Below are positions 1 to 64,000 of a DNA stretch of 64,000 bases, one piece after another; positions within the stretch are counted from its first letter, which is position 1, and each line of letters begins with the position of its first letter. The stretch comes from Desulfobacteraceae bacterium Eth-SRB2. Lineage in GTDB: Bacteria; Desulfobacterota; Desulfobacteria; Desulfobacterales; UBA11574. The stretch spans positions 136,091-200,090 of the forward strand of contig RPGQ01000077.1 of assembly GCA_004193595.1 (NCBI GenBank), written 5' to 3'. Position numbers and translations under genes: made by a program. Under the pieces are notes generated by a model. That model searched no databases. It saw only the letters and a program-made list of their open reading frames with translations, and was not told where the DNA came from.

Positions 1-201
1 ATACACCGTGTCTATAGGCTCTATCTTCACCTGAAGCTCTCCTTTTATAGCGGTAATCCGTTCCATAGGTTTTAAGATAACTAATTTCACAAGGCCAGAG
101 TAAGAAATCAAAGTAAGGCTCACATGGGCATATGTTATCGAATATTTCGACCGATAACGCCGTGAAATCACTCTTGTGGAAATCTATTCCTATCGGTGGC
201 C

Positions 202-633
202 TTATATTTCAGGATAAGTATTACTATCCATGGGCTCTTTCGGATACGTCTGATTTGTTACCGGACAATTTTCGATGCACAGTCCACAGCCAATACATCG
301 GTCCATGTCGATACTCCGCGCACGTTTCTTGACCTTTACCTTGAAATTTCCTGCAGACCCCTCCACGGATTCAATATCAGCATAAGTGATAATTTCGATA
401 TTCAGATGCCTGCCGCATTCCACGAGCTTTGGCGCCATAATGCACATGGAACAATCATTTGTAGGATATGTTTTATCCAATTGAGACATCTTGCCGCCAA
501 TGGCTGGTGATTTTTCAAGGAGATAGACATAGAACCCGGAATCTGCCAGGTTAAGGGCGGCCTGAATACCGCCAATACCACCACCCACCACCATAACCGC
601 ACCTATCTTCTCTTTTTCTTTAAATCCTACCAT
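202..633 (-). pseudogene. HdrA-like flavoprotein, N-terminal fragment
   Basis: The 143-residue product begins with an FAD-binding Rossmann motif (VGGGIGGIQAALNLADSG, residues about 16-33). It continues through the HdrA-type segment KTYPTNDCSMCIMAPKLVE and the first ferredoxin cluster CIGCGLCIENCP near residue 120. This is the start of heterodisulfide reductase subunit A/QmoA-like proteins, which move electrons between ferredoxin, flavin and disulfide or quinone partners in sulfate reducers. Family members are several hundred residues long; here the frame stops right after the cluster, and 1-201 gives no clear continuation. I read it as truncated or frameshifted. The start is supported by AGGAAA upstream. 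It could instead be an intact gene with sequence errors toward the window edge. Confidence 0.75.
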
Positions 634-779
634 TGAGATAATTTCCTGTTAAATCTCATCAATTCTGCTCGTGTATCTTTCTGTCAATGCTTATGATCTT
701 TGCCTTTTAACAAATCGACCCCAAGGACCTATCCCTTAGGGCCGATTTGTCATTAAGAAGGGGGTAATATGAAAATGGA

Positions 780-1915
780 GGTTACCAAGTTAAACCCCGA
801 TTAATTAAAAAAGCAAATATTATGCCATAAATCACGCATTGTGGACACTGAAGGCAATTCATAATCCCCTGGTTAACCGGGCTTTTGAAAATTACCGGGC
901 ATTCTAAGACAGAGATCATCGGGAAACCCTGCACCGTATTAAGCTGTAATGCCTGTGAATTGGTCCTCATGGAAATAAAGGAAAAGGACCCCCATTGGTG
1001 TGTATATTTAAGAGGGGCAAGTTAAGAATGCAAAAATGTGTTATGACGCGAAAGAACGGAGACTATGTTCACGTTGTGAAAAATGCTTCTGTTCTCCGAC
1101 AACAAAAGGTCATGTAACGGGCGCTGTTGAAAACCATAACCGATATTACCGGACCTCATTGAAAAAGAAACCCAAAATCGAAACCTTTCGGCGAGAACTC
1201 GGGGCAGAAGATCGACCTTTACGGCATTCTTGGCACTTCGCCCATGCAGCAGATTTTTACCATGATTACAAACGCTTCTGGAGTCGGATGCGCCGGTGAT
1301 TGGCTTTGGGGAAAGTGGGACCGGAAAGGAGCTTATCGCAAGGGCGATTCATGCGCAACCCCGCAAAACAAACCGTATGTAGCGTTAGCTGTGCGGCCCT
1401 GAATGAGCGCCGCCCTGGAAAGGAGCTTTTTGGCCACGTAAAAGGCGCTTATACCGGCGGGCCAGAGTCGAACCGGAAGATCTGAAGCCGCCCATGAAGG
1501 GAGATATATTTTTCTGGACGAAATTGGCGATTTACCCCTTTCAACCCAGGTAAAACCTTTTATGGGTGCTTCTGAAGAAAAGAACATTGAACGGGTGGGT
1601 GATCACCAGCCGATTCGACTTTGATGTTAGAATCACATGGCAAACCAACAAAGGATCTGTAAAACAGCTGGTGGGATTCAAGGTGCTTTCAGGGAAGATT
1701 TTATTACCGGATAAATGTGGACCCCATATGGTTCCGCCATTGAGAGAAAGAACTGGCGATATCCGCCTTTTGGCCGGTTTCATTCTTCCAAAGAATTTGC
1801 CCGGCGCGAAAAAAGAATTCGCTGCTAATACCAGCCTTAGATCTAAATAATCCGGATACCCATGGCTCGAAATGGGTGAACTCAAAAGCACCCTTGAATA
1901 CGCCTTTGTTGACTC
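780..1915 (+). pseudogene. Degenerate PAS/AAA+ sigma-54 activator
   Basis: Reading across several frames gives a PAS domain (VDTEG, NRAFE, TGHSKTE-like), then PAS C-terminal text (DNKGHVTGAVE-like), a linker (IETFRRELGAEDR), Walker [46 protein letters not shown], and ERTGDIRLLAG. These are the ordered blocks of a sigma-54-dependent activator. At least six frameshifts or stops break it, and no Fis-type HTH follows; the sequence switches near 1,916 to an inverted copy of the PAS segment. It is related to, but not the same as, the intact activator at 4973-6382. ORF-track pieces 1036-1299, 1300-1485 and 1566-1850 are parts of it. Real decay and poor consensus sequence are both possible. Confidence 0.8.
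837..1072. repeat. Inverted repeat arm (PAS segment), damaged copy
   Basis: This arm matches the reverse complement of about 1925-2151. Shared strings include ATTGTGGACACTGAAGG, GGTTAACCGGGCTTTTGAAAA and GTTATGACGCGAAAGAACGG. This copy has many small insertions, deletions and substitutions, whereas the partner reads cleanly. Confidence 0.85.
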
Positions 1916-1916
1916 G

Positions 1917-2216
1917 TCAGGACCGATGGTCTCCGTTCTTTCGCGTCATAACACATTTTTGCATTCTTAACTTGCCCCTCTTAAATAATACACACCAATG
2001 GGGTCCTTTTCCTTTATTTCCGCGGACCAATTCACAGGCATTGCAACTTAATACGGTGCAGGGTTTCCCGATGATCTCTGTCTTAGAATGCCCGGTAATT
2101 TTTTCAAAAGCCCGGTTAACCGAAGTTATAGTGCCTTCAGTGTCCACAATCATGACTCCGTCCTGAATCGTGTCCACCACTGTTTTCCAATACTTGTTTA
2201 GTTTCTGTTCAAACAT
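1917..2216 (-). pseudogene. PAS-domain N-terminus of a sigma-54 activator, truncated
   Basis: The 99-residue product starts MFEQKLNKYWKTVVDTIQDG and carries a clean PAS core: GVMIVDTEGTITSVNRAFEKITGHSKTEIIGKPC, then CNACELVRGNKGKGPHWCVLFKRG, a cysteine-containing insertion often seen in PAS sensors of sulfate reducers. It stops where the inverted-repeat junction is reached (about 1,920), so the AAA+ and HTH parts are missing on this strand. The start has a good ribosome site (GGAGGGGCC then ATG). It is the undamaged partner of the PAS part of the 780-1915 pseudogene and is presumably the true 5' end of that gene. Confidence 0.8.
1925..2151. repeat. Inverted repeat arm (PAS segment), clean copy
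   Basis: Reverse complement of 837-1072, with the two copies about 850 bases apart. Homology ends at GAACGGAGAC(C/T)AT on the inner side. Confidence 0.85.
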
Positions 2217-2230
2217 GGCCCCTCCTGTTC

Positions 2231-2269
2231 ATATGTTAAACAATTTTACTGTTCATCTATTTAACATAT
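2231..2269. promoter_or_regulatory. Perfect 10-bp inverted repeat upstream of PAS regulator fragment
   Basis: ATATGTTAAA and TTTAACATAT are separated by 19 bases, just upstream of the ATG at 2216 on the minus strand. The position suits an operator or a leader hairpin. No function can be assigned. Confidence 0.45.
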
Positions 2270-2623
2270 TAACAGTTGGATTACAACAAAAATATTAGGT
2301 TCAAACCTCAATATTTCACTATTTTATCCGGCAACCAGCAACCGATAACGAGCAACAAGAGAACGGTAACAAGAAACCTGTACCCAATCTTAATTGGCAT
2401 TATTATTGCTGTATTATTAATACAATTGATTGGAAAACCGAAAGTCCTCAAGTGGACAGGAGGTTTACAATGGATAAAGCAGAATTTGCAGCGTCTGGGA
2501 TGGAAAGGTTATGTTTAAAATAATAATATACTGGTACTTATTTTTTTATTCCTTAGCGATCAGAAAATGTATCGAAAAGAATTGTAATTTTAATAGGTTT
2601 TAGAAATTCTGAGATGCAAAGTT
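2270..2623. other. Gap with no supported gene
   Basis: The only sizeable frame (2276-2518, 80 aa) has no ribosome site and begins with low-complexity repeats of ACAAGAAAC/CAACCAGCAACC type. One hydrophobic stretch (LIGIIIAVLLIQLIG) is present, but I do not call a gene. Confidence 0.4.
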
Positions 2624-2821
2624 ATGGGGATATTTATCAAAAATAATGCGGACAAACGTTTAGGAATTGAAAGAAGGGTATTTTCATACATCCTCCATAT
2701 TCCGGAACGAAGATCTGGCAAAGAACGAAGGAGAAGTTTAGGCCGAAGAAGTGGAAAGGGCTTTAAGTTCCCGACCGTTTTTGAACAGGTTCCATTCTTT
2801 CAGGATTGGGATAATACCTGA
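2624..2821 (+). CDS. Small Arg-rich protein with RRxGxERR repeats
   Basis: The 65-residue product carries RRSGKERR, RSLGRRSGK and IERRV. The repeated RR-x-G-x-(E/D)RR pattern recurs in many short uncharacterised proteins of Desulfobacterota. No transmembrane segment or catalytic motif is visible. The ribosome site is weak. It lies just upstream of a tiny membrane peptide and the TRAP binding protein on the same strand. Function unknown. Confidence 0.5.
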   Translation: MGIFIKNNADKRLGIERRVFSYILHIPERRSGKERRRSLGRRSGKGFKFPTVFEQVPFFQDWDNT

Positions 2822-2874
2822 CGGCCGGGTACTCACCTTCCGATTTGCCTTAAATGAAAGGGGGTGAGAAAGAT

Positions 2875-3000
2875 ATGAAAAAATTAATGTATCTGATTGT
2901 ATTTGTTGGTTTAATGGTTGCAGTAATGTTTTGGGCGACATCTGAAGTAGATTATTTGACATGCACAAATTGTATTAATCCATACCTTATAGGAACATAA
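2875..3000 (+). CDS. Tiny membrane peptide with CxxC (41 aa)
   Basis: Too short for the ORF track. The start ATG at 2875 is preceded by AGGGGGTGAGAAAGAT, an excellent ribosome site. The product MKKLMYLIVFVGLMVAVMFW forms one N-terminal membrane anchor or signal, followed by a short tail containing CTNC. It sits between the Arg-rich small protein and the TRAP binding protein on the same strand. A single-pass peptide with an exposed CxxC could bind metal or form a disulfide, but that is inference. Function unknown. Confidence 0.5.
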   Translation: MKKLMYLIVFVGLMVAVMFWATSEVDYLTCTNCINPYLIGT

Positions 3001-3127
3001 AGGAGAAGTAACATTTTAAGCATTTTAAAACATCGGACAGAAGCGGGTGGTGAGTATTTGAACGCAATTCAATTGTGCACAACTCACCTTCCGCAGGTTT
3101 AAACAAAAAATATAATGGGGTGTTCTC

Positions 3128-4135
3128 ATGATGATAAGAATTATTACAATTATGCTTGTTATTATGGTAAGCGGTCAGGCCCACGCCATGAGGTTCAAGA
3201 TCGCCACCCTGTCGCCGGAAGGGTCTGTCTGGATGCAAAAAATGCGGGAAGGCGCCGACGAACTGGCCCGTAAAACCGACAACCGGGTGACGATTAAATA
3301 CTATCCGGGCGGAATAATGGGAGATGATAAAACGGTTTTACGAAAAATTCGCATCGGTCAGCTTCACGGGGGTGCAGTTGTGGGCGGGAGTTTGTCCGAG
3401 TTTTATCCTGACAACCAGATTTACAGCCTGCCGCTTAAATTTAGATCCTTTGAAGAGGTGGATTATGTTCGCAAGCATCTGGACCAGCGTATTGCCCAAG
3501 GCCTTGAAAAAGGGGGATTTGTGACCTTTGGGATCGCCGAAGGCGGCTTTGCCTATGTGATGTCCACCGTGCCCATAAGAACCGTCAAAGAAATGCGCCG
3601 GCAGAGAGTCTGGATTCCGAACAACGATACCATGATCCTTGAAGCGGTAAAGGCCTTTGGCATTACTCCATTTCCATTATCCATCGCCGATGTGCGTGCC
3701 GGCCTGCAAACCGGGCTGATTAATACGGTCACCACTCCGCCCATCGGTGCGGTGGCACTGCAATGGCATACCCAGATTAACTACCTGATGTACGAGCCGT
3801 TTCTGTATATTTATGGGGTGCTGGCCGTGGATCACAGGGCATTTGCAAAAATATCAACTCATGATCAACGGGTCTTTCGTAAAATAATGGGCCGTATATT
3901 CCGTGAGATAGACCAACTGAATCGCAAAGACAACGTTAACGCCCTGAAGACGTTACGAAACCAAGGGATTAAATTTATCAAACCCTTGGCCGAAGCTCTG
4001 GATATATGGCACCATGAAGCTGAGGCAGTCCCCAAACGGCTGGTTAACGCCGGTAAATTATCTCAGGACATGGTCAACACTCTGGAAACCCTTCTTAAAG
4101 AATGTCGTTCAAAGCAACTTTGTGCCGAAAAATAG
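3128..4135 (+). CDS. TRAP transporter solute-binding protein, DctP family
   Basis: The product (335 aa) is a periplasmic binding protein that delivers a carboxylate-type substrate to a TRAP transporter. It has a signal peptide (IRIITIMLVIMVSGQAHA) and then the family opening FKIATLSPEGSVWMQKM. Later come KYYPGGIMGDD, VWIPNNDTMILEAVKAFGITPFPLSIADV (the conserved ligand-binding arginine/hinge region) and LQTGLINTV, in the usual order and length. Start 3128 follows GGGGTGTTCTC. No DctQ or DctM membrane subunit lies nearby, so it is an orphan that may serve a transporter elsewhere. Substrate unknown. Confidence 0.88.
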   Translation: MMIRIITIMLVIMVSGQAHAMRFKIATLSPEGSVWMQKMREGADELARKTDNRVTIKYYPGGIMGDDKTVLRKIRIGQLHGGAVVGGSLSEFYPDNQIYSLPLKFRSFEEVDYVRKHLDQRIAQGLEKGGFVTFGIAEGGFAYVMSTVPIRTVKEMRRQRVWIPNNDTMILEAVKAFGITPFPLSIADVRAGLQTGLINTVTTPPIGAVALQWHTQINYLMYEPFLYIYGVLAVDHRAFAKISTHDQRVFRKIMGRIFREIDQLNRKDNVNALKTLRNQGIKFIKPLAEALDIWHHEAEAVPKRLVNAGKLSQDMVNTLETLLKECRSKQLCAEK

Positions 4136-4164
4136 ATATAAAAAAATATCTTTTTCAAATTACT

Positions 4165-4410
4165 TTAAATTTCTAACTCTTTTACCAGATCTTCCCATAT
4201 GTTTTTGACCGCCTCACACCCTTTGGAACGGCCGTCAAACTCCACGATAGTTTTCCCATGTACCATTGCCTGAGTAAAGGCAGGATCAAAAGGAATCCTC
4301 CCCATCACTTTTATGTTTCTTTGTTTTGCAAAGGCCTCGATGGCTTCTCCTTCATCAGGATTGAGATCAAACTTATTGATACACACCATGGAAGGACGGG
4401 TGTAAATCAA
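4165..4410 (-). pseudogene. MinD-superfamily P-loop ATPase, C-terminal fragment
   Basis: The 81 residues include VCINKFDLNPDEGEAIEAFA, MGRIPFDPAFTQAMVHGKTIVEF and AVKNIWEDLV. These match the C-terminal third of MinD/Mrp-type ATPases that carry an inserted ferredoxin domain. The nucleotide-binding N-terminus (KGGVGKT-type P loop) is missing: upstream, 4411-4700 reads as unrelated sequence. I call it a remnant of a gene cut by rearrangement. It converges with the TRAP gene. Confidence 0.7.
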
Positions 4411-4825
4411 GACTGTTGTTTGCTAAGATTGCCATGGCTATTTGGTTTCAGGTGTCAGGAGGCATGCAGCCCTGAGGGAACGATTCATCATTTACGCCAT
4501 ACACTACCGTTTCCTCAGCTAACTGCCAGCGGCGTTCTCGCTCTGGGGCTTTCCGCTCCAATGTTTTCTCCAATCCATTCAACAAATGTGTAACCGACAC
4601 AACTTTTTATAGACCTCAAGATCCTCCACGTCCATATAATTGCTATTGGTCACCTCGTTTCCCCCTTAACCCTGACACCTGACACCTGACACCTAAAAAA
4701 AGGGCTTCGGAGCTACGGTTTGTCAATAGACAAGGATCAGCGTTTACCAACGGTCTTGATTTACACCCCCATGGCAGGAATCTTGAAAAAAATAAAGTAT
4801 CACTGTTGCAAAAAACAAAAACAGG
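4411..4825. other. Gap upstream of the ATPase remnant
   Basis: No gene is supported. The 4258-4593 plus-strand frame is an antisense shadow at its left end and has no family features. A short tandem repeat lies near 4671-4694. Confidence 0.4.
4671..4694. repeat. Short tandem repeat (CTGACAC)x3
   Basis: Three head-to-tail copies of the 7-mer CTGACAC. Too few and too short for CRISPR. Confidence 0.7.
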
Positions 4826-4866
4826 TTGACAAGTAGAAATAGCGTTACTTATAATGAAAAGTAACG
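4826..4866 (+). promoter_or_regulatory. Sigma-70-type promoter overlapped by CGTTACTT palindrome
   Basis: TTGACA (4826-4831) and TATAAT (4850-4855) are exact consensus hexamers with an 18-base spacer. The inverted repeat CGTTACTT / AAGTAACG overlaps and follows the -10 element, and a further copy of GTAACGAT follows. The layout suggests a strong promoter controlled by a repressor or by autoregulation, driving the activator that starts at 4973. Only the base pattern is observed; the regulator is unknown. Confidence 0.65.
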
Positions 4867-4972
4867 ATAGGTAACGATATTGGAACGCTTAAAGATCTGA
4901 ATGTTGTGAATTACTGAGCCCTGAAAATCTCAACAATAAAGCGCCAAAGATATAAAGAGGTGGATTTCTGCC

Positions 4973-6382
4973 ATGCAAAATAAAACACTTAATATAATAG
5001 ATTCCAGGTTTGCGAGCCTGCTTTTGGAATCAATGGCTGACGGTGTTTTTACCCTTAATGACAAGGGAATCATATCATCATGGAATCCATCCATGGAGCG
5101 TATTACTGGCTATTGCACGAAAGAAGCCATAGGAAAAAGCTGTAAGTTGCTCAAGTTCAATCGTTGCCTTTCCGAGCCTTGGCCAACAAACATTAACAAA
5201 TGCGGAATTTACAAAAATACTCGTTTTGATGCTGAGGAATGCTTTCTGCGCCACAAAAACGGTAATAATATACCTGTGATAAGAAGCGCAAGACTGGTAA
5301 CGGATGCAAATGGTTGTGTACAAGGCGTTGTCGAGACGGTGACTGATATCACTGAACTGAAAAAGGCCCGACGTAAAGCAGAAGATGCCAACCGTCGGCT
5401 GGGTGAAATACATAAGTTTGATAACATTATCGGTAAAAGTCGTGCAATGCAACACCTGTTTTTAGCTGTAAAAGCCGCCATTGCAAGCGAAGCAACCATC
5501 CTGCTCCAAGGCGAAAGCGGTACGGGAAAAGAGCTGGTTGCCGGTGCTATTCATTACAACAGCGATCGATACAAAATGCCGTTTGTAGCGGTGAGCTGCA
5601 GTGCCCTTTCTGAATCTCTTTTAGAAAGCGAATTATTCGGTCACATAAAAGGCAGTTTTACCGGGGCTGTTCGCGACCGTGTTGGCCGATTTGAGGAAGC
5701 CGACGCTGGAACCATATTTTTGGATGAAATTGGTGAAATTAGTCCTTTTATTCAGATCAAGCTGCTTCGTGTGCTCCAAGAACGAGAAATCGAGCGGGTC
5801 GGTGAATCGAAAAAATGTAAAATCGACATCCGAATCATTGCAGCCACAAACAAAGATCTCTACGAACTTGTCAATAGAGGACATTTTCGTGAAGATCTCT
5901 ATTATCGCCTTAAGGTATTTCCGATTTATATACCTCCTTTACGAAAAAGGAAAGAAGACATTCCGCTTCTTGCAAGTCATTTCATAACTGTTCAGAATAA
6001 AAAAACCGGAAAAAAAATCGCCGGTGTTTCGCAGTCTGCGATGAGAATTCTCATGGATTACTCCTGGCCCGGCAACGTGCGTGAACTGGAAAATGCCATT
6101 GAGCATGGTTTTGTTCTTTGCAATGACGAGCATATCGATATTTTTGACCTTCCTGTTGAAATACGGCAGATTGAATATCATCCCCTTAAGCCAAAATCAA
6201 TTGACCGGCCTTTACGTTCTTTATCGCCACGGAAAAAGCTTTCCCGAGAAAAGCTGCTCGAACTTCTAAACGAATGCGGCTGGAATAAGGCTGAAGTTGC
6301 ACGTCGAGTGGGCCTAAGTAGAACCGCAATCTGGAAGTACATGAAAAAGTGGGACATTCCTCTTAAACCGCCGTCTAATTAG
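4973..6382 (+). CDS. Sigma-54-dependent activator, PAS-AAA+-Fis
   Basis: The product (469 aa) is an enhancer-binding protein that remodels sigma-54 RNA polymerase. An N-terminal PAS domain (about 12-125, SWNPSMERITGY) probably senses a small ligand or redox state. The AAA+ core (about 145-385) has Walker A GESGTGKE, the sigma-54 contact loop ESELFGHIKGSFTGA (GSFTGA in place of GAFTGA), Walker B GTIFLDEIGE, and HFREDLYYRLKVFPI. A Fis-type HTH closes it (RVGLSRTAIWKYMKKW). No receiver domain is present, so it probably responds through PAS rather than a histidine kinase. Start context is AGAGGTGGATTTCTGCC ATG. The target is unknown. Confidence 0.95.
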   Translation: MQNKTLNIIDSRFASLLLESMADGVFTLNDKGIISSWNPSMERITGYCTKEAIGKSCKLLKFNRCLSEPWPTNINKCGIYKNTRFDAEECFLRHKNGNNIPVIRSARLVTDANGCVQGVVETVTDITELKKARRKAEDANRRLGEIHKFDNIIGKSRAMQHLFLAVKAAIASEATILLQGESGTGKELVAGAIHYNSDRYKMPFVAVSCSALSESLLESELFGHIKGSFTGAVRDRVGRFEEADAGTIFLDEIGEISPFIQIKLLRVLQEREIERVGESKKCKIDIRIIAATNKDLYELVNRGHFREDLYYRLKVFPIYIPPLRKRKEDIPLLASHFITVQNKKTGKKIAGVSQSAMRILMDYSWPGNVRELENAIEHGFVLCNDEHIDIFDLPVEIRQIEYHPLKPKSIDRPLRSLSPRKKLSREKLLELLNECGWNKAEVARRVGLSRTAIWKYMKKWDIPLKPPSN

Positions 6383-7094
6383 TGCCCGAACGAAAAATAG
6401 GGTTTTTCGTTAAGATCAAGGGCAAATCTCCAGGATAGCAGATTTGGACAGCTATCGAGCTGCCCGCAAGGGCAAGGGGCATGGATGCCCCGAGTCAACA
6501 CGAAAATTTTAACCACAGGAATACGGGTAGTATTTCGATGATTAACCCGCCAAAGTTCGGTGGCGAATAAATCCTCGGAATATTAAATATATGCCTGCCT
6601 GCCCCGTAGGTCCCCGTGAAGGTAGCGGGACAGGCAGGCAGATCGTACTGGGGTGGTTATTTTTTTCGCATGCCTTGTTCTTGGACGAAAATCCTCATTA
6701 ATCAACAGACTCAGATATGTGAGGTGAACCTACAAAACCTGCATCCTGAACCTCTGAACCCTGGACCCGTGAACGGTTACGATAAAATGTGACAAAAATT
6801 GATTTTCTTGACTATATTTTTTATATTGTTTATAAAGTAAAACCAATAAAAAATAAATAAACTTAGAATATTAGATGGTTATAGATTTTTTCTGAATTGA
6901 CTCGGAATCATGGGATTGGGACCTGACGTTCTACAAGGACCCGCATTGGAACAGCTATAAGCGTTCAGGGTTTAGAGGTTGCAGTTTTTACGAGTTCATC
7001 ATTTTTTTAGAGAACATAAAGTTTAAAATAATCAAAATTCGGTATTGAGATATTTTTATCAATATTCGAACACCGATAAAAAGCCAAATAAAAA
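6383..7094. other. Repeat-rich gap upstream of the YcaO gene
   Basis: No gene is supported. The stretch holds a MITE-like repeat (6541-6714) with an internal hairpin, and then AT-rich sequence before the YcaO start. A 16-codon frame MGLGPDVLQGPALEQL at 6910 lacks a ribosome site and is not called. Confidence 0.5.
6541..6714. repeat. MITE-like repeat, family with ATTAATCAACAGACTCA end
   Basis: This shares CCTCGGAATAT, AATATATGCCTG, GTGGTTATTTTTTTCGCATG, ACGAAAATCCTCATTAATC and AACAGACTCA with the intact copy at 24995-25139. Its left terminal repeat is not recognisable. An extra GC-rich hairpin (GCCTGCCTGCCCCG / CGGGACAGGCAGGC, 6593-6639) is inserted into the middle. Confidence 0.75.
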
Positions 7095-8408
7095 ATGAAA
7101 TTTCAGAATTACGTCAGAAATGAGTATGGCAAGTGTGATCTTCCGTCCAACACGATCGGAAAAATTAAAGACGGATTTCGGAAGTTGAATCTCAACGTTG
7201 AATACTCCCCCTTTCGAGTTTCAAACAACATTTATTGGGGACAGATATGGATTGATTCAATTCGGATCGTATGTAATGGAAAAGGTATTACCCCGGAGCT
7301 TGCGGAGGCCAGCGCGTACGCGGAACTGGCTGAACGCTTCAGCGCAGGATTGTTCTATCCGGTCTTTGAAGAACGCGTAAGGTTTAACATTCCTGCCCTT
7401 TACAATAAAGAGACCACCAGGTTCCTTAATTATGAATGGCTGCCTGGGTATGTAAATGCCCACCAGGATGAATTGAAAGACAGCACTCTGACAATAGAAG
7501 ACCTGCTGGCAAACGAAAGTCATCTGACAGGTACAGATATTGAGCATATCAAAAACAGTCGAATGGCCAGACATTGGGTTGACGGTTTTTCAATACTTCG
7601 TGAAAAAACCATAAAGGTTCCGGTCAATTTTGTTACCTATATTCATGCATCTAACGGGATGGCGGCGGGAAACACCATGGAAGAGGCCATGATTCAGGCC
7701 TCATGTGAAATATTTGAACGTCATGTCCAGATACAAATAATCAAACCTGAAAAAATAGTTCCGTCAATTGATCCGGATTCTGTGGACAATGTCGTGATAA
7801 AAGATATGATTAAATTCTATCAGGGAAAGAATGTCGATATAATAATCAAGGATTTTTCTCTGGGTGGCGTGTTGCCCTGCATTGGCGTCCTGTTTATCAA
7901 CCACAATTTGTCTCCGGATCGCCTGGAACATCGGATACTGATACCGGGGGTATCTTTCAATATGGACGAAGGGCTAACCCGGTGTTTTACGGAAAGCATG
8001 CAAGGCCGTGAAACGCTTTTGGCGCCCCGCCCGCAATTGGATAAACCGCTTGTCCATCGATCTCGGGTTAACAATTATTACCTGTTAATGAAATGTTGTA
8101 TTTCTCCAAAAGATATCTCATTTCTTGAGCAAGGAGAAATGGGTGCTTACAGGAACACCAAAACCAAGGATGTTTTCAGCGAGATTGAGGGACTTAAGAG
8201 AATATGTAAGCAGTTCAATACCGATTGTATCCTACTCAACCACACCCATCCGGTATTGAATTTTCCGGTAATAAGAGTAATTATCCCGAAGATTTCTGAC
8301 TTTTTACCTTTTTTGAGTCAAGATATTCTCGTATCTGAAGCAACAAGACCGTCCGCTACCTGGCGGGGCCAAAGATTCAGGAAGATCATGCAGAGTTTTT
8401 TTGCGTAA
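7095..8408 (+). CDS. YcaO-domain protein
   Basis: YcaO enzymes use ATP to activate peptide-backbone amides, making azolines or thioamides, or assist S12 methylthiolation. The 437-residue product carries the ATP/Mg-binding blocks SAYAELAERFSAG (about 76-88) and SNGMAAGNTMEEAMIQASCEIFERH (about 188-212), and a proline-containing end (ATRPSATWRGQRF). The gene stands alone: no TfuA, dehydrogenase or recognisable precursor peptide is adjacent, and the next gene converges with only five bases between stop codons. A stand-alone member with a housekeeping role (RimO-accessory type) is as likely as a RiPP enzyme. The ribosome site is weak. Confidence 0.85.
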   Translation: MKFQNYVRNEYGKCDLPSNTIGKIKDGFRKLNLNVEYSPFRVSNNIYWGQIWIDSIRIVCNGKGITPELAEASAYAELAERFSAGLFYPVFEERVRFNIPALYNKETTRFLNYEWLPGYVNAHQDELKDSTLTIEDLLANESHLTGTDIEHIKNSRMARHWVDGFSILREKTIKVPVNFVTYIHASNGMAAGNTMEEAMIQASCEIFERHVQIQIIKPEKIVPSIDPDSVDNVVIKDMIKFYQGKNVDIIIKDFSLGGVLPCIGVLFINHNLSPDRLEHRILIPGVSFNMDEGLTRCFTESMQGRETLLAPRPQLDKPLVHRSRVNNYYLLMKCCISPKDISFLEQGEMGAYRNTKTKDVFSEIEGLKRICKQFNTDCILLNHTHPVLNFPVIRVIIPKISDFLPFLSQDILVSEATRPSATWRGQRFRKIMQSFFA

Positions 8409-8413
8409 GATGT

Positions 8414-9742
8414 TCAACCCGCCACTTCCCGGACAACGTCGTGAAATATGGAAAGGCATTTGTCGATTTCCGCTTCGGATACCGTAAGGGCGGGACAAAA
8501 ACGGATGCTGTTTTCACCACACCCCAAAAGCAATAATCCTTTCTGAAATGCTTTTTTAATGATATGATTTCGCCACTCTCTGGCCGGTTTTTTGTTCTCA
8601 CGGTCTTTGACAAATTCCACACCCACCATCAATCCCTTTCCCCGAACATCACCCATGCATTCATATGATTGTTGCAGCTCCCGCAGTCCTGTCATCAGAT
8701 ACTTGCCCTGAACCGCTGAATTTTCCATAAGTTCTTGCTCAAGCAGTTCAATCGTCGCCAGAGCCGACTGGCAGGAAACCGGATTGCCGCCGAAGGTGGA
8801 TGCATGGGAACCGGCTTCCCAGTTCATAATTTCTGCTCGTGCGATCAGTGCCCCGAGAGGCATCCCGGAAGCAATTCCTTTGGCCAGGGCGATGATGTCC
8901 GGATCAACTCCGAAATGTTCCATGGCAAACATTTTGCCGGTGCGTCCCATTCCCGACTGGACTTCATCGACCACATAAAGGATGCCATATTTTTTCGCTA
9001 TGTTACTCAGTTTCCTGTGAAATTCCGGAGGCGGAACGATATAGCCGCCTTCACCCTGGATCGGTTCAACGATAATGGCAGCTACCTCTTCCGGTGGTAT
9101 GGTTGTTCGGAAAAGGGTGTCCTCAACCCACTGGACACATCCCAATTCGCATTGGGGATAAGAAAGATTATACGGGCACCGGTAGCAATAGGCATAGGGA
9201 ATATGAGTGATTCCCGGTACCAGGGGGTTATAATGCTTTTTTTGAATGGTTTTGCTTGCCGTCAGGGAAAGTGCACCCATTGTACGGCCGTGGAAAGCCC
9301 CGTAAAAGGCTATGTTCAATTCACGCTGGGTATGCCAGCGGGCCAGCTTGAAGGCAGCTTCGACCGCCTCTGCTCCCGAATTGCCGAAATAAACCTTCTT
9401 GTTGCCTTTTCCCGGTGCCAGAGAAGCCAGCTTTTCCGCCAGAACAATTTGAGATTTATAATAAAAATCGGTCCCCGACATGTGCAGCAATAGATCGGCC
9501 TGTTCTTTGATGGCTTGAACCACTCGGGGATGACAATGCCCCGTGGCACAGACGGCGATACCGGCTGTAAAATCGAGGAATACGTTGCCGTCAACGTCGT
9601 GGACCCATAGCCCCCGACCTTTTTCCACAACAAGCGGATAATACCGTGTGTATGACGGCGAAACGTAAGTGCTGTCCTGCTCTATGAGTTTGCGCGCCTT
9701 AGGTCCGGGAAGGGTCGTCTTGATTACGGGAGATTTCATCAT
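8414..9742 (-). CDS. Class III PLP aminotransferase (ornithine/GABA type)
   Basis: The 442-residue product is a fold-type I, class III transaminase of the acetylornithine/4-aminobutyrate family. Landmarks are TAGIAVCATGHCHPRVV, FGNSGAEAVEAAFKLAR (phosphate binding), FYGAFHGRTMGALSLT, EPIQGEGGY, the cofactor aspartate block VVDEVQSGMGRTG, the Schiff-base lysine in ALAKGIASGMPLGA, and HASTFGGNPVSC. An insertion with four cysteines (CYRCPYNLSYPQCELGC) is typical of the archaeal/deltaproteobacterial branch. Start ATG has AAGGAG five bases upstream. The exact amino donor cannot be read from sequence. It converges with the YcaO gene. Confidence 0.9.
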   Translation of the reverse strand: MMKSPVIKTTLPGPKARKLIEQDSTYVSPSYTRYYPLVVEKGRGLWVHDVDGNVFLDFTAGIAVCATGHCHPRVVQAIKEQADLLLHMSGTDFYYKSQIVLAEKLASLAPGKGNKKVYFGNSGAEAVEAAFKLARWHTQRELNIAFYGAFHGRTMGALSLTASKTIQKKHYNPLVPGITHIPYAYCYRCPYNLSYPQCELGCVQWVEDTLFRTTIPPEEVAAIIVEPIQGEGGYIVPPPEFHRKLSNIAKKYGILYVVDEVQSGMGRTGKMFAMEHFGVDPDIIALAKGIASGMPLGALIARAEIMNWEAGSHASTFGGNPVSCQSALATIELLEQELMENSAVQGKYLMTGLRELQQSYECMGDVRGKGLMVGVEFVKDRENKKPAREWRNHIIKKAFQKGLLLLGCGENSIRFCPALTVSEAEIDKCLSIFHDVVREVAG

Positions 9743-10240
9743 AATTTCTCCTTAATGAAGAGGGAATATAGAAACCTATTCGGGTGAATTCGAAAATTAA
9801 AAAATTGAGTGAAAACTTCCGTTAATTCAGTATATAGAAAAGCAGTTTGCATGTCAAAAATGGGCCAAAACCCTCAGCAATTCTGATTCGAGCATAATTT
9901 TCTTTTCTTGACACATTTATGACGATATCATAAAATAAATTAAATTGATAAAAAACTCTTTGGAGCAAATGCTGAAAATGATTGTGTCAAAGTGCTTTAT
10001 TATTTTGCCGACGACTTTTGGGATTTCAACTCGACGGAGTTTCATTCACCTCTGATAATTCTTTTACCTCTGTTTACGGCTCCATTACAACCTGTTTGGC
10101 GTTAAATTTGTCTAAGAAATTTTTGAATCCTTATTGAATCAATAATCCGAATACCCTGTTGTTAATTACTGCAGATCGAATCATGTGTGTTTTCTCATGA
10201 ATTGTTACCCATCCATAAACCAACCATGAAAGGAGGGAAC
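9743..10240. other. Divergent gap between aminotransferase and kinase-like gene
   Basis: About 500 bases between divergent genes. It is AT-rich and should hold both promoters, but I see no clear consensus pair, hairpin or small gene in it. Confidence 0.4.
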
Positions 10241-10909
10241 ATGAAAACCAAAACACGTTCTATCGAGCAGATTATAGAAGAGCAGGTGAAAAGATGGCAG
10301 ATTATGCGTACGGAAGAAAAAAAAGAGGAAGAACGTATTTCTGTCATAACCTTTTCCAGAGAGCACGGAAGTGGGGGAGACATTTTGGCCGAGCGTCTTG
10401 CCGAAAAACTGGGATACGAATTATTCCACCAGGAAGTCCTTCATAATATGGCCGAAAGTGCCCGTGTAAGTGTTCAATTCGTTGAAACGTTGGACGAAAA
10501 AGGTGTTTCAGTACTTGAAGAGTGGATATCCTCACTTGTAGACAATCGACATCTATGGCCGGATCAATATCTCCAGCATCTCATGAAGATCATCGGCACC
10601 ATCGGCAAACACGGCCAGGCGGTTATCATCGGCAGGGGTTCCAATTTTGTTCTGCCTCCTGACAAAAGACTCAGCATTCGAGTAATAGAGCCCATGGAGG
10701 AAAGAATACAAAATGTATCCAAAAAACTCGGAATTACTGTTGAAGAAGCAAAACAAAAGATCATAAAGACAGAATCGGATCGCAAAGCGTTTATAAGAAA
10801 ATACTTTAATGCCGATATCACGGACATATTTCATTACGATCTTATCATCAATACCGGAAGCCTAAGTTTAGACAAAGCCGTTAATGCCATAACCGGGGCC
10901 CTGAATTAA
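10241..10909 (+). CDS. Cytidylate kinase-like family protein
   Basis: A 222-residue P-loop kinase-fold protein of the cytidylate-kinase-like (AAA_26) family common in Desulfobacterota. It opens with a helical stretch and then ISVITFSREHGSGGDILAERLAEKLGYELFHQEVL. The loop REHGSGG replaces a classical GxxGxGKS/T P loop, as usual in this family. Later QAVIIGRGSNFVLPP and the LID-like RKAFIRKYFNAD are seen. I chose ATG 10241 over the upstream 10187 because AAAGGAGGGAAC directly precedes it. Its substrate is not established for the family, so kinase activity is inferred. Confidence 0.85.
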   Translation: MKTKTRSIEQIIEEQVKRWQIMRTEEKKEEERISVITFSREHGSGGDILAERLAEKLGYELFHQEVLHNMAESARVSVQFVETLDEKGVSVLEEWISSLVDNRHLWPDQYLQHLMKIIGTIGKHGQAVIIGRGSNFVLPPDKRLSIRVIEPMEERIQNVSKKLGITVEEAKQKIIKTESDRKAFIRKYFNADITDIFHYDLIINTGSLSLDKAVNAITGALN

Positions 10910-10934
10910 CTGAACAGGGTTTGACCCGACATAT

Positions 10935-10976
10935 AAAAAATGCTGAGATTTTTTAAAAGGTCTCGGCATTTTTTAT
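10935..10976 (+). terminator. Rho-independent terminator after kinase-like gene
   Basis: AAAAAATGCTGAGA pairs with TCTCGGCATTTTTT, about 12 bases apart, ending in a T run. Adenines on the other side make it likely bidirectional, serving the convergent gene too. Confidence 0.85.
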
Positions 10977-10988
10977 TAGAAATTCAGG

Positions 10989-11756
10989 TCAACCATATTT
11001 TGTATTAAATTTATCAATAATAAATAAAAACTCTTCAGGCAATCTTTTCCTGACATTTGAAATAATCTCACGGGGAATGTCTTGATAGTAAGCCTGGGCG
11101 ATCCCTCCTGCAATACAGGCTATGGTATCGCTGTCTCCACCCAAAGAGATAGCGTTACGGATTGCATCTTCATAATCTTTTGCTTCCAGAAAGGCAATAA
11201 TCGCCTCAGGCACAGAGCCCTGACAGGATATATCAAAGCCATAATCAGGCCTTATTTCGTCCAGGGTTCGGTTGAGATTGTAAGCAAATCGATCGCTTAT
11301 TTCCTGCTGGATGGTTGCTTTACTTTTGCCGGAACGGGCAAGGAGAACCGCCAGTGCTGTGGCCTGGGCGCCTTTTATCCCTTCAGGGTGGTTATGGGTT
11401 ACTTTCGCGCTTTCTCTGGCTTCGTGTAATACATCTTCCATGGAGTTAAAGGCAAAACCAACTGGGCTTACTCTCATAGCAGAACCATTTCCCCAGCTAT
11501 TATAAGGTTTGCTGTCCGCAGCGCAAATCCATCTGAAAAAGGAACCGCCGTAACCGGCGTTAGGGTATTTTTGTCCGAACGTTTTAAGAGAGGTTGCGTA
11601 ATCAACCTTTCTTAAAATTGAGTCGGCAATGGCCACAGTCAAAACGGTATCGTCGGTAAATCTTGAATAGGGACTGAAAAGAGGAAATTGGGTCGACTTC
11701 ACGGCATAGTGCTCAAAAATTGAACCGATAACATCTCCGGCAATCGCGCCGATCAT
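10989..11756 (-). CDS. ADP-ribosylglycohydrolase family protein (DraG type)
   Basis: This family removes ADP-ribose from proteins or small molecules using two metal ions. Signature residues: MIGAIAGDVIGS at the N-terminus, the metal site FTDDTVLT (about 38-45), GGSFFRW, GNGSAMRVSPVG, and the C-terminal metal site LGGDSDTIACIAGGIAQAYY. Length (255 aa) is normal. I moved the start from 11786 to 11756 because GGGAGGTAAAA precedes that ATG. No ADP-ribosyltransferase partner (DraT) lies nearby, so the target is unknown. Confidence 0.92.
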   Translation of the reverse strand: MIGAIAGDVIGSIFEHYAVKSTQFPLFSPYSRFTDDTVLTVAIADSILRKVDYATSLKTFGQKYPNAGYGGSFFRWICAADSKPYNSWGNGSAMRVSPVGFAFNSMEDVLHEARESAKVTHNHPEGIKGAQATALAVLLARSGKSKATIQQEISDRFAYNLNRTLDEIRPDYGFDISCQGSVPEAIIAFLEAKDYEDAIRNAISLGGDSDTIACIAGGIAQAYYQDIPREIISNVRKRLPEEFLFIIDKFNTKYG

Positions 11757-11846
11757 TTTTACCTCCCATGATGAACCCGATGGCACAAATTGGCTGTCAT
11801 TAAAATACTTGCGATTTCGACAAATTGTAGAAATCTCCGGATGTGA

Positions 11847-12206
11847 TTATTGGGTTACCAGACGATCCAGGATCAGCCCGTGAAAACTACCCTTGTCCGG
11901 CGAAGCAAAAAGCCATCCCAAATGTGTAAGGCACTGGATGCAAACGGCAATTCTCCAGCTAAAACCCGGAAACCAGCTAAAATCCGTTGAGGCCGGGCCC
12001 GCATGGCCGCATGCCTTAGCGGTTCTAAAACACCCAATTTCAAAAACTATTCCATGAGGGTTGGCAAAAGTGTGCCGGTGAGATCCCTGGACTTCTATGC
12101 GCTCGGCCGGACTCGTTATCCTGTTGCGGCATTGGCGGCAAAATATGTATTCCTCCCGGTCCGATTCTTTATCTTGGGTTTCATCCTCAACAAAGCTGTT
12201 AAGCAT
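11847..12206 (-). CDS. CULT-domain (cereblon-like) protein
   Basis: The ORF-track frame (11847-12446) runs into a repeat; the protein-like part begins near Met 81, so I start at 12206 (119 aa). It shows the full CULT fold signature: CRQCRNRITSPAERIEVQG, HTFANPHGIVFEIGCF, the tryptophan-cage segment DFSWFPGFSWRIAVC, CIQCLTHLGWLF and SFHGLILDRLV. The CxxC pairs bind zinc, and the three tryptophans form the pocket that in eukaryotic cereblon binds thalidomide and cyclic-imide degrons. Bacterial homologues are known as small single-domain proteins. Cellular ligand and role here are unknown. It lies downstream of the ADP-ribosylglycohydrolase on the same strand order but separated by a repeat-rich gap. 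Confidence 0.85.
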   Translation of the reverse strand: MLNSFVEDETQDKESDREEYIFCRQCRNRITSPAERIEVQGSHRHTFANPHGIVFEIGCFRTAKACGHAGPASTDFSWFPGFSWRIAVCIQCLTHLGWLFASPDKGSFHGLILDRLVTQ

Positions 12207-12261
12207 TTCATCGCTCTGTTTTTCAGGCGGCACCCGAAAAAGATGGGGAGAACCGAACTTA

Positions 12262-12490
12262 GGGGCTCCGCCCCAATTGGAATAGTGGAATGATGGAGTA
12301 ATGGAATGATGGGTGAGCTTGTCCTGAACGAAGTTGAAGGAAAGAAGTTTTTTACAATTAAAATGGTTTATTTCCGCTCTTATTTCCAGTATTCCAACAT
12401 TCCAACATTCCAACATTCCATCCTGATTATATAAACAGGTTCCCATTAAATAACATTTAATTTTGAAAAGTTGTAGAATTTCCGAGACGC
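12262..12490. repeat. Dispersed repeat (GGGGCTYCGCCCC ... TATAAACAGG ... TTTCCGAGAC)
   Basis: The ordered blocks GGGGCTCCGCCCCAATTGG, GGAATGATGG, ATAAACAGGTTCCCATTAA and GTAGAATTTCCGAGAC recur in a shorter copy at 13123-13220. Its second half recurs at 19573-19620. Confidence 0.7.
12391..12420. repeat. Tandem repeat (ATTCCAACA)x3
   Basis: Three copies of a 9-mer inside the dispersed repeat. A variable-number repeat, not CRISPR. Confidence 0.75.
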
Positions 12491-12830
12491 TAAATTGACC
12501 GGTATCATTTTCTGCTTTCTTTCTGATTAGGCAAATAGAGGCGTCAGGGATTTTCCTCTTTAATTTAGGTTACCTTATTTCCGGATAGATTTCAACATGG
12601 GGTAATCTTTTTTGAACGGTCATCATACCCGGCTTGTTTTTAAAGAGTTTTTCTTTGTAAATTTCAAATTAAACAGCAATGAAAAACGCCCTTGAATATC
12701 TTACAATATTATAGTATATTTTATAATTTGTGTAACCACAAGATTATGATAGCGTAGAGTTTGTCGTTAGAGCTTAAGACGTTTTCAAGATTGTTTTTCC
12801 GGGTTTTAGAATACAGAGGCAATTTGAAAT

Positions 12831-13028
12831 ATGAACACACCGACAATAGTAGTTGCGGTATTGACACTCTGGCTGGTGACGGGGTTGGGTTTTTTGGCTG
12901 AGTATGTCAACGCACGTAAAAGTGGGAAGACCTCATATGAAGCTTGGACTTCATATGAAGGATTGTTGTTCATTTTGAGTGTTGTTGTACCTTTGATAAT
13001 CTTAATTCATAAATCTTTGCCTGGATGA
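12831..13028 (+). CDS. Small membrane protein, two predicted TM segments
   Basis: The 65-residue product has two hydrophobic helices (IVVAVLTLWLVTGLGFLAEYV and LLFILSVVVPLIILIH) joined by a short polar loop with a duplicated TSYE (KTSYEAWTSYEG), reflecting a direct repeat of TTCATATGAAG in the DNA. The ribosome site is poor (AATTTGAAAT). It stands alone between repeat copies. No function recognisable. Confidence 0.5.
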   Translation: MNTPTIVVAVLTLWLVTGLGFLAEYVNARKSGKTSYEAWTSYEGLLFILSVVVPLIILIHKSLPG

Positions 13029-13122
13029 TCGTCCAACAGAATTCTTATCAATATCCTAATCTAAACAAACCGGAACCAAAAAATATTTGCCACAAAGGCA
13101 CAAAAACACAAAGGATGAACTC

Positions 13123-13220
13123 AGGGGCTTCGCCCCAATTGGAATGATGGAATGATGGTATAAACAGGCTCCATTAAAAAATCTGTAATTTCATAAAATT
13201 GTATAATTTCCGAGACACAA
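13123..13220. repeat. Second copy of the GGGGCTTCGCCCC dispersed repeat
   Basis: Same ordered blocks as 12262-12490 but without the middle third: GGGGCTTCGCCCCAATTGG, GGAATGATGG, TATAAACAGG, ATAATTTCCGAGAC. Confidence 0.7.
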
Positions 13221-13306
13221 ATTTATTAATATTTCTTCGTGCCTTTGTGTCTTAGTGGCAATAAAAAAGTTTTGCCACAAAATGCACAAAATTTACAATT
13301 AAGACA

Positions 13307-14593
13307 CTATTCTATCCCGGAATCAGGTAAGTTTAGGATCTGCGTGGTTTCTTCTGAAGGCAGCTCCTCCACAGCGCGCAGTTTCCGTTTCATTGCTCGA
13401 GTTCGTACTCCGGTCTGTTCTATGGTATTAGAGGCCGTATTTAACTGCCTTTTTACCGTTGTTAGAACATGGCCGAATTTCCCAAATTCCGTCTTGACTG
13501 CGGCAAGGACTTTCCAAACCTCACTCGATCGCTTCTCAATGGCCAATGTACGAAAGCCTATGCGCAAACTGCTCAGGATTGCCGAAAGCGTGGTTGGCCC
13601 GGCAACAACAATACGGTAATCCTGCTGAATCTTTTCGACCTGGCCCGGTTGGCGCAGGACTTCCGCGTAGAGTCCCTCCGTGGGGAGAAACATAATCGCA
13701 AAGTCTGTGGTGGCCGGAGGATTGAGATACTTATCCCGGATTTCTTTTGCAGAGCTGTGAACCGAGCGAAGGAGTGCCCCAGTCGCTTTTTGCACAGCAT
13801 CCCCGTCAGCAGTATCGGCGGCCTCCACAAGCCTGAGATAGTCCTCCTGAGGAAACTTTGAGTCGATGGGCATCCAGACGCAAGATTCCGGATCGTCGTC
13901 TTGACCGGGAAGCCGAATGGCGTACTCAACGCTTTCCTGAGAATCACTCCGGGTACGAACGTTTTTGTCGTATTGATCCGGGGTTAAAATCTGCTCTAAA
14001 AGTGCCCCCAGTTGGACTTCCCCCCAGGTCCCCCGCGCTTTAACGTTGGTGAGTACCTTTTTAAGGTCACCGACCCCTGTTGCCAGACTCTGCATCTCTC
14101 CAAGGCCGTGCTGGACAGCCTCAAGGCGATCGCTGACAAGTTTGAAAGATTGGCCGAGCCGTTTTTCAAGCGTACTTTGAAGTTTCTCGTCGACCGTCTC
14201 ACGCATCTGATCGAGTTTTTTCTCATTACTCTCCTGAAGATGCTTCAATTGTGTGTCAATTGTGCTTCGCAGTTTTTCGATTTCCCCTCGGTTCGATTCC
14301 GTCAGCTCCTGGATTCGCCTGGCAATTGATTCGAGTTGATGGTTTTGTGATTTACCCATTTCAGCAATAGTCCTGACCATTGTGTCCATGGACAGCTTTT
14401 GACCCGCAGAGACTTCTTCTCTAAAATTTTTCGCGGCCCCTGCTGATTCTTCTCGACCCAAACGCAGTTCCTCGCGGACCGCCTGTTCGACTCCTGTGCT
14501 TTTATTTGCTTTTAATTTTATCAAAACAAAGATCAACACCAACGCACTGATTGCCAGCAAAATGAAACGAGCCAATATAAGTAAATCAGTCAC
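13307..14593 (-). CDS. rmuC: DNA recombination protein RmuC
   Basis: RmuC is a membrane-anchored nuclease-like protein that limits recombination between inverted or short repeats. The product has an N-terminal TM helix (LLILARFILLAISALVLIFVLI) and a long coiled coil (about 45-170). The RmuC core follows: KARGTWGEVQLGALLEQILTP, WMPIDSKFPQEDY, KEIRDKYL, TTDFAIMFLPTEGLY and VVAGPTTLSAILSSLRIGF. I prefer a GTG start at 14593 because CGGAGG lies nine bases upstream; the ATG at 14617 falls inside an adjacent repeat. A role against repeat-mediated rearrangement is notable in this repeat-rich window, but that link is only inference. Confidence 0.93.
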   Translation of the reverse strand: MTDLLILARFILLAISALVLIFVLIKLKANKSTGVEQAVREELRLGREESAGAAKNFREEVSAGQKLSMDTMVRTIAEMGKSQNHQLESIARRIQELTESNRGEIEKLRSTIDTQLKHLQESNEKKLDQMRETVDEKLQSTLEKRLGQSFKLVSDRLEAVQHGLGEMQSLATGVGDLKKVLTNVKARGTWGEVQLGALLEQILTPDQYDKNVRTRSDSQESVEYAIRLPGQDDDPESCVWMPIDSKFPQEDYLRLVEAADTADGDAVQKATGALLRSVHSSAKEIRDKYLNPPATTDFAIMFLPTEGLYAEVLRQPGQVEKIQQDYRIVVAGPTTLSAILSSLRIGFRTLAIEKRSSEVWKVLAAVKTEFGKFGHVLTTVKRQLNTASNTIEQTGVRTRAMKRKLRAVEELPSEETTQILNLPDSGIE

Positions 14594-14610
14594 AATATAA
14601 AACCTCCGTG

Positions 14611-14681
14611 GTAACATCTCAATAAATTATGGATTCGGTTCAATATGATCATTTAATACACCAAAACTATTGAGAAGTTAC
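14611..14681. repeat. MITE-like palindrome, GTAACWTCTCAATAA family, copy 1
   Basis: Ends GTAACATCTCAATAA and ATTGAGAAGTTAC are inverted repeats; inside are AATTATGG and CATTTAATACACCA. Four further copies follow at 16886, 18380, 19626 and 23906. It touches the 5' end of rmuC. Confidence 0.85.
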
Positions 14682-14776
14682 CCTTTTTCTTGTTATCTTA
14701 TTGCTGTCTTTTTAATTTTTTGTTATTAAATAATTTTACATCTATAAAATGAGACTCAATGATACCGGAGGAGTAC

Positions 14777-15508
14777 ATGTCTGAACAAGATAAAAATGAA
14801 TCTATCGGCGTAGCCACTCTTTTTGATAATATTGAATTAAAACGATTTGTAAAATTCTATATAGGCTTGATTTTTTTTCTTGAAATCACAATTTTTTTTC
14901 TTTGCTTTCTTTTGCAACTTAAACCGATTAATATTCCTTTTCCATGGAAATATTATTTTCTCGCATCTTTCTTAATACCCATTGCCATAACATTTCTTTT
15001 GGGTGTTTTTGTAACTGCCTTTAATCTATTTATCTTCGGTAACCCTAATCCCCAAACCGATCGTATCATATTAAACGAAGACGGTTCTGAGAAAAACAAA
15101 TATTTGAACAACTTTAACCTGTTTATAAGTTGCATCCGTCAGGCGCCCTTTCTTTTGGGCCTGCTGTTACTGTGCATTGGTACAATTATTTTTTCTAAAT
15201 TGGACACGTTTATCGTATTATCAAGAGAAATAGGGGGAAAAGCCATTCAGTATGGTTTTATTGTTTTGGGGGTGGTTTTGGCCGTTGCTATCGTTTTCGG
15301 ATTTGTTTGGCTCTTCATAAAATATAAATTGGAAAAAATGAAATGCCGGTATGAATACAAACGGGATGTAATGACGAAGTTGGGACTTCTCGTTATCGAC
15401 GACAAAACACTTATTAACCATGAGGGACAGGTTATTACCCAGGATGAAGCAAAAAAAAGAATTCTCGAAAAAAGTCCCATATTAATATCACGGCCCAAAA
15501 AGCAGTAA
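14777..15508 (+). CDS. Integral membrane protein of unknown function
   Basis: The 243-residue product (start 14777 chosen for CCGGAGGAGTAC just upstream, not 14759) shows about four hydrophobic segments: FYIGLIFFLEITIFFLCFLL, YYFLASFLIPIAITFLLGVFV, LLGLLLLCIGTIIF and YGFIVLGVVLAVAIVFGFVWLF. These are followed by a charged cytosolic tail with DEAKKRILEKSPILI. No family is recognised. It stands alone between repeat elements. Confidence 0.65.
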   Translation: MSEQDKNESIGVATLFDNIELKRFVKFYIGLIFFLEITIFFLCFLLQLKPINIPFPWKYYFLASFLIPIAITFLLGVFVTAFNLFIFGNPNPQTDRIILNEDGSEKNKYLNNFNLFISCIRQAPFLLGLLLLCIGTIIFSKLDTFIVLSREIGGKAIQYGFIVLGVVLAVAIVFGFVWLFIKYKLEKMKCRYEYKRDVMTKLGLLVIDDKTLINHEGQVITQDEAKKRILEKSPILISRPKKQ

Positions 15509-15525
15509 CCCTATTTCTTGATGAA

Positions 15526-15690
15526 CTCGTAAAAAGTCCGATTTAGACGGTTTCGAAAAAAGTTCAAACTCCCCCGCCAAACATAGGCGGGATAAAAAGG
15601 CGTCGCAAATTTTGTAATCATGAGGCGTACTTATCGTACGTTGAATGATTGCGAAATGCAGCACAACGCAGAAGTTGGACTTTTTACGAG
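15526..15690. repeat. MITE-like element, TCGTAAAAAGTC family, copy 1
   Basis: Terminal inverted repeats CTCGTAAAAAGTCC and GGACTTTTTACGAG bound about 165 bases. Internal blocks GATAAAAAGGCGTCGCAAA and GCAACGCAGAAGTTGG-like are shared with the second copy at 37533-37718. Confidence 0.85.
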
Positions 15691-15751
15691 ACCGTCATTT
15701 CTTAATTGAGGGTTTTTTCTTAGGAGTCACTCAAAAATAATTTCACATGAC

Positions 15752-16882
15752 ATGAAACGTAATAATTTAAACAAGTCCGTTCTTTTGCTCCTGCTTTTCT
15801 TTATATCTGCACTTTTTCTTTCCATGATCCGCCATTTTTTAATGGCGATTCTTCTGGCCGGTATTTTTTCAGCCTTAGCACATCCTTTATATTGCTGGTT
15901 TGAGAGGCGTTTTAAAGAACGGAAAAATCTTGCCTCTCTGGTTACGCTGCTTTTAATCCTTTTGCTCGTTTTATTGCCCTTGATCGCTTTACTATGCATT
16001 GTCGTGGCCCAGGCCATCAAGGTGGGCCAGTCCATAACACCGTGGGTTCAGAAGCAGATATCTGAACCAGCAACATTTTCCAACCTATTGGAATCAATCC
16101 CCTTTTATGATCAGATCAAACCCTACCATAGCCTAATATTACGCAAGGCCGGTGAGATGGTAAGCCTATTGAGCGGTTTTTTGATCAATCACCTTCAATC
16201 TCTGACTAAAGTAACCGTTAATTTCTTGTTTATGCTTTTTGTCCTTTTTTACTCAATGTTCTTTTTTTTAAAAGACGGTCAAAGGCTGCTGCACAAAATC
16301 CTCTATTATCTACCGCTCGAAGATCGTGAAGAGCAGCGGATCCTGGATAAATTTACCTCCGTAACCCGCGCCACCTTAAAAGGTACCGCAGTTATCGGTA
16401 TTTTACAGGGCGGTGTTGCCGGAGCCGCCTTTGCTGTTTTAGGTATTCCAAGTGCCGTTTTCTGGAGTGCCATCATGACCGTACTGTCCATTATTCCAGG
16501 CATTGGAACGATGCTGGTTTGGGGGCCTGCAGCAATTATTCTGGCAGCAGCCGGTAATTATTATAAAGCGGCCGGTTTAGCAATCTTTTGCGGTTTGGTG
16601 GTTGGAAGCATCGATAATTTTTTGCGTCCCCGTCTGGTGGGCAAAGACACGAAGATGCACGAACTCTTGATTTTTTTTGGTACACTGGGCGGAATTGCCT
16701 TTTTCGGCGTGATAGGCTTTATCATTGGCCCGATTATTGCTGCGCTTTTTGTGACCATCTGGGATATTTACGGTCTTGTCTTTTGTGATGTCCTGCCGGA
16801 AGTGGGCTCTTTGAATAGCGACGTTCCGTCTAATGATGGTGAATCAGATGCCTTAGAAATTAATGATGGAAAAGAAAACTAA
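15752..16882 (+). CDS. AI-2E family transporter (UPF0118/PerM type)
   Basis: A 376-residue polytopic membrane protein with about seven to eight TM helices. Family features are the N-terminal hairpin (FLMAILLAGIFSALAHPLYCWFERRF), FYSMFFFLKDGQRLLHKI, GVAGAAFAVLGIPSAVFWSAIMTVLSIIPGIGTMLVWGPAAIIL, and DNFLRPRLVGKDTKMHELLIFFGTLGGI. Members export autoinducer-2 or exchange ions; the name does not prove an AI-2 substrate. Ribosome site weak. The acidic tail ends in a repeat copy at 16886. Confidence 0.92.
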   Translation: MKRNNLNKSVLLLLLFFISALFLSMIRHFLMAILLAGIFSALAHPLYCWFERRFKERKNLASLVTLLLILLLVLLPLIALLCIVVAQAIKVGQSITPWVQKQISEPATFSNLLESIPFYDQIKPYHSLILRKAGEMVSLLSGFLINHLQSLTKVTVNFLFMLFVLFYSMFFFLKDGQRLLHKILYYLPLEDREEQRILDKFTSVTRATLKGTAVIGILQGGVAGAAFAVLGIPSAVFWSAIMTVLSIIPGIGTMLVWGPAAIILAAAGNYYKAAGLAIFCGLVVGSIDNFLRPRLVGKDTKMHELLIFFGTLGGIAFFGVIGFIIGPIIAALFVTIWDIYGLVFCDVLPEVGSLNSDVPSNDGESDALEINDGKEN

Positions 16883-16885
16883 ATG

Positions 16886-16957
16886 GTAACATGGCAATAA
16901 ATTATGGATTCGGTTCAATATGATCATTTAATACACCAAAACTTATTGAGAAGTTAC
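16886..16957. repeat. GTAAC palindromic repeat, copy 2
   Basis: Almost identical to copy 1 (shared ATTATGGATTCGGTTC and ATGATCATTTAATACACC) with ends GTAACATGGCAATAA / TTATTGAGAAGTTAC. It begins four bases after the AI-2E family gene. Confidence 0.85.
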
Positions 16958-16995
16958 ACTAAATGAACTTAGGTTGTCGATAATGAAGGTGCTTT

Positions 16996-18285
16996 TTATG
17001 CATTCATCAAATCTTCAATCTCTTCTGTTTCAATGGCAATATTTCCAGTCAGATCCACAGGGCCGTCTTTTGACAGCAGAATGTCGTTTTCAAGTCGAAT
17101 GCCGATACTTTCTTCTTTGATATAAATACCCGGCTCGCATGTAAACACCATGCCTTCTTCAAATTTCCGGTATTTATTGCCCAAATCATGAACATCCAAC
17201 CCCAGATGATGCGATGCGCCGTGCATAAAATATTCTTTATAGAGCGGGGAATCCTGGTTTTGGTTTTTTACTTTTTCGGAATCAAGCAAGCCCAGACCGA
17301 TCAACTCGTTTTCCATGATATGTCCAACCTCTTTATGGTATTCTTCAAGAGTATTTCCCGGTTTGGGCATGTGAATGGCTTCCTTTTGGACACGTAACAC
17401 CGATTGGTACACTTGTTTTTGCCGCTCGGTGAATTTACCGTTTACCGGGACCGTACGCGTTACGTCTGATGCATAGTTGGCATATTCCGCACCGAAATCC
17501 ATGAGCAATAAATCGCCATCTTCGCACTGCCGGTTGTTTTGGATATAATGCAGAATGCAGGTATTTGGGCCTGAAGCAATAATCGATGTATAGGCCGGTC
17601 CCCGGGATCGATTGGCTAAAAATTCATGATAAATTTCAGCTTCAATCTCGAATTCCCACACACCAGGGCGTATAAAGGCGAGTAACCTGCGAAATGTATT
17701 TTCAGTAATCCTGCAGGCTTGTTTAATCAGTTCAATTTCAATATGGGATTTAACGGCCCGAAGATCATGCATCATCGGAGCCAGTCTTTTGTATTTATGA
17801 ATTGGATATAATCTTTTGCATTGTTTTAAAAAGCGATCATCTCTTGTCTCCACGGTAACATCCGCCCGCAGGTGCTCGTTTGTGTTTAAGTAAATCCGCT
17901 CAGCCTCAAGAACCAGAGGTCTGAAAATTGTTTCAAATTCCCCGGTCCAGTAAACGGTTTTAATCCCGGATACCGCCGTGGCTTCTTCTTTGGAGTATTT
18001 GCGTCCTTCCCATATTATAATTTTTTCATTGGTTTCTTTAACAAACAGGATTTCTTTATGTTTTTCTTCTCCGGCATCCGGGAAAATCACCAGAATGCTC
18101 TCTTCCTGATCGATTCCGCTCAAATAAAAAATATCCGTGTTTTGAATAAATGACCTTACGCCGTCTGCGCTGGTGGGAATGATGTCATTAGAATTCAAAA
18201 CAGCAATGGAATTGGGTTTGAGTTTCGCGGCAATTTTTTTTCTGTTCTCAATAAAGAGTCTGTTATCAATGGGTAAATATTTCAT
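16996..18285 (-). CDS. pepP: Xaa-Pro aminopeptidase (aminopeptidase P, M24B)
   Basis: Cytosolic metallopeptidase removing an N-terminal residue next to proline. The 429-residue product has the N-terminal AMP_N domain (about 1-130, with SADGVRSFIQNTDIFYLSGI) and the pita-bread domain with all ligands: MDFGAEYANYASDVTRT (two Asp), HGASHHLGLDVHD (His), FTCEPGIYI (Glu), IGIRLENDIL (Glu). I place the start at 18285 (MKYLPIDNR); the ORF-track extension to 18390 reads as noncoding, overlapping a repeat copy. Transcribed alone. Confidence 0.95.
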   Translation of the reverse strand: MKYLPIDNRLFIENRKKIAAKLKPNSIAVLNSNDIIPTSADGVRSFIQNTDIFYLSGIDQEESILVIFPDAGEEKHKEILFVKETNEKIIIWEGRKYSKEEATAVSGIKTVYWTGEFETIFRPLVLEAERIYLNTNEHLRADVTVETRDDRFLKQCKRLYPIHKYKRLAPMMHDLRAVKSHIEIELIKQACRITENTFRRLLAFIRPGVWEFEIEAEIYHEFLANRSRGPAYTSIIASGPNTCILHYIQNNRQCEDGDLLLMDFGAEYANYASDVTRTVPVNGKFTERQKQVYQSVLRVQKEAIHMPKPGNTLEEYHKEVGHIMENELIGLGLLDSEKVKNQNQDSPLYKEYFMHGASHHLGLDVHDLGNKYRKFEEGMVFTCEPGIYIKEESIGIRLENDILLSKDGPVDLTGNIAIETEEIEDLMNA

Positions 18286-18379
18286 ATGATTTTTCCCGGT
18301 ATTTTTTAAAATGTTTAAAACAAGATTTTTTTGTAACGTTATTATAGCAATAAAAACGATTGGGTGACAATTATAAAAA

Positions 18380-18450
18380 TAACACCTCAATAAATTCTGT
18401 TGTATTAAATGATCCTATTGACGCGGCTCCATAGTTTATTGAGATGTTAC
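18380..18450. repeat. GTAAC palindromic repeat, copy 3
   Basis: Ends TAACACCTCAATAAATTCTG and TTATTGAGATGTTAC, with GTATTAAATG inside. Orientation of the core is reversed relative to copies 1 and 2. Confidence 0.8.
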
Positions 18451-18551
18451 ATATAAAAATATAAACAAAACTAGTGCAATAAAAAACAAGACTTGATAGA
18501 GGGTATCTTAATAATTTTTATATGTTTAATGTGCAAAAACAAGGATTTTAT

Positions 18552-18941
18552 ATGGAAGAAAAACTCATAAAAACCATGGATCTAACCAACGGTATGCAGT
18601 TGAACTTCTATGATGGTTCAAGACGGCTGGCTGGAGACAGATGGTTGATATCATTGATTATTCGAATGGAGATACCGGTTACTGAAGTATCGATCAATGA
18701 CGGAAAAAAATCCATGGAAAGCGTGGATGAAATCAAAAAGGTGCTCGGAGAAAAAGTGTTGTTCGAACTAAAAAGGGAACGAATTTTTGTGGCTGACAGC
18801 GAAAAACAAACCGTATTTGAAGAAGTATATGATTTTTTTATAGATAGTGTGCTCGGTTATTTATCTAATAAAGCGTTCCCAAAGCGGTATGTGTTAAAAA
18901 AATACAGGGAAAAAGTTGAACGGGAATCATGGTATCATTAA
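18552..18941 (+). CDS. Hypothetical protein, Desulfobacterota type
   Basis: The 129-residue product (start 18552 by comparison with the short upstream extension; AAGGATTTTAT precedes it) reads EEKLIKTMDLTNGMQLNFYDGSRRLAGDRWLISLIIRMEIPV, then a charged central part and VLKKYREKVERESW at the end. Small soluble alpha/beta composition, no membrane segment. I recall similar conserved proteins in sulfate reducers but cannot name a function. Upstream of the Nudix gene on the same strand. Confidence 0.7.
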   Translation: MEEKLIKTMDLTNGMQLNFYDGSRRLAGDRWLISLIIRMEIPVTEVSINDGKKSMESVDEIKKVLGEKVLFELKRERIFVADSEKQTVFEEVYDFFIDSVLGYLSNKAFPKRYVLKKYREKVERESWYH

Positions 18942-19066
18942 CCGGATGGTGCAGGATGTCTTATAAGCGCTATGTTATTTTTGCGATGGATGGACTGTGG
19001 AAGGTTTACTGAAAAAAATGAACGGTATGGAAAAATCAGGTTAAAGCAAAATTCAAGGGCGAAGAT

Positions 19067-19600
19067 ATGAAGTTCAAATTCTGTCCATTTTGCGGGCGTC
19101 AATTACAGGCAAGGGGGATCGGTAATAAAAAAAGATTGTACTGTGATCCGTGTGGATGGACTCATTATAGAAATCCAACGGTCGGGGTAGCGGTTGTTTT
19201 ATTAAAGAATGATGAATTGCTCCTGGTAAAAAGAAACGGATCTTATGAGGGGTTGTGGTGCATCCCCTGCGGACATGTAGAATACGATGAAGACATTCGG
19301 GTAGCGGCCAAGCGTGAGTTCAAAGAAGAAACCGGACTCAATGTTGACGTTGGGCCTGTTTTTGCGGTTCATTCTAATTTTCATGACTTGGAAAATCAAA
19401 CCGTGGGAATATGGTTTTTGGGGACATGTACGGGGGGCAAACTTGAAGCCGGTTCCGATGCCAGTGAAGCTAAGTTTTTCCCCCGGGATGATCTGCCGGA
19501 AGGAATGGCGTTTCCAACCGATCTCCTGGTATGTGAGCAACTCAACTCTGAACTCAGGGGTTCCGGCGGCACAAACAGGTTGCCATTAAAAGACTTGTGA
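19067..19600 (+). CDS. Nudix hydrolase with zinc-ribbon N-terminus
   Basis: Hydrolyses nucleoside-diphosphate-linked compounds. An N-terminal zinc ribbon (FCPFCGRQL ... LYCDPCGW, about 4-31) resembles NADH pyrophosphatase-type proteins. The Nudix box [23 protein letters not shown] (about 66-88) has all conserved Gly, Glu, Arg and EExG positions. The last ~15 residues ([16 protein letters not shown]) are encoded by a dispersed repeat, so the natural C-terminus was probably extended by the insertion. Exact substrate unknown. Confidence 0.92.
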
Positions 19601-19625
19601 TTTCTAAAAGTTGTAGAAATTCCCA
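19573..19625. repeat. Partial copy of the CAGGTT-CCATTAAA dispersed repeat
   Basis: CAAACAGGTTGCCATTAAA and AAAGTTGTAGAAATTCCC match the second half of the repeat at 12430-12490. It supplies the last codons of the Nudix gene and abuts a GTAAC palindrome. Confidence 0.65.
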
Positions 19626-19676
19626 GTAACTTCTCAATAAATTCTGGTGTATTAAATGGTAATATTGAGATGTTAC
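19626..19676. repeat. GTAAC palindromic repeat, copy 4 (short)
   Basis: GTAACTTCTCAATAAATTCTGG ... ATTGAGATGTTAC. The shortest copy, lacking about 20 bases of centre. Confidence 0.85.
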
Positions 19677-19717
19677 AATTCCCACACGTTTAATTAAACG
19701 CTGTTAAAAGGTGAAAA

Positions 19718-20128
19718 ATGAATCTTCAAAAACAAATAAAAAGTGATTTAATTACTGCCATAAAAGCAAAGGATCAAGAGAAAAAAGATACGCTTCGTGT
19801 GATCCTGGGAGAGTTTGGGAGGCTCGATAAAAAAGAGCTTTCAGATGATGAGGTTGTAAAGATTCTGAAAAAATTAATAAAATCAGAAAAAGAAATGCTT
19901 GAAAAAAAAGGTGATGATACCGATTCTATATATATTAGAGTCATTGAAAATTATTTGCCGAAAATGGCAACCCAAGGGGAAATTACCCATTGGATTGAGC
20001 AAAATGTCGATTTTTCTGAATTTAAAAACAAAATGCAGGCTATGGGTTTAATTATGAAGCATTTCGGAGCAACGGCAGATGGAAATGCGGTAAAAAAGAT
20101 TTTATTGGAGATGTCACCAAATAGTTGA
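19718..20128 (+). CDS. yqeY: GatB/YqeY domain protein
   Basis: The 136-residue product has the YqeY-fold pattern: LQKQIKSDLITAIKAKDQEKKDTLRVILGEFGRLDK, VVKILKKLIKSEKEML, ENYLPKMATQGEITHWIE and the end KNKMQAMGLIMKHFGATADGNAVKKIL. The domain also forms the tail of GatB, the tRNA-dependent amidotransferase subunit; the free-standing protein is thought to act in tRNA-related steps. A repeat copy lies just upstream; AAAGGTGAAAA gives the ribosome site. Confidence 0.92.
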   Translation: MNLQKQIKSDLITAIKAKDQEKKDTLRVILGEFGRLDKKELSDDEVVKILKKLIKSEKEMLEKKGDDTDSIYIRVIENYLPKMATQGEITHWIEQNVDFSEFKNKMQAMGLIMKHFGATADGNAVKKILLEMSPNS

Positions 20129-20211
20129 GCAGAAAAATATTTACTGATAATTCAATTTGTTGTGATAAAAACTCGTGAGAAAAGCCACATCCACCGGGTA
20201 TTGGACTGTAT

Positions 20212-20817
20212 ATGTTGTATCAAATTATGACCCGTTATATTATTAAACTTTTTAAAGTAATCTTTTGTTCGGCTTTCGTCGTATTTACAGTTGCCGCCCC
20301 TGTTTATGCTGATATATATATCTATATCGACAGCGGAGGGGTGCTTCATTTTACCAACGTGCCCACGTCATCCAATTATAAAATCTATATCAGGGAAAAG
20401 CCGCCCATGTCTTTGAATTCAAGCGTCACCGACCGGTATGATGACCTGATAACAGAAGCATCTAAAAGGCATGGGGTTTCATTTTCACTGCTCAAGGCGC
20501 TGATTAAAACCGAGTCGGATTTTAATCCCCGGGCGATTTCAAGTGCCGGTGCAAAAGGTCTTATGCAAATTATGCCTGAAAATATCAGGGCTCTGAATAT
20601 AAAAGACCCTTTTGATCCGTTGGAAAATATAATGGGAGGTACGCGTTATTTAAAACAGCTCATTGGACGCTTTAACGGAAAACTGCCCATGGCCCTGGCC
20701 GCCTATAATGCCGGCCCCAATACGGTTGATCGTTACAAACGAATCCCTCCCTTTAAGGAGACGGAAAATTATGTAGAAAAAGTTATGGAATATTATTCTA
20801 TTTTGAAAAAGAAGTAG
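20212..20817 (+). CDS. Lytic transglycosylase, Slt-type, with DUF4124
   Basis: Periplasmic enzyme cleaving the glycan strands of murein. The 201-residue precursor has a signal peptide (about 1-33, VIFCSAFVVFTVAAPVYA), then a short DUF4124-like segment (DIYIYIDSGGVLHFTNVPT). The goose-lysozyme-like SLT domain follows: catalytic Glu in ALIKTESDFNPRAISSAGAKGLMQIMP, then NIMGGTRYLKQLI and ALAAYNAGPNTVDRY. Same strand as yqeY, with about 80 bases between them. Confidence 0.93.
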   Translation: MLYQIMTRYIIKLFKVIFCSAFVVFTVAAPVYADIYIYIDSGGVLHFTNVPTSSNYKIYIREKPPMSLNSSVTDRYDDLITEASKRHGVSFSLLKALIKTESDFNPRAISSAGAKGLMQIMPENIRALNIKDPFDPLENIMGGTRYLKQLIGRFNGKLPMALAAYNAGPNTVDRYKRIPPFKETENYVEKVMEYYSILKKK

Positions 20818-20924
20818 CAGCTCAATTGTATTTATTTTCGGAATACCCCCTGATGTTGCAAAAATTGAGAATCCCGCGCCTGAACTTCCCATCGAATCCA
20901 TTTGGGGCCATTTCTGGATGAAAA

Positions 20925-22322
20925 CTAATTGAGAATCACATCTTTATCTATTACGGATCCTTCTTTGATAACCATCTGTGATTTGCCGTTGTTTTTTATT
21001 ACAACTTTCCCCTTTATGGTCACGTTTTTTTCAAAACGCACATCCCCCTCAATAGCAAGAGATTCACAATCGATCAGGGATGGAATTCCTTCAGCAAATC
21101 TTTCATCAAAAAGATCTATCTTGCCGTAATATTTCGGATCAAGGGCTATGGTTATGGTCCGTGACCCTATCCCGGGATTTAAAATCAGATGGTCGTTTTT
21201 TGAAAAAACAAAACGGTCGGATCTTATGACCAGAAGATCGTTACATTTTTTTACAGGAAAAAAACGGGATGTGGGAACCCGTATTGCTGCCGCACCTTCA
21301 AAAAGAGAGATAGCGGCTCCCATGGCTGTTTCGACCTGAAATACTTTTGGAGTGTTTTCATCTCTCGGATCAATTGTTTTCTGGTTTTTGATTATGGGAA
21401 GGTTTATGGTATGGTGTTTTTTAATAAGCGCTTCAAGAACTTTAAGATTTAACCATATGTTATTTGTGTTAAAAAACCGGTAACGTTTTATATCTTTGAA
21501 CGCATCCATTTCATCTTGCGGGCACTGGGCAGACTCGCGCAAAATCAGACGGCCGTTTATATGTCTGGCAATATGTCCGCCTTTTACGTCTGAGGGTGTT
21601 CTCGGAACCACTTCCATCATAAAAGGGAGTCTGTTCTTGCAAAAATACCCCAGGAGCGATTCATCCATGGTAGCGCCCAGGTTATCCGAGTTGGAAATAA
21701 AGGCATACTCTATACCTTTGTTCAGAAGGCTATGTAACACGCCGGATGTATAAATTGCCGAGTATATATCACCGTGTCCCGGGGGATTCCATTCCAAATC
21801 CGGATTCTCGGGCCAGGTCGCAGGGGCAAGATCTTCTTCCAGGATTTTTGGGAACTTATTCTGAATAAATAAAAGTGGGGAATCTGACGGCTTGATCATT
21901 GACAGAGCGTCAATTGTGTCTTCATGTGTGCTGAAACTGTTCATAAGCGCCAGCTTTACCCGGCACCTTTCTGCCTGCTTTACTATTATTTCAAGAAATG
22001 TTTTTTCGTTTTTTACCTTTAAAAAAGATTTGGCTTTGGAAAGGCCCATGCTGGTACCCAGACCGCCGTTCAGTTTGATGATAACCGCATGGCGTAATGC
22101 TTTTCGCCCGGATTCGGTATATTCTTTAATACGGGTTGCATCTTCAATTTCATCCGGAGAAATGGGTTTTATGTCTTTATCAGAGATAAGGCCGGTTGCT
22201 CCGGAAACCAGCTTTTTATAATAATACGTAAACGTATCAATAACCAAAGGGGGAGAGTTCGCACGTTCCATCTTTGAAATAAAGGATGGAAGATATTTTG
22301 TTTTGTCTGAATTTGCCGGCAT
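20925..22322 (-). CDS. UTP-glucose-1-phosphate uridylyltransferase, UDPGP family
   Basis: Makes UDP-glucose (or another UDP-sugar) from UTP and sugar-1-phosphate. The 465-residue sequence belongs to the eukaryote-type UDPGP family, not GalU: nucleotide-binding loop VIIKLNGGLGTSMGLSKAKSFL (about 79-100), NPPGHGDIYSAIYTSG, SNSDNLGATMD, a FFPVKKCNDLLVIRSD block, and a C-terminal left-handed beta-helix-like tail (GDVRFEKNVTIKGKVVIKNNG). It lies 12 bases downstream of ilvE on the same strand, so probably cotranscribed. Confidence 0.93.
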   Translation of the reverse strand: MPANSDKTKYLPSFISKMERANSPPLVIDTFTYYYKKLVSGATGLISDKDIKPISPDEIEDATRIKEYTESGRKALRHAVIIKLNGGLGTSMGLSKAKSFLKVKNEKTFLEIIVKQAERCRVKLALMNSFSTHEDTIDALSMIKPSDSPLLFIQNKFPKILEEDLAPATWPENPDLEWNPPGHGDIYSAIYTSGVLHSLLNKGIEYAFISNSDNLGATMDESLLGYFCKNRLPFMMEVVPRTPSDVKGGHIARHINGRLILRESAQCPQDEMDAFKDIKRYRFFNTNNIWLNLKVLEALIKKHHTINLPIIKNQKTIDPRDENTPKVFQVETAMGAAISLFEGAAAIRVPTSRFFPVKKCNDLLVIRSDRFVFSKNDHLILNPGIGSRTITIALDPKYYGKIDLFDERFAEGIPSLIDCESLAIEGDVRFEKNVTIKGKVVIKNNGKSQMVIKEGSVIDKDVILN

Positions 22323-22334
22323 ATTGGGTTTTAG

Positions 22335-23396
22335 TTATAACCTTTCTATCCATCCTTCAGGCTCTTTAATGTTGCCGTATTGAATATCTGTAATCGTTTT
22401 GTAGAACTTGTTGGCCATGGGACCGACCTTGCCGTTACCCACGGTTATTACGGTGTCGCCGTATTTGATTTCTCCCACAGGGGAAATCACCGCAGCGGTT
22501 CCGGATCCGAATATTTCTTCGAGTTTTCCCGATGTATGGGCATCCAACACCTCATCGATGCTGATTTTTCGTTCTGCAACTTTGATATCCCATTGTTTTG
22601 CAAGGGAAATTACCGTGTTTCTGGTAATTCCGGGAAGGATACTTCCGGTTAACATGGGTGTGACAAGTTCGCTGTTTATGACAAAAAATATATTCATGGC
22701 CCCAACTTCTTCAATGTATTTCTGCTCAATCCCGTCAAGCCACAATACCTGAGTATAACCCTGTTGATGAGCCTGTTCACCGGCATAGAGGCTGGCTGCA
22801 TAATTGCCCATCGTTTTGGCTTCACCCACTCCGCCCCGTACCGCCCGGACATGGTTGCGGGTTACCCATATCTTAACAGGATTAAAGCCTTCGGCATAAT
22901 AAGCGCCCACCGGAGATAGAATAATAAAATAACGATAGGTATAGGAAGCACGAACACCTAAAAAGGGATCGGTGGCTATTATTGTGGGGCGTATATAAAG
23001 GGAAGTCCCCGGCGTAGACGGCACCCAGTCTTTTTCAATGACCAGCAACTGTTTAAGGGTATCCAGAGCAAAAGCCTCGTCAATCTCCGGGATGCAGAGG
23101 AGACGCGCAGAGTTGTTCAACCGCTTGAAATTATCACTGGGCCGGAAAAGCTGAATATCTCCTGAATCCGTTCTGAAAGCCTTGAGTCCTTCGAAAACGC
23201 CTTGACCATAATGAAGCACCATGGTTGCCGGATCCATATCCAGGGATGCGTAAGGCTCTATACGTGGATTATGCCACCCTTCTTGCGGATTGTAATCCAT
23301 GTTAAACATGTGATCCGTAAAAATACTGCCGAAGCCAAGTTTGGAATCCTCGGGTTTTGTTTTTAATTGATCCGCTTTTTTAACAGTCAGTCGCAT
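22335..23396 (-). CDS. ilvE: Branched-chain amino acid aminotransferase
   Basis: Final step of valine, leucine and isoleucine synthesis; PLP fold-type IV. The 353-residue sequence shows the BCAT-II pattern: SLDMDPATMVLHYGQGVFEGLKAF, LYIRPTIIATD, the catalytic lysine in GEAKTMGNYAASLYAG, QVLWLDGIEQKYIEEVGAMNIFFV, GSILPGITRNTVI and GSGTAAVISPVG. Length is normal. GGAGGC lies upstream of ATG 23396. First gene of a probable pair with the UDPGP gene. Confidence 0.95.
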   Translation of the reverse strand: MRLTVKKADQLKTKPEDSKLGFGSIFTDHMFNMDYNPQEGWHNPRIEPYASLDMDPATMVLHYGQGVFEGLKAFRTDSGDIQLFRPSDNFKRLNNSARLLCIPEIDEAFALDTLKQLLVIEKDWVPSTPGTSLYIRPTIIATDPFLGVRASYTYRYFIILSPVGAYYAEGFNPVKIWVTRNHVRAVRGGVGEAKTMGNYAASLYAGEQAHQQGYTQVLWLDGIEQKYIEEVGAMNIFFVINSELVTPMLTGSILPGITRNTVISLAKQWDIKVAERKISIDEVLDAHTSGKLEEIFGSGTAAVISPVGEIKYGDTVITVGNGKVGPMANKFYKTITDIQYGNIKEPEGWIERL

Positions 23397-23423
23397 TTAA
23401 GCCTCCTCGAAGATTTTAAAATT

Positions 23424-23867
23424 TCAGTCCGATAGTGTCCACAGCATAAGGCCTGTCGTAGGGTCGTGAGCCCTCTTTAGGGGTTTGCCGGTTAATTCCT
23501 GAAAATCAATTTCTGCGGCATAAATTGTGGTTTCTGAAAAAAGATGCCCGCCTATGGTTTTTCCCTCTACATCTCCCAGAACAATATGGGCATGTATGAC
23601 CGGGTTTTCATCCATTAATGAGATATTTCCGGTGCAAGTTACTATTTCATGAGGTTCTTCTTGGGTGAATGTCGCATAAACCTGTTGTTTTTGATCATAT
23701 GCCCCCAGAGTTGCAAAAGAAACCGCACCAATAACGGAAAATGTAGCCATCTGTATTGACGACGCTTTACAAAAATCCTCGATAGATGTAAGCAAATCTT
23801 TGCCGTGAGGAAGACGCCCTACAAAACGTCGTCCCAGTGTAAATTCAGAACAGATCAGTTTGTCCAT
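23424..23867 (-). CDS. PPC/DUF296 domain protein
   Basis: The product (147 aa) is a single PPC (plants-and-prokaryotes conserved) domain: GRRFVGRLPHGKDLLTSIEDFC, FSVIGAVSFATLGAYD, GNISLMDENPVIHAHIVLGD and GGHLFSETTIYAAEIDFQEL. HAHIVLGD and the surrounding histidines form the usual metal-binding face, and the domain is trimeric in known structures. Bacterial role unknown; DNA binding is documented only for plant AHL proteins. Start moved to 23867 because CTTGGAGGGTTTT precedes it. About 27 bases upstream of ilvE, likely the same transcript. Confidence 0.88.
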   Translation of the reverse strand: MDKLICSEFTLGRRFVGRLPHGKDLLTSIEDFCKASSIQMATFSVIGAVSFATLGAYDQKQQVYATFTQEEPHEIVTCTGNISLMDENPVIHAHIVLGDVEGKTIGGHLFSETTIYAAEIDFQELTGKPLKRAHDPTTGLMLWTLSD

Positions 23868-23905
23868 AAAACCCTCCAAGATTAAATATATTAACAATAA
23901 AATTC

Positions 23906-23974
23906 GACACAACTCAATAAATTATGGGAGATCACTATCACCATTTAATACACCAGAACTTATTGAGAAGTTAC
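23906..23974. repeat. GTAAC palindromic repeat, copy 5
   Basis: ACAACTCAATAAATTATGG ... CATTTAATACACCAGAACTTATTGAGAAGTTAC. The left end is eroded, the right end intact. Confidence 0.8.
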
Positions 23975-24150
23975 TAAAATTTAATTCAAGATCTATAGCA
24001 TCTTTACAATTGAAATCAAGACCAAAGTTTTTGTCACAAGTGTTTCGCTGTGCAATACCCTGTATTTTTCTCACAGGTTGACATTGTGCGCTTTGGATAT
24101 TAGAGTCTGAAATTTAAGTTCATCAATACAAAATGGAAAGGAAAATCAAT

Positions 24151-24933
24151 ATGACCATATCAGAGAAAATGGCCGATATCAAACCGGTAAGGCTTAGCTT
24201 GAATAGTAAATTTCAGTTTAAATGTCATAAAGGGGTAAAATGTTTTACCAAGTGCTGTAGAGATATTAATATCGCACTGACGCCTTATGACATTATCAGG
24301 CTTAAAAACCGTTTGCAGCTTTCTTCAGATGAATTTCTGGCAATGTACACGATTCCCCGTCTTTTGGAAAAGACAGATCTTCCCATGGTTACTCTGAGAA
24401 TGATGGACGATGATTTAAAATCATGCCCATTTGTAACCGATAACGGGTGTATCATCTATGAAGACAGACCCACGACGTGCCGTTATTATCCCCTTGGCGT
24501 TGCTTCGCTGAGTCACAGGGAGGGTGTTGATGATGAGGGGTTCTATTTTTTTGTGCATGAACCCCACTGCCTGGGTTTTGAAGAGAAAAAGGAATGGACG
24601 GTTCGTGAGTGGCGGAAAGATCAGGGCGTTGATATCCATGATGAAATTAATGCCGGCTGGACCGATCTTGTTGTGAGAAAAAGATCTTTTCCTCCGAATC
24701 TCAAACTTGTTGAAGAAAGCAAGAAGATGTTTTTTTTAGCCAGTTACAATATCGATAAGTTCAAACAGTTTGTTTTTGAAAGCTCATTTTTGAAGCGGTA
24801 TCATATTGACGATGCAACCGTTGAAAAGATCAGGGAAGATGAAATAGCCCTGCTAAAATTTGGTCTTAAATGGTTAAAAGACGTTCTTTATAAAGAAGAA
24901 AGTTCTAAGGTCAAGGAAAGTGCAACTGATTGA
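24151..24933 (+). CDS. YkgJ-family cysteine-cluster protein
   Basis: The 260-residue product carries the zinc/iron-binding cysteine cluster FKCHKGVKCFTKCCRDINIALTPYDI near the N-terminus and CPFVTDNGCIIYEDRPTTCRYYPLG further on, defining the YkgJ/FliB-related family. Some relatives methylate lysine in flagellin; most are uncharacterised. Start 24151 chosen for GGAAAGGAAAATCAAT upstream. Alone on this strand, followed by a MITE-like repeat. Confidence 0.88.
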   Translation: MTISEKMADIKPVRLSLNSKFQFKCHKGVKCFTKCCRDINIALTPYDIIRLKNRLQLSSDEFLAMYTIPRLLEKTDLPMVTLRMMDDDLKSCPFVTDNGCIIYEDRPTTCRYYPLGVASLSHREGVDDEGFYFFVHEPHCLGFEEKKEWTVREWRKDQGVDIHDEINAGWTDLVVRKRSFPPNLKLVEESKKMFFLASYNIDKFKQFVFESSFLKRYHIDDATVEKIREDEIALLKFGLKWLKDVLYKEESSKVKESATD

Positions 24934-24994
24934 GGGAAAAAACTGTGGTCCCGGATACCGAATGGTTAACATGCCGGTATCCGGGTTCACATGT

Positions 24995-25139
24995 ATGAGT
25001 CTGTTGATTAATGGTCTTTTCACACAATCTCTGCGTTATGCTCAAAAAATAATCCTCGGAATATCGAATATATGCCTGTGGTTATTTTTTTCGCATGCCT
25101 TGATCTTGAACGAAAATCCTCATTAATCAACAGACTCAT
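24995..25139. repeat. MITE-like element with perfect 19-bp inverted ends
   Basis: ATGAGTCTGTTGATTAATG and CATTAATCAACAGACTCAT are exact reverse complements bounding 145 bases. The interior (CCTCGGAATAT, GTGGTTATTTTTTTCGCATG) recurs at 6541-6714 and, more loosely, at 26212-26379. No coding capacity. Confidence 0.88.
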
Positions 25140-25149
25140 GGATGTTATA

Positions 25150-26184
25150 TCAATATTCCTCGTAAAAAAGGCCGTCCCAACTCGAAGGATTGTTCAAACA
25201 CTCTTCAATATCCACATTGAAAAATTCGGCGACCGGTTTTAATATCTCGGGATTGTCGGCCTGTACTTTGCGCGCCGCCGAAAGAACCGTTTCAAGTCCG
25301 TTTCGCGTCATTTTTCCAAGAGGTTGTCTGCATCCACCGGAGGGCATTCCCAGAATCGACATCAACGTTTTGAAGCCCAGCGGGTTTCTGGCCCGGCATA
25401 CCACCTCTCCGTAAGGTGTCTTTTCCATGGTCTTAACCGTAACCAGACCAAAAAGGGGTTCGAGCGCGGTCAACAGCTTTTGGGCGTCTTGCTCTTCACC
25501 CTGTTCGAGCAGTCGAACCATTTCAGTGATGGGACCGGGAGCAACATTTGACGCAACCGAAATAACGCCGGCCGCCTTGATCTGAGGATCGAGCATCATT
25601 TCAAAGGTCATCCCGTCATCACCGGAAAATATGGTAAAGTCAGGCCCGCAGCACTTTCTTGTGCTGCGCATATTTTCAAGATTAGCCGTGGCTTCTTTGA
25701 CCGTATTGACATTTTTATACGTCTGGTTAAGGATGGCAAGGTCCTCGGGTAAAAGCTGCGCACCGGTTCTACCGGGGATCACATAAGGAATAATCTCAAT
25801 ATCAGGAGCCGCTTCGGCAACAGGGGCGATGTATTCCCGGCGTATTTCAAGGGAACTGGGCCCGTTATAGTAAGGATCTACCAGCAAAACCGCATCCGCA
25901 CCTACAGCAACCGCATGCTTTGTTCCATCCAGCGACTCTTTTGTGTTGTTACTCCCTGCACCTGCAATACAAATACATTTATCTTTTGATTTTTCCGCAA
26001 CCATCTCAATAACCCGGTTATGTTCATCCCAGCTTAAAGCAGGGCTCTCCCCGGTAGTCCCCACAGCCAGGATCCCGGTTATTCCGTTTTTTATCTGGAA
26101 TTCCGAAAGCTTTCCAAGACCTTCATAATCCACGGTATTATTTTTAAACGGTGTAACAATTGCCGTAAAACATCCTGCAAGCAT
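25150..26184 (-). CDS. dapA: Dihydrodipicolinate synthase family protein
   Basis: Class I (Schiff-base) lyase fold; DapA condenses pyruvate with aspartate semialdehyde for lysine and diaminopimelate. Landmarks: GCFTAIVTPFKNNTVDYEGL, GILAVGTTGESPALSWDEH, GADAVLLVDPYYNGPS, IPYVIPGRTGAQL (Tyr block) and the Schiff-base lysine in NVNTVKEATAN. At 344 residues it is about 50 longer than classical DapA, with an extra C-terminal tail ending NNPSSWDGLFYEEY and a Cys-containing CRQPLGKMT. This longer form could be a paralogue with another aldol substrate. Flanked by MITE-like repeats on both sides. Confidence 0.85.
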   Translation of the reverse strand: MLAGCFTAIVTPFKNNTVDYEGLGKLSEFQIKNGITGILAVGTTGESPALSWDEHNRVIEMVAEKSKDKCICIAGAGSNNTKESLDGTKHAVAVGADAVLLVDPYYNGPSSLEIRREYIAPVAEAAPDIEIIPYVIPGRTGAQLLPEDLAILNQTYKNVNTVKEATANLENMRSTRKCCGPDFTIFSGDDGMTFEMMLDPQIKAAGVISVASNVAPGPITEMVRLLEQGEEQDAQKLLTALEPLFGLVTVKTMEKTPYGEVVCRARNPLGFKTLMSILGMPSGGCRQPLGKMTRNGLETVLSAARKVQADNPEILKPVAEFFNVDIEECLNNPSSWDGLFYEEY

Positions 26185-26211
26185 AAGATCCCCCTTTTAG
26201 CAGAAAGTGTT

Positions 26212-26379
26212 GAGACCTTTGAAAAACGCCCCCTTTTGCCCAATTCCGGCGTCAGTCTCAAATTTTAACCCGCCACCGAACTTTGGTGGGTTAATCCTCG
26301 AAATACTCAATGTATTCCTGTGGTTAAAATTTTCGCCTTTCTTGGCCTTGAACAAAAGTGAACATTTTTCAAAGGTCTC
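26212..26379. repeat. MITE-like element with GAGACCTTTGAAAAA ends
   Basis: GAGACCTTTGAAAAACG and CATTTTTCAAAGGTCTC bound about 168 bases, just upstream of the DapA-like gene. Inside are TAACCCGCCACCGAACTTTGG, a GGTGGGTTAATCCTCGAAAT block and CCTGTGGTTA, so the core is related to the 24995 family although the ends differ. Confidence 0.8.
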
Positions 26380-26698
26380 GTGTTCTATCCAGAAATAACC
26401 TCGTATAGTCCATAACGGTGTATACGGAAAAGGTAAATAAAGTGAGAGGTTATGTCAAGGAAAAACTCGGCAATCTCCGGAAACAGCGTAATAAGGCAAA
26501 CCGAAATTTATCGAAAAAGGATGGTGCGGCTCAAGATCGATTTAAAACGAGAAATCAAAAAAAAATTAAAGATGTAATCGGTACGAGACCCTTGAAAAAC
26601 ATCCTCTTTGCTCCGATTTTTTGCTCAGATTCGGATTATAGCAACAAAATCGAACGTTTTCAAGGGGCTCGATTATAGCGCGTTATACCAGGGAAACA
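26380..26698. other. Gap with a hairpin element, no supported gene
   Basis: The 86-aa frame at 26418 lacks a ribosome site; its last third is encoded by the hairpin element, so I do not call it. Part of the stretch is purine-rich. Confidence 0.4.
26584..26671. repeat. Short element with CGAGACCCTTGAAAAAC inverted ends
   Basis: CGAGACCCTTGAAAAAC and GTTTTCAAGGGGCTCG face each other across about 55 bases. Ends are variants of those at 26212-26379, so likely the same terminal family with a different centre. Confidence 0.7.
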
Positions 26699-27031
26699 CT
26701 ATCGGCCCGATGAGCCTCTCCCAGATATACTCCGTCCGGCCAAAGGATTATAAAGTTTTATAATTGCCACCTTCATACAGTCAATGGTCTGCGTTTCCGA
26801 AATAATATTCATCAAAATCTTCTCGCCGTCTTCTGGAAGAACACATGCATTTGTATCGTCGAAGGTTAAATCCGTAAAGCCTTTAACGAGTTTCTTTTTT
26901 TCCTTTTTGGTCATGTCCACCTGAATTGCCTTTTTACCGTCTATTTCGGTAATCTGGTCGGCCAAACCCGCATCTTCAATCTTTTTTGTTTTCTCGTCAT
27001 CCAAAAAAACATTAATATAAAAATCTGCCAT
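26699..27031 (-). CDS. Small hypothetical protein
   Basis: The 110-residue product begins MADFYINVFLDDEKTKKIEDAG and is mostly charged, ending in a Gly/Ser/Arg tail (GRSISGRGSSGR). Start 27031 has AGGAGGTGCTC directly upstream, which makes a real gene likely. No membrane segment or known motif. Alone, divergent from the TPR gene. Confidence 0.7.
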   Translation of the reverse strand: MADFYINVFLDDEKTKKIEDAGLADQITEIDGKKAIQVDMTKKEKKKLVKGFTDLTFDDTNACVLPEDGEKILMNIISETQTIDCMKVAIIKLYNPLAGRSISGRGSSGR

Positions 27032-27288
27032 GAGCACCTCCTGTTGATAAAGTTCAAAGTATTATTAAAAACCCTCTTTTTTTAAACACACAATTAAGAT
27101 CGATTCTTATATTATAATGGTTATGACCTGTCAATAGTCTTGTGACCCGTTTCGACCTGTTTTTTTCTTGACAACCCAAAATGGCTGGCATACTAACCCC
27201 ACAATTGAAATGTTTTAAATCTTATAATTATCAAGCGGTTTTCATCATCCGTTCAACAATAAAACAGAATCTATTTAAAGGATAAATC

Positions 27289-27921
27289 ATGACAAAAGCA
27301 AAAAATGTTGAAGAATATATCGCTCGCCAGCAGATGGCCATCGCCGGAAATCCGGATTGCGGAGTATCCCATTACAATCTTGCGGTCGCTCTCCTGGGCC
27401 AAAAAAAATATGATGAGGCTGAAAAAGAGCTTTTTGCCGCTATCCATTGCTGCCCCAACATGGCTGAAGCATATGTGCAACTCGGAGGACTCTGCCTGCT
27501 CCGGGATGATCTTGACGGCTGTATGGCATACAACCAGCAGGCGGTCAAGTCTCGGGCAGGATTTTTCGAAGGCCACGGCAACATCGGATTTGTGCATCTT
27601 CAAAAAGGTGAAATTGACGACGCCATCCGGTCGCTTCAAAAGGCAATACGGTGGAACCCCAACTTCTTGCAGGCGTATGCCACACTGGCAAATGCTTACT
27701 TAATGAAAGGGTTGATTGATGAGTGTGTCGAAACCAACCTCAAGGCTTTGGAACTCGAGCCGGCCTTTGCAATCGCCCACAACAATCTGGCCATTGTCTA
27801 TCTCGAAAAGAAGAAATATGATTTGGCAATAAAACATGCGGATAAAGCGGTTGAACTGGGTTATGAAGTTGACCCTGAGCTATTAAAAGAGATCGAAACT
27901 TTTCGCAAAGAATTCGGTTAA
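27289..27921 (+). CDS. Tetratricopeptide repeat protein
   Basis: The 210-residue product consists of about five TPR units. Examples are HYNLAVALLGQKKYDEAEKELFAAI, AEAYVQLGGLCLLRDDLDGCMAYNQQAV, GNIGFVHLQKGEIDDAIRSLQKAI, LQAYATLANAYLMKGLIDECVETNLKAL and AHNNLAIVYLEKKKYDLAIKHADKAV. TPR scaffolds mediate protein-protein contacts. No signal peptide, so cytosolic. Ribosome site AAAGGATAAATC. It is 33 bases before an unknown gene and upstream of dsrAB, with the same orientation; a link with sulfite reductase is possible but unproven. Confidence 0.9.
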   Translation: MTKAKNVEEYIARQQMAIAGNPDCGVSHYNLAVALLGQKKYDEAEKELFAAIHCCPNMAEAYVQLGGLCLLRDDLDGCMAYNQQAVKSRAGFFEGHGNIGFVHLQKGEIDDAIRSLQKAIRWNPNFLQAYATLANAYLMKGLIDECVETNLKALELEPAFAIAHNNLAIVYLEKKKYDLAIKHADKAVELGYEVDPELLKEIETFRKEFG

Positions 27922-27954
27922 AGAGTCTTCTTTTTAATAATTAAAACCCAAACC

Positions 27955-29130
27955 ATGCCTAACTTACGCCAATTCAAGTATTTTTTATCTCACAAAAAAA
28001 ATTCTGTACAAAAAGACAGTCAGACCTGGACCACCCTTCTTCCCATGAGCAGAAAGCAGCGACTCAATGATGCGGGGATTTGTGTGAGCCATGGAGACTA
28101 TTTTACCGCCGTTCGAAATTTTCTGGAACAAGACGGATCTGAAATCATTACTCGTGCGGTTTCACAACACATGCGTCGAGAGGCAACATCTCAAGAAATC
28201 GAAGCAATAAATATCTTTCTCGAAAAGCACGGCGAATTTTATCATCCGGCCCGGATTGAAGCCATGTTACACGGGACAGTAATACCATTTGTATTAAATG
28301 TAGCAATCTCCAATTCCGGCAAAAATTGTATTCAAAGAGAATATGGTCTTTTAAAACAGCTCAATGAAGATTTTTTGTTTTCATTTCTGCCCAAAGTTTA
28401 CGGTCAGGATTGTGTGTCTATTGCAGGTAATGAATTCAAAATGTTTTTAGGAGAGTGGTTCCAAGGATATAACGAATTCCACATTTCCCTTGATCCGGAA
28501 GATGAAAAATACAAAATTGTTGTCTGGGATCATGAGCACGGCAACTATTTTCTTACAGACGACCAAGCGATAAACCTTTACCGACAAGCCGCAAGGATTC
28601 TTACCTGTTACTACAATGTCAAAACCTTTGAGCAGATACTCTCCTGGCATCATGCGGCCGGAGATTTTGTCTTAAAATGTCAGAACAACAGGATCGATTT
28701 AAAACTCATCACTGTTAGACAGTACAGACCCCTGTTTGAAAATGACAGCGGAAATGAAAACCCGGATGCTGAACTGATACTGGAAGCATTGCTGGTGTTT
28801 TTTCTAAATCTTGCAATCAGAATTCGCCTTGACCGGCTGGACGGTGTCGGAGAAATCGTGTGGTCTGACGATATTGCTGTTGAGGGAACTCTGAAAGGTT
28901 TTTTCGAGGGCCTGGCTTTAAAACCGCCCATTGTCTCGATTCCAGGCCCTTTAACGGATTGTTTCCGAAATCATCTTCTATCTTGCAGTCAATCAGATTT
29001 GTTTGGTTTGTCACAAGCCATGGTTGATGCATATAACCCCCAATCTCCGGAAATTCCGGTCATTAAAAAGAATCTAAAAAAGCATGTAAAGGTTTTATTC
29101 AGTGCAATTAAACAAAAACAAGAAATATAA
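27955..29130 (+). CDS. Hypothetical protein upstream of dsrAB
   Basis: The 391-residue protein has no signal or TM segment. Segments such as CIQREYGLLKQLNEDFLFSFLPKVYG, FLGEWFQGYNEFHIS and ILSWHHAAGDFVLKC have the rhythm of the N-lobe, hinge and catalytic loop of aminoglycoside-phosphotransferase-like kinases. The usual HxD...N...D residues are not clearly present, so it may be a divergent or inactive kinase fold. It forms a probable two-gene unit with the TPR gene. I do not assign a function. Confidence 0.7.
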   Translation: MPNLRQFKYFLSHKKNSVQKDSQTWTTLLPMSRKQRLNDAGICVSHGDYFTAVRNFLEQDGSEIITRAVSQHMRREATSQEIEAINIFLEKHGEFYHPARIEAMLHGTVIPFVLNVAISNSGKNCIQREYGLLKQLNEDFLFSFLPKVYGQDCVSIAGNEFKMFLGEWFQGYNEFHISLDPEDEKYKIVVWDHEHGNYFLTDDQAINLYRQAARILTCYYNVKTFEQILSWHHAAGDFVLKCQNNRIDLKLITVRQYRPLFENDSGNENPDAELILEALLVFFLNLAIRIRLDRLDGVGEIVWSDDIAVEGTLKGFFEGLALKPPIVSIPGPLTDCFRNHLLSCSQSDLFGLSQAMVDAYNPQSPEIPVIKKNLKKHVKVLFSAIKQKQEI

Positions 29131-29163
29131 GGCATTGATTGAAACCTATGGCATATTCGACAA

Positions 29164-29352
29164 CCTAAATTGAGCGATTTTTTACTCGATCTGCACCGAT
29201 CTCCCCGCTGACGCGGGATCTTTGACTTGCGCATCAAGGATCAGCGAAAATCCTCGACATATCCATCCCGGTCTCTTTTCGGGGCGGTTTTCGCGAACCC
29301 TTATGCATCAAGATCTCAGCACATCTCTTCGCAAAAAATCGCTCAACTTAGG
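29164..29352. repeat. MITE-like element with CCTAAATTGAGCGATTTTTT ends
   Basis: CCTAAATTGAGCGATTTTTT and AAAAAATCGCTCAACTTAGG bound about 190 bases between the unknown gene and dsrA. Further nested palindromes (CGATCTGCACCGATCTCC; GCGAAAATCC...GGTTTTCGC) lie inside. A related end occurs at 36094-36212. Confidence 0.8.
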
Positions 29353-29620
29353 CTTAAGATTCAGGGTTAAGGTTGATTCAGATAATAAAAACTATTTAGC
29401 AGGGTAAAACCATGCTTTTTTATTGACAAGGTAAAAGATTAATTTTATATAATTTTCCCTTGGAGGATTGCCTTTGTTATTTAAATGCTTAACTCATAAA
29501 AACGTAAAGAAAAAAACTGAATCATTTTGTGAGAGGAGGTGAACGATAAAACTCCAATAGGAGAGGGTTTTATTTTAATCGAAAGGATAGTTAAATCTAA
29601 AGATGAATGGAGGAATGAAT

Positions 29621-30937
29621 ATGGCAAAACATGAAACCCCTTTGTTGGATCAGCTGGAAACCGGTCCATGGCCGAGTTTTGTGACCGATATTAAGCGGGA
29701 GGCTGAATCAAGGGCAAAGAATGAAAAAAACGTTGAATACCAGATTCCTCAGGATTGTTGTGACGATCTTTTGGGCGTGCTTGAACTTTCCTACAAGCAC
29801 GGCAGGACCCACTGGAAACACGGCGGCATCGTCGGGGTATTTGGCTACGGAGGCGGCGTAATCGGCAGGTATTGCGACCAGCCCGAGATGTTTCCGGGCG
29901 TTGCCCATTTTCACACCATGCGTGTGTCCCAGCCTGCCGGTAAATTCTATACCACCAAATACCTTGAAGAGATTTGCGATCTCTGGGAGCGACGCGGAAG
30001 CGGCCTGACCAACATGCATGGTTCAACAGGAGATATTATTTTCCTGGGCACCACAACCCCTCAGCTTGAAGAGACCTTCTGGGAATTGGGACATAACCTG
30101 GATCAGGATCTGGGCGGTTCCGGGTCAAATCTTAGAACACCTTCAGACTGTGTGGGCCAGGCTCGATGTGAATGGTCTTGCTATGACACCCAGGCTATCT
30201 GCCATGATCTCACCGTTGAATACCAGGATGAGCTTCATCGACCGGCATTTCCCTATAAGTTTAAATTTAAATTCGACGGATGCCCCAACTGTTGCGTTGC
30301 ATCGATCGCACGGTCGGACCTGTCGTTTGTCGGAACCTGGCGTGATGATATCAAAATAGATCAGGAAGCGGTTAAAGCCTATGTGGGCGGTGAATTTCCT
30401 TCCAACGGCGGCGCCCATGCCGGTCGTGACTGGGGGCCGTTTGACATCCAGAAAGAGGTGATCGATCTTTGTCCAACCGGCTGCATGAGGTATGAAGACG
30501 GCAAGCTGGAGATTAACACCCCTGAGTGTACAAGATGCATGCACTGCATCAATGTCATGCCCAGAGCCTTGAGACCAGGCAATGACAAGGGCTGCTCAAT
30601 TCTTGCAGGAGCAAAAGCCCCGATCCTTGACGGTGCTCAAATGGGTTCCCTTATTGTTCCGTTTATTAAGGTGGAAGAACCTTACGATGAAATCAAGGAG
30701 ACCGTCATCGAGCCCATCTGGGACTGGTGGATGGAAGAAGGGAAAAACCGCGAAAGACTTGGCGAACTCATGAAGCGCCAGGGCTTCCAGAAACTGCTTG
30801 AAGTGACGGGATTCAAGCCGGATCCGCGAATGGTCCAGGAACCCCGTACCAACCCATACATCTTCTGGAAAGAAGATGAAGTTGAAGGCGGATTTGATCG
30901 CGATATTAACGAATTTAGAAAACACCATCAGAGATAG
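29621..30937 (+). CDS. dsrA: Dissimilatory sulfite reductase alpha subunit
   Basis: Catalytic subunit of DsrAB, which reduces sulfite in the cytoplasm to a DsrC-bound trisulfide. The 438-residue product shows the substrate/sirohaem region (GRTHWKHGGIVGVFGYGGGVIGRY), cluster cysteines in CVGQARCEWSC and DGCPNCCVASIARSDLSF, and the inserted ferredoxin domain (LCPTGCM ... CTRCMHCINVMP). Start 29621 has ATGGAGGAATGAAT upstream; 29603 would add six non-family residues. dsrB follows after 12 bases. The protein looks like the reductive bacterial type. Confidence 0.98.
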   Translation: MAKHETPLLDQLETGPWPSFVTDIKREAESRAKNEKNVEYQIPQDCCDDLLGVLELSYKHGRTHWKHGGIVGVFGYGGGVIGRYCDQPEMFPGVAHFHTMRVSQPAGKFYTTKYLEEICDLWERRGSGLTNMHGSTGDIIFLGTTTPQLEETFWELGHNLDQDLGGSGSNLRTPSDCVGQARCEWSCYDTQAICHDLTVEYQDELHRPAFPYKFKFKFDGCPNCCVASIARSDLSFVGTWRDDIKIDQEAVKAYVGGEFPSNGGAHAGRDWGPFDIQKEVIDLCPTGCMRYEDGKLEINTPECTRCMHCINVMPRALRPGNDKGCSILAGAKAPILDGAQMGSLIVPFIKVEEPYDEIKETVIEPIWDWWMEEGKNRERLGELMKRQGFQKLLEVTGFKPDPRMVQEPRTNPYIFWKEDEVEGGFDRDINEFRKHHQR

Positions 30938-30949
30938 GGGGTAATGACT

Positions 30950-32098
30950 ATGGCATTTGTATCTTCAGGTTACAATCCTGACAAGCCGATGGCAAACAGG
31001 ATAACCGACATCGGCCCAAGAAAATTTGACGAATTTTACCCTCCGGTAATCAAGAAAAACAAGGGTAAATGGCTGTATCATGAAATTTTGGAACCCGGCG
31101 TTCTGGTCCATGTGTCAGAAACCGGCGACGAAGTGTATACCGTAAGAGCCGGCGGGTGCAGACTTATGAGTGTATCACATATTCGTGAAATCTGCGAAAT
31201 TGCGAATAAGCATTGTGACGGTCATCTCAGGTTTACCACCCGCAACAACATTGAATTCATGGTGGACAGCAAGGAAAAAGTGGAGCCTTTGAAGCAGGAT
31301 CTTTTGAGCCGCAAGCAGGCCGGAGGCTGTTACAAGTTTCCCGTCGGGGGCACCGGCGCCGGAATTACCAACATAATTCATACCCAGGGCTGGATCCACT
31401 GTCACACACCGGCAACAGACGCATCCGGTACGGTTAAAGCTACCCTGGATGTGCTTTTTGATGATTTCACCAATATGCGGCTGCCGGCCCAGCTCCGGGT
31501 TTCCATGGCCTGCTGTCTGAACATGTGCGGCGCGGTCCATTGCTCGGATATCGCCATTCTGGGTTATCACCGCAAGCCGCCCATGCTGGACCATGAATAT
31601 ATGGACAAAATGTGCGAAATCCCACTGGCAATCGCTGCCTGTCCTACGGCTGCCATCAAACCGGCCAAGGTTACACTACCGGACGGAAAAGAGGTAAAAA
31701 GTGTTTCCGTAAACGAGCCCAGGTGTATGTTCTGCGGTAACTGCTACACCATGTGTCCTGCAATGCCGCTGGCAGATGATGTGGGCGACGGTATCGTGCT
31801 CATGGCAGGGGGAAAGGTATCCAACCGGATCAGCGCTCCCAAGTTCTCCAAGGTTGTTGTTGCCTTTATCCCCAACGAAATGCCTCGCTGGCCCACGATG
31901 ACCGATACTATCCAGAGAATTGTAGAGGCCTATGCTAAAGACGCCAACAAGTATGAACGTCTGGGCGAATGGGCGGAACGGATCGGGTGGGAAAGATTCT
32001 TTGAGAAAACTGAAATTGAGTTCACACACCATCTCATTGATGATTTCCGTGATCCGGCTTATTTTACCTGGCGCCAGACTTCACAGTTTAAATTCTAA
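30950..32098 (+). CDS. dsrB: Dissimilatory sulfite reductase beta subunit
   Basis: Partner of DsrA, carrying the catalytically active sirohaem. The product (382 aa) starts [23 protein letters not shown], as in other DsrB. It includes [27 protein letters not shown]-like [19 protein letters not shown], the cluster-binding [19 protein letters not shown], and a ferredoxin domain [20 protein letters not shown] use 30950 because AGGGGG lies eight bases upstream; ATG 30944 is too close to it. Translationally linked to dsrA. Confidence 0.98.
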
Positions 32099-32113
32099 GC
32101 GCTAATATACCCG

Positions 32114-32142
32114 CAGGGGGTACACGCACAGTGTGCCCCCTG
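32114..32142 (+). terminator. Hairpin between dsrB and dsrD
   Basis: CAGGGGGTACAC and GTGTGCCCCCTG form a strong stem with a five-base loop. It is not followed by a T run, so it may protect the dsrAB message or attenuate read-through into dsrD rather than terminate fully. Confidence 0.7.
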
Positions 32143-32164
32143 TATTATAAAAAGGGGTTTAATA

Positions 32165-32404
32165 ATGGAATACGAAGAAGCAAAACAAAAAATCGTAGAA
32201 GGACTTACAAAAAAGCTAAAAACAAAATCCAAATTTTACTTTAACGATCTTGCGAAAATAATCGGTGAAAAGCCCAGAGTAGCCAAAAAGCTGATTAACC
32301 AAATGATAACAGAGGAAGTCCTCGAGTACTGGTCCAGCGGAAGTACCTCAATGTACGGGCTTAAAGGTACGGGCAAGCAAGCACATAGCGAGCACGAAGA
32401 TTAA
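32165..32404 (+). CDS. dsrD: DsrD, sulfite reductase allosteric activator
   Basis: The 79-residue winged-helix protein (EEAKQKIVEGLTKKLKTKSKFYFNDLAKIIG ... LEYWSSGSTSMYGLKG) follows dsrAB in most sulfate reducers. DsrD has been shown in other species to stimulate DsrAB. Ribosome site AAAAGGGGTTTAATA. Full length, all conserved aromatic residues in the wing present. Confidence 0.96.
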   Translation: MEYEEAKQKIVEGLTKKLKTKSKFYFNDLAKIIGEKPRVAKKLINQMITEEVLEYWSSGSTSMYGLKGTGKQAHSEHED

Positions 32405-32480
32405 TAGAAAAATTCTTTGTATTAAAAAGGCCGATCCGGAAAATATTTCAATTTAAGAACCTCCTTTGCAGCAGGAACAT

Positions 32481-33893
32481 ATGGATTTTCCCAGAATTTT
32501 AATTTCGGCCCTGCGGGGAGGATCGGGTAAGACCATACTGTCGATCGGAATCACTGCAGCATGGAAATCGTTTGGCAAACAGATAACACCTTTTAAAAAA
32601 GGTCCTGATTATATTGATGCGGGCTGGCTTGCCCTTGCGGCCGGCCGGCCCTGCTACAATCTTGACACCTTCTTGACCCAAAAAGAGCTTATCCTTGAAT
32701 CATTTCTCCTACATTCCAACAAAGGCGATATCTCTGTTATAGAGGGAAACCGGGGTCTTTACGATGGGATAGATATCCAAGGGAGTACCAGTACCGCGGA
32801 ACTGGCAAAACTGCTGAACACGCCGGTGATTCTTTGCATCGATTGTACAAAATCAACCCGAACCATGGCTGCAGCCGTTCTTGGATGTATGAAATTCGAT
32901 CCGGGTACCAAAATTAAAGGTGTTATTTTAAATCGTGTTGCCGGCCCCAGGCATGAAAAAGTCCTCCGAAAAAATATTGAGCACTACTGTAATATTCCCG
33001 TACTGGGTGCGGTTCCAAAACTGGACTGGCAAAATTTTCCTGAGCGGCACATGGGACTGTTACCCACACCGGAACACGGCTGGGCAAAGGATTCCATCCA
33101 AGCCGCATCTCAAATAGCCGGCCAATATATTGACCTTGAAGCCTTGGCCGCGGTTGCCGGTGATGCCGGCGAACTCCCTGTTTCAGCCGCACTTCAAGAA
33201 AGCAATTTCGCTGAAGCGGAATCTTTGCTTGATTCCGACCCGAAGCTACGGCCAAGAATCGGAATCATCAAGGACTCGGCCTTTCAGTTCTACTATCCGG
33301 AAAATATTGAAGCTCTTGAAGCTGCAGGCGCAGAAACAATATTTATAAGCCCTCTGGACAGCGATACGATTCCTCCCATAGATGCCCTTTATATCGGCGG
33401 CGGATTTCCTGAAACCCATGCCCTACAACTGGCCCGGAACGTAACATTCAGAGACCAATTAAAGTCTTTGGCAAATGACGGCCTTCCCATATACGCTGAA
33501 TGTGGCGGTCTGATGTATTTGGGAGAAGAACTGGTTCTGGATGAAAATTCATTTCCCATGGCCGGGGTCCTGCCGGTTGTCTTTGGATTTTCAAAAAAAC
33601 CTCAAGGACACGGATACACGGTGGTCACCGTGGAACAACCCAATCCGTATTTTAAAGTCGGCACCCAACTTAAAGGGCATGAGTTTCACTATTCGCGGGT
33701 TTTAAAATGGCGGGGGACGGATAACGATCTGGCGTTTAACATGAAAAGAGGCGCCGGTTTTATTAATCATCGTGACGGCGTCTGTTATAAAAACGTTCTG
33801 GCAACCTATACCCACATACATGCTCTGGGCACACCTTCCTGGGCCAAAGCCATGGTTCGTAATGCTATTGCCTACAAAAAATCAAAAAAATAG
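32481..33893 (+). CDS. cbiA: Cobyrinate a,c-diamide synthase family (DsrN)
   Basis: The CbiA/CobB family amidates carboxylates of the corrin ring with glutamine; in dsr loci the homologue (DsrN) is thought to amidate sirohaem for DsrAB. The 470-residue product has the P loop ALRGGSGKT (about 10-18), KKGPDYID, VIEGNRGLYDG, and the class I glutaminase half: IGGGFPETHAL, the nucleophile in YAECGGLMYLG, and GHEFHYS. ATG 32481 is used; the ORF track's TTG at 32466 is possible. Placement after dsrABD favours the sirohaem role. Confidence 0.92.
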   Translation: MDFPRILISALRGGSGKTILSIGITAAWKSFGKQITPFKKGPDYIDAGWLALAAGRPCYNLDTFLTQKELILESFLLHSNKGDISVIEGNRGLYDGIDIQGSTSTAELAKLLNTPVILCIDCTKSTRTMAAAVLGCMKFDPGTKIKGVILNRVAGPRHEKVLRKNIEHYCNIPVLGAVPKLDWQNFPERHMGLLPTPEHGWAKDSIQAASQIAGQYIDLEALAAVAGDAGELPVSAALQESNFAEAESLLDSDPKLRPRIGIIKDSAFQFYYPENIEALEAAGAETIFISPLDSDTIPPIDALYIGGGFPETHALQLARNVTFRDQLKSLANDGLPIYAECGGLMYLGEELVLDENSFPMAGVLPVVFGFSKKPQGHGYTVVTVEQPNPYFKVGTQLKGHEFHYSRVLKWRGTDNDLAFNMKRGAGFINHRDGVCYKNVLATYTHIHALGTPSWAKAMVRNAIAYKKSKK

Positions 33894-33928
33894 GGCAATC
33901 ATCTGATAACTGACGATCACCCTATTTT
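33888..33928. terminator. Bidirectional terminator between cbiA and cytochrome c3
   Basis: AAATAGGGCAATCATC pairs with GACGATCACCCTATTT (with G-T pairs), followed by TTTTAAAT; it begins at the cbiA stop codon. Suits both converging genes. Confidence 0.8.
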
Positions 33929-33961
33929 AAATATTCCTATATGATAGAATTTCCTAAAAGT

Positions 33962-34456
33962 TTATTTCTTCTTCTGGGGATGGCACTGTTTGCACGTTGT
34001 AGGTGCTGCGCCTGCATCTTTTGATTTTAACTTCTTGCTTTTGTTGAACTTTTTGTGGCAGCCCTTGCAATTATCATGAATGGCATTGGCGTGGTATTCG
34101 CGTTTTTGTTCCTTTGACAGCCCTTTTGCTTCCTTGCCTTTGATATATCCGGGTTTTTTATGGCATTCAATGCAGTTTTTAACATCGTCACATTCTTTTA
34201 AATTGGTCAGCGGTTTATTGTCCTTATCGTGATGACACTCTCCGCAACCGGCTTTATAAAGGTCAGGATTTTGTTCCACGTATTCCTTTGTGTGCTTGAG
34301 GTGGGAAAATGTTACAATGGACTTGGTATGTTTGGCATACGCCTTGTTTTCCATTTTAATTTCATCTTTTACCGAGGTTCCGGCATAAATTCCGGCAACA
34401 ACAAACAAAGTAGCAATTACAGCGACTACCGATGTTACAAAATACCTTTTATTCAT
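33962..34456 (-). CDS. Tetrahaem cytochrome c3, class III
   Basis: Periplasmic electron carrier linking hydrogenases or formate dehydrogenases to membrane complexes. The precursor (165 aa) has a signal peptide (NKRYFVTSVVAVIATLFVVAGIYAG). Four CxxCH haem motifs follow (CGECHH, CIECHK, CKGCHK, CKQCHP), with extra histidines including HLKH and YHANAIHDN as distal ligands. AAAGGAGGG precedes; a GTG at 34462 is an alternative start two codons upstream. Monocistronic, converging with the dsr operon. Confidence 0.93.
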   Translation of the reverse strand: MNKRYFVTSVVAVIATLFVVAGIYAGTSVKDEIKMENKAYAKHTKSIVTFSHLKHTKEYVEQNPDLYKAGCGECHHDKDNKPLTNLKECDDVKNCIECHKKPGYIKGKEAKGLSKEQKREYHANAIHDNCKGCHKKFNKSKKLKSKDAGAAPTTCKQCHPQKKK

Positions 34457-34547
34457 AAACACCTTTACCCTCCTTTAAATTTATAAATTAAGTTATTAGA
34501 CACGAAATTATCTATCAACCGGATGTTACTCTGTCAACGATAAAAAG

Positions 34548-34822
34548 CAGGGCAAACGCATTTGAATCACAATACAGGGAGAACGCTCCACGACGGCGGG
34601 TATCTCTTTCCAACCGACTGAAACTTGTGCTTAAGCACCTGTAAGCCCGAGCCGCGCCAAAGTTTTTAAGAACAATTCATCGCTAAGTTATCTCATAGAT
34701 TTTTAAGTCATAATTTTATACGGCTCGGACTAACGCGTGCTAAAGTCCTTCAAACAGTCAGTCGGTTTCCAAGAGAAACACCCCGTCGCTACGCTGAATC
34801 AAAATCAAATATGTTTGCCCTG
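34548..34822. repeat. Long palindromic MITE-like element with CAGGGCAAAC ends
   Basis: Terminal repeats CAGGGCAAACGCATTTGAAT and the inverse ending in TTTGCCCTG bound 275 bases. A second, inner pair (CGACGGCGGGTATCTCTTTCC / CCAAGAGAAACACCCCGTCG) makes it a near-complete hairpin; a further pair (GCCCGAGCCGCG / CGGCTCGG-type) sits inside. No coding capacity; typical of a non-autonomous transposon remnant. Confidence 0.85.
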
Positions 34823-34886
34823 AGATAAAAAGAGATCTTTAAAAAAAATCTTTTTTACAGGATTGCAATGGTATTATTTTATTTTT

Positions 34887-35642
34887 CTATTTATTATCGT
34901 TATTATTGTCCTCTTCAAAGCTCTTTTTTCCGAAAATTCCGGCGCCGACAATACTTATTTCGTAAAGCACTATCAAGGGCAACGCCATCATGACCTGCGT
35001 CACAACATCCGGAGGGGTTAAGATCGCTGCACCGACAAAGAATAAAAGAAGCGCATACTTTCTGTTTTTCTTTAAAAAGCTTACGGAGACCATGCCAAGT
35101 CTGGCAAGAAAGGTAATAATCAAAGGGAGTTCAAAAACAAGTCCAAAAGCAAGTAACAATTTTGAGGCAAAACTTAAATACTCCCGCATGGAGGGAAGCG
35201 GCTGTATTATTTCAGAGGCAAATCCTAAAAAAAACTTAAAACCGTATGGAAATACAATAAAATATCCGAAAGATGCACCGCCGACAAAGAAAAAAGTTGA
35301 TAGAACCACAACGGGAACCATGAGCCGTTTTTCTTTATTATAGAGTCCGGGAGCAACAAACATCCAGAACTGATAAAAGATTACAGGAGTCGCCAGAATG
35401 ATGCCGGAAAGAAATGCCACTTTCAAGTAAGTAAAGAACGCTTCGGGAAGACCGGTAAAAATAAGCTTATCCCCGGTTTGCATGACGCTTATCAGGGGTC
35501 GAGTTAAAATTTGAAACAGTTTTTCTTTAAAGAAGTATGACGAAACAAAACCAATACCCACGGCTATGAAACAGACAATTAGACGTTTTCTGAGCTCTTC
35601 GAGGTGTGTGGTAAAAGGAATTTTTTCTTGTTCATCCATCAC
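34887..35642 (-). CDS. tatC: Twin-arginine translocase subunit TatC
   Basis: Signal-peptide receptor of the Tat system, which exports folded proteins across the inner membrane. The 251-residue sequence opens with FTTHLEELRKRLIVCFIAVGIGF, the conserved cytosolic motif and first helix. It continues through six TM helices with FSSELIL-like FLTYLKVAFLSGIILATPVIFYQFWMFVAPGLYNKE, FGLVFELPLII and LTPPDVVTQVMMALPLIVLYEISI. Encoded directly after the TatA/B gene on the same strand, forming a compact tat operon. Confidence 0.96.
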   Translation of the reverse strand: MMDEQEKIPFTTHLEELRKRLIVCFIAVGIGFVSSYFFKEKLFQILTRPLISVMQTGDKLIFTGLPEAFFTYLKVAFLSGIILATPVIFYQFWMFVAPGLYNKEKRLMVPVVVLSTFFFVGGASFGYFIVFPYGFKFFLGFASEIIQPLPSMREYLSFASKLLLAFGLVFELPLIITFLARLGMVSVSFLKKNRKYALLLFFVGAAILTPPDVVTQVMMALPLIVLYEISIVGAGIFGKKSFEEDNNNDNK

Positions 35643-35679
35643 TTAACGGACTTTCCGAATCTTTATTTCCGGTTTCATT

Positions 35680-35964
35680 TTATTCTTTATCAAAATCGGC
35701 AGAAAGGTTTTGGTCTTGGGATCCGGCATCGACCTTTACATCCATAGCATCCCTAATCTCTTTGCTCATATCATCAAAGGTTGATTTAGCCTCCTTTAAT
35801 TCATCATCGATTTCCAGAGTTTCTTTTAACTCGGATGTGGCTCGCTTAAACTCGGCAAAAGCCCGTCCCAAAGATTTTGCGAGATCCGGAAGTTTTTTGG
35901 GTCCAATAACAATCAGTGCGATTGCCAGGATCAATATCATTTCCGGCATGCCGATGCCAAACAT
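35680..35964 (-). CDS. TatA/TatB family translocase protein
   Basis: Single-helix Tat component. The 94-residue product has [40 protein letters not shown]: one N-terminal TM helix, the hinge FGP-like GPKKLP, and an amphipathic helix. An acidic tail of about 50 residues ([16 protein letters not shown]) makes it closer to TatB in length, though short for it; with no second copy nearby it may act as a dual TatA/B. 37 bases upstream of tatC. Confidence 0.92.
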
Positions 35965-36069
35965 ATATAACTCCTAAATGGTGAAAGAAAGTTAATCAAA
36001 ACTGATAAGGTGTCAATACGTAATGGTTTTATAAAAAAGAGTCAAGAATAACTCACCCGGATAAACCTG

Positions 36070-36240
36070 GAAAGTGACTAAAATTTGAAGTGAACTAAAT
36101 TGAGCTAAAGTTAACCCGCCACCGACCTTTGGCGGATTAATGTATGTGCCTTTGGCACTATCAATTTAAATAAAAATTGATTTGCGCTGAAAGCGCTTTC
36201 CTCAACTTTAGGCATTTTAGATCACTTTAGATCACTTCAC
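36070..36240. repeat. MITE-like element with CTAAATTGAG ends
   Basis: GTGAACTAAATTGAGCTAAAG and CTCAACTTTAGG...TAGATCACTT face each other; inside is TAACCCGCCACCGACCTTTGG, the same block as in the 26212 element. It thus combines parts of two families, suggesting they share an origin. Confidence 0.7.
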
Positions 36241-36303
36241 ACTTTTTTAAGGGATTATTTTTACAAATAAAATGCATAAAATTCACAACTAAAACAATAA
36301 AAA

Positions 36304-37533
36304 CTATTCGAGTGCATCCGGTTTTAGGACAAGAAAATAGAGAGTGCCGTGGTGCTGCATATGACCGGCCGCTATTTCCGCATAGGTTCCATCACCCCAG
36401 AACAAATCCGCCCGACCCGGCCCATTGATTGCCCCGCCGGTGTCCTGATTCAGAACAAATCGAGAAAACTCCGACCATTCGTAAATTTTCCCGCTGCCAT
36501 TTATTAAAGGCTTTTGGGTTTGGATAAAGGCCAGTCCGGCTCGAGGGAACAGACGTCGGTCCAAAGCAATTGATCGGCCCGGCGTCAATTTAACTTCCAG
36601 GTAGCCGATGGGACCGTCTTCTTCGATTTTAAAAAATACATAACTTGGGTTATAATTCAAGATGGTTTCAACCTCTTCGGGATGGTCGTTCAAATAAGCA
36701 CGAATCTTTTGCATAGACATTTCCTCGCGAGGTATTTTGTCGGTGTCGATAAGCAGCTTGCCGATACTCCGATACGGATGGCCGTTTGTGGTATGATAAT
36801 GGACGTGAAGGGTTTCGTCGTTATTAAGATTAATTTTCCCGGAACCCTGGATTTGCAAAAAGAAGAGGTCAATTGGGTCTTTAAGCCAGACAATCTCTCG
36901 AGTCTTTCCCTCAAGCATCCCCTTATAATCTATGTCGTTGCGGTCATAATAGGGCACGACTGTTTGGTCGGTATATCTGCCAATAATTTTTTTTCCCTTA
37001 AATTCCGGTCGAAACAAGGAAAGATTAATCGTCGTAAGGTCTTCGGGGCGGGCGTAAATTGGGAATCGGTACTCAGTACTTTGTTCCAGGCTTCCTTCTA
37101 AAGAAGGTTCGTAATATCCTGTAAAAAAAACCTGTCCCGGGTTGCCGTTGCCCACAGACCGGTAAACCAGGTACTTTAAATGAATAAATTCTTTCAGATC
37201 CTGTATTGACGGTTTGGTTTGAATAAAATCCAGAAAGTGTTCCATAGATCTTATCATATGGGCGGCATCAAAGACGTCTTCGCCGAACCTGAACTTCCTG
37301 TCAGCCGGAATTTTGTTAAGATACAACATGCTTTTCAGAATGCCATGCTCCAAACCGTCATAGTCCATATCATCAGAAAATTCGGGATAGTCCGACGAAG
37401 CTATTCTTATTAGCCCGGTTTCCCTGACCTTTGGTACTTCTTTTTTAAAGAGGGTGCATCCTGCGAACAATATAGAAAAGAACACCGCTAAGAAAATAAT
37501 TGAATTATATCTTTTATTAACCCAAGGATTCAT
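36304..37533 (-). CDS. mltA: Membrane-bound lytic transglycosylase A
   Basis: Lipoprotein enzyme cleaving murein to anhydromuropeptides at the outer membrane. The 409-residue product has a lipobox signal (IIFLAVFFSILFAGC), the MltA domain FFTGYYEPSLEGSLEQ ... FPIYARPEDL, LFFLQIQGSGKI, and the 3D domain with the catalytic aspartate in FVLNQDTGGAINGPGRADLFWGDG. Length and motif order normal. A MITE-like element (37533-37718) abuts its start codon, so it may supply or disturb its promoter. Confidence 0.95.
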   Translation of the reverse strand: MNPWVNKRYNSIIFLAVFFSILFAGCTLFKKEVPKVRETGLIRIASSDYPEFSDDMDYDGLEHGILKSMLYLNKIPADRKFRFGEDVFDAAHMIRSMEHFLDFIQTKPSIQDLKEFIHLKYLVYRSVGNGNPGQVFFTGYYEPSLEGSLEQSTEYRFPIYARPEDLTTINLSLFRPEFKGKKIIGRYTDQTVVPYYDRNDIDYKGMLEGKTREIVWLKDPIDLFFLQIQGSGKINLNNDETLHVHYHTTNGHPYRSIGKLLIDTDKIPREEMSMQKIRAYLNDHPEEVETILNYNPSYVFFKIEEDGPIGYLEVKLTPGRSIALDRRLFPRAGLAFIQTQKPLINGSGKIYEWSEFSRFVLNQDTGGAINGPGRADLFWGDGTYAEIAAGHMQHHGTLYFLVLKPDALE

Positions 37534-37718
37534 TTATGACGGCCTCATAAAAAGTCAGTCTTTGGTGGCAAAGTAAAAAGCTCCAAATTCCCCCGAATAA
37601 ATCTCTCAAGATAAAAAGGCGTCGCAAAAATCCGAGGAATGAGAAGTAATTATAGTATGTTGCAGTGACGAGGACTGCAGCGCAACGCAGAAGTTGGACT
37701 TTTTACGAAGCCATCATT
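37533..37718. repeat. MITE-like element, TCGTAAAAAGTC family, copy 2
   Basis: Ends ATGACGGCCTCATAAAAAGTC and GACTTTTTACGAAGCCATCAT. Shares GATAAAAAGGCGTCGCAAA and CGCAACGCAGAAGTTGGAC with 15526-15690. It fills the whole gap between mltA and the next gene. Confidence 0.85.
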
Positions 37719-38002
37719 TATAATCTATTTGTAGCCATATGTATTAAAAAAAATAAGATGCCGATACAAAACAACAGAATAAATAACGGCATTGTAACAA
37801 GAAAACTCACTAAATTTTGAATGCCGTCCCATGAAATGCTATCAATCCACTTAAAATGGTCCTGGCCAACAACACTGACAAGAGATAAGCTCTTGAAAGC
37901 AAATTTTTCTTCATTGCCCATTACTGAAGATATGGCTTGAAAAAGGAGTATCAATCCACTAAAGAGCCACGAAGTCAAACCGGCCATAGTATATTTCGAC
38001 AT
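37718..38002 (-). CDS. Small membrane protein, two TM segments
   Basis: The 94-residue product has two hydrophobic helices (YTMAGLTSWLFSGLILLFQAISSV and LVSFLVTMPLFILLFCIGILFFLIHMA) separated by about 40 polar residues. Start 38002 has GAGAGGTGAGTG upstream. It is 34 bases downstream of moaC on the same strand. Its last codons overlap the MITE boundary. Function unknown. Confidence 0.65.
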   Translation of the reverse strand: MSKYTMAGLTSWLFSGLILLFQAISSVMGNEEKFAFKSLSLVSVVGQDHFKWIDSISWDGIQNLVSFLVTMPLFILLFCIGILFFLIHMATNRL

Positions 38003-38036
38003 CACTCACCTCTCTGATTATTGTGATCGCTAAACC

Positions 38037-38519
38037 CTAACCCCCATTTTTCACAAACAAACCGCTTTTTCCCCCTGATTTTTCAAGAAGGCATATATCA
38101 GAGATGGTCATTGCACGATCATAGGACTTGCACATATCATATAGGGTCAGCCCGGCCACAGAAACTGCTGTCAGGGCTTCCATTTCAACACCGGTCTGAT
38201 CCATAGCGCGAACAGCCGCTTGGATTCTGATGGAATTTTTCCCTTTATCCGGGAAAAACTCCACGGCAATATGGGTTATATTTAACGGATGGCACATGGG
38301 AATAAGATCCCAAGTCTTTTTTGCGGCCATGATACCGGCGATTCTTGCCGTCTCAAGAACATTCCCCTTTTTGGCCGTCTGATTGAGTATTTTCTCAAGT
38401 GTTTCCTGATTCATGGAAACAATCCCCTGGGCCATGGCAACCCGCAACGTCGGTTCCTTACCGGACACATCCACCATCCGAACCCGCCCCTTTTTATCGA
38501 TGTGGGTGAATTCTTTCAT
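38037..38519 (-). CDS. moaC: Cyclic pyranopterin monophosphate synthase
   Basis: With MoaA, MoaC converts GTP to cyclic pyranopterin monophosphate, the first step of molybdenum cofactor synthesis. The 160-residue sequence has FTHIDKKGRVRMVDVSGKEPTLRVA, GNVLETARIAGIMAAKKTWDLIPMCHPLNIT, and TGVEMEALTAVSVAGLTLYDMCKSYDR. Start 38519 matches the family N-terminus (GGAGTGTGTT upstream). No other moa genes are in the window. Confidence 0.96.
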   Translation of the reverse strand: MKEFTHIDKKGRVRMVDVSGKEPTLRVAMAQGIVSMNQETLEKILNQTAKKGNVLETARIAGIMAAKKTWDLIPMCHPLNITHIAVEFFPDKGKNSIRIQAAVRAMDQTGVEMEALTAVSVAGLTLYDMCKSYDRAMTISDICLLEKSGGKSGLFVKNGG

Positions 38520-38814
38520 AACACACTCCATTTCAAATGGATCCAATAATGTTTTTCATTTATCCATATAAGATACATTATTTAAAATGATAATGAAATC
38601 CTGCGATGGAAGGAAAATAATAAATTTATAAAATCGTTCACACTGCTTTATTACACTGAAATGGTTATACCCTTTGGTGTAAAAACTAATACATATTATA
38701 TGTAATGCCAAGAATTAAAAATTATAAAAAGCAAGCATCCATGAGGGGTATTTTATTCTGAATGTGCATCGTGTTTATAAATAGATTAGAGTCTTTTTAA
38801 GTTCAGAGATTTTC
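38520..38814. other. Gap between moaC and the accessory block
   Basis: AT-rich, with no gene or clear structure seen. It marks the change from core genes to the mobile/accessory section. Confidence 0.4.
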
Positions 38815-39453
38815 TTAAAAATCAAACAATTTGAGTTGCTTATCTTGCTCTTTTTTCTGCTTTTTCTTGTTTTCAGCGATCTTACGGTTGATCTCTGTGC
38901 GTCTTGCCTTTTTCTCTCCGGCTTTACGCTCTTTAAGGCGCTTTTGTTCGGCCATAAATTTTTCCAATTCCTTCGTCTCTTCTTCATCGGCCACTTCGTA
39001 GATAATATCAAGTTTCGGCAACATGCTTTTGGGGATTACCAACCCATTGGGCAGTTCAACCAGGGTCAAAGCATCAGAAATCTCCGGGCTGCGTAGGCCT
39101 TCAGCTCCCATTTCCAGATTACAGGCCTTTTCAATCTGTGTGGCCTTATTGCCGACCGTGGATTTTTTAGTGCCAAAAAAATCACAAACCGTGTCCGCCG
39201 AAAGGAAAAACTCGTTTTCCGGGTCAAACAGGAAATTAAGACGAGCAATCACATAAATTATCGAGGCAGCCCATATTTCTTTTTTGCCTCGGGTAATGGA
39301 AATCTTCCGCTTTCGTCCTAACATTTCGCAAAGCTCAATGGCATAGCCATAGAGTTCATCATCCAAGTGTTCTTCGCAAAAGGCCAGCACCAGCCCTTTG
39401 ATTTCTTCGAGTCGTTGCTTTTTATTCGATATTCTTTCATTCACCGACATCAC
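38815..39453 (-). CDS. DUF6398-type protein
   Basis: The 212-residue product has an N-terminal part I recognise as DUF6398-like: FCEEHLDDELYGYAIELCEMLGRKRK, GKKEIWAASIIYVIARLNFLFDPENEFFLSADTVCDFFGTKKSTVGNKATQIE. The last part resembles a cyclin-box or HTH. A lysine/glutamate-rich coiled tail (about 165-212) ends QKKEQDKQLKLFDF. It follows the transposase-tail ORF with overlapping stop and start. The role is unknown; nucleic-acid binding is a guess from the HTH-like segment. Confidence 0.65.
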   Translation of the reverse strand: MMSVNERISNKKQRLEEIKGLVLAFCEEHLDDELYGYAIELCEMLGRKRKISITRGKKEIWAASIIYVIARLNFLFDPENEFFLSADTVCDFFGTKKSTVGNKATQIEKACNLEMGAEGLRSPEISDALTLVELPNGLVIPKSMLPKLDIIYEVADEEETKELEKFMAEQKRLKERKAGEKKARRTEINRKIAENKKKQKKEQDKQLKLFDF

Positions 39454-39764
39454 CCTATCGTTTCTACAAAATACGCTTCATCCCAAATTTCAGTGTTCCC
39501 ACCAAGCGTATCTCTTATCAGGGGAAATTTTTCCAGTATGGCATCGTTGGAAAATTGCTTTCTCAGAACCTCAATGAAATAAGGCTCTAATTTGTCGATT
39601 TTTCTTATCATATCCTCTGGGTTGTCGAGATACCCCTTTTCATGGAGGAACCGGTAAAACAGTTTTAACGCAGGCGGCCCGTAAACATATTCCATCGGTT
39701 CGACCATCATCTTTCTCAAAAGGAAATCTTCAAAAAACTCAAGAAAATAAATATCCGGTACCAA
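39450..39764 (-). CDS. ORF ending in a Y1-transposase C-terminal tail
   Basis: Of 104 residues, the last ~36 (KQFSNDAILEKFPLIRDTLGGNTEIWDEAYFVETIG) nearly duplicate the end of the Y1 transposase at 45793-46464. The first ~68 (YFLEFFEDFLLRKMMVEP ... YFIEVLRKQ) are unrelated to that transposase. It is either a fusion formed when the transposase tail was transferred or a read-through chimera. The DNA identity continues past the stop into the next start (ACGATAGGGTGATGT). No HUH motif, so it cannot be an active transposase. Confidence 0.6.
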   Translation of the reverse strand: MVPDIYFLEFFEDFLLRKMMVEPMEYVYGPPALKLFYRFLHEKGYLDNPEDMIRKIDKLEPYFIEVLRKQFSNDAILEKFPLIRDTLGGNTEIWDEAYFVETIG

Positions 39765-39868
39765 TTTTAAAACAAGGGTATCCCCCAGACTGGTGGGAAC
39801 TTATAAACTCATGTCCCATAGCCCATCCCTAATAGTTTCGCATAGAGAAAACAAGAATGGCGCAAGTT

Positions 39869-40936
39869 TTAGGCCGGGATATAAACACCTCTTTTCAAGC
39901 TCTTAATCCGGCCCTGCTTTTTTGCTTTGCAAATAATATTTCTTATCTGTTTATCGTCAAGCCCTGTTTTTTCTCTAATCCCGGCGACGGTAATACCTTT
40001 TGTGCTTCTTTTGATAATGCCCGCAACCGTGTCAAACAGAGATCTGTCTCTTATTTTGGGTGAAGCCTTTTTGGGTAGTGTTTTGGCTGCGGGCTTTGCG
40101 GTTGTAGCTCCGGCCTTCGCTTTTTTAGATGCAGGCGTTAATGATTTTGTTCTCCTTGAGGCCCCTTTTGGAGCTTTCACACGTTTCTTTTTTACAACAA
40201 CAGGTTCTTCAATATCAATGCCGAACACATCCGCCAGATCTGATTCGGCAATGACCCTTGTCGGTTTTTTCTCGGCTTTCTTAAGTAATTTACGGGTCTT
40301 ATCTTCTACGGCCTGTGTTACCAGATCTTTCATTTTAGCGTTTCGAAGCTTGAAAAATAGGCTCGGGTCGTTATCAAGCCTGGCGCCAATGCCATACAGG
40401 GTTGCAGCCACATGTTTGCACATATAGGCCCAGTCAGGACAACTGCAACTAAAATCAATCTCTTTGGGCGAAGGGAACAGCCCCTTCCCCTGGGCCATGA
40501 ATATTTCGTCTAATGCTTTGGGAAATTTTCCGGCCAAAAGCTCCTGCAAGGAATCCAGTTTTCCTTCACAGGCAGCTTTAAGGTCCTTCCAGATCATTTT
40601 ATTAACAGCCTTTATTTTGATTACTACAGAGTATGGCTTTGATCTTGTTCCCTGAACAAGGGCTTCGACTTTGCCGGAATCTATTTGAAGGTCCAGCACT
40701 GCGCCATGACGGACATAACTGCGCCCCCGGCCAATCCGGTTGCTGTAGTCTGCATACCGTTCAAGGTTGAGGTTCCATGACTTGCCCCACCAGGTCCGAG
40801 CGATAGCCCTTCCTTCAAGAAGAATCGGTTTTATATCAGAATTTTTCTTTCTTAGCTGTTTTAGCTTTCTGGCTGCTTTTGCTTGCTTTTCAGCAACGGA
40901 TACATAACGCGGATAGCCCCAATGTCCCATAATCAT
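39869..40936 (-). CDS. SWIM zinc-finger protein
   Basis: The 355-residue product has a SWIM zinc finger (FSCSCPDWAYMCKHVAATLYGIG, CxC...CxH) near residue 160 and the family opening WGYPRYVSVAEKQAKAARKLKQL. A Lys/Ala-rich linker (about 250-300, KKRVKAPKGASRRTKSLTPASKKAKAG) leads to a short C-terminal winged-helix-like segment (GITVAGIREKTGLDDKQIRNIICKAKKQGRIKS). SWIM proteins commonly sit beside SNF2-type helicases, as here, and are thought to bind DNA or the helicase. Same strand as, and 136 bases downstream of, the helicase gene. Confidence 0.88.
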   Translation of the reverse strand: MIMGHWGYPRYVSVAEKQAKAARKLKQLRKKNSDIKPILLEGRAIARTWWGKSWNLNLERYADYSNRIGRGRSYVRHGAVLDLQIDSGKVEALVQGTRSKPYSVVIKIKAVNKMIWKDLKAACEGKLDSLQELLAGKFPKALDEIFMAQGKGLFPSPKEIDFSCSCPDWAYMCKHVAATLYGIGARLDNDPSLFFKLRNAKMKDLVTQAVEDKTRKLLKKAEKKPTRVIAESDLADVFGIDIEEPVVVKKKRVKAPKGASRRTKSLTPASKKAKAGATTAKPAAKTLPKKASPKIRDRSLFDTVAGIIKRSTKGITVAGIREKTGLDDKQIRNIICKAKKQGRIKSLKRGVYIPA

Positions 40937-40991
40937 ACCTTAAATGTATTTTCTGTAACTTCTCAGGTTGTTGAGTCCGCCGGAAGCGGAC

Positions 40992-41022
40992 GTTATATAG
41001 AATCGCGAAGCGATTATATAAC
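40992..41022. repeat. Hairpin between the SNF2 and SWIM genes
   Basis: GTTATATAGAATCGC pairs with GCGATTATATAAC around GAA. Beside it lies GCGGCGAAGCCGC (41054-41066) just after the helicase stop codon, so the gap probably folds as one or two transcript hairpins. Confidence 0.65.
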
Positions 41023-41072
41023 TTGACAGTATCGGAATTTCATTTTTTTAAAGCGGCGAAGCCGCGTTACTT

Positions 41073-43751
41073 TTATAATGCTAACTTAAAAAAGTCCATT
41101 AATTCATCATTTTTCATCTCGGTTATCCAGGCATCGCCGGTGCCGGCAACAACGTCTCGTGACAACTTGGCTTTTTCTTCTAACATTTTATCAATCCTCT
41201 CTTCTACAGTAGCTTTGGTCAAAAATTTGTGCACAATAACATTCTTTTTTTGTCCAATCCTGAACGCCCGGTCGGTTGCCTGGTTTTCTACGGCAGGATT
41301 CCACCAGCGGTCAAAATGAATTACATGGTTTGCCTCTGTCAAATTCAACCCGACCCCGCCGACTTTCAGGGATAATACCATAAATGGAACATAACGTTGG
41401 CTTTGAAATTGCTCAATAATCATCTTTCTTTTACCTACGGCCACACTTCCATGCAAAATCAGGCCTTTTCGATTAAAGATGCTTTCCAAAAAATCATGAA
41501 GCGGTTCCGTTATTTCCTTAAATTGTGTAAAAACCAGGACCTTTTCTCTTTTTTCGTATATTGTTTCACAAATTTCACGAAGCCTTAAAAACTTGCCGCT
41601 GTCTTTTTCTTCAAATTCTCCGGTTCCGATATATTGATCCGGGTGATTGCAGATCTGCTTGAATTTCATAAGGGAAGAAAGGATCAGTCCCTTTCTTTGA
41701 ATCCCTTCTGTTTCCGCGATGACCCCCTTTATCTCTTTGATCACATTTTCATATAAAAGGATTTGTTTTTTGCTAAGAGGGGCATATGTTTTCATCTCAA
41801 TCTTTTCCGGGAGGTCGGATATGACCGACCTATCGCTTTTCAAGCGCCTCAAAATGTATGGGCTGATAATTTTACGCAGTCTTGAATATCCGGAGGTGTC
41901 TTGATTTAAGTTTTTTGAAAATTTTTTAAACTCTCCGGCATTCCCGAGCAATCCCGGATTTAAAAAATCGAACAAGGACCAGAGGTCTGACAGCCGGTTC
42001 TCAATAGGAGTGCCTGTCATTACAATCCTGTTCCAGGAAGAGAGCTTTTTTATTGCCTTGGCCTGTTTGGTCCCCGGATTTTTGATGGCCTGGGCCTCAT
42101 CTAAAATGATGTAGTTCCACGAGTATGATTGGAGCCATTGATACTTTTGAACCAAGGCATATGTTGTAATAACAAGATCAAATCCATCCAGTGATTCCTT
42201 GTCTTTTGGCAGGTTCTTTTTCCCTGAATTAGTTCCCGGATGCGCGACATAAAATTTGATGTCAGGTGAAAAACGCCTAATTTCATTTTCCCAGTTGGCA
42301 ATAAGGGAGGCAGGAATTACCAAGAGACTTGCTTTATATGGTTTTCCTGATTCCTTGAGTTTGGATTTCATGAAATTTAAAAAGGCCAGTGCCTGGATGG
42401 TCTTGCCAAGACCCATATCATCTGCCAGACAGGCTCCAAACTGTAAGGAATGCAAGAAATACAACCAGCTTAGCCCTTTCTGTTGATAATCCCTTAACTT
42501 GCCATTAAATGCCTTGCCGGGTTTTACTGACGTAATAAGTTCAGGATTTAGCAGTTTCCGGATGACCGATTTTAGCCATTTTCCGTTTGAAATGCCGCAA
42601 TCTATTTCTTGCGCATTAACATCCAGTAATTTCTCGGGCGCAAGCTGCATCCTAAGGGCTTCCTTTAAGCTAAAACCCTCTTTAGCCATCATTTTTTTTG
42701 CTTTTTCATAGGCATCCAATGTCTGTTTCAGCTTTTCCGGATCAACCGCCACCCATTTGTTTTTAATGAAGGCCAGCCCTTCTGATTCACTTAATAATTG
42801 CCTTGCTTCCTTTTCAGAGATTTGCGTATCCCCGAGAAACAAGCGGGCATTGAAATTTAAGATTGCATCCATGCCGACTAAAGAGGGCTTTGAATCACCA
42901 ACGCTAAAATTTAGTCTTACACTTGCTTTATTGCCTTTCCACCAATTTGGAATTCTGCACAAAATACCTGACTCTTCGTAAACAGGAACCTCTTTTAAAA
43001 AAGAAAATGCATCTCCTGCAGTCCAGACAAAGGGATGAAACAGTTCTCCGGTTTCAAGGAGCTCTGCAATTAGCGGGCTCCTTGCCGCAGCTGTATGAAC
43101 TGTTGCAAGAAGCTCCAGCAGCTTTTCATTATCATTTGCATATTCCTGCAACGCGTGTTTGAGAGGGAGATGTTTGGATCTTCCCTGTTTGTTTATCCCG
43201 GTTGAATACGTTGCCATAAAAGCAAACGGGTACTCGTTACTCTTATTTTCTACAAGATGGAAAAATACTCTGCCCACAAGGTGCACATTTGGGCTGTAAA
43301 TCCTGATAAAATCTTCAGCGGTTCCGTCATAAGATTTAATCGCAAAGGCAAAAGAATGGTTTAATCTTGCCCATACAGCTTCAAGCAATCCGGTGTTTAA
43401 GTATTCCGAACCAATCATCAATGGGGCCTGCTCTACATGCAGCCTCAATTCATCTTTTTCTATCAAAAGCGTGACGTTATGACGCAGGATTTCCAGATCA
43501 GGTGTTTGTCTCAATTTCGTGGCAAAGGCCCCGGTAAAATTTCGCCAGTAATCAAGGGAAGGGGAAAGAGAGACCTGATGATCGCAAAAGCCCAAAAACA
43601 GAAGCCATGAATCGTTATTGGCAGAGAAACGGTTGTATATTTCTTGTTGTAACAGTCGGCAGCTCTTGTTTATGGCCCCCTCTGTGTCCGTCCATTCCAA
43701 CTGGAGGGAACCGTTTGGCATAACAACAACGTTTAATTCTTGATTCAGCAT
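41073..43751 (-). CDS. SNF2-family DEAD/DEAH helicase
   Basis: The 892-residue ATP-dependent DNA translocase has a long N-terminal SNF2-associated region (about 1-420). The two RecA-like domains follow: motif I ADDMGLGKTIQALAFL, Ia LLVIPASLIANWENEI, II YIILDEAQAIKNPGTKQAKA, III VMTGTPIENRLSDLWSLFDFLNPG, V LSLKVGGVGLNLTEANHVIHFDRWWNPAVENQATDRAFRIGQ and a C-terminal KATVEERI. All core motifs intact. The pair with the SWIM protein is common in bacteria; links to repair or defence are proposed but I cannot choose. Confidence 0.95.
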   Translation of the reverse strand: MLNQELNVVVMPNGSLQLEWTDTEGAINKSCRLLQQEIYNRFSANNDSWLLFLGFCDHQVSLSPSLDYWRNFTGAFATKLRQTPDLEILRHNVTLLIEKDELRLHVEQAPLMIGSEYLNTGLLEAVWARLNHSFAFAIKSYDGTAEDFIRIYSPNVHLVGRVFFHLVENKSNEYPFAFMATYSTGINKQGRSKHLPLKHALQEYANDNEKLLELLATVHTAAARSPLIAELLETGELFHPFVWTAGDAFSFLKEVPVYEESGILCRIPNWWKGNKASVRLNFSVGDSKPSLVGMDAILNFNARLFLGDTQISEKEARQLLSESEGLAFIKNKWVAVDPEKLKQTLDAYEKAKKMMAKEGFSLKEALRMQLAPEKLLDVNAQEIDCGISNGKWLKSVIRKLLNPELITSVKPGKAFNGKLRDYQQKGLSWLYFLHSLQFGACLADDMGLGKTIQALAFLNFMKSKLKESGKPYKASLLVIPASLIANWENEIRRFSPDIKFYVAHPGTNSGKKNLPKDKESLDGFDLVITTYALVQKYQWLQSYSWNYIILDEAQAIKNPGTKQAKAIKKLSSWNRIVMTGTPIENRLSDLWSLFDFLNPGLLGNAGEFKKFSKNLNQDTSGYSRLRKIISPYILRRLKSDRSVISDLPEKIEMKTYAPLSKKQILLYENVIKEIKGVIAETEGIQRKGLILSSLMKFKQICNHPDQYIGTGEFEEKDSGKFLRLREICETIYEKREKVLVFTQFKEITEPLHDFLESIFNRKGLILHGSVAVGKRKMIIEQFQSQRYVPFMVLSLKVGGVGLNLTEANHVIHFDRWWNPAVENQATDRAFRIGQKKNVIVHKFLTKATVEERIDKMLEEKAKLSRDVVAGTGDAWITEMKNDELMDFFKLAL

Positions 43752-43922
43752 TTCTTGGATGGGCCAACCCTCATGTATTTGACTTGCTCACTCCAGAATC
43801 TTTCCAACAGCCAATCTTTTATTTCGTCTAATTGTCAGCGTGTGGCTATTAGTGAATAACATATCAATATGGCATTGTAATTATTGAAAAATTATCTCTT
43901 TCGAAAAAAGTCCATGCAGGGC

Positions 43923-44363
43923 TTAGGTAATATACATTGTATCTACCCTATCCCGACGTTTTAGAAATTCGATTTGTTCATCGATTGTCGAAAACCCGGA
44001 AAGATCCAGTTCCTCAAACTCATCAGGACCGGTATTGGTCTTCATCCTAACATTTTGAACAATTTCTTCCAATTGTTCTTTTGAAATTTTGGGAACTTTG
44101 GTAATCGAGCTTTTTTGCGGTACACCCTTTTTGATTTTGAAATTATAGCTGACCATTTCCAACATGCCGCTAATTTTTTCCTTGGTCAAAATTCGATACT
44201 CAAAATGATAATGACGCCCGGCTATGGGACGAAAATAAAAGAATTTATACAGCCGTTCACCCTTTTTTACGCGGATTAAATAGTGATCCTGTTCAGGGAG
44301 TGGCTTCTTTGTCTTAACGCTTTTGCGTCGGTTTTTCATATTATATACCGCATATAACTTCAC
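43923..44363 (-). CDS. Unknown protein downstream of fic
   Basis: The 146-residue product is basic at its N-terminus (MKNRRKSVKTKKPLPEQDHYL may be the true start, 44339) and acidic at its end (GPDEFEELDLSGFSTIDEQIEFLKRRDRVDTMYIT). Predicted mixed alpha/beta, no TM segment. It lies 38 bases after fic on the same strand and is preserved with it in the damaged inverted copy, so the two probably form a unit; an antitoxin or target role is only a guess. No family recognised. Confidence 0.65.
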   Translation of the reverse strand: MKLYAVYNMKNRRKSVKTKKPLPEQDHYLIRVKKGERLYKFFYFRPIAGRHYHFEYRILTKEKISGMLEMVSYNFKIKKGVPQKSSITKVPKISKEQLEEIVQNVRMKTNTGPDEFEELDLSGFSTIDEQIEFLKRRDRVDTMYIT

Positions 44364-44401
44364 GAATGAATAGTGTACTTTTTACTCCACGTTGTTTTTC
44401 C

Positions 44402-45541
44402 TTAAAACAAAAGCTGATAACGGCTTCCCGCTCCTCGTCCAAGCAGTTGGAGAAAATCTTGTTTGGTTAGCGTATTCAGCGCATATTGCACTGTCCGGCG
44501 TGGAAGCCCTGTCTCAGTTACGATATCAGCTACTTTCAAACGCTTCTCCTTACCGGCTTTAAAGCAGCTTAAAACAGCCAGCGACGATTCGGAAAGCTTC
44601 TGTAAGTTTGTATATTTCTGGCGGTAAATTTCAACGTCAGCCAGGGAAGATTTAATAACTTTGATAAAAAACCAGCCCAACGGTTCCAAATTATAATGTG
44701 TAGAATCTGCTTGAAACTTACCGGCCGAACATTGATGCAAAACAGTATAATATAGGGAGCGGTTTTGTTCAATATGGCGGTCAACGGCAACAAAAGAGCT
44801 GATACCCGTTAAATATTTATCTTTTGACTGTAATAAAGCCAGTATAAAAAGAGCCCGTCCGAGCCTTCCATTGCCATCCTGGAAAGGGTGAATGGACAGA
44901 AATCGAAAAACAAACTCGGTGGCAACCAGCAGCGGCCAGGGATGTTTAAGGATGGTATCATTATACCATTTAACCAGTTCTGCCATAGCCGTACTGGTAA
45001 TAATACCCGGCGGTGCCGGATCTAGAACCACTCGATGTTCCCCGGTTTCGTGATTGATAAAAACCACTCGGTTCGACGCTGTTTTATATCCTCCGGCATG
45101 ACTTTCAGCCTCAGGATAATAGCGCAGTAAATCATGATGAAGGCCACGGGTGACAGCTTCGGTTAAAGGGAAAAGCTCATCGGCTTGCAGATAAATGGTT
45201 GTCAATACCTGTCGGCAGCCGACAACCTCCTCAATACTTCGTTCTCTATCTTTTGAGAGTTTGTCCAGAATAAAAGTCCTTTTTTCATCATATGCGGTGG
45301 TTTTGCCGTTCTCATTCAAGACCGTATCTACCCATTCGATTTCCTGATCTGTCAAGACGGCATTTTCTATCCTGGTAGACGCTCCAATATTGCTAATGAG
45401 AGCAAAACGATTCAAATATTTCGCCTCGTCTCCAGATAAGTCCTCCAGGTCTCTATATGTTTCCACAAACAATTCCTGGAGCATTTTCAATTCATTTTCT
45501 ATTTTGGTGCTGGGGGCAAAAGAGAGCATACTAACCCGCAT
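44402..45541 (-). CDS. fic: Fic family protein with C-terminal HTH
   Basis: Fic enzymes transfer AMP or another phosphate-linked group to target hydroxyls. The 379-residue product carries the full catalytic motif HPFQDGNGRLGR (about 216-227) and an N-terminal inhibitory motif STRIEN, fitting (S/T)xxxE(G/N), so it is self-inhibited class II. A C-terminal winged-helix DNA-binding part (KVADIVTETGLPRRTVQYALNTL, about 345) suggests it can also act as a regulator. Two matching palindromes lie upstream, which fits autoregulation. Transcribed leftward, ahead of the 43923 gene. Confidence 0.93.
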   Translation of the reverse strand: MRVSMLSFAPSTKIENELKMLQELFVETYRDLEDLSGDEAKYLNRFALISNIGASTRIENAVLTDQEIEWVDTVLNENGKTTAYDEKRTFILDKLSKDRERSIEEVVGCRQVLTTIYLQADELFPLTEAVTRGLHHDLLRYYPEAESHAGGYKTASNRVVFINHETGEHRVVLDPAPPGIITSTAMAELVKWYNDTILKHPWPLLVATEFVFRFLSIHPFQDGNGRLGRALFILALLQSKDKYLTGISSFVAVDRHIEQNRSLYYTVLHQCSAGKFQADSTHYNLEPLGWFFIKVIKSSLADVEIYRQKYTNLQKLSESSLAVLSCFKAGKEKRLKVADIVTETGLPRRTVQYALNTLTKQDFLQLLGRGAGSRYQLLF

Positions 45542-45620
45542 TCCTCATTTTATATTAAAGCCGCATGATAAAACCGGAATCGTTTCCATTACAGGTAATT
45601 CTGAAATGTAACATACCATA

Positions 45621-45673
45621 TCGCGCAACAATGCGCAATATAATTTATTCGCTGTTTGCGCATTGTTGCGCAA
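45621..45673 (-). promoter_or_regulatory. Paired palindromic operators upstream of fic
   Basis: TTGCGCATTGTTGCGCAA (45656-45673, exact TTGCGCA inverted repeat) and TCGCGCAACAATGCGCAA (45621-45638) have centres 35 bases apart. Between them, read on the minus strand, is AATAAATTATATTG, a plausible -10 region. The spacing puts the sites around the fic promoter; the HTH of the Fic protein is the obvious candidate binder. Confidence 0.7.
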
Positions 45674-45792
45674 TGTCTGGGGTTGGGAACAAGTTGAGAT
45701 AACGCCTGAAAAGGATATTTTAGGGGCATGAATAGCCATTGGTGGAAAATTTATCTGTTTATTTTTATTGGCTATTCGTTCATTCACTTACA
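45674..45792. other. Fragment between transposase and fic
   Basis: The 45545-45787 frame starts with MNERIANKNKQINF, matching the start of the DUF6398 gene (MSVNERISNKKQ) for about 12 codons, and then diverges. I read it as the transposase's downstream junction sequence, not a gene. Confidence 0.5.
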
Positions 45793-46464
45793 TCACCCTA
45801 TCGTTTCTACAAAATATGCTTTATCCCAGATCTCGGCGTCTCCACTAATCTTATCTCTTAATAGAGGAAATTTCTCCAGTATGGCATCGTTGGAAAATTG
45901 TTTAATTCTGTGGACGATTTCCTCTATGGAAAACTCGCCATCCGATTCTACATATAAGTGTACATGATCCGGTGCCAGATAGAGCAGATCCACAAAGCCC
46001 CCGGCTTGTTCACTGCACCTCAGGAAGGTATCACTAACAAAATCAAACAAGTTATTGGCAGGGCTAAAAACAGATCTTCTGAGGGACACATTACAGACAA
46101 AATGGTATTTGAGTTGAACGTATACGCCGTCCGGGTCACGGCCTAATTTCTGTAAGGCTAAGGCCTTTTCATATTTAATCTTGTCAGAATTGAGTAAATC
46201 CAAGAAGAACTTTTCCTTAATTTTTCGCGAGGAACTATAATCACTTACAAACCCTTTGTTTTTTGATGGACCTACAAGTTTGAGCATAGGCTGAAAGGCA
46301 TGACATTCAAAACCTGACCTATCCTGAATGCATCGGTTCAATTCACATAAAACCGATTCCTGAAATTCCAACTCACGACAAAAATTACAATTTCTATGAT
46401 AGCGTGACGCATTTGATTTGACGCATTCCATGCACTTTTCGGGCAGTTCATTTGAAGCTGGCAT
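45793..46464 (-). mobile_element. Y1 (IS200/IS605-type) transposase with Cys-rich N-terminus
   Basis: HUH single-strand transposase. The 223-residue product begins with a zinc-finger-like segment (CMECVKSNASRYHRNCNFCRELEF), then the family core: VQLKYHFVCNVSLRRSVF, GFVDLLYLAPDHVHLYVESDGEFSIEEIVHRIKQFS (HVH is the HUH histidine pair), and the C-terminal block AYFVETIG. It looks complete. Relatives of this type are often domesticated and mobilise short palindromes; no hairpin end is clear here. The tail is copied at 39450-39560. Confidence 0.88.
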
Positions 46465-46499
46465 CTTTTCCTTTCACGGTTGATTCTAAAACCATCCTT

Positions 46500-46681
46500 A
46501 GGGAAATTGTTTTTACGGCATGTCAAAATTTCGTTCGATCACAATCTTGCTAATATTTCATTTACTTTGATTCGTATTTGGCCTGATCTTCACGGATTTC
46601 GATTTGATCAGCAGGTATTTTTACTACTTTTCCATCCCGCCAGATAACTATAGGATCGATTAACAACGTTGTCTATATCGA
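46500..46681 (-). other. Fragmentary short ORF beside the transposase
   Basis: On the minus strand LLIDPIVIWRDGKVVKIPADQIEIREDQAKYESK ends at a stop near 46560; then MKYYK/QDCDRT-like text (MKYYKIVIERNFDMPK in the right arm) is broken here by stops. These look like two short remnants of genes preceding the transposase, present in both arms. Confidence 0.45.
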
Positions 46682-47623
46682 TTATGTCGGATCGGTGACT
46701 GTCGATAGCTTGGAGCCTATATACCCTATTCGCATCATTCCAGGCCCTATAGTCGGATCAAAATATATTCGCCATGCTCCGGGTGTCATCCGACCGTGCC
46801 AAGTAAAAGTGATTTCGTTTTCACCGTGGCAATTGAAGGTTCTATCTTTGCTATATTTTTGCATTGTTGATTCGCTTTCAACAGTTGCCTTAAAGGGAAG
46901 ATTATCAGGTGTAAAGGCTCCTTCATTCCAAGCTGAACAATAAGTTTGAAGTTCAAAAAGCCGCTTAACAGTTTGTCTAAATAGGGGATCACCAGGTTGT
47001 AACGGAAGAATCTGTTTTGCTACATGATTACAAAAAATTAAATTGGAAAACAGCTCTTCTCTTCGATTCCAAAGGTCTTCGCCATTTTGAACACCGGCTT
47101 TCAGTCTATTTTCAATCCATTCTGCAAGCCCATCAACATGAAAAGGATTTGATGCATGTGGAATCTGTACACATTGGGACATTAAATCTCCAATATCATC
47201 AAGCCATTGGGTTTTTATATCAATCATGTTCACTTCCCAATCTTTCGAAGACGGTAGGCTAATTGAGAGGCTTTCAAGAAGATAAGCTATTCCAAAACCA
47301 TACGACCGTACGTCCTAGTAAAAAAAATCCTGAGCCAGCATATCGTTTTTAATTTCAGGAAGGTCGTCCAGCTGAGGGTATTGAGAAATGAGAGATCTGA
47401 AATACCTTCTAGCCTCCAGATCGACGTCTCCATCGTTGCGCCATCTCGCTAAAGGATATTCAAAAGTGAGCAATGTGCTGTTCACATCGATATGCGTCCT
47501 CAAAACACGGTTGACACCGGCAACCGACGCTGATCGAATTGTATTGATAAAGCCGACCATCCATTGCCGTGCTTCTTGGACATCTTTTGCAGGAGTATCA
47601 ATGGACAACTCGTTGAATACCAT
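46682..47623 (-). pseudogene. Unknown gene split by a single in-frame TAG
   Basis: ORFs 47315-47680 and 46682-47233 are one gene: between them runs DVRSYGFGIAYLLESLSISLPSSKDWEVN in the same frame, interrupted only by TAG at 47315-47317. The full reading (about 313 codons, start MVFNELSIDTPAKDVQEARQWM at 47623) ends RIYFDPTIGPGMMRIGYIGSKL. In the right arm this gene directly follows the DUF3696 ATPase with its own ribosome site (AAAGGAG), so it is the third gene of that set. I recall homologues beside such ATPases in cyanobacteria and others; no function is known. The extension upstream of 47623 is not part of it. Confidence 0.75.
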
Positions 47624-47699
47624 GATATACCTGCGTCCATATCCGTTTCCGTCCCAAAACGGAAAAACAACTGGAAACAAACCCGGATTTACATATTGA

Positions 47700-48640
47700 C
47701 AATACCGATTAAAGCTGGAGCGAAGGCTAAAAATTCAGGACTGCGACTATGTAATCAACTACGATAACTACCTGGAATCCGGCCTGTAGCTTATTCCGCA
47801 GAATGGGCCGGATTGACCGCTGGCGTCTGCCAATGGATACCTGCTATATGGCGCCAATTTCGGCCTTTGAATAATATTACCAGTTAACGAATCTGGTGGC
47901 CGTACTTGAAAATCGGATGACGGTGATGAAATTGGCCGGCTCGGAAATAGACAAGCATTTCACGTCCGACTTAAAGGAGCGTATCGAAGAATTTGATGTT
48001 TCGGAGCAGTCCCAAGTGCCATTGTAATCGTTAAAGCAGATGCAGACATCCGATGATATTGAAACTTCTCAGCTTAATCAATAGGTCTGGATTTCCAAGA
48101 TTCGCTGGAATCATCTTGGTGCGGACTTGATCGCAGAATTGAACTTTGCCAGCGACATGTAAAATGCCCAAAGGCATATACAAATCGATTTAAATAATAC
48201 CTCTGAAATTGCCCTTAAGATCGGAATTCATTGCCTTGTTGATAATTCTGCCAGGCCTCTGGCGTTAATGGAATTCTCGCCACAGCCCTACTGATTTGAT
48301 TTATATCGATAAAGATAAATTGCCTTCGCTTAAAACCGCAGCGCTTTTGATGCCACGTTACGCAGGATAAAGTCGCCTTTGTGCTGCCGAAGTTGATATG
48401 AAGCAGAGGCCATTAAATCTCTGGCGGATTCCATGAAATCCCCGTGGCTGCTGAAGAAGCAGACAAAGAAGGCACCCAAAATAAAATGGGCAAACCGCAA
48501 AAGACGCTGAACGCCGAAGTGATACTTCCAGCCGTAAAGAGACTCATGAAAATATACTACTGAAGATAAATTCCCCGCCGATAATTCGATTTTAATCGCC
48601 CTCGAGCCTGCGGCCGGAATCTATTATGAAATTCAAACAA
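47700..48640 (+). pseudogene. Unrecognised degenerate coding region
   Basis: Plus-strand frames give protein-like runs such as YVNYDNYLESG, YYQLTNLVAVLENRMTVMKLAGSEIDKHFTSDLKERIEEFDV, IRWNHLGADLIAELNFASDM, AQRHIQIDLNNTSEIALKIGIHCLVDN and LIYIDKDKLPSLKTAALLMPRYA, interrupted by many stops. It is clearly a former coding region of 250 or more codons upstream of the YhcG-type nuclease. I cannot name the family. Confidence 0.5.
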
Positions 48641-48654
48641 CTCATCGCCGCTAT

Positions 48655-49693
48655 CGCCTGATACCCATCAATTTTTTCAAACAAAAGCCGTTTTGGCGGT
48701 TAATCAAGCGCTGACTACCCGAAACTGGCTCATCGGATTTTATATTGCCGAGTTTGAACAAAGCGGTGCAGACCGGGCTCAATACGGCAAGCGGGCCGAT
48801 GGAAATTAAGGTGGCGCAACAACATATTAAAGGGATGTCCTTAAGGAACTCTCCCAAAGCCGTTCCGGACAATTCTTTACTTTGCATTATCCTGGAATAA
48901 GCAGTCACCGACTGCCCTTGAAAAACGGAAAATAAAAAGAAATCCTCGGCATAAATCCCGGAGAGTTAATTGAGAAAGTATCCTTTACACATTTGATTGA
49001 GCTTTCCAAAATAGTCGATCGCTTAAAAAGAGCCTTTTACGAAATTCAGAAATCGCATTTAAAGGCGGCAACTGGTCGAAGTCTCTGAGAACTGAAAAGA
49101 CAGATAACGGTTTCTCCATATTCTTTGAGCGCCCGGCCTGTCAAAAATAAAACTAAGCTGGAGTATAAAATCAAACAGGTCAAGCTGTTCTACCTGGGCG
49201 ATGTTGTCCAAGACCCATTCTTTTTTGAATTCTTAGGCTTAAAACAAAGCGAGGTTGTAAAGGAAAGCGACCTTGAAAGGGCGCTTTTAGTTAACTTGCA
49301 GGTCTTTATCCTGGAACTCGGGCATGGCTTCTGTTTTGAAGCACGCCACAAGCGGATTACCATCGGCGGGGAATATTTTTTTGTTGACCTGGTTTTTTAT
49401 CACAGAATATTAAAATGCCATATCCTGATAGAATTAAAACCCAGGAGTTCAATCATGCCAATTTAGGCCAGCTAAACACTTACCTGAATTACTATAAAAA
49501 GCATGAAATGCAGGATAATGATAATCCTCCGGTAGGCATTCTACTTTGCACGGACAAAAATCATTCTCTGGTTGAATATGCCACCGCCGGAATGGACAGC
49601 AATCTTTTTGTCTCGAAATATATGGTTGTTTTGCCTTCAAACGACGAATTACAGAGATTTATTGAACACGCAATTTCAAAGCGGGAATATTGA
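48655..49693 (+). pseudogene. YhcG/DUF1016 PD-(D/E)xK nuclease, frameshifted
   Basis: Across frames the order is VNQALTTRNWLIGFYIAEFEQSGADRAQYGKR, IEKVSFTHLIELSKIVDRLKRAFYEI, RSLRELKRQI, VVQDPFFFEFLGL, LQVFILELGHGFCFEARHKRITIGGEYFFVDLVFYHR, LIELK, then NLGQLNTYLNYYKKHEM and GILLCTDKNHSLVEYAT. This is a complete YhcG-family protein (N-terminal DUF1016 plus nuclease domain) broken by at least four frameshifts, one within the IELK...NHANLGQL join near 49445. Family members often accompany restriction genes. The stop overlaps the methylase start (TGATG). Confidence 0.85.
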
Positions 49694-52600
49694 TGAGTTT
49701 ACAATATTTTAATGATCAGGAGTTTTATTTTTCCTTAAAAAAATTTTTTAAAGATCTGAAAATCCCCGTTCATTATATGACCGAGCAGCCTGCTTTGGCC
49801 AAAGATATTATTTCAAATACCTTTAAGCCCCAAAATCCCGCTCACCAGATGATCGATGATGTTTATTTTTTAGGAATGGTGGATGACAGGGCCTTTAACA
49901 ATCAACCCTCTGCAATTGAAAGCGATCGATTAAAAGAAAAAGACTACGATGGACTTTTGATATTCGGCGTCTCCCTTGACCGGGAAGGCGGAAAGCTCCC
50001 GACACGAGGCCAAATGGCAAGAATAGTTAGCGACCAACCGGGAATTTCACTATACCCCGGTTGTCATTGTGTTTAAGTACTGCCGTTATATTTGGTTTTC
50101 AAACTGCGAAAGAATCCCTTACAAACAGGAAATTTCGAAGGTGAAAAGCCGGCAAAGCGTCCCGCCTGGCGATACTGACAATTTCAAATACCTACCGGCT
50201 TACTTCAAAGATACTGCAAAAAATTCAGCCATCCCTACTTCCCGGCAAAGGTCGTCAAATTAATTTTGGTTCACAGCCAACTACTGGTATGGAAGTTTCA
50301 GCGTTTCCCTGCTGAGCAAGCGTTTTTACCAGGATTTGTCCAACTGGTATTTCTAAATTCCTGGAGGCACGTCGAGTTCTGACGATGCGCACCGAAGTCG
50401 AAATGCGACCAGCGTCATCCGCCTGATAACCCGTTTGATGTTTGTCTGGTTCTTAAAAGAAAAGAAACTGGTCCCGGATGTGCTCTTTGACAAAGATGAG
50501 CTTGATGAACATCTGAATTACAAAGACTATAATGACAGCACCTATTACAAAGCGATTTTACAGAATCTTTTTTTTGCGACATTAAATACCAAAATGAAAA
50601 AGGATGATCCTGAAAGTCGCAAATTTGTCAATCGGCGGGTATTGGCATCTGTGGTTTTATGATACGAAAGATTTTAAAGACAAGAAATCGCGCCATTAAA
50701 CCAGTTTGAGACCATCCCTTTTTTAAACGGCGGACTTCCGGCTCGAAAACCTGATACTATAGCTCAGCCAACGAAACCTGTGATAGATCGCTTTCCCAAA
50801 CTGGCCGGTGTAATGAAAAGTGCGCTTCTGAAGCCGGACATTCTTCGGTGCTGAAGACCAGATCGATTTAAGCGATGTTTACGGAAGTAAAAAGCGGAAA
50901 AATGAATCCGTCAGAGGAATCATCCATATTTTAAATTCCTATAAATTCACTATCGCTGAAAATACGCCCATTGAAGAAGAAATCGCCCTTGACCCGGAGC
51001 TGTTGAGCAAGGTGTTTGAAAATTTGCTGGCCAGCTACAACCCGGAAACACGCACCACGGCACGCAAACAAACCGGGTCGTTTTACACACCCAGGGAAAT
51101 TGTCAACTACATGGTGGATGAATCCCTGATCGCCTACCTTGAAGACAAATTAATCAAATGTTATCAAAAGAAGTCCGGGCTTATTCCCAAAACGCCTCTG
51201 TCTCAGAAAAGCATGTTCGGTAAACAAAAACCAACACAAACCAAAATCACAGCTTCCGCTCCCAAGATATCCGATAAAGTAACAAAAGAGATCAACGACA
51301 AACTCCGCCATCTGCTTTCTTATACCGAGGAAGATCATCTTTTTTCCGATAGCGAAGTAAACGTCATCATGGCTGCCCTGGACGATGCCAAAATCCTGGA
51401 TCCGGCTTGCGGGTCCGGTGCTTTCCCCATGGGTATCTTGCACAAGATGGTGCATATTCTTTCTAAGCTCGATCCTCAAAACAAACAGTGGAAGCATCGG
51501 CAAATCGAAAACCAGACGCGGCAAATTAAGCAGGATGTCGCTTATGCAGAAAAGATCAAAGATAACAAAGCCAGACAAAAAGCATTGGATGAACTGGAAG
51601 AACGGCTGACCACGGTTAACGATGCTTTTGATACCAATGAACTGGATTTCGGCCGAAAACTCTATCTGATCGAAAACTGCATCTTCGGCGTAGATATCCA
51701 GCCCATTGCCGTGCAGATTGCAAAACTCCGTTTTTTTATTTCACTGATTGTCGATCAAATCATTGATGAAAATAAGGAAAACCTGGGGATTATACCTCTC
51801 CCGAACCTTGAGACCAAATTTGTTGCAGCCAATACGCTGATTGGTGCCGGAAAAAGGCCAGGGATCAATTTCAAAAAACCCAAAATCACTAAAAGGAAAG
51901 AACTGGCCAAAGTGTTGAATTCATCTTTCAGCCCGGACAATTCAACAATTGATAAAGAAAAAATAAGCAGGCAAATAGATGAAAATCTAAGAAATGAAAT
52001 CGCCGAACTTTTAAAAAAGGACGGTTTTGCCTCTGATCTTACCAAAAAACTGGCCCATTGGAATCCTTACGATCAAAACACATTTGCTGATTTTTTTGAT
52101 ATGGAGTGGATGTTCGGAGTGAAAGATGGTTTTGATATCGTTATTATGGAAATCCTCCGTATGGAGTAAAATTTAGTTCCGAAGAGAAAAAGCTTTATAA
52201 TTCTTTATTTAGACATCAAGAATATCAACTTGATAGCTATCTCTTATTTTTAGAGAAAGGTGTTCAATTAGTTAGGGCCGGTGCTGGCATTACATATATA
52301 ATTCCCAACCCGTGGCTAACGAACCTTAAATTAAAAAAAATTAGGAGATATATGTCCAACGAAGTCACAGTATCTGGAATAACGCATTATATGCGAAAAG
52401 TATTTGATGCAGTTGTTGATAACGAAGTCGTTTTTCTAAAAAAATCCAAACCCAATAATAATATTGTAAACATAATAATTTATCAGGATAAAGATAAGTT
52501 CGATAAGTTTCAAACGGCAATCCACCCAAATACAAAACCTGTTTACCGGGATATGCGCAATGCCTGGCAGCAGGAACAAGTTCCAGCGTCGTTTTGCGTT

Positions 52601-53243
52601 CGAAGCGCCGGCAGCGAAAAATGGTATATGTTTGAAACATAAAGCGCTGTGCCGAAAATTTTCCTCTGCCAAAAGCGCAGCGAAAGTTTGAAAATCTCTG
52701 CTGTTAAAACTTCTGCATCAGAAGCGTATTTAAACCGGTTACATACTGCCAATTCTTTTATGAAAGAAAAATTCAAGCATATTTTCAACGTTCCTTAACA
52801 ACTTCCAGTTTTGCCTCGAAATGAATAATATGCATGTAATTCACTCAAGAAGTAATGAATTTAATTTGAAATATATGCTTGGTTTAATTAATTCAAATTT
52901 ATTGAATTTTTATTATCATAGTCTTAACCCTGAAATGGGAGAAGCTCTTGCAGAAGTAAAAAAAGAAAACGTCGAAAAATTAATTATAAAGAAAGCGAGT
53001 GACAAAAAGAAGAAAGGGATTATCGGTATAGTTGACAAAGTTCTAACCACCAAAAAATCAAACCCTTTAGCCGACACAATCGCTCTCGAAACCGAAATTG
53101 ACGCCCACGTTGCCCATCTTTACAATTTGACAGAAGAAGAATACGCGCTGGTTTTGAAAGAAACGAACTGCCCGACCCGTCTCCGTGGCAGACATTGGGC
53201 TAAACGTATATCGCGATATAGCTTGAAAACAAATGACAAATGA
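49693..53243 (+). pseudogene. Eco57I-type (type IIL-like) restriction-modification enzyme, frameshifted
   Basis: A single large gene of about 1,180 codons in pieces. N-terminal part SLQYFNDQEFYFSLKKFF; then FYQDLSNWYF, SVIRLITRLMFVWFLKEKKLVPDVLFDKDEL and NLFFATLN; VFENLLASYNPETRTTARKQTGSFYTPREIVNYMVDE; SAM motif I ILDPACGSGAFPMGIL; LDFGRKLYLIENCIFGVDIQPIAVQIAKLRFFISLIVDQ. Catalytic NPPYG lies across a frameshift near 52,153, followed by DSYLLFLEKGVQLVRAGAGITYIIPNPWL and a TaqI-type specificity region (ORFs 52352 and 52821) ending LYNLTEEEYALVLKE. At least five breaks. N6-adenine methylase with possible fused cleavage function. Confidence 0.85.
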
Positions 53244-54380
53244 CTACCAAACCGTTCTATCGAATAGCGAAAGACCAGAAATTTATGATGACGGTACAGG
53301 AATTGAGCCTGAAATAACAGAAAGTGATGATCAGATCACGGAGCCATTTGACCCCACACTGATTCGAGTAGAAACAAAACCGCTTTCGATGGATCTTTTA
53401 ATTTCCAGAATACGTGAAGGGGAAATTAATTTAATGCCGGATTTTCAGCGTAAGGCAGGAATTTGGAGCGATGCTGCACAAAGCCGCCTGATTGAATCTA
53501 TGCTTATACGCATTCCTCTGCCAGCCTTTTACATGGACGCTTCAGATGAGGATGAATGGCTGGTTGTTGACGGGCTAAAGGCTGACAGCAATTAATCGGT
53601 TCGTTATAGAAAAAGAACTTAAATTATCCGGCCTGGAATTTCTTCATCATCTAAGCGGGATGGGCTTTAATAAACTACCAAGGAATTTTAGGCGACGGAT
53701 CAAGGAAACCCAGGTCACTGTATATCTCATAGAAAAAGATACACCACCCGAAGTGAAGTTCAACATTTTCAAACGAATCAATACCGGAGGCCTGCCGCTT
53801 TCTTCCCAGGAGATCAGACATGCTCTCAACCAGGGGGCCGCAACCAGGATTTTAAAAAAACTTGCCGGCTCTGATGAATTTAAAAAGGCAACCGATTACG
53901 GAATTCGGGATCACAGAATGGCTGCTCAGGAATGCGTTCTTCGTTTTATGGCATTTACTTTAAAACCATACACCAGCTACAAATCTTCCGATTTTGACGG
54001 TTTCCTCAATTCTGCCATGGTGGCTATTAACAAGAAACCGGATGATGAGCTTAAAAAAAACTGGCAAGGATTCTTTCTGCTGCTGGTAATGCTTCCCGGG
54101 ATATTTTTGGCAACTATGCACCTGAAACAAGTTAAAATAAAAATAAAATGCCTGGCGAAACCCTATTAATAAAGCATTATTTGAAGCCTGGACGGTAAAC
54201 CTCAGCAGCCTTAATGACGATCAGCTTACAGAGTTAAAGCAAAAAAAGAACGAGCTGATTAATGGTTTTATAGATCTTATGAACGGTAGTAGTGGTTTCG
54301 ATAGCGCTATTTCCCAAGGTACAGTAATGTTGCAAAGGTTAAACTTCGTTTTTCTGAAATATCCAAACTCATCCAAGAGG
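53233..54380 (+). pseudogene. DUF262 (GmrSD-N type) protein, frameshifted
   Basis: Overlaps the end of the methylase gene. Blocks in order: ISRIREGEINLMPDFQRKAGIWSDAAQSRLIESMLIRIPLPAFYMD, VVDGL(Q)RLTAINRF with one base missing near 53576, FNIFKRINTGGLPLSSQEIRHALN, and C-terminal DDELKKNWQGFFLL, then NINKALFEAW-like text to about 54,380. DUF262 has a ParB-like NTPase/nuclease fold with the (D)GQQR and NTGG motifs. Two frameshifts (about 53,576 and 54,100) break it. Forms a set with the next ATPase. Confidence 0.85.
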
Positions 54381-54387
54381 TGTTATC

Positions 54388-55487
54388 ATGATTCGATTTA
54401 TACGTATGGAAAACTTTAAATGCTTTGAGACACAAAAGATCGAATTAGGGGCATTAACGTTGCTTTCCGGGCTAAATGGTATGGGGAAATCTACAATACT
54501 ACAGGCGCTTTTGCTGTTACGTCAATCCTATCAGCAAGGGTTGTTACAAAAAACAGGTTTGTCTTTAAATGGCGATCTCGTCAGGATTGGAACCGCCCAG
54601 GATGCTCTTTTTGAAGATGCAAAAGAGGAAAAAATAGGATTTGAGATAGGCATGGCAAACGGGAATAAAGGAAAGTGGCGATTTAACTACAATGAAGAAG
54701 CTGATGTTTTGGATCTCGACCAGCACCCTTCAAACGGTAATATTTATCGATCAAGTCTCTTTGAAGACGATTTTCATTATCTTCAGGCTGAGCGGCTCGG
54801 TCCTCGAAGATTTCGGTAAAACGTCTGCTCGGCAATAAGCAAACATAGCAGACAGGTACCAGAGGAGAGTTTGCCGCGCTAATCTTCGCCTTTATGGTAC
54901 TCTCAAATGAGTCGCTTGCACACCCAATGGCAGAATCTTGAAACTGCATCAGGCTAGCTACGTTGGAAGAAACTGTCCGCATTACGTGTATCCATCTTGC
55001 CTTGCATAAAGGCATGGACTTAGTAAATCTTGAGTACTCATTTATTACCGGCAAGCATGTAAGCAACAATTTCCGATCAACAAATGTCGGATTCGGACTT
55101 ACTTATACACTCCCTGTTATTGTTGCATTGCTTGCATCAGTCCAAGGGGCGTTAATAATGATAGAAAACCCCGAAGCGCACCTCCATCCTGAAGGTCAGG
55201 TCCGCATCGGAGAACTTATGGCACTTGCTGCACGCTGTGGGATACAAGTTGTCGTCGAATCGCACAGCGATCACATACTCAATGGCATTCGGCTCGCTGT
55301 TTATAACCATAAAATTGCGCCTGACAAAGTCATGCTTCACTATTTTGAACGAAAGGAAATTAATCAGGGAAAAACAACTGTTGTTACTCCAACAATAGAT
55401 CAAAACGGGAGAATAGACAGGTGGCCTGACGGCTTTTTCGATGTATGGGATAAATGTCTTGAAACTTTATTAACACCAAAAACCTAA
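54388..55487 (+). pseudogene. DUF3696 AAA ATPase (SMC/OLD-like), frameshifted
   Basis: N-terminal half (54388-54819): RMENFKCFETQKIELGALTLLSGLNGMGKSTILQALLLLRQSY, a Walker A of ABC/SMC type. C-terminal half (55020-55487): VGFGLTYTLPVIVALLASVQGALIMIENPEAHLHPEGQVRIGELMALAARCGIQVVVESHSDHILNGIRL, with signature, Walker B (IMIENPEAHLHP) and the DUF3696 end. The middle (54,820-55,010) is out of frame. Such ATPases act with nuclease-like partners in several defence systems; here the partners are DUF262 upstream and the MVFNELS gene downstream. Confidence 0.88.
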
Positions 55488-55500
55488 AAGGAGTTTCAGA

Positions 55501-56445
55501 TGGATCTTGGAATGGTATTCAACGAGTTGTCCATTGATCTCTGCAAAAAGATGTCCAAGAAGCACGGCAATGGATGGTCGTATTTCTATCAATACACTCG
55601 ATCAGCGTCGGTTGCTGGTGTCAACTTCGTGTTTTGAGGTGGACGCATAATCGATGAACAGCACATTGCCCACTTTGAATTTCATCCTTTAGCGAGATGG
55701 CGCAACGATGAGACGTCGATCTGGAGGCTAGAAGGTATTTCTCGTGATCTCTCATTTCTCATCACCCTCAGTTGACGACCTTCCTGAAATTAAAACGATA
55801 TGTCAGTCTTCAGGATTTTTCGCGACGTACGGTCGTATTATTTTGGAATAGCTTTATCTCTTGAAAGCCTCAATTAGCCTGCTACCGCCCTCGAAAGATC
55901 AGCGAACATGATTGATATAAACCCAATGGCTTGATGATATAGATTTAATGTCCCAATGTGTACAGATTCCACATGCATCAACTCTTTCATGTTGGATGGG
56001 CCTGCATCGGATTGAAAATAGACTGAAGCCGGTGTTCAAAATGGCGGAAGACCTTTTGAATCGAAGAGAAGAGCTGTTTTCCAATTTAATTTTTTGTAAA
56101 TCATGTAGCAAAACATTCTTCCGTTACAACCTGGTGATCCCTATTTAGGACAAACTCGTTAAGCGGCTTTGAACTTCAAACTTATTGTTCAGCTTTGAAT
56201 GAAGGAGCCTTATTAATCTTGATAATCTTCCCTTTAAGGCAACTCGTTGAAAGCGAATCAACAATGCAAACATAGCAAAGATAGGAACTCTCTTTAATTG
56301 CCACGGTGAAAAAGGAAATCACTTTACTTGGCACGGTCGGATGACACCCGGAGCATGGCGAATATATTTTGATCCGACTATAGGCCTGGAATGATGCGAA
56401 TAGGGCAGGCTCCGTTATCGACAGTCACCGATCCGACATAGTTAA
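55501..56445 (+). pseudogene. Damaged copy of the unknown 46682-47623 gene
   Basis: Begins MDLGMVFNELSIDLCK after AAAGGAG, 14 bases past the ATPase stop, and follows the left-arm protein through RSASVAGVNFVF, ARWRNDE, DINPMA(W)LDDID, LMSQCVQIPHAS, ENRLKPVFKMAEDLLNRREELFSNLIFC, DNLPFKAT and GMMRIG with many frameshifts. The native context (after DUF3696) suggests this is the original genomic position of the family. Confidence 0.85.
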
Positions 56446-56639
56446 TCGATAAGGACAACGTTGTTAATCGATCCTATAGTTGGTCTGGCGGGATGGAAAA
56501 AGTAAAAATACCTGCTGATCAAATCGAAATCCGTGAAGATCAGGCCAAATACGAATCGCTAAAATGAAATATTACAAGATTGTGATCGAACGAAATTTCG
56601 ACATGCCAAAACAATTTCCCTATGATGTACTTTTAGAAC

Positions 56640-57352
56640 TCAACCGCGAAAGGAAAAGATGCCAGCTTCCAAAATGAACTGCCCGAAAAGTGCATGGAAT
56701 GTCAAATCAAATGCGTCACTATCATAGAAATTGTAAATTTTGTCGTGAGTTGGAATTTCAGGAATCGGCTCTTTATGTGAATTCGAACCGATGTTATCTA
56801 GATAGGTCAGGTTTTGAAATCGTCATGCTCTTTCAGCCTATGCCTCTAAACTTGTGGTCCATCAAAACAAAGGGTTTGTAAGTGATTATGAAGTTCCCGC
56901 GAAAAAATTAAGGAAGTTCTTCTTGGATTTACTCAATTCTGATTAAGATTAAATATGAAAAGGCCTTTAGCTTCCATAGAAATTAGGCTGTGACCTGACG
57001 GCGTATACGTTCAACTCAAAATACCATTTGCCCCTGTAATACCGTGTCCCCTCAGAAGATCTGTTTTTAGCCCTGCCAATAACTTCCAAGTTTTGATTTG
57101 TTAGTGATACCTTCCCTGAGGTGCGAACGCCGGGCTTTGTGGATCTGCTCCCCATCTTGGCACCGGACCATGTACACTTATATGTAGAATCGGATGGCGA
57201 GTTTTCCATAGAGGAATCAGTCTTCACAGAATTCTAAACCAATTCTCCAACGATGCCATAATACTAAGAAATTCTTCATTAAGAGATAAGATTAGTGGGA
57301 GACGCTCGAGATCTGATAAAGATAGCGATTTTGTAGAAACGATAGGGTGATA
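56640..57352 (+). pseudogene. Damaged copy of the Y1 transposase
   Basis: Follows the left-arm transposase (KMNCPKSAWN, HRNCKFCRELEFQESALY, RCYLDRSGFE, then the antisense-visible GFVDLL/APDHVHLYVESDGEFSIEE and FVETIG at 57,340). Several frameshifts; the HVH pair is still encoded in its local frame, but no full reading exists. Confidence 0.82.
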
Positions 57353-57479
57353 GCGGAATGAAACTAAATAGCCAATAAAAATAAACATAAATTCCTTCCA
57401 CCAATGGCTATTCATGCCTCTTAAAATATCCTTTTCAGGCGTTATCTCAACTTGTTCCCAACCCCAGAGACATTAAAAG

Positions 57480-57560
57480 CAACAATGCGCAAACAGCGAA
57501 TAAATTATATTTGCTACTGCCGGTGCCGATATGGTATGTTACATTTCCTCGGAATTACCT
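57480..57560 (+). promoter_or_regulatory. Eroded copy of the fic operator-promoter
   Basis: AGCAACAATGCGCAAACAGCGAATAAATTATATTTGCTACTGCCGG replaces the two clean TTGCGCA palindromes of 45621-45673. Only one half-site TGCGCAA remains. Confidence 0.6.
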
Positions 57561-57608
57561 GTAATGGAAACGATTCCGGTTTTATCATGCGGCTTTAATA
57601 TGTAAAAA

Positions 57609-58739
57609 TGAGGAATGCGGGTTAGTATACCTCTTTGCCCCCCAGCACCAAAAATAGAAAATGAACTGAAAAATTTGCTCCCGCAATCTGTTTGTGGAAA
57701 CATATAGAGACTCCGAGGACTATCTTCGGGAGACGAGGCGAATATTTTGAATCGTTTTGCTCCTCATTAGCAATATTTGCCGTCTACCAGGATGTTCGCT
57801 TGACAGATCAATCGAATGGCAAACGGCAAAACCACTGCATATGATGAAAAGCGACTTTTATTCCGACAAACTCTCAAAGATAGAGAGAACAGCTATTGAG
57901 AGGTTGTCGGTCATTTGATTGGTGGTATTGGATGCAAACTTCATTTATCTGTGCTTCGATGAGCTTTTCTCTTTAACCGAAGTTGTCACCGTATCTTCAC
58001 CATGATTTACTGCTTATCCTGAGGCTGGTGCTTCCACGGGAGGATATAAACAGCGCCGAACTGAGTGGTTTTTATCAATCACGAAACCGGGGAACATCGA
58101 GTGGAAAGTTCTGGTGATCCGGCACCGCCGGTATTATTACTTCAGTACGGCTATGGCAGAACTGGTTAAATGGTATAACGATACCATCCTGTTCATTCCC
58201 TGGCCGCCGCTGGTTGCTTTCACCGATTTGTTTCGATTTCTGTCCATCTTCAATTTTCCAGGATGGCAATGGAAGGCTCTTCGGACGGCTCCCTTTATAC
58301 CGGTTTTATTACAGTCAAAGATAACATTTTAACGGCATCAGCCTTGTTGCCGCTGACCGCCATATTGAACAAAACCGCCTCGCTATTATACCGTTTCGCA
58401 TCAAATGTTCGGCCGGTGTTTTGCGATTCCCAATACTATAAATTTTGGAACCGTTGGCTGGTTTCATCGCCATTAAATCTCCCCGGCTGACGCTGAAATT
58501 CCGCCAGAAACATACAAACTTCTACAGAAGCTTTCCGAATCGCTGGCTGTTTTGCTGCTTTAAAGCCAGGCGGAGAAGCGTTTGAGTAGTTGATATCGTA
58601 ATCTTGAGACAGGCTCTTAATGCCGGATAATATGCAATATGCGCTGAATACGCTAACCAAACAAGATTTTCTCCAACTGCTTGACGAGGTGAGCGGAAGC
58701 CGTTATCAGCTTTGTTTTAAGGAAAACAACGTGGAGTAA
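57609..58739 (+). pseudogene. Damaged copy of fic
   Basis: Matches the left fic gene from MRNAG/VSMLCPPAPK-like start to ELLDEVSGSRYQLCF. The catalytic region reads across frames as FNFPGWQWKALRTAPF where the intact gene has HPFQDGNGRLGRALF, so His, and the spacing, are lost. Fragments FSTAMAELVKWYNDTIL and SALLPLTAILNKTA-shadow confirm identity. Not functional as read. Confidence 0.85.
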
Positions 58740-58749
58740 AAGTACACTC

Positions 58750-59195
58750 ATTCATCTTCGTGAAGTTATATGCGGTATATAATATGAAAAACTGACGCAA
58801 AAGGTTAAGACAAAGAAGCCACTTCGAACAGGATCACCATTTAATCCGCGTAAAAGGGTGAACGGCTGTATAAATTTTCGCCTTCATCCCACAGCCGGGC
58901 GTCATTATCATTTTGAGCATCGAATTTCCTTTGACTAAGGAAAAATTAGCGGCATGTTGAAATGGTCAGCCATAATTTCAAAAATCAAAAAGGGGGTAAT
59001 CGCAAAGCTCGATTACCGTTCCTTTAAAATTTCCGCAAAAGAACAATTCAGTTGAAATTGTTCAAAATGTTAGGGATGAAGACCAATACTGGTCCTGATG
59101 AGTTTGAGGAACTGATCTTCTGGTTTCGACAATCGATGAACAAATCGAATTTCTAAAACGTCGGGATAGGGTAGATACAATGTATATTACCTAAG
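58750..59195 (+). pseudogene. Damaged copy of the 43923-44363 gene
   Basis: Starts near KLYAVYNMKN and runs through RVKG, HYHFEHR, KKGVIAKLDYRSFKISAKEQ-like text to TIDEQIEFLKRRDRVDTMYIT at 59195. The last ~20 codons are undamaged; earlier parts have several frameshifts. Confidence 0.82.
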
Positions 59196-59406
59196 CCCTG
59201 TATGACTTTTTCGAAAGAGATAATTTTTCAATACTCATAATGCCATATTGATATACATATTCACTGTTAGAGATATTGATCTACCTAAACATCGCATATG
59301 TCATAGATAATGTCCAGCCCTTTCTGACATTTTTTCAGTATCTTATATCACATTTGAACGAAACTGAAATCTTTCATAATATTTGGTCCGCACAGGTCGA
59401 AATCTT

Positions 59407-59610
59407 TCACTCCACCGGATATTTACACATCATCAATTCTTCCCGAAATAATGAAAGATTTACCCAAGAGGTAAAAGGAAAGCGAACTTCTTTATTGGAT
59501 TTCATTTTAATATAAACAACATCTACATCCCCAATAGAAATAGTAATTTTTTTAATATCTTCCTTATTAACCTGATACGTAACATCGTCATTCGTTATAC
59601 ATGTAATCAT
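59407..59610 (-). CDS. Short hypothetical protein
   Basis: 67 residues, ITCITNDDVTYQVNKEDIKKITISIGDVDVVYIKMKSNKEVRFPFTSW, a beta-rich small protein with no known motif. Codon-like composition looks real. It follows a short hydrophobic remnant on the same strand. No clear ribosome site. Confidence 0.45.
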   Translation of the reverse strand: MITCITNDDVTYQVNKEDIKKITISIGDVDVVYIKMKSNKEVRFPFTSWVNLSLFREELMMCKYPVE

Positions 59611-59648
59611 GTCTTTTGAAATTATTGTCTTGAACTCTTTTGGGTATA

Positions 59649-59810
59649 TTATCCTGTATCCAAATGAAATCCCACTACCGAAAATGCAAGACCTACCGTT
59701 AAACCGAGTAGTGGTCCAGCCTCTACACCGTCAATAATAATGCCAAAGCCGGAAACCAAAGCAATCGGGACACCTAACCAACAAACCCCGCAGTTAGCGC
59801 GATTTGCCTT
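59649..59810 (-). pseudogene. Remnant of a small hydrophobic protein
   Basis: Below the ORF-track cutoff. KANRANCGVCWLGVPIALVSGFGIIIDGVEAGPLLGLTVGLAFSVVGFHLDTG reads without a stop and ends at 59649. It contains two glycine-rich hydrophobic helices, but there is no start codon; a stop lies just upstream. Probably the 3' part of a small membrane protein. Confidence 0.4.
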
Positions 59811-59891
59811 TTATTAATGGGTGTTTAATGATGGAGCATGATTAACGGTCCGCCTTCGCTGAAAAGCTATGGCGCGACAAGGAGGTGCATC

Positions 59892-60335
59892 ATGCTCCAT
59901 GGGTATTGCAGCCAGTTTCTTGCATACTGTGAGTTGGCCGATTTCTTGGCGCGTTCTATCCAGACTTTAACCATCAGGCTCAACGAATTAGCAAACTTTC
60001 TAAAAATACAGAGAATTCGGTCTGTTAAAAAGGTTCGTTATCGGCATCTCATCGATTTTACAGCCGACAACAATGCCCCCTCAATTCATATCACAAAATC
60101 CCGGGTTTGGGCCCTAAGGCAATTTTACCATTTTTTGACGCTTCACCGGATCATACCTGAAAATATCGCCACCGGTATACCATATCCAAAAATCGAAAAA
60201 CGGTGCCACAGTTTCTCACACAAGATGAATATAAGCTTTTAATTCGCCACTTAAGTGAACGGGCAGATTCATCTATGGGACTGAGAAATCTAATCATAAT
60301 AATGCTGCATATAACCACAGTTCAAGGTTTTGTTG
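59892..60335 (+). pseudogene. Tyrosine recombinase N-terminal fragment (Xer/phage-integrase type)
   Basis: ATG 59892 has AAGGAGGTGCATC upstream. The product shows the SAM-like N-terminal core-binding domain: SIQTLTIRLNELANFLKIQRIRSVKKVRYRHLIDF, HITKSRVWALRQFYHFLTLHRIIPENIATGIPYPKIEK. After a frameshift near 60,200 it continues TVPQFLTQDEYKLLIRHLSERADSSMGLRNLIIIMLHITT, and then stops before any catalytic R-H-R-Y residues. It is a truncated integrase abutting the far end of the cassette array; not the integron integrase, which would lie at the other end. Confidence 0.8.
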
Positions 60336-60369
60336 AGACATTAAATAGCTGATATTAAACTAAAAAATG

Positions 60370-60435
60370 TTTTAATTCACTATTCAAGACGCGACACCAT
60401 TCACACGTCAGCTCCAGTGATTTTGTTAGGAATTT
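60370..60435 (-). repeat. attC-like site A (degenerate)
   Basis: On the minus strand TCCTAACAAAATCACTGGAGCTGACG opens like an attC R'' core, and GACG...CGTC pairs after it, but the closing GTTRRRY half is eroded (CGTCTTGAATAGTGAATTAAAAC). It overlaps the end of the last cassette gene. Confidence 0.5.
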
Positions 60436-60961
60436 TGTATTCTATTTCGATAAAAGCAAGACCGTCCCTACTTCGGTAACCTAAAAAGGCTTCTTTGAAA
60501 TAACCCTTATCGTTTTCAAAAGAGCATGAATCTAATTCCGATGACATAGAATCCCATGTAGATTGATCAAATAAAGGATCTCTTTCAGTCAAAACCAAAA
60601 TACCTTGACCATATTTTTCGTACCATTTCTCATATGAATCTTTAGATAATTTCATATCCATTGTGGCAATAAAGGCTGCCGAAACTCTTTTATCAGGCTC
60701 GAAGATGGGATGTTCTTGTCGTTCATAAGGTGTTTCCCCTGGAGTAACAGCGGATCTTTCTTCTCTAGCTTCCTCCCAGCTTCTGTAAATGTCAGCATGC
60801 TCGATCCAAATAACTTTGTCTTTATCTCGAGCCAGTGCATCAGGTGGTTCGGGTTTTTCGAATGCTTTGAATTCTGTCCTATGTTTCGAGTTATACCATG
60901 ATAGGAATTGATCAATGACGGCATCCTCATGGCTTTGTTGTATCTTTTCCCTTGGTTTCAT
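60401..60961 (-). CDS. Cassette gene, unknown (possible PD-(D/E)xK-like)
   Basis: The 186-residue product begins MKPREKIQQSHEDAVIDQFLSWYNSKHRTEFKAFEKPEPPDALARDKDKVIWIEHADIYRSW. The E-x(9+)-PDA-x(n)-(I/V)WIEHAD spacing recalls nucleases and also several cassette-borne unknowns, but a key Lys is not where expected (IEHAD). No TM segment. Probably the last cassette of the array. Confidence 0.6.
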   Translation of the reverse strand: MKPREKIQQSHEDAVIDQFLSWYNSKHRTEFKAFEKPEPPDALARDKDKVIWIEHADIYRSWEEAREERSAVTPGETPYERQEHPIFEPDKRVSAAFIATMDMKLSKDSYEKWYEKYGQGILVLTERDPLFDQSTWDSMSSELDSCSFENDKGYFKEAFLGYRSRDGLAFIEIEYKIPNKITGADV

Positions 60962-60970
60962 AATTTCTAT

Positions 60971-61031
60971 TCCTAACCAACATGAGAGGCGCGCGGTTTT
61001 TTGCGCGTCCTACTCAATGCCGAGGTTAGGA
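60971..61031 (-). repeat. attC site B
   Basis: Minus strand: TCCTAAC-CTCGGCATTGAG ... CTCTCATGTTG-GTTAGGA, 61 bases. The arms CGGCATTGAG and CAACATGAG pair with one unpaired base, the hallmark of a folded attC; the centre GGACGCGC...GCGCGCC is a strong stem. The preceding gene's TAA stop lies in the first core. Confidence 0.85.
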
Positions 61032-61868
61032 TGTCATGTTTTTTATCTTTTCATAAGCAAAATTATATATGCTTTGTCGACCATGACATTTTACGCCACA
61101 TGAAGTTTCTGTTGTTGGTACTTGATAAAAAACGACACCAGAAAGTAGCGGAGACTTATGCACTATTTCTCCTTGATTATTGCGTATGAGTGGCACTTGC
61201 CAAAGGCCACCACCGCTCATACCACCAAAACTTATGGGAGCAACGGCTCTACCACCATAACTAACAGGGAACTCAAAATAATCATGTTCTCCAATCAAGA
61301 TGGATTTTTCCGGGCCTCCTGCACCACTTAGGTTGTGAAATTTCTTAATCAAGGTGTACCCGTCTCTCCCAGGTTCTTCGATTGTATCTTCATCAATAAA
61401 ACCGTTGATAAACCAAAAACCATCGTGATGATGAGGAGGGTTTTGAAGCATTTTTTCACGGCGAAGGTCCAAGTTGTAGAAGGTCTTTTTTGCCGCTATG
61501 GCACTCCCTATGGTTTGTCCGAGGATTATTGCACCTAAGTCTGGACCGTCTGAATCAATAGATCCTCGATCGATCTCAAGGTAATAAATTCCTTGTGTAT
61601 CTATCGTATGCTGATGCAGGTTTGGTGTTAGTATAAGCCCCAAACGTCCTTTTAGAGGGAGAATCGAGACGACATGATGTGCTGTCAATATAGCATAGAT
61701 TTTGCCGATAGAAACTAAGGTCCCTGAACCAAGGAGTATGGCATCTTGACCTCGTGACGAAGCTTCAATACGGACAAGTCCAACGATGTATTTAATAATG
61801 TCTCTTGAAGCGGCATCAATAACCTCATCAGGAAGCTCTCCAAGACTCTTTTCTTCAAATATTGGCAT
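61026..61868 (-). CDS. Cassette gene: trypsin-fold serine protease-like protein
   Basis: The 280-residue product has the chymotrypsin-fold marks: LLGSGTLVSIGKIYAILTAHHVVS (His), GPDLGAIILG (Asp) and FGGMSGGGLWQVPL (Ser within GxSGG). No signal peptide, so cytosolic, as in trypsin-like proteins that accompany bacterial immune NTPases. His, Asp and Ser are all present; activity is plausible. The stop TAA lies in attC B, typical of a compact cassette. No promoter is visible in the gap upstream. Confidence 0.8.
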   Translation of the reverse strand: MPIFEEKSLGELPDEVIDAASRDIIKYIVGLVRIEASSRGQDAILLGSGTLVSIGKIYAILTAHHVVSILPLKGRLGLILTPNLHQHTIDTQGIYYLEIDRGSIDSDGPDLGAIILGQTIGSAIAAKKTFYNLDLRREKMLQNPPHHHDGFWFINGFIDEDTIEEPGRDGYTLIKKFHNLSGAGGPEKSILIGEHDYFEFPVSYGGRAVAPISFGGMSGGGLWQVPLIRNNQGEIVHKSPLLSGVVFYQVPTTETSCGVKCHGRQSIYNFAYEKIKNMTS

Positions 61869-61878
61869 TTGTCCGTAA

Positions 61879-62010
61879 TCCTAACGTTGAGTTAACTTTC
61901 GTGTGAGGCGATGATGCCGTGAAAAGGGTTTTTAAATATTGAAATCACACGGTAATTGTTTGTCAAAAGGCCGCCCTGTCCCACACGACAATGTTGAACG
62001 ACAGGTTATG
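61879..62010 (-). repeat. attC site C (long, canonical ends)
   Basis: Minus strand: ATAACCTGTCGTTCAACATTGTCGTGTGGG ... CCTCACACGAAAGTTAACTCAACGTTAGGA, 132 bases. TTAACTCAACGTTAGG and CGTTCAACATTG match the end sequences of classical attC sites closely, and GTCGTGTGGG pairs with CCTCACACG. Confidence 0.88.
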
Positions 62011-62917
62011 TTTTTATTTTCCTTACAGATAGATGTATGTTCCCAAAACGAACGATTGCATCAACTTTTGCCTTCATCACATCAAAAAATGGTATGTGAC
62101 CACTCAGAACCATTGAGAGGTCTTCGCCGTTTACAAGGATAATTCTTGGCGCGTCTCCCGAGAATTTTACAACGGCATTTTCGTCAAAACCGTTTGCAGA
62201 TAAGAACAATCCACGTGTGCTTTGCGCTTTACCACGGATTTTACCGTCAAAAACAGATAAATCCTTTTGTTTGGTTAACCCTTCTGTCCATTTGACCTCT
62301 ACGAGGTAATCAAATTTTTCATACCTGAAATGACCGTCTATTTGTTCCCCGGCGGGAGTACGGTATGGTTTAGAATATTCAAATTCACTAAACTGCAAAA
62401 GGTCAAAAAACAATGTTTCAAGTTTATATCCACGCTGTTGTGGGGTCTCGTCTTGCAATGAAGCAAGCCTTATAAATTCAGCGTTTAGTTCCTCTAACTG
62501 TTTTTTCTGTGAACGTTGTGAATTTACCGCCTTTTTATAGTTTTCGCGGTATTTTTCATGCTCTCTCTTCTTGATTTCATTTTCTATCGGATCTGTACCA
62601 ACTATATCGCGAAACTCTTCAAGAAGCATTTTCGCTTTTTTTTCATCTAAGTTATCTCTATCTGTAACATTTTTTAGTTTGAAAAAGTTCGAAATTATAT
62701 TGTTGATAATTTCTATTTGGTTATTTTCTTCCAAATCAGTTAACAGGTTTCGCATTACCTGGTATTTATTATAAGCCTCTCGAGGATAACGCTGCTGTAA
62801 GGATCTGGCGACACCGCAGCTATCAAGAAAACTATAAAAGCTGCTCCAAAACCAAAAACATGCACCAGATAATGAAACCATCTTTTCTTTAAGTTCAAAA
62901 TTTATTCGTTTTGCCAA
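62006..62917 (-). CDS. Cassette gene: Mrr-like PD-(D/E)xK nuclease
   Basis: The 303-residue product has an N-terminal hydrophobic patch (ACFWFWSSFYSFLDS), a coiled coil (about 105-155), and a C-terminal restriction-endonuclease fold: QRGYKLETLFFDLLQFSEFEYSKPYRTPAGEQIDGHFRYEKFDYLVEVKWTEG, with catalytic E, D (IDG) and ExK (EVKW), and GLFLSANGF. This is the Mrr/type IV restriction family, which cuts modified or foreign DNA. Single-gene cassettes of this kind are plausible phage defences; the target is unknown. Confidence 0.85.
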   Translation of the reverse strand: MAKRINFELKEKMVSLSGACFWFWSSFYSFLDSCGVARSLQQRYPREAYNKYQVMRNLLTDLEENNQIEIINNIISNFFKLKNVTDRDNLDEKKAKMLLEEFRDIVGTDPIENEIKKREHEKYRENYKKAVNSQRSQKKQLEELNAEFIRLASLQDETPQQRGYKLETLFFDLLQFSEFEYSKPYRTPAGEQIDGHFRYEKFDYLVEVKWTEGLTKQKDLSVFDGKIRGKAQSTRGLFLSANGFDENAVVKFSGDAPRIILVNGEDLSMVLSGHIPFFDVMKAKVDAIVRFGNIHLSVRKIKT

Positions 62918-62959
62918 TTTCTATTCCTGGTATTTGTTGGTCAATTCTGTGGGACATAC

Positions 62960-63021
62960 AGATAACCGGTGCAAATGGAGTGCAGCGGAATTTGCATCCG
63001 AGTTAATTTGTTTTGTTAGGC
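62960..63021 (-). repeat. attC site D
   Basis: Minus strand: GCCTAAC (63015-63021) ... GTTATCT (62960-62966), 62 bases, with GGATGCAAATTCCGC pairing against CTCCATTTGCACC. The TAA stop of the next gene lies in GCCTAAC. Confidence 0.8.
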
Positions 63022-63993
63022 ATTACTTCGATTTGGGAAATCTGATTCATCAATTAGTCGATTTATTGTCACTACTATTTCTGATTTATCGTCCTTCGGT
63101 TTAACAATGTCGATGTGCCCAGCTTTCAATATTGGTATAGCTTCAGAGTCATCTCCCAGAGCTAATGTTTCATCGACAACTTCATCGTTCGTACCATAGA
63201 TTGATCTGACTTGGCATTGATTAGGAACATTCGCTCTGGACCAAGAAGACCATTGGTTATTTAAATCAACCAGAAATGATGACCTTGTACTCAACTCACT
63301 GATTTGTGCTTTTCTAATGAAGGGCACGTGTTTTACCAATTTTGCTAATGGCACACCACTGTGTGGGGATGCAACAAAGGTTATTTGTTTGACCAATTTA
63401 TCAATTGGATTTTCTCTCCAAGCCTGAGATACTAATAATTTTCTGGTTACGATCCCGCCCATGCTGTGACAAATAATTGCTAAAATAGAATTTCTTGAGT
63501 GGTTTCTTATCCAGTTATCAAGATTCCTCGATATATACTGTATTGAAGGCGATTCTTCCCAAATACCTGTAGGATATTGATATACCAAAGACTCGCAGCC
63601 CACCAAGTCTGATAGTATTTTCGGCATTTTCCCAAACGATTTTTCATCCCCTCTCCAACCGTGTACAAATAGCAACTTACCATCGGTCTTTTTTGAAGTT
63701 CTGATCGTTACCTTTATTTTGAAATCATCTGTTATATCAACAACAAAATGATCAGAAATAAATTTTCTTAATACCTCTATGTCTTCTGATTTGGTTGGCT
63801 CATTCTTACTCTTATAGGCCTCTACTAATCTGTCTACAGCTTCTGCATCGAGCTCTCCTTCAAAAATTACACAACCTTTCATGAAGGTAATATTGTAAAT
63901 CCTCGCTTGAGGTACTCCTGTAACAAATGAAAGATCATTGAGAAAGTCCTTACGGTGATTCTCTGCGATGAACTCGGTAAATGACCGATTCAT
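63016..63993 (-). CDS. Cassette gene: alpha/beta-hydrolase with N-terminal adaptor-like domain
   Basis: The 325-residue product has an N-terminal segment (about 1-60: DFLNDLSFVTGVPQARIYNITFMKGCVIFEGEL) that resembles small domains found fused to bacterial immune-type effectors. A lipase-fold domain follows: LLFVHGWRGDEKSFGKMP, nucleophile elbow ICHSMGGIVTRKLL (Ser), SIYGTNDEVVDE (Asp) and KAGHIDIVKP (His). The triad is complete. It may cut a lipid or ester when activated. The gene starts eight bases from the window end, so its upstream site or the integrase lies beyond. Confidence 0.8.
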   Translation of the reverse strand: MNRSFTEFIAENHRKDFLNDLSFVTGVPQARIYNITFMKGCVIFEGELDAEAVDRLVEAYKSKNEPTKSEDIEVLRKFISDHFVVDITDDFKIKVTIRTSKKTDGKLLFVHGWRGDEKSFGKMPKILSDLVGCESLVYQYPTGIWEESPSIQYISRNLDNWIRNHSRNSILAIICHSMGGIVTRKLLVSQAWRENPIDKLVKQITFVASPHSGVPLAKLVKHVPFIRKAQISELSTRSSFLVDLNNQWSSWSRANVPNQCQVRSIYGTNDEVVDETLALGDDSEAIPILKAGHIDIVKPKDDKSEIVVTINRLIDESDFPNRSNA

Positions 63994-64000
63994 TCGAATA

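What the first reader, a model, noticed from the sequence alone, without database searches (positions are those of the whole stretch)
53233..56445. Three-gene set: DUF262, DUF3696 ATPase and the MVFNELS gene
DUF262 (ParB/nuclease-like), a DUF3696 AAA ATPase and an uncharacterised ~310-residue protein follow one another with 0-20 base gaps after a methylase/nuclease pair. The third protein starts 14 bases after the ATPase with a good ribosome site and has no known function. I recall its homologues beside similar ATPases elsewhere. Candidate compact defence system whose third member is undescribed.
Basis: partly seen in the sequence, partly recalled or inferred. Interest (0 to 1): 0.75.

Follow-up and report, generated by a model that had tools for sequence, protein, structure and literature searches.

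The report
Menshen defence locus, broken in assembly
The three genes are a copy of Menshen (NsnA-NsnB-NsnC), an anti-phage system already described; as assembled here all three are unreadable, and the damage in the third gene is most likely uncorrected long-read sequencing error.

Summary
The three genes are there in the stated order, but they are not undescribed. PADLOC profiles identify them as NsnA (DUF262), NsnB (DUF3696 ATPase) and NsnC, the three components of the anti-phage system Menshen. The 'MVFNELS' protein is NsnC (E=1.7e-84 for its cleaner copy).

Against whole homologues, NsnA shows 4 frameshifts and a stop, NsnB one frameshift and two stops, and NsnC (+ strand) at least 8 frameshifts. 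Positions 55512-59265 are an inverted, error-ridden duplicate of 47623-43851: 147 mismatches but 242 indels, no codon-position bias, strong strand asymmetry. The assembly holds a second patch with the same signature. This looks like unpolished long-read sequence, not evolution. Even the cleaner NsnC copy has an in-frame TAG and lacks its first four codons.

NsnC has a conserved N-terminus and a variable C-terminus. The type seen here is predicted to resemble RelE/YoeB toxins, but no structural match is significant.

Verdict: known system, damaged copy, low interest.

The parts
53233..54391 (+). nsnA (DUF262/GmrSD_N), frameshifted remnant
   Evidence: PADLOC NsnA 4.6e-38 and 2.8e-55 for its two pieces; Pfam PF03235; 4 frameshifts + 1 stop against L079 NsnA
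54388..55487 (+). nsnB (AAA/SMC-like ATPase with DUF3696), broken around 54809-54960
   Evidence: PADLOC NsnB 3.8e-40 and 2e-62 for its two pieces; Pfam DUF3696 3e-17; 1 frameshift + 2 stops
55500..56441 (+). nsnC in its native place after nsnB; start and ribosome site clean, rest full of indels
   Evidence: own-genome hit PDLC03879 1e-11 with 5 stops
46682..47623 (-). second nsnC copy, clean reading frame from codon 5 on, one in-frame TAG at 47315-47317, no nsnB beside it
   Evidence: PADLOC NsnC 1.7e-84 with the stop as X; 0 frameshifts, 1 stop
55512..59265 (+). error-ridden arm of an inverted repeat (copy of 47623-43851)
   Evidence: 85.3% identity; 147 mismatches, 242 indels, C<->T 76 against A<->G 15
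43851..47623 (-). clean arm of the same inverted repeat: nsnC copy, Y1 transposase-like gene, Fic gene, 146-aa ORF
49125..49693 (+). DUF1016/YhcG PDDEXK nuclease C-terminal part, one frameshift (neighbour, not part of Menshen)
   Evidence: Pfam YhcG_C 3.5e-26; PADLOC PDC-S02
49690..53243 (+). type IIG restriction-methylase, in several frames (neighbour, not part of Menshen)
   Evidence: PADLOC REase_MTase_IIG 1.2e-29 for the 388-aa piece; frames

Best explanation
The three genes are a Menshen anti-phage operon, nsnA-nsnB-nsnC, in a defence island of a bacterium with dissimilatory sulfite reductase genes in the same window. As assembled it cannot make any of the three proteins. The damage in nsnC and on to 59265 is most likely uncorrected long-read error in an inverted copy of 47623-43851; the milder damage in nsnA, nsnB and the restriction gene may be the same kind of error or real decay. 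Working model for intact relatives (inferred): NsnA (ParB-like NTPase fold) and NsnB (SMC/OLD-like ATPase) sense infection and switch on NsnC, which has a conserved N-terminal part and an exchangeable C-terminal effector. In the type seen here the effector may have a RelE/YoeB-like fold and cut RNA, halting the infected cell.
For: Shown: PADLOC NsnA, NsnB and NsnC matches to the window's own pieces and to an intact cyanobacterial operon, 6.1e-134, 4.8e-126, 3.5e-98; same gene order, and NsnB upstream of NsnC in 26 of 31 cases. Shown: frameshifts and stops in all three genes; indels outnumber mismatches in the repeat, no codon-position bias, strand asymmetry p=5e-11, while a natural NsnB-NsnC pair shows 223 mismatches, 6 gaps and no asymmetry; a second patch with the same signature in the same assembly. 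Effector: shared N-terminus with different C-termini; domain model pLDDT 89.7, 13 of the 15 top PDB hits are RelE/YoeB/HigB toxins.
Against: No reads are available, so the error origin is inferred from its pattern. nsnA and nsnB have far fewer breaks than 55512-59265 and could be truly decayed. No structural match of NsnC is significant (best E 0.19), and no sequence profile finds RelE.
Confidence: 0.85

Rival explanations
1. Real decay: a genuine Menshen operon is a pseudogene set in this lineage, and nsnC with 2.8 kb downstream was duplicated in inverted orientation, after which one copy decayed.
For: nsnA and nsnB carry only a handful of breaks, and the clean nsnC copy has an in-frame TAG. 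Relatives also show a truncated nsnA beside intact nsnB and nsnC.
Against: Indels outnumber substitutions (242 against 147), are spread over genes and gaps alike, and C<->T outnumbers A<->G 76 to 15. A second pair in the assembly has the same pattern.
Confidence: 0.1
2. The inverted repeat is a real duplication in the chromosome, and only its base quality in one arm is an artefact.
For: The right arm sits in the native NsnB-NsnC context with the first codons MDLG, and quality changes at the repeat borders 55512 and 59265, as expected if accurate reads could not be assigned to one of two identical copies.
Against: A similar inverted low-quality arm on contig C14 suggests a systematic joining artefact; the left arm joins a very broken stretch (47624 to about 49100) that has no clean copy.
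Confidence: 0.4
3. A new three-gene defence system with an undescribed third member.
For: Pfam and NCBIfam have no family for the third protein.
Against: PADLOC has several NsnC profiles that match it over its full length, and profiles for both partners.
Confidence: 0.02

Closest known systems
Menshen (NsnA-NsnB-NsnC; Millman et al. 2022; domain polymorphism, Li et al. 2025, Nucleic Acids Res. 53, gkaf357)
   Same: All three genes, their order and spacing, full-length profile matches of the intact relatives, and an NsnC with conserved N-terminus and variable C-terminus
   Different: The copy in this window is broken in all three genes, and nsnC is present twice in inverted orientation, once without nsnB
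RelE/YoeB/HigB ribonuclease toxins
   Same: Predicted fold of the NsnC C-terminal domain: YoeB probability 0.69, archaeal RelE TM-score on target 0.65; invariant E88, H115 and R124 in alignment A4
   Different: No sequence match, structural E-values not significant, extra helices before the sheet, and it is the end of a larger protein
PD-T4-2 (DUF262 component) and GmrSD
   Same: NsnA shares the DUF262 fold; second-best PADLOC match PD-T4-2_A
   Different: No DUF1524 nuclease in the operon; NsnA scores far higher against its own profile

Membership tests
Menshen | NsnA (DUF262) gene | tested here: met
   PADLOC PDLC03877 4.6e-38 and 2.8e-55 for the two pieces
Menshen | NsnB (ATPase with DUF3696) gene directly after NsnA | tested here: met
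   PADLOC PDLC03878 3.8e-40 and 2e-62; ATGA overlap at 54388
Menshen | NsnC gene directly after NsnB | tested here: met
   Start at 55500, 12 bases after NsnB; PDLC03879 1.7e-84 for the clean copy of the same gene, 1e-11 for the native-place copy
Menshen | Open reading frames able to give the three proteins | tested here: not met
   Frameshifts and stops in all three. Hence it is filed as a broken copy as assembled, not as a working system
Menshen | Protection against phage | not testable with these tools
   Needs plaque assays with an intact homologous operon
RelE/ParE toxin superfamily (NsnC C-terminal domain) | Match to a RelE/ParE sequence profile | tested here: not met
   No Pfam, NCBIfam or PDB-sequence match to RelE
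RelE/ParE toxin superfamily (NsnC C-terminal domain) | RelE fold | tested here: inconclusive
   13 of the 15 top PDB hits are RelE/YoeB/HigB, best probability 0.69, but best E 0.19

The most novel reading that the evidence does not exclude
This NsnC subtype ends in a RelE/YoeB-like RNase domain too diverged for sequence profiles, so that Menshen arms an RNA-cutting toxin as one of several exchangeable effectors. I could not check whether the 2025 Menshen paper already says this.
Probability: 0.35. Interest if true: 0.35.

Novelty: already known. Interest (0 to 1): 0.12.

Why it matters
Mainly a caution: apparently decayed or duplicated genes in this assembly can be uncorrected long-read patches, recognisable by indels outnumbering substitutions and by strand-asymmetric transitions. 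If the RelE-like reading of the NsnC C-terminus holds, it gives a testable effector activity for one Menshen subtype.

Tried and rejected
A viral-contig search with an intact NsnC found no relative. The wide alignment A1 was too diverse for a collection scan; a narrower one gave 7 loci, including cyanobacterial ones with intact NsnB-NsnC. No PDB sequence match for whole NsnC, and no significant structural match for it in PDB or viral models. The two main Menshen papers are not in the held library. I considered whether the in-frame TAG of the clean NsnC copy could be a sense codon: closest homologues have N, R or similar there, which gives no support. A paper search for a strand bias of nanopore errors gave nothing usable, so the sequencing platform remains an inference. 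Promoter and terminator scans found no more than shuffles give.

Full report
Observation. The window lies on a 208,392-base contig of a 5.26 Mb, 83-contig genome. On the + strand, 53233-56441 does hold a DUF262 gene, a DUF3696 ATPase gene and a third gene, in that order. The first two overlap at ATGA (54388-54391). The ATPase stop ends at 55487, and the third gene starts at 55500 behind AAGGAG. A DUF1016 PDDEXK nuclease and a type IIG restriction-methylase precede them.

The genes are broken. The DUF262 gene is split into 120- and 169-aa ORFs, the ATPase into 143 and 174, and the third gene has no ORF of 80 aa on its strand. Frameshift-aware alignment to intact relatives gives 4 frameshifts and a stop in the first gene, 1 frameshift and 2 stops in the second, and at least 8 frameshifts and 3 stops in the third. 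A clean second copy of the third gene lies on the minus strand at 47623-46682. It begins at codon 5, has one in-frame TAG and no ATPase beside it.

Identity. Against PADLOC the pieces match NsnA (4.6e-38, 2.8e-55), NsnB (3.8e-40, 2e-62) and, for the clean third-gene copy with its stop written as X, NsnC (1.7e-84). These are the three genes of Menshen. An intact operon of an uncultured cyanobacterium (L085) scores 6.1e-134, 4.8e-126 and 3.5e-98 against the same profiles. That Menshen has a DUF262 gene whose mutation or deletion abolishes resistance is stated in the review PMC10952713. A 2025 paper on domain polymorphism of Menshen is cited by two held papers but is not itself held. The original description (Millman et al. 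2022) is known to me from citations and memory.

In a search of 291 genomes of the same class, NsnC occurs in 20, this genome included. Of 31 matches at E up to 1e-10 outside this genome, 26 have an NsnB on the same strand 2-217 bases upstream. Two more are adjacent by eye in L025 and L026, and one starts at a contig edge. The third protein does belong with the ATPase.

Assembly quality. 55512-59265 is an inverted copy of 47623-43851 at 85.3% identity. A global alignment gives 147 mismatches and 242 indels, nearly all of 1-4 bases. Mismatches fall evenly on codon positions (38/44/43), and C<->T changes outnumber A<->G 76 to 15 (p=5e-11). As a control, a natural NsnB-NsnC pair (L069 and L070) has 223 mismatches, only 6 gaps, 89 against 93, and codon positions 85/42/96. 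A second inverted pair in the same assembly, C14:96458-100000 and C14:119108-122617, shows 144 mismatches, 133 gap runs and 65 against 21, and its poor copy has no open frame above 97 codons. I infer unpolished long-read sequence; indels that split genes in long-read metagenome assemblies are described in PMC8575027. Whether the inverted repeat is itself real cannot be told without reads. The genome has no other NsnC, so there is no intact Menshen here as assembled.

Mechanism. NsnC homologues share an N-terminal part beginning FNELS and differ in the C-terminus: L016 and L063 keep the N-terminus but end in a different domain. Two members of alignment A2 match Ntox17 only weakly (best E 0.0063). 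The C-terminal type of the window has invariant E88, H115 and R124 in alignment A4. The AlphaFold2 model of that domain (pLDDT 89.7, pTM 0.83) finds RelE, YoeB and HigB toxins as 13 of its 15 top PDB hits, none significant (best E 0.19, best probability 0.69). My working model is that NsnA and NsnB are sensor and switch and NsnC is the effector with an exchangeable toxin part, here perhaps an RNase. The switch and the RNase steps are inferred, not shown.

Verdict. But the system is known, its third member is described, and this copy is unreadable as assembled.

Noticed in passing
G000:C14:96458-100000 and C14:119108-122617 (L088, L089): A second inverted, indel-rich repeat pair in the same assembly with the same error signature; the poor copy has no open frame above 97 codons.
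   Followed up: partly
window 59265-59407: The error-ridden arm ends at a 143-base dispersed repeat also found at 99% on contigs C40 and C55; the C14 patch likewise ends beside a 196-base repeat also on C1.
   Followed up: no
window 45620-45674: 19-base inverted repeat (ATCGCGCAACAATGCGCAA / TTGCGCATTGTTGCGCAAT) just upstream of the Fic gene, operator-like; a related stretch lies at C15:9901-10012.
   Followed up: no
window 45793-46464 (-): Y1 (IS200-like) transposase domain behind a Cys-rich N-terminal extension, between the nsnC copy and a SoFic-like Fic gene.
   Followed up: no
window 41076-43751 (-): 892-aa SNF2 helicase with DUF3670, best PADLOC match ZorD; no other Zorya gene was looked for.
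   Followed up: no
L069:7281-7886 and L070:2707-3255: In two Desulfobacterales genomes NsnA is cut short at about 180-200 aa while NsnB and NsnC stay intact.
   Followed up: no
window 47624 to about 49100: Stretch with no open frame of 100 codons for most of its length, carrying scraps that look like a helicase C-terminus on the + strand; no clean copy in the genome.
   Followed up: partly
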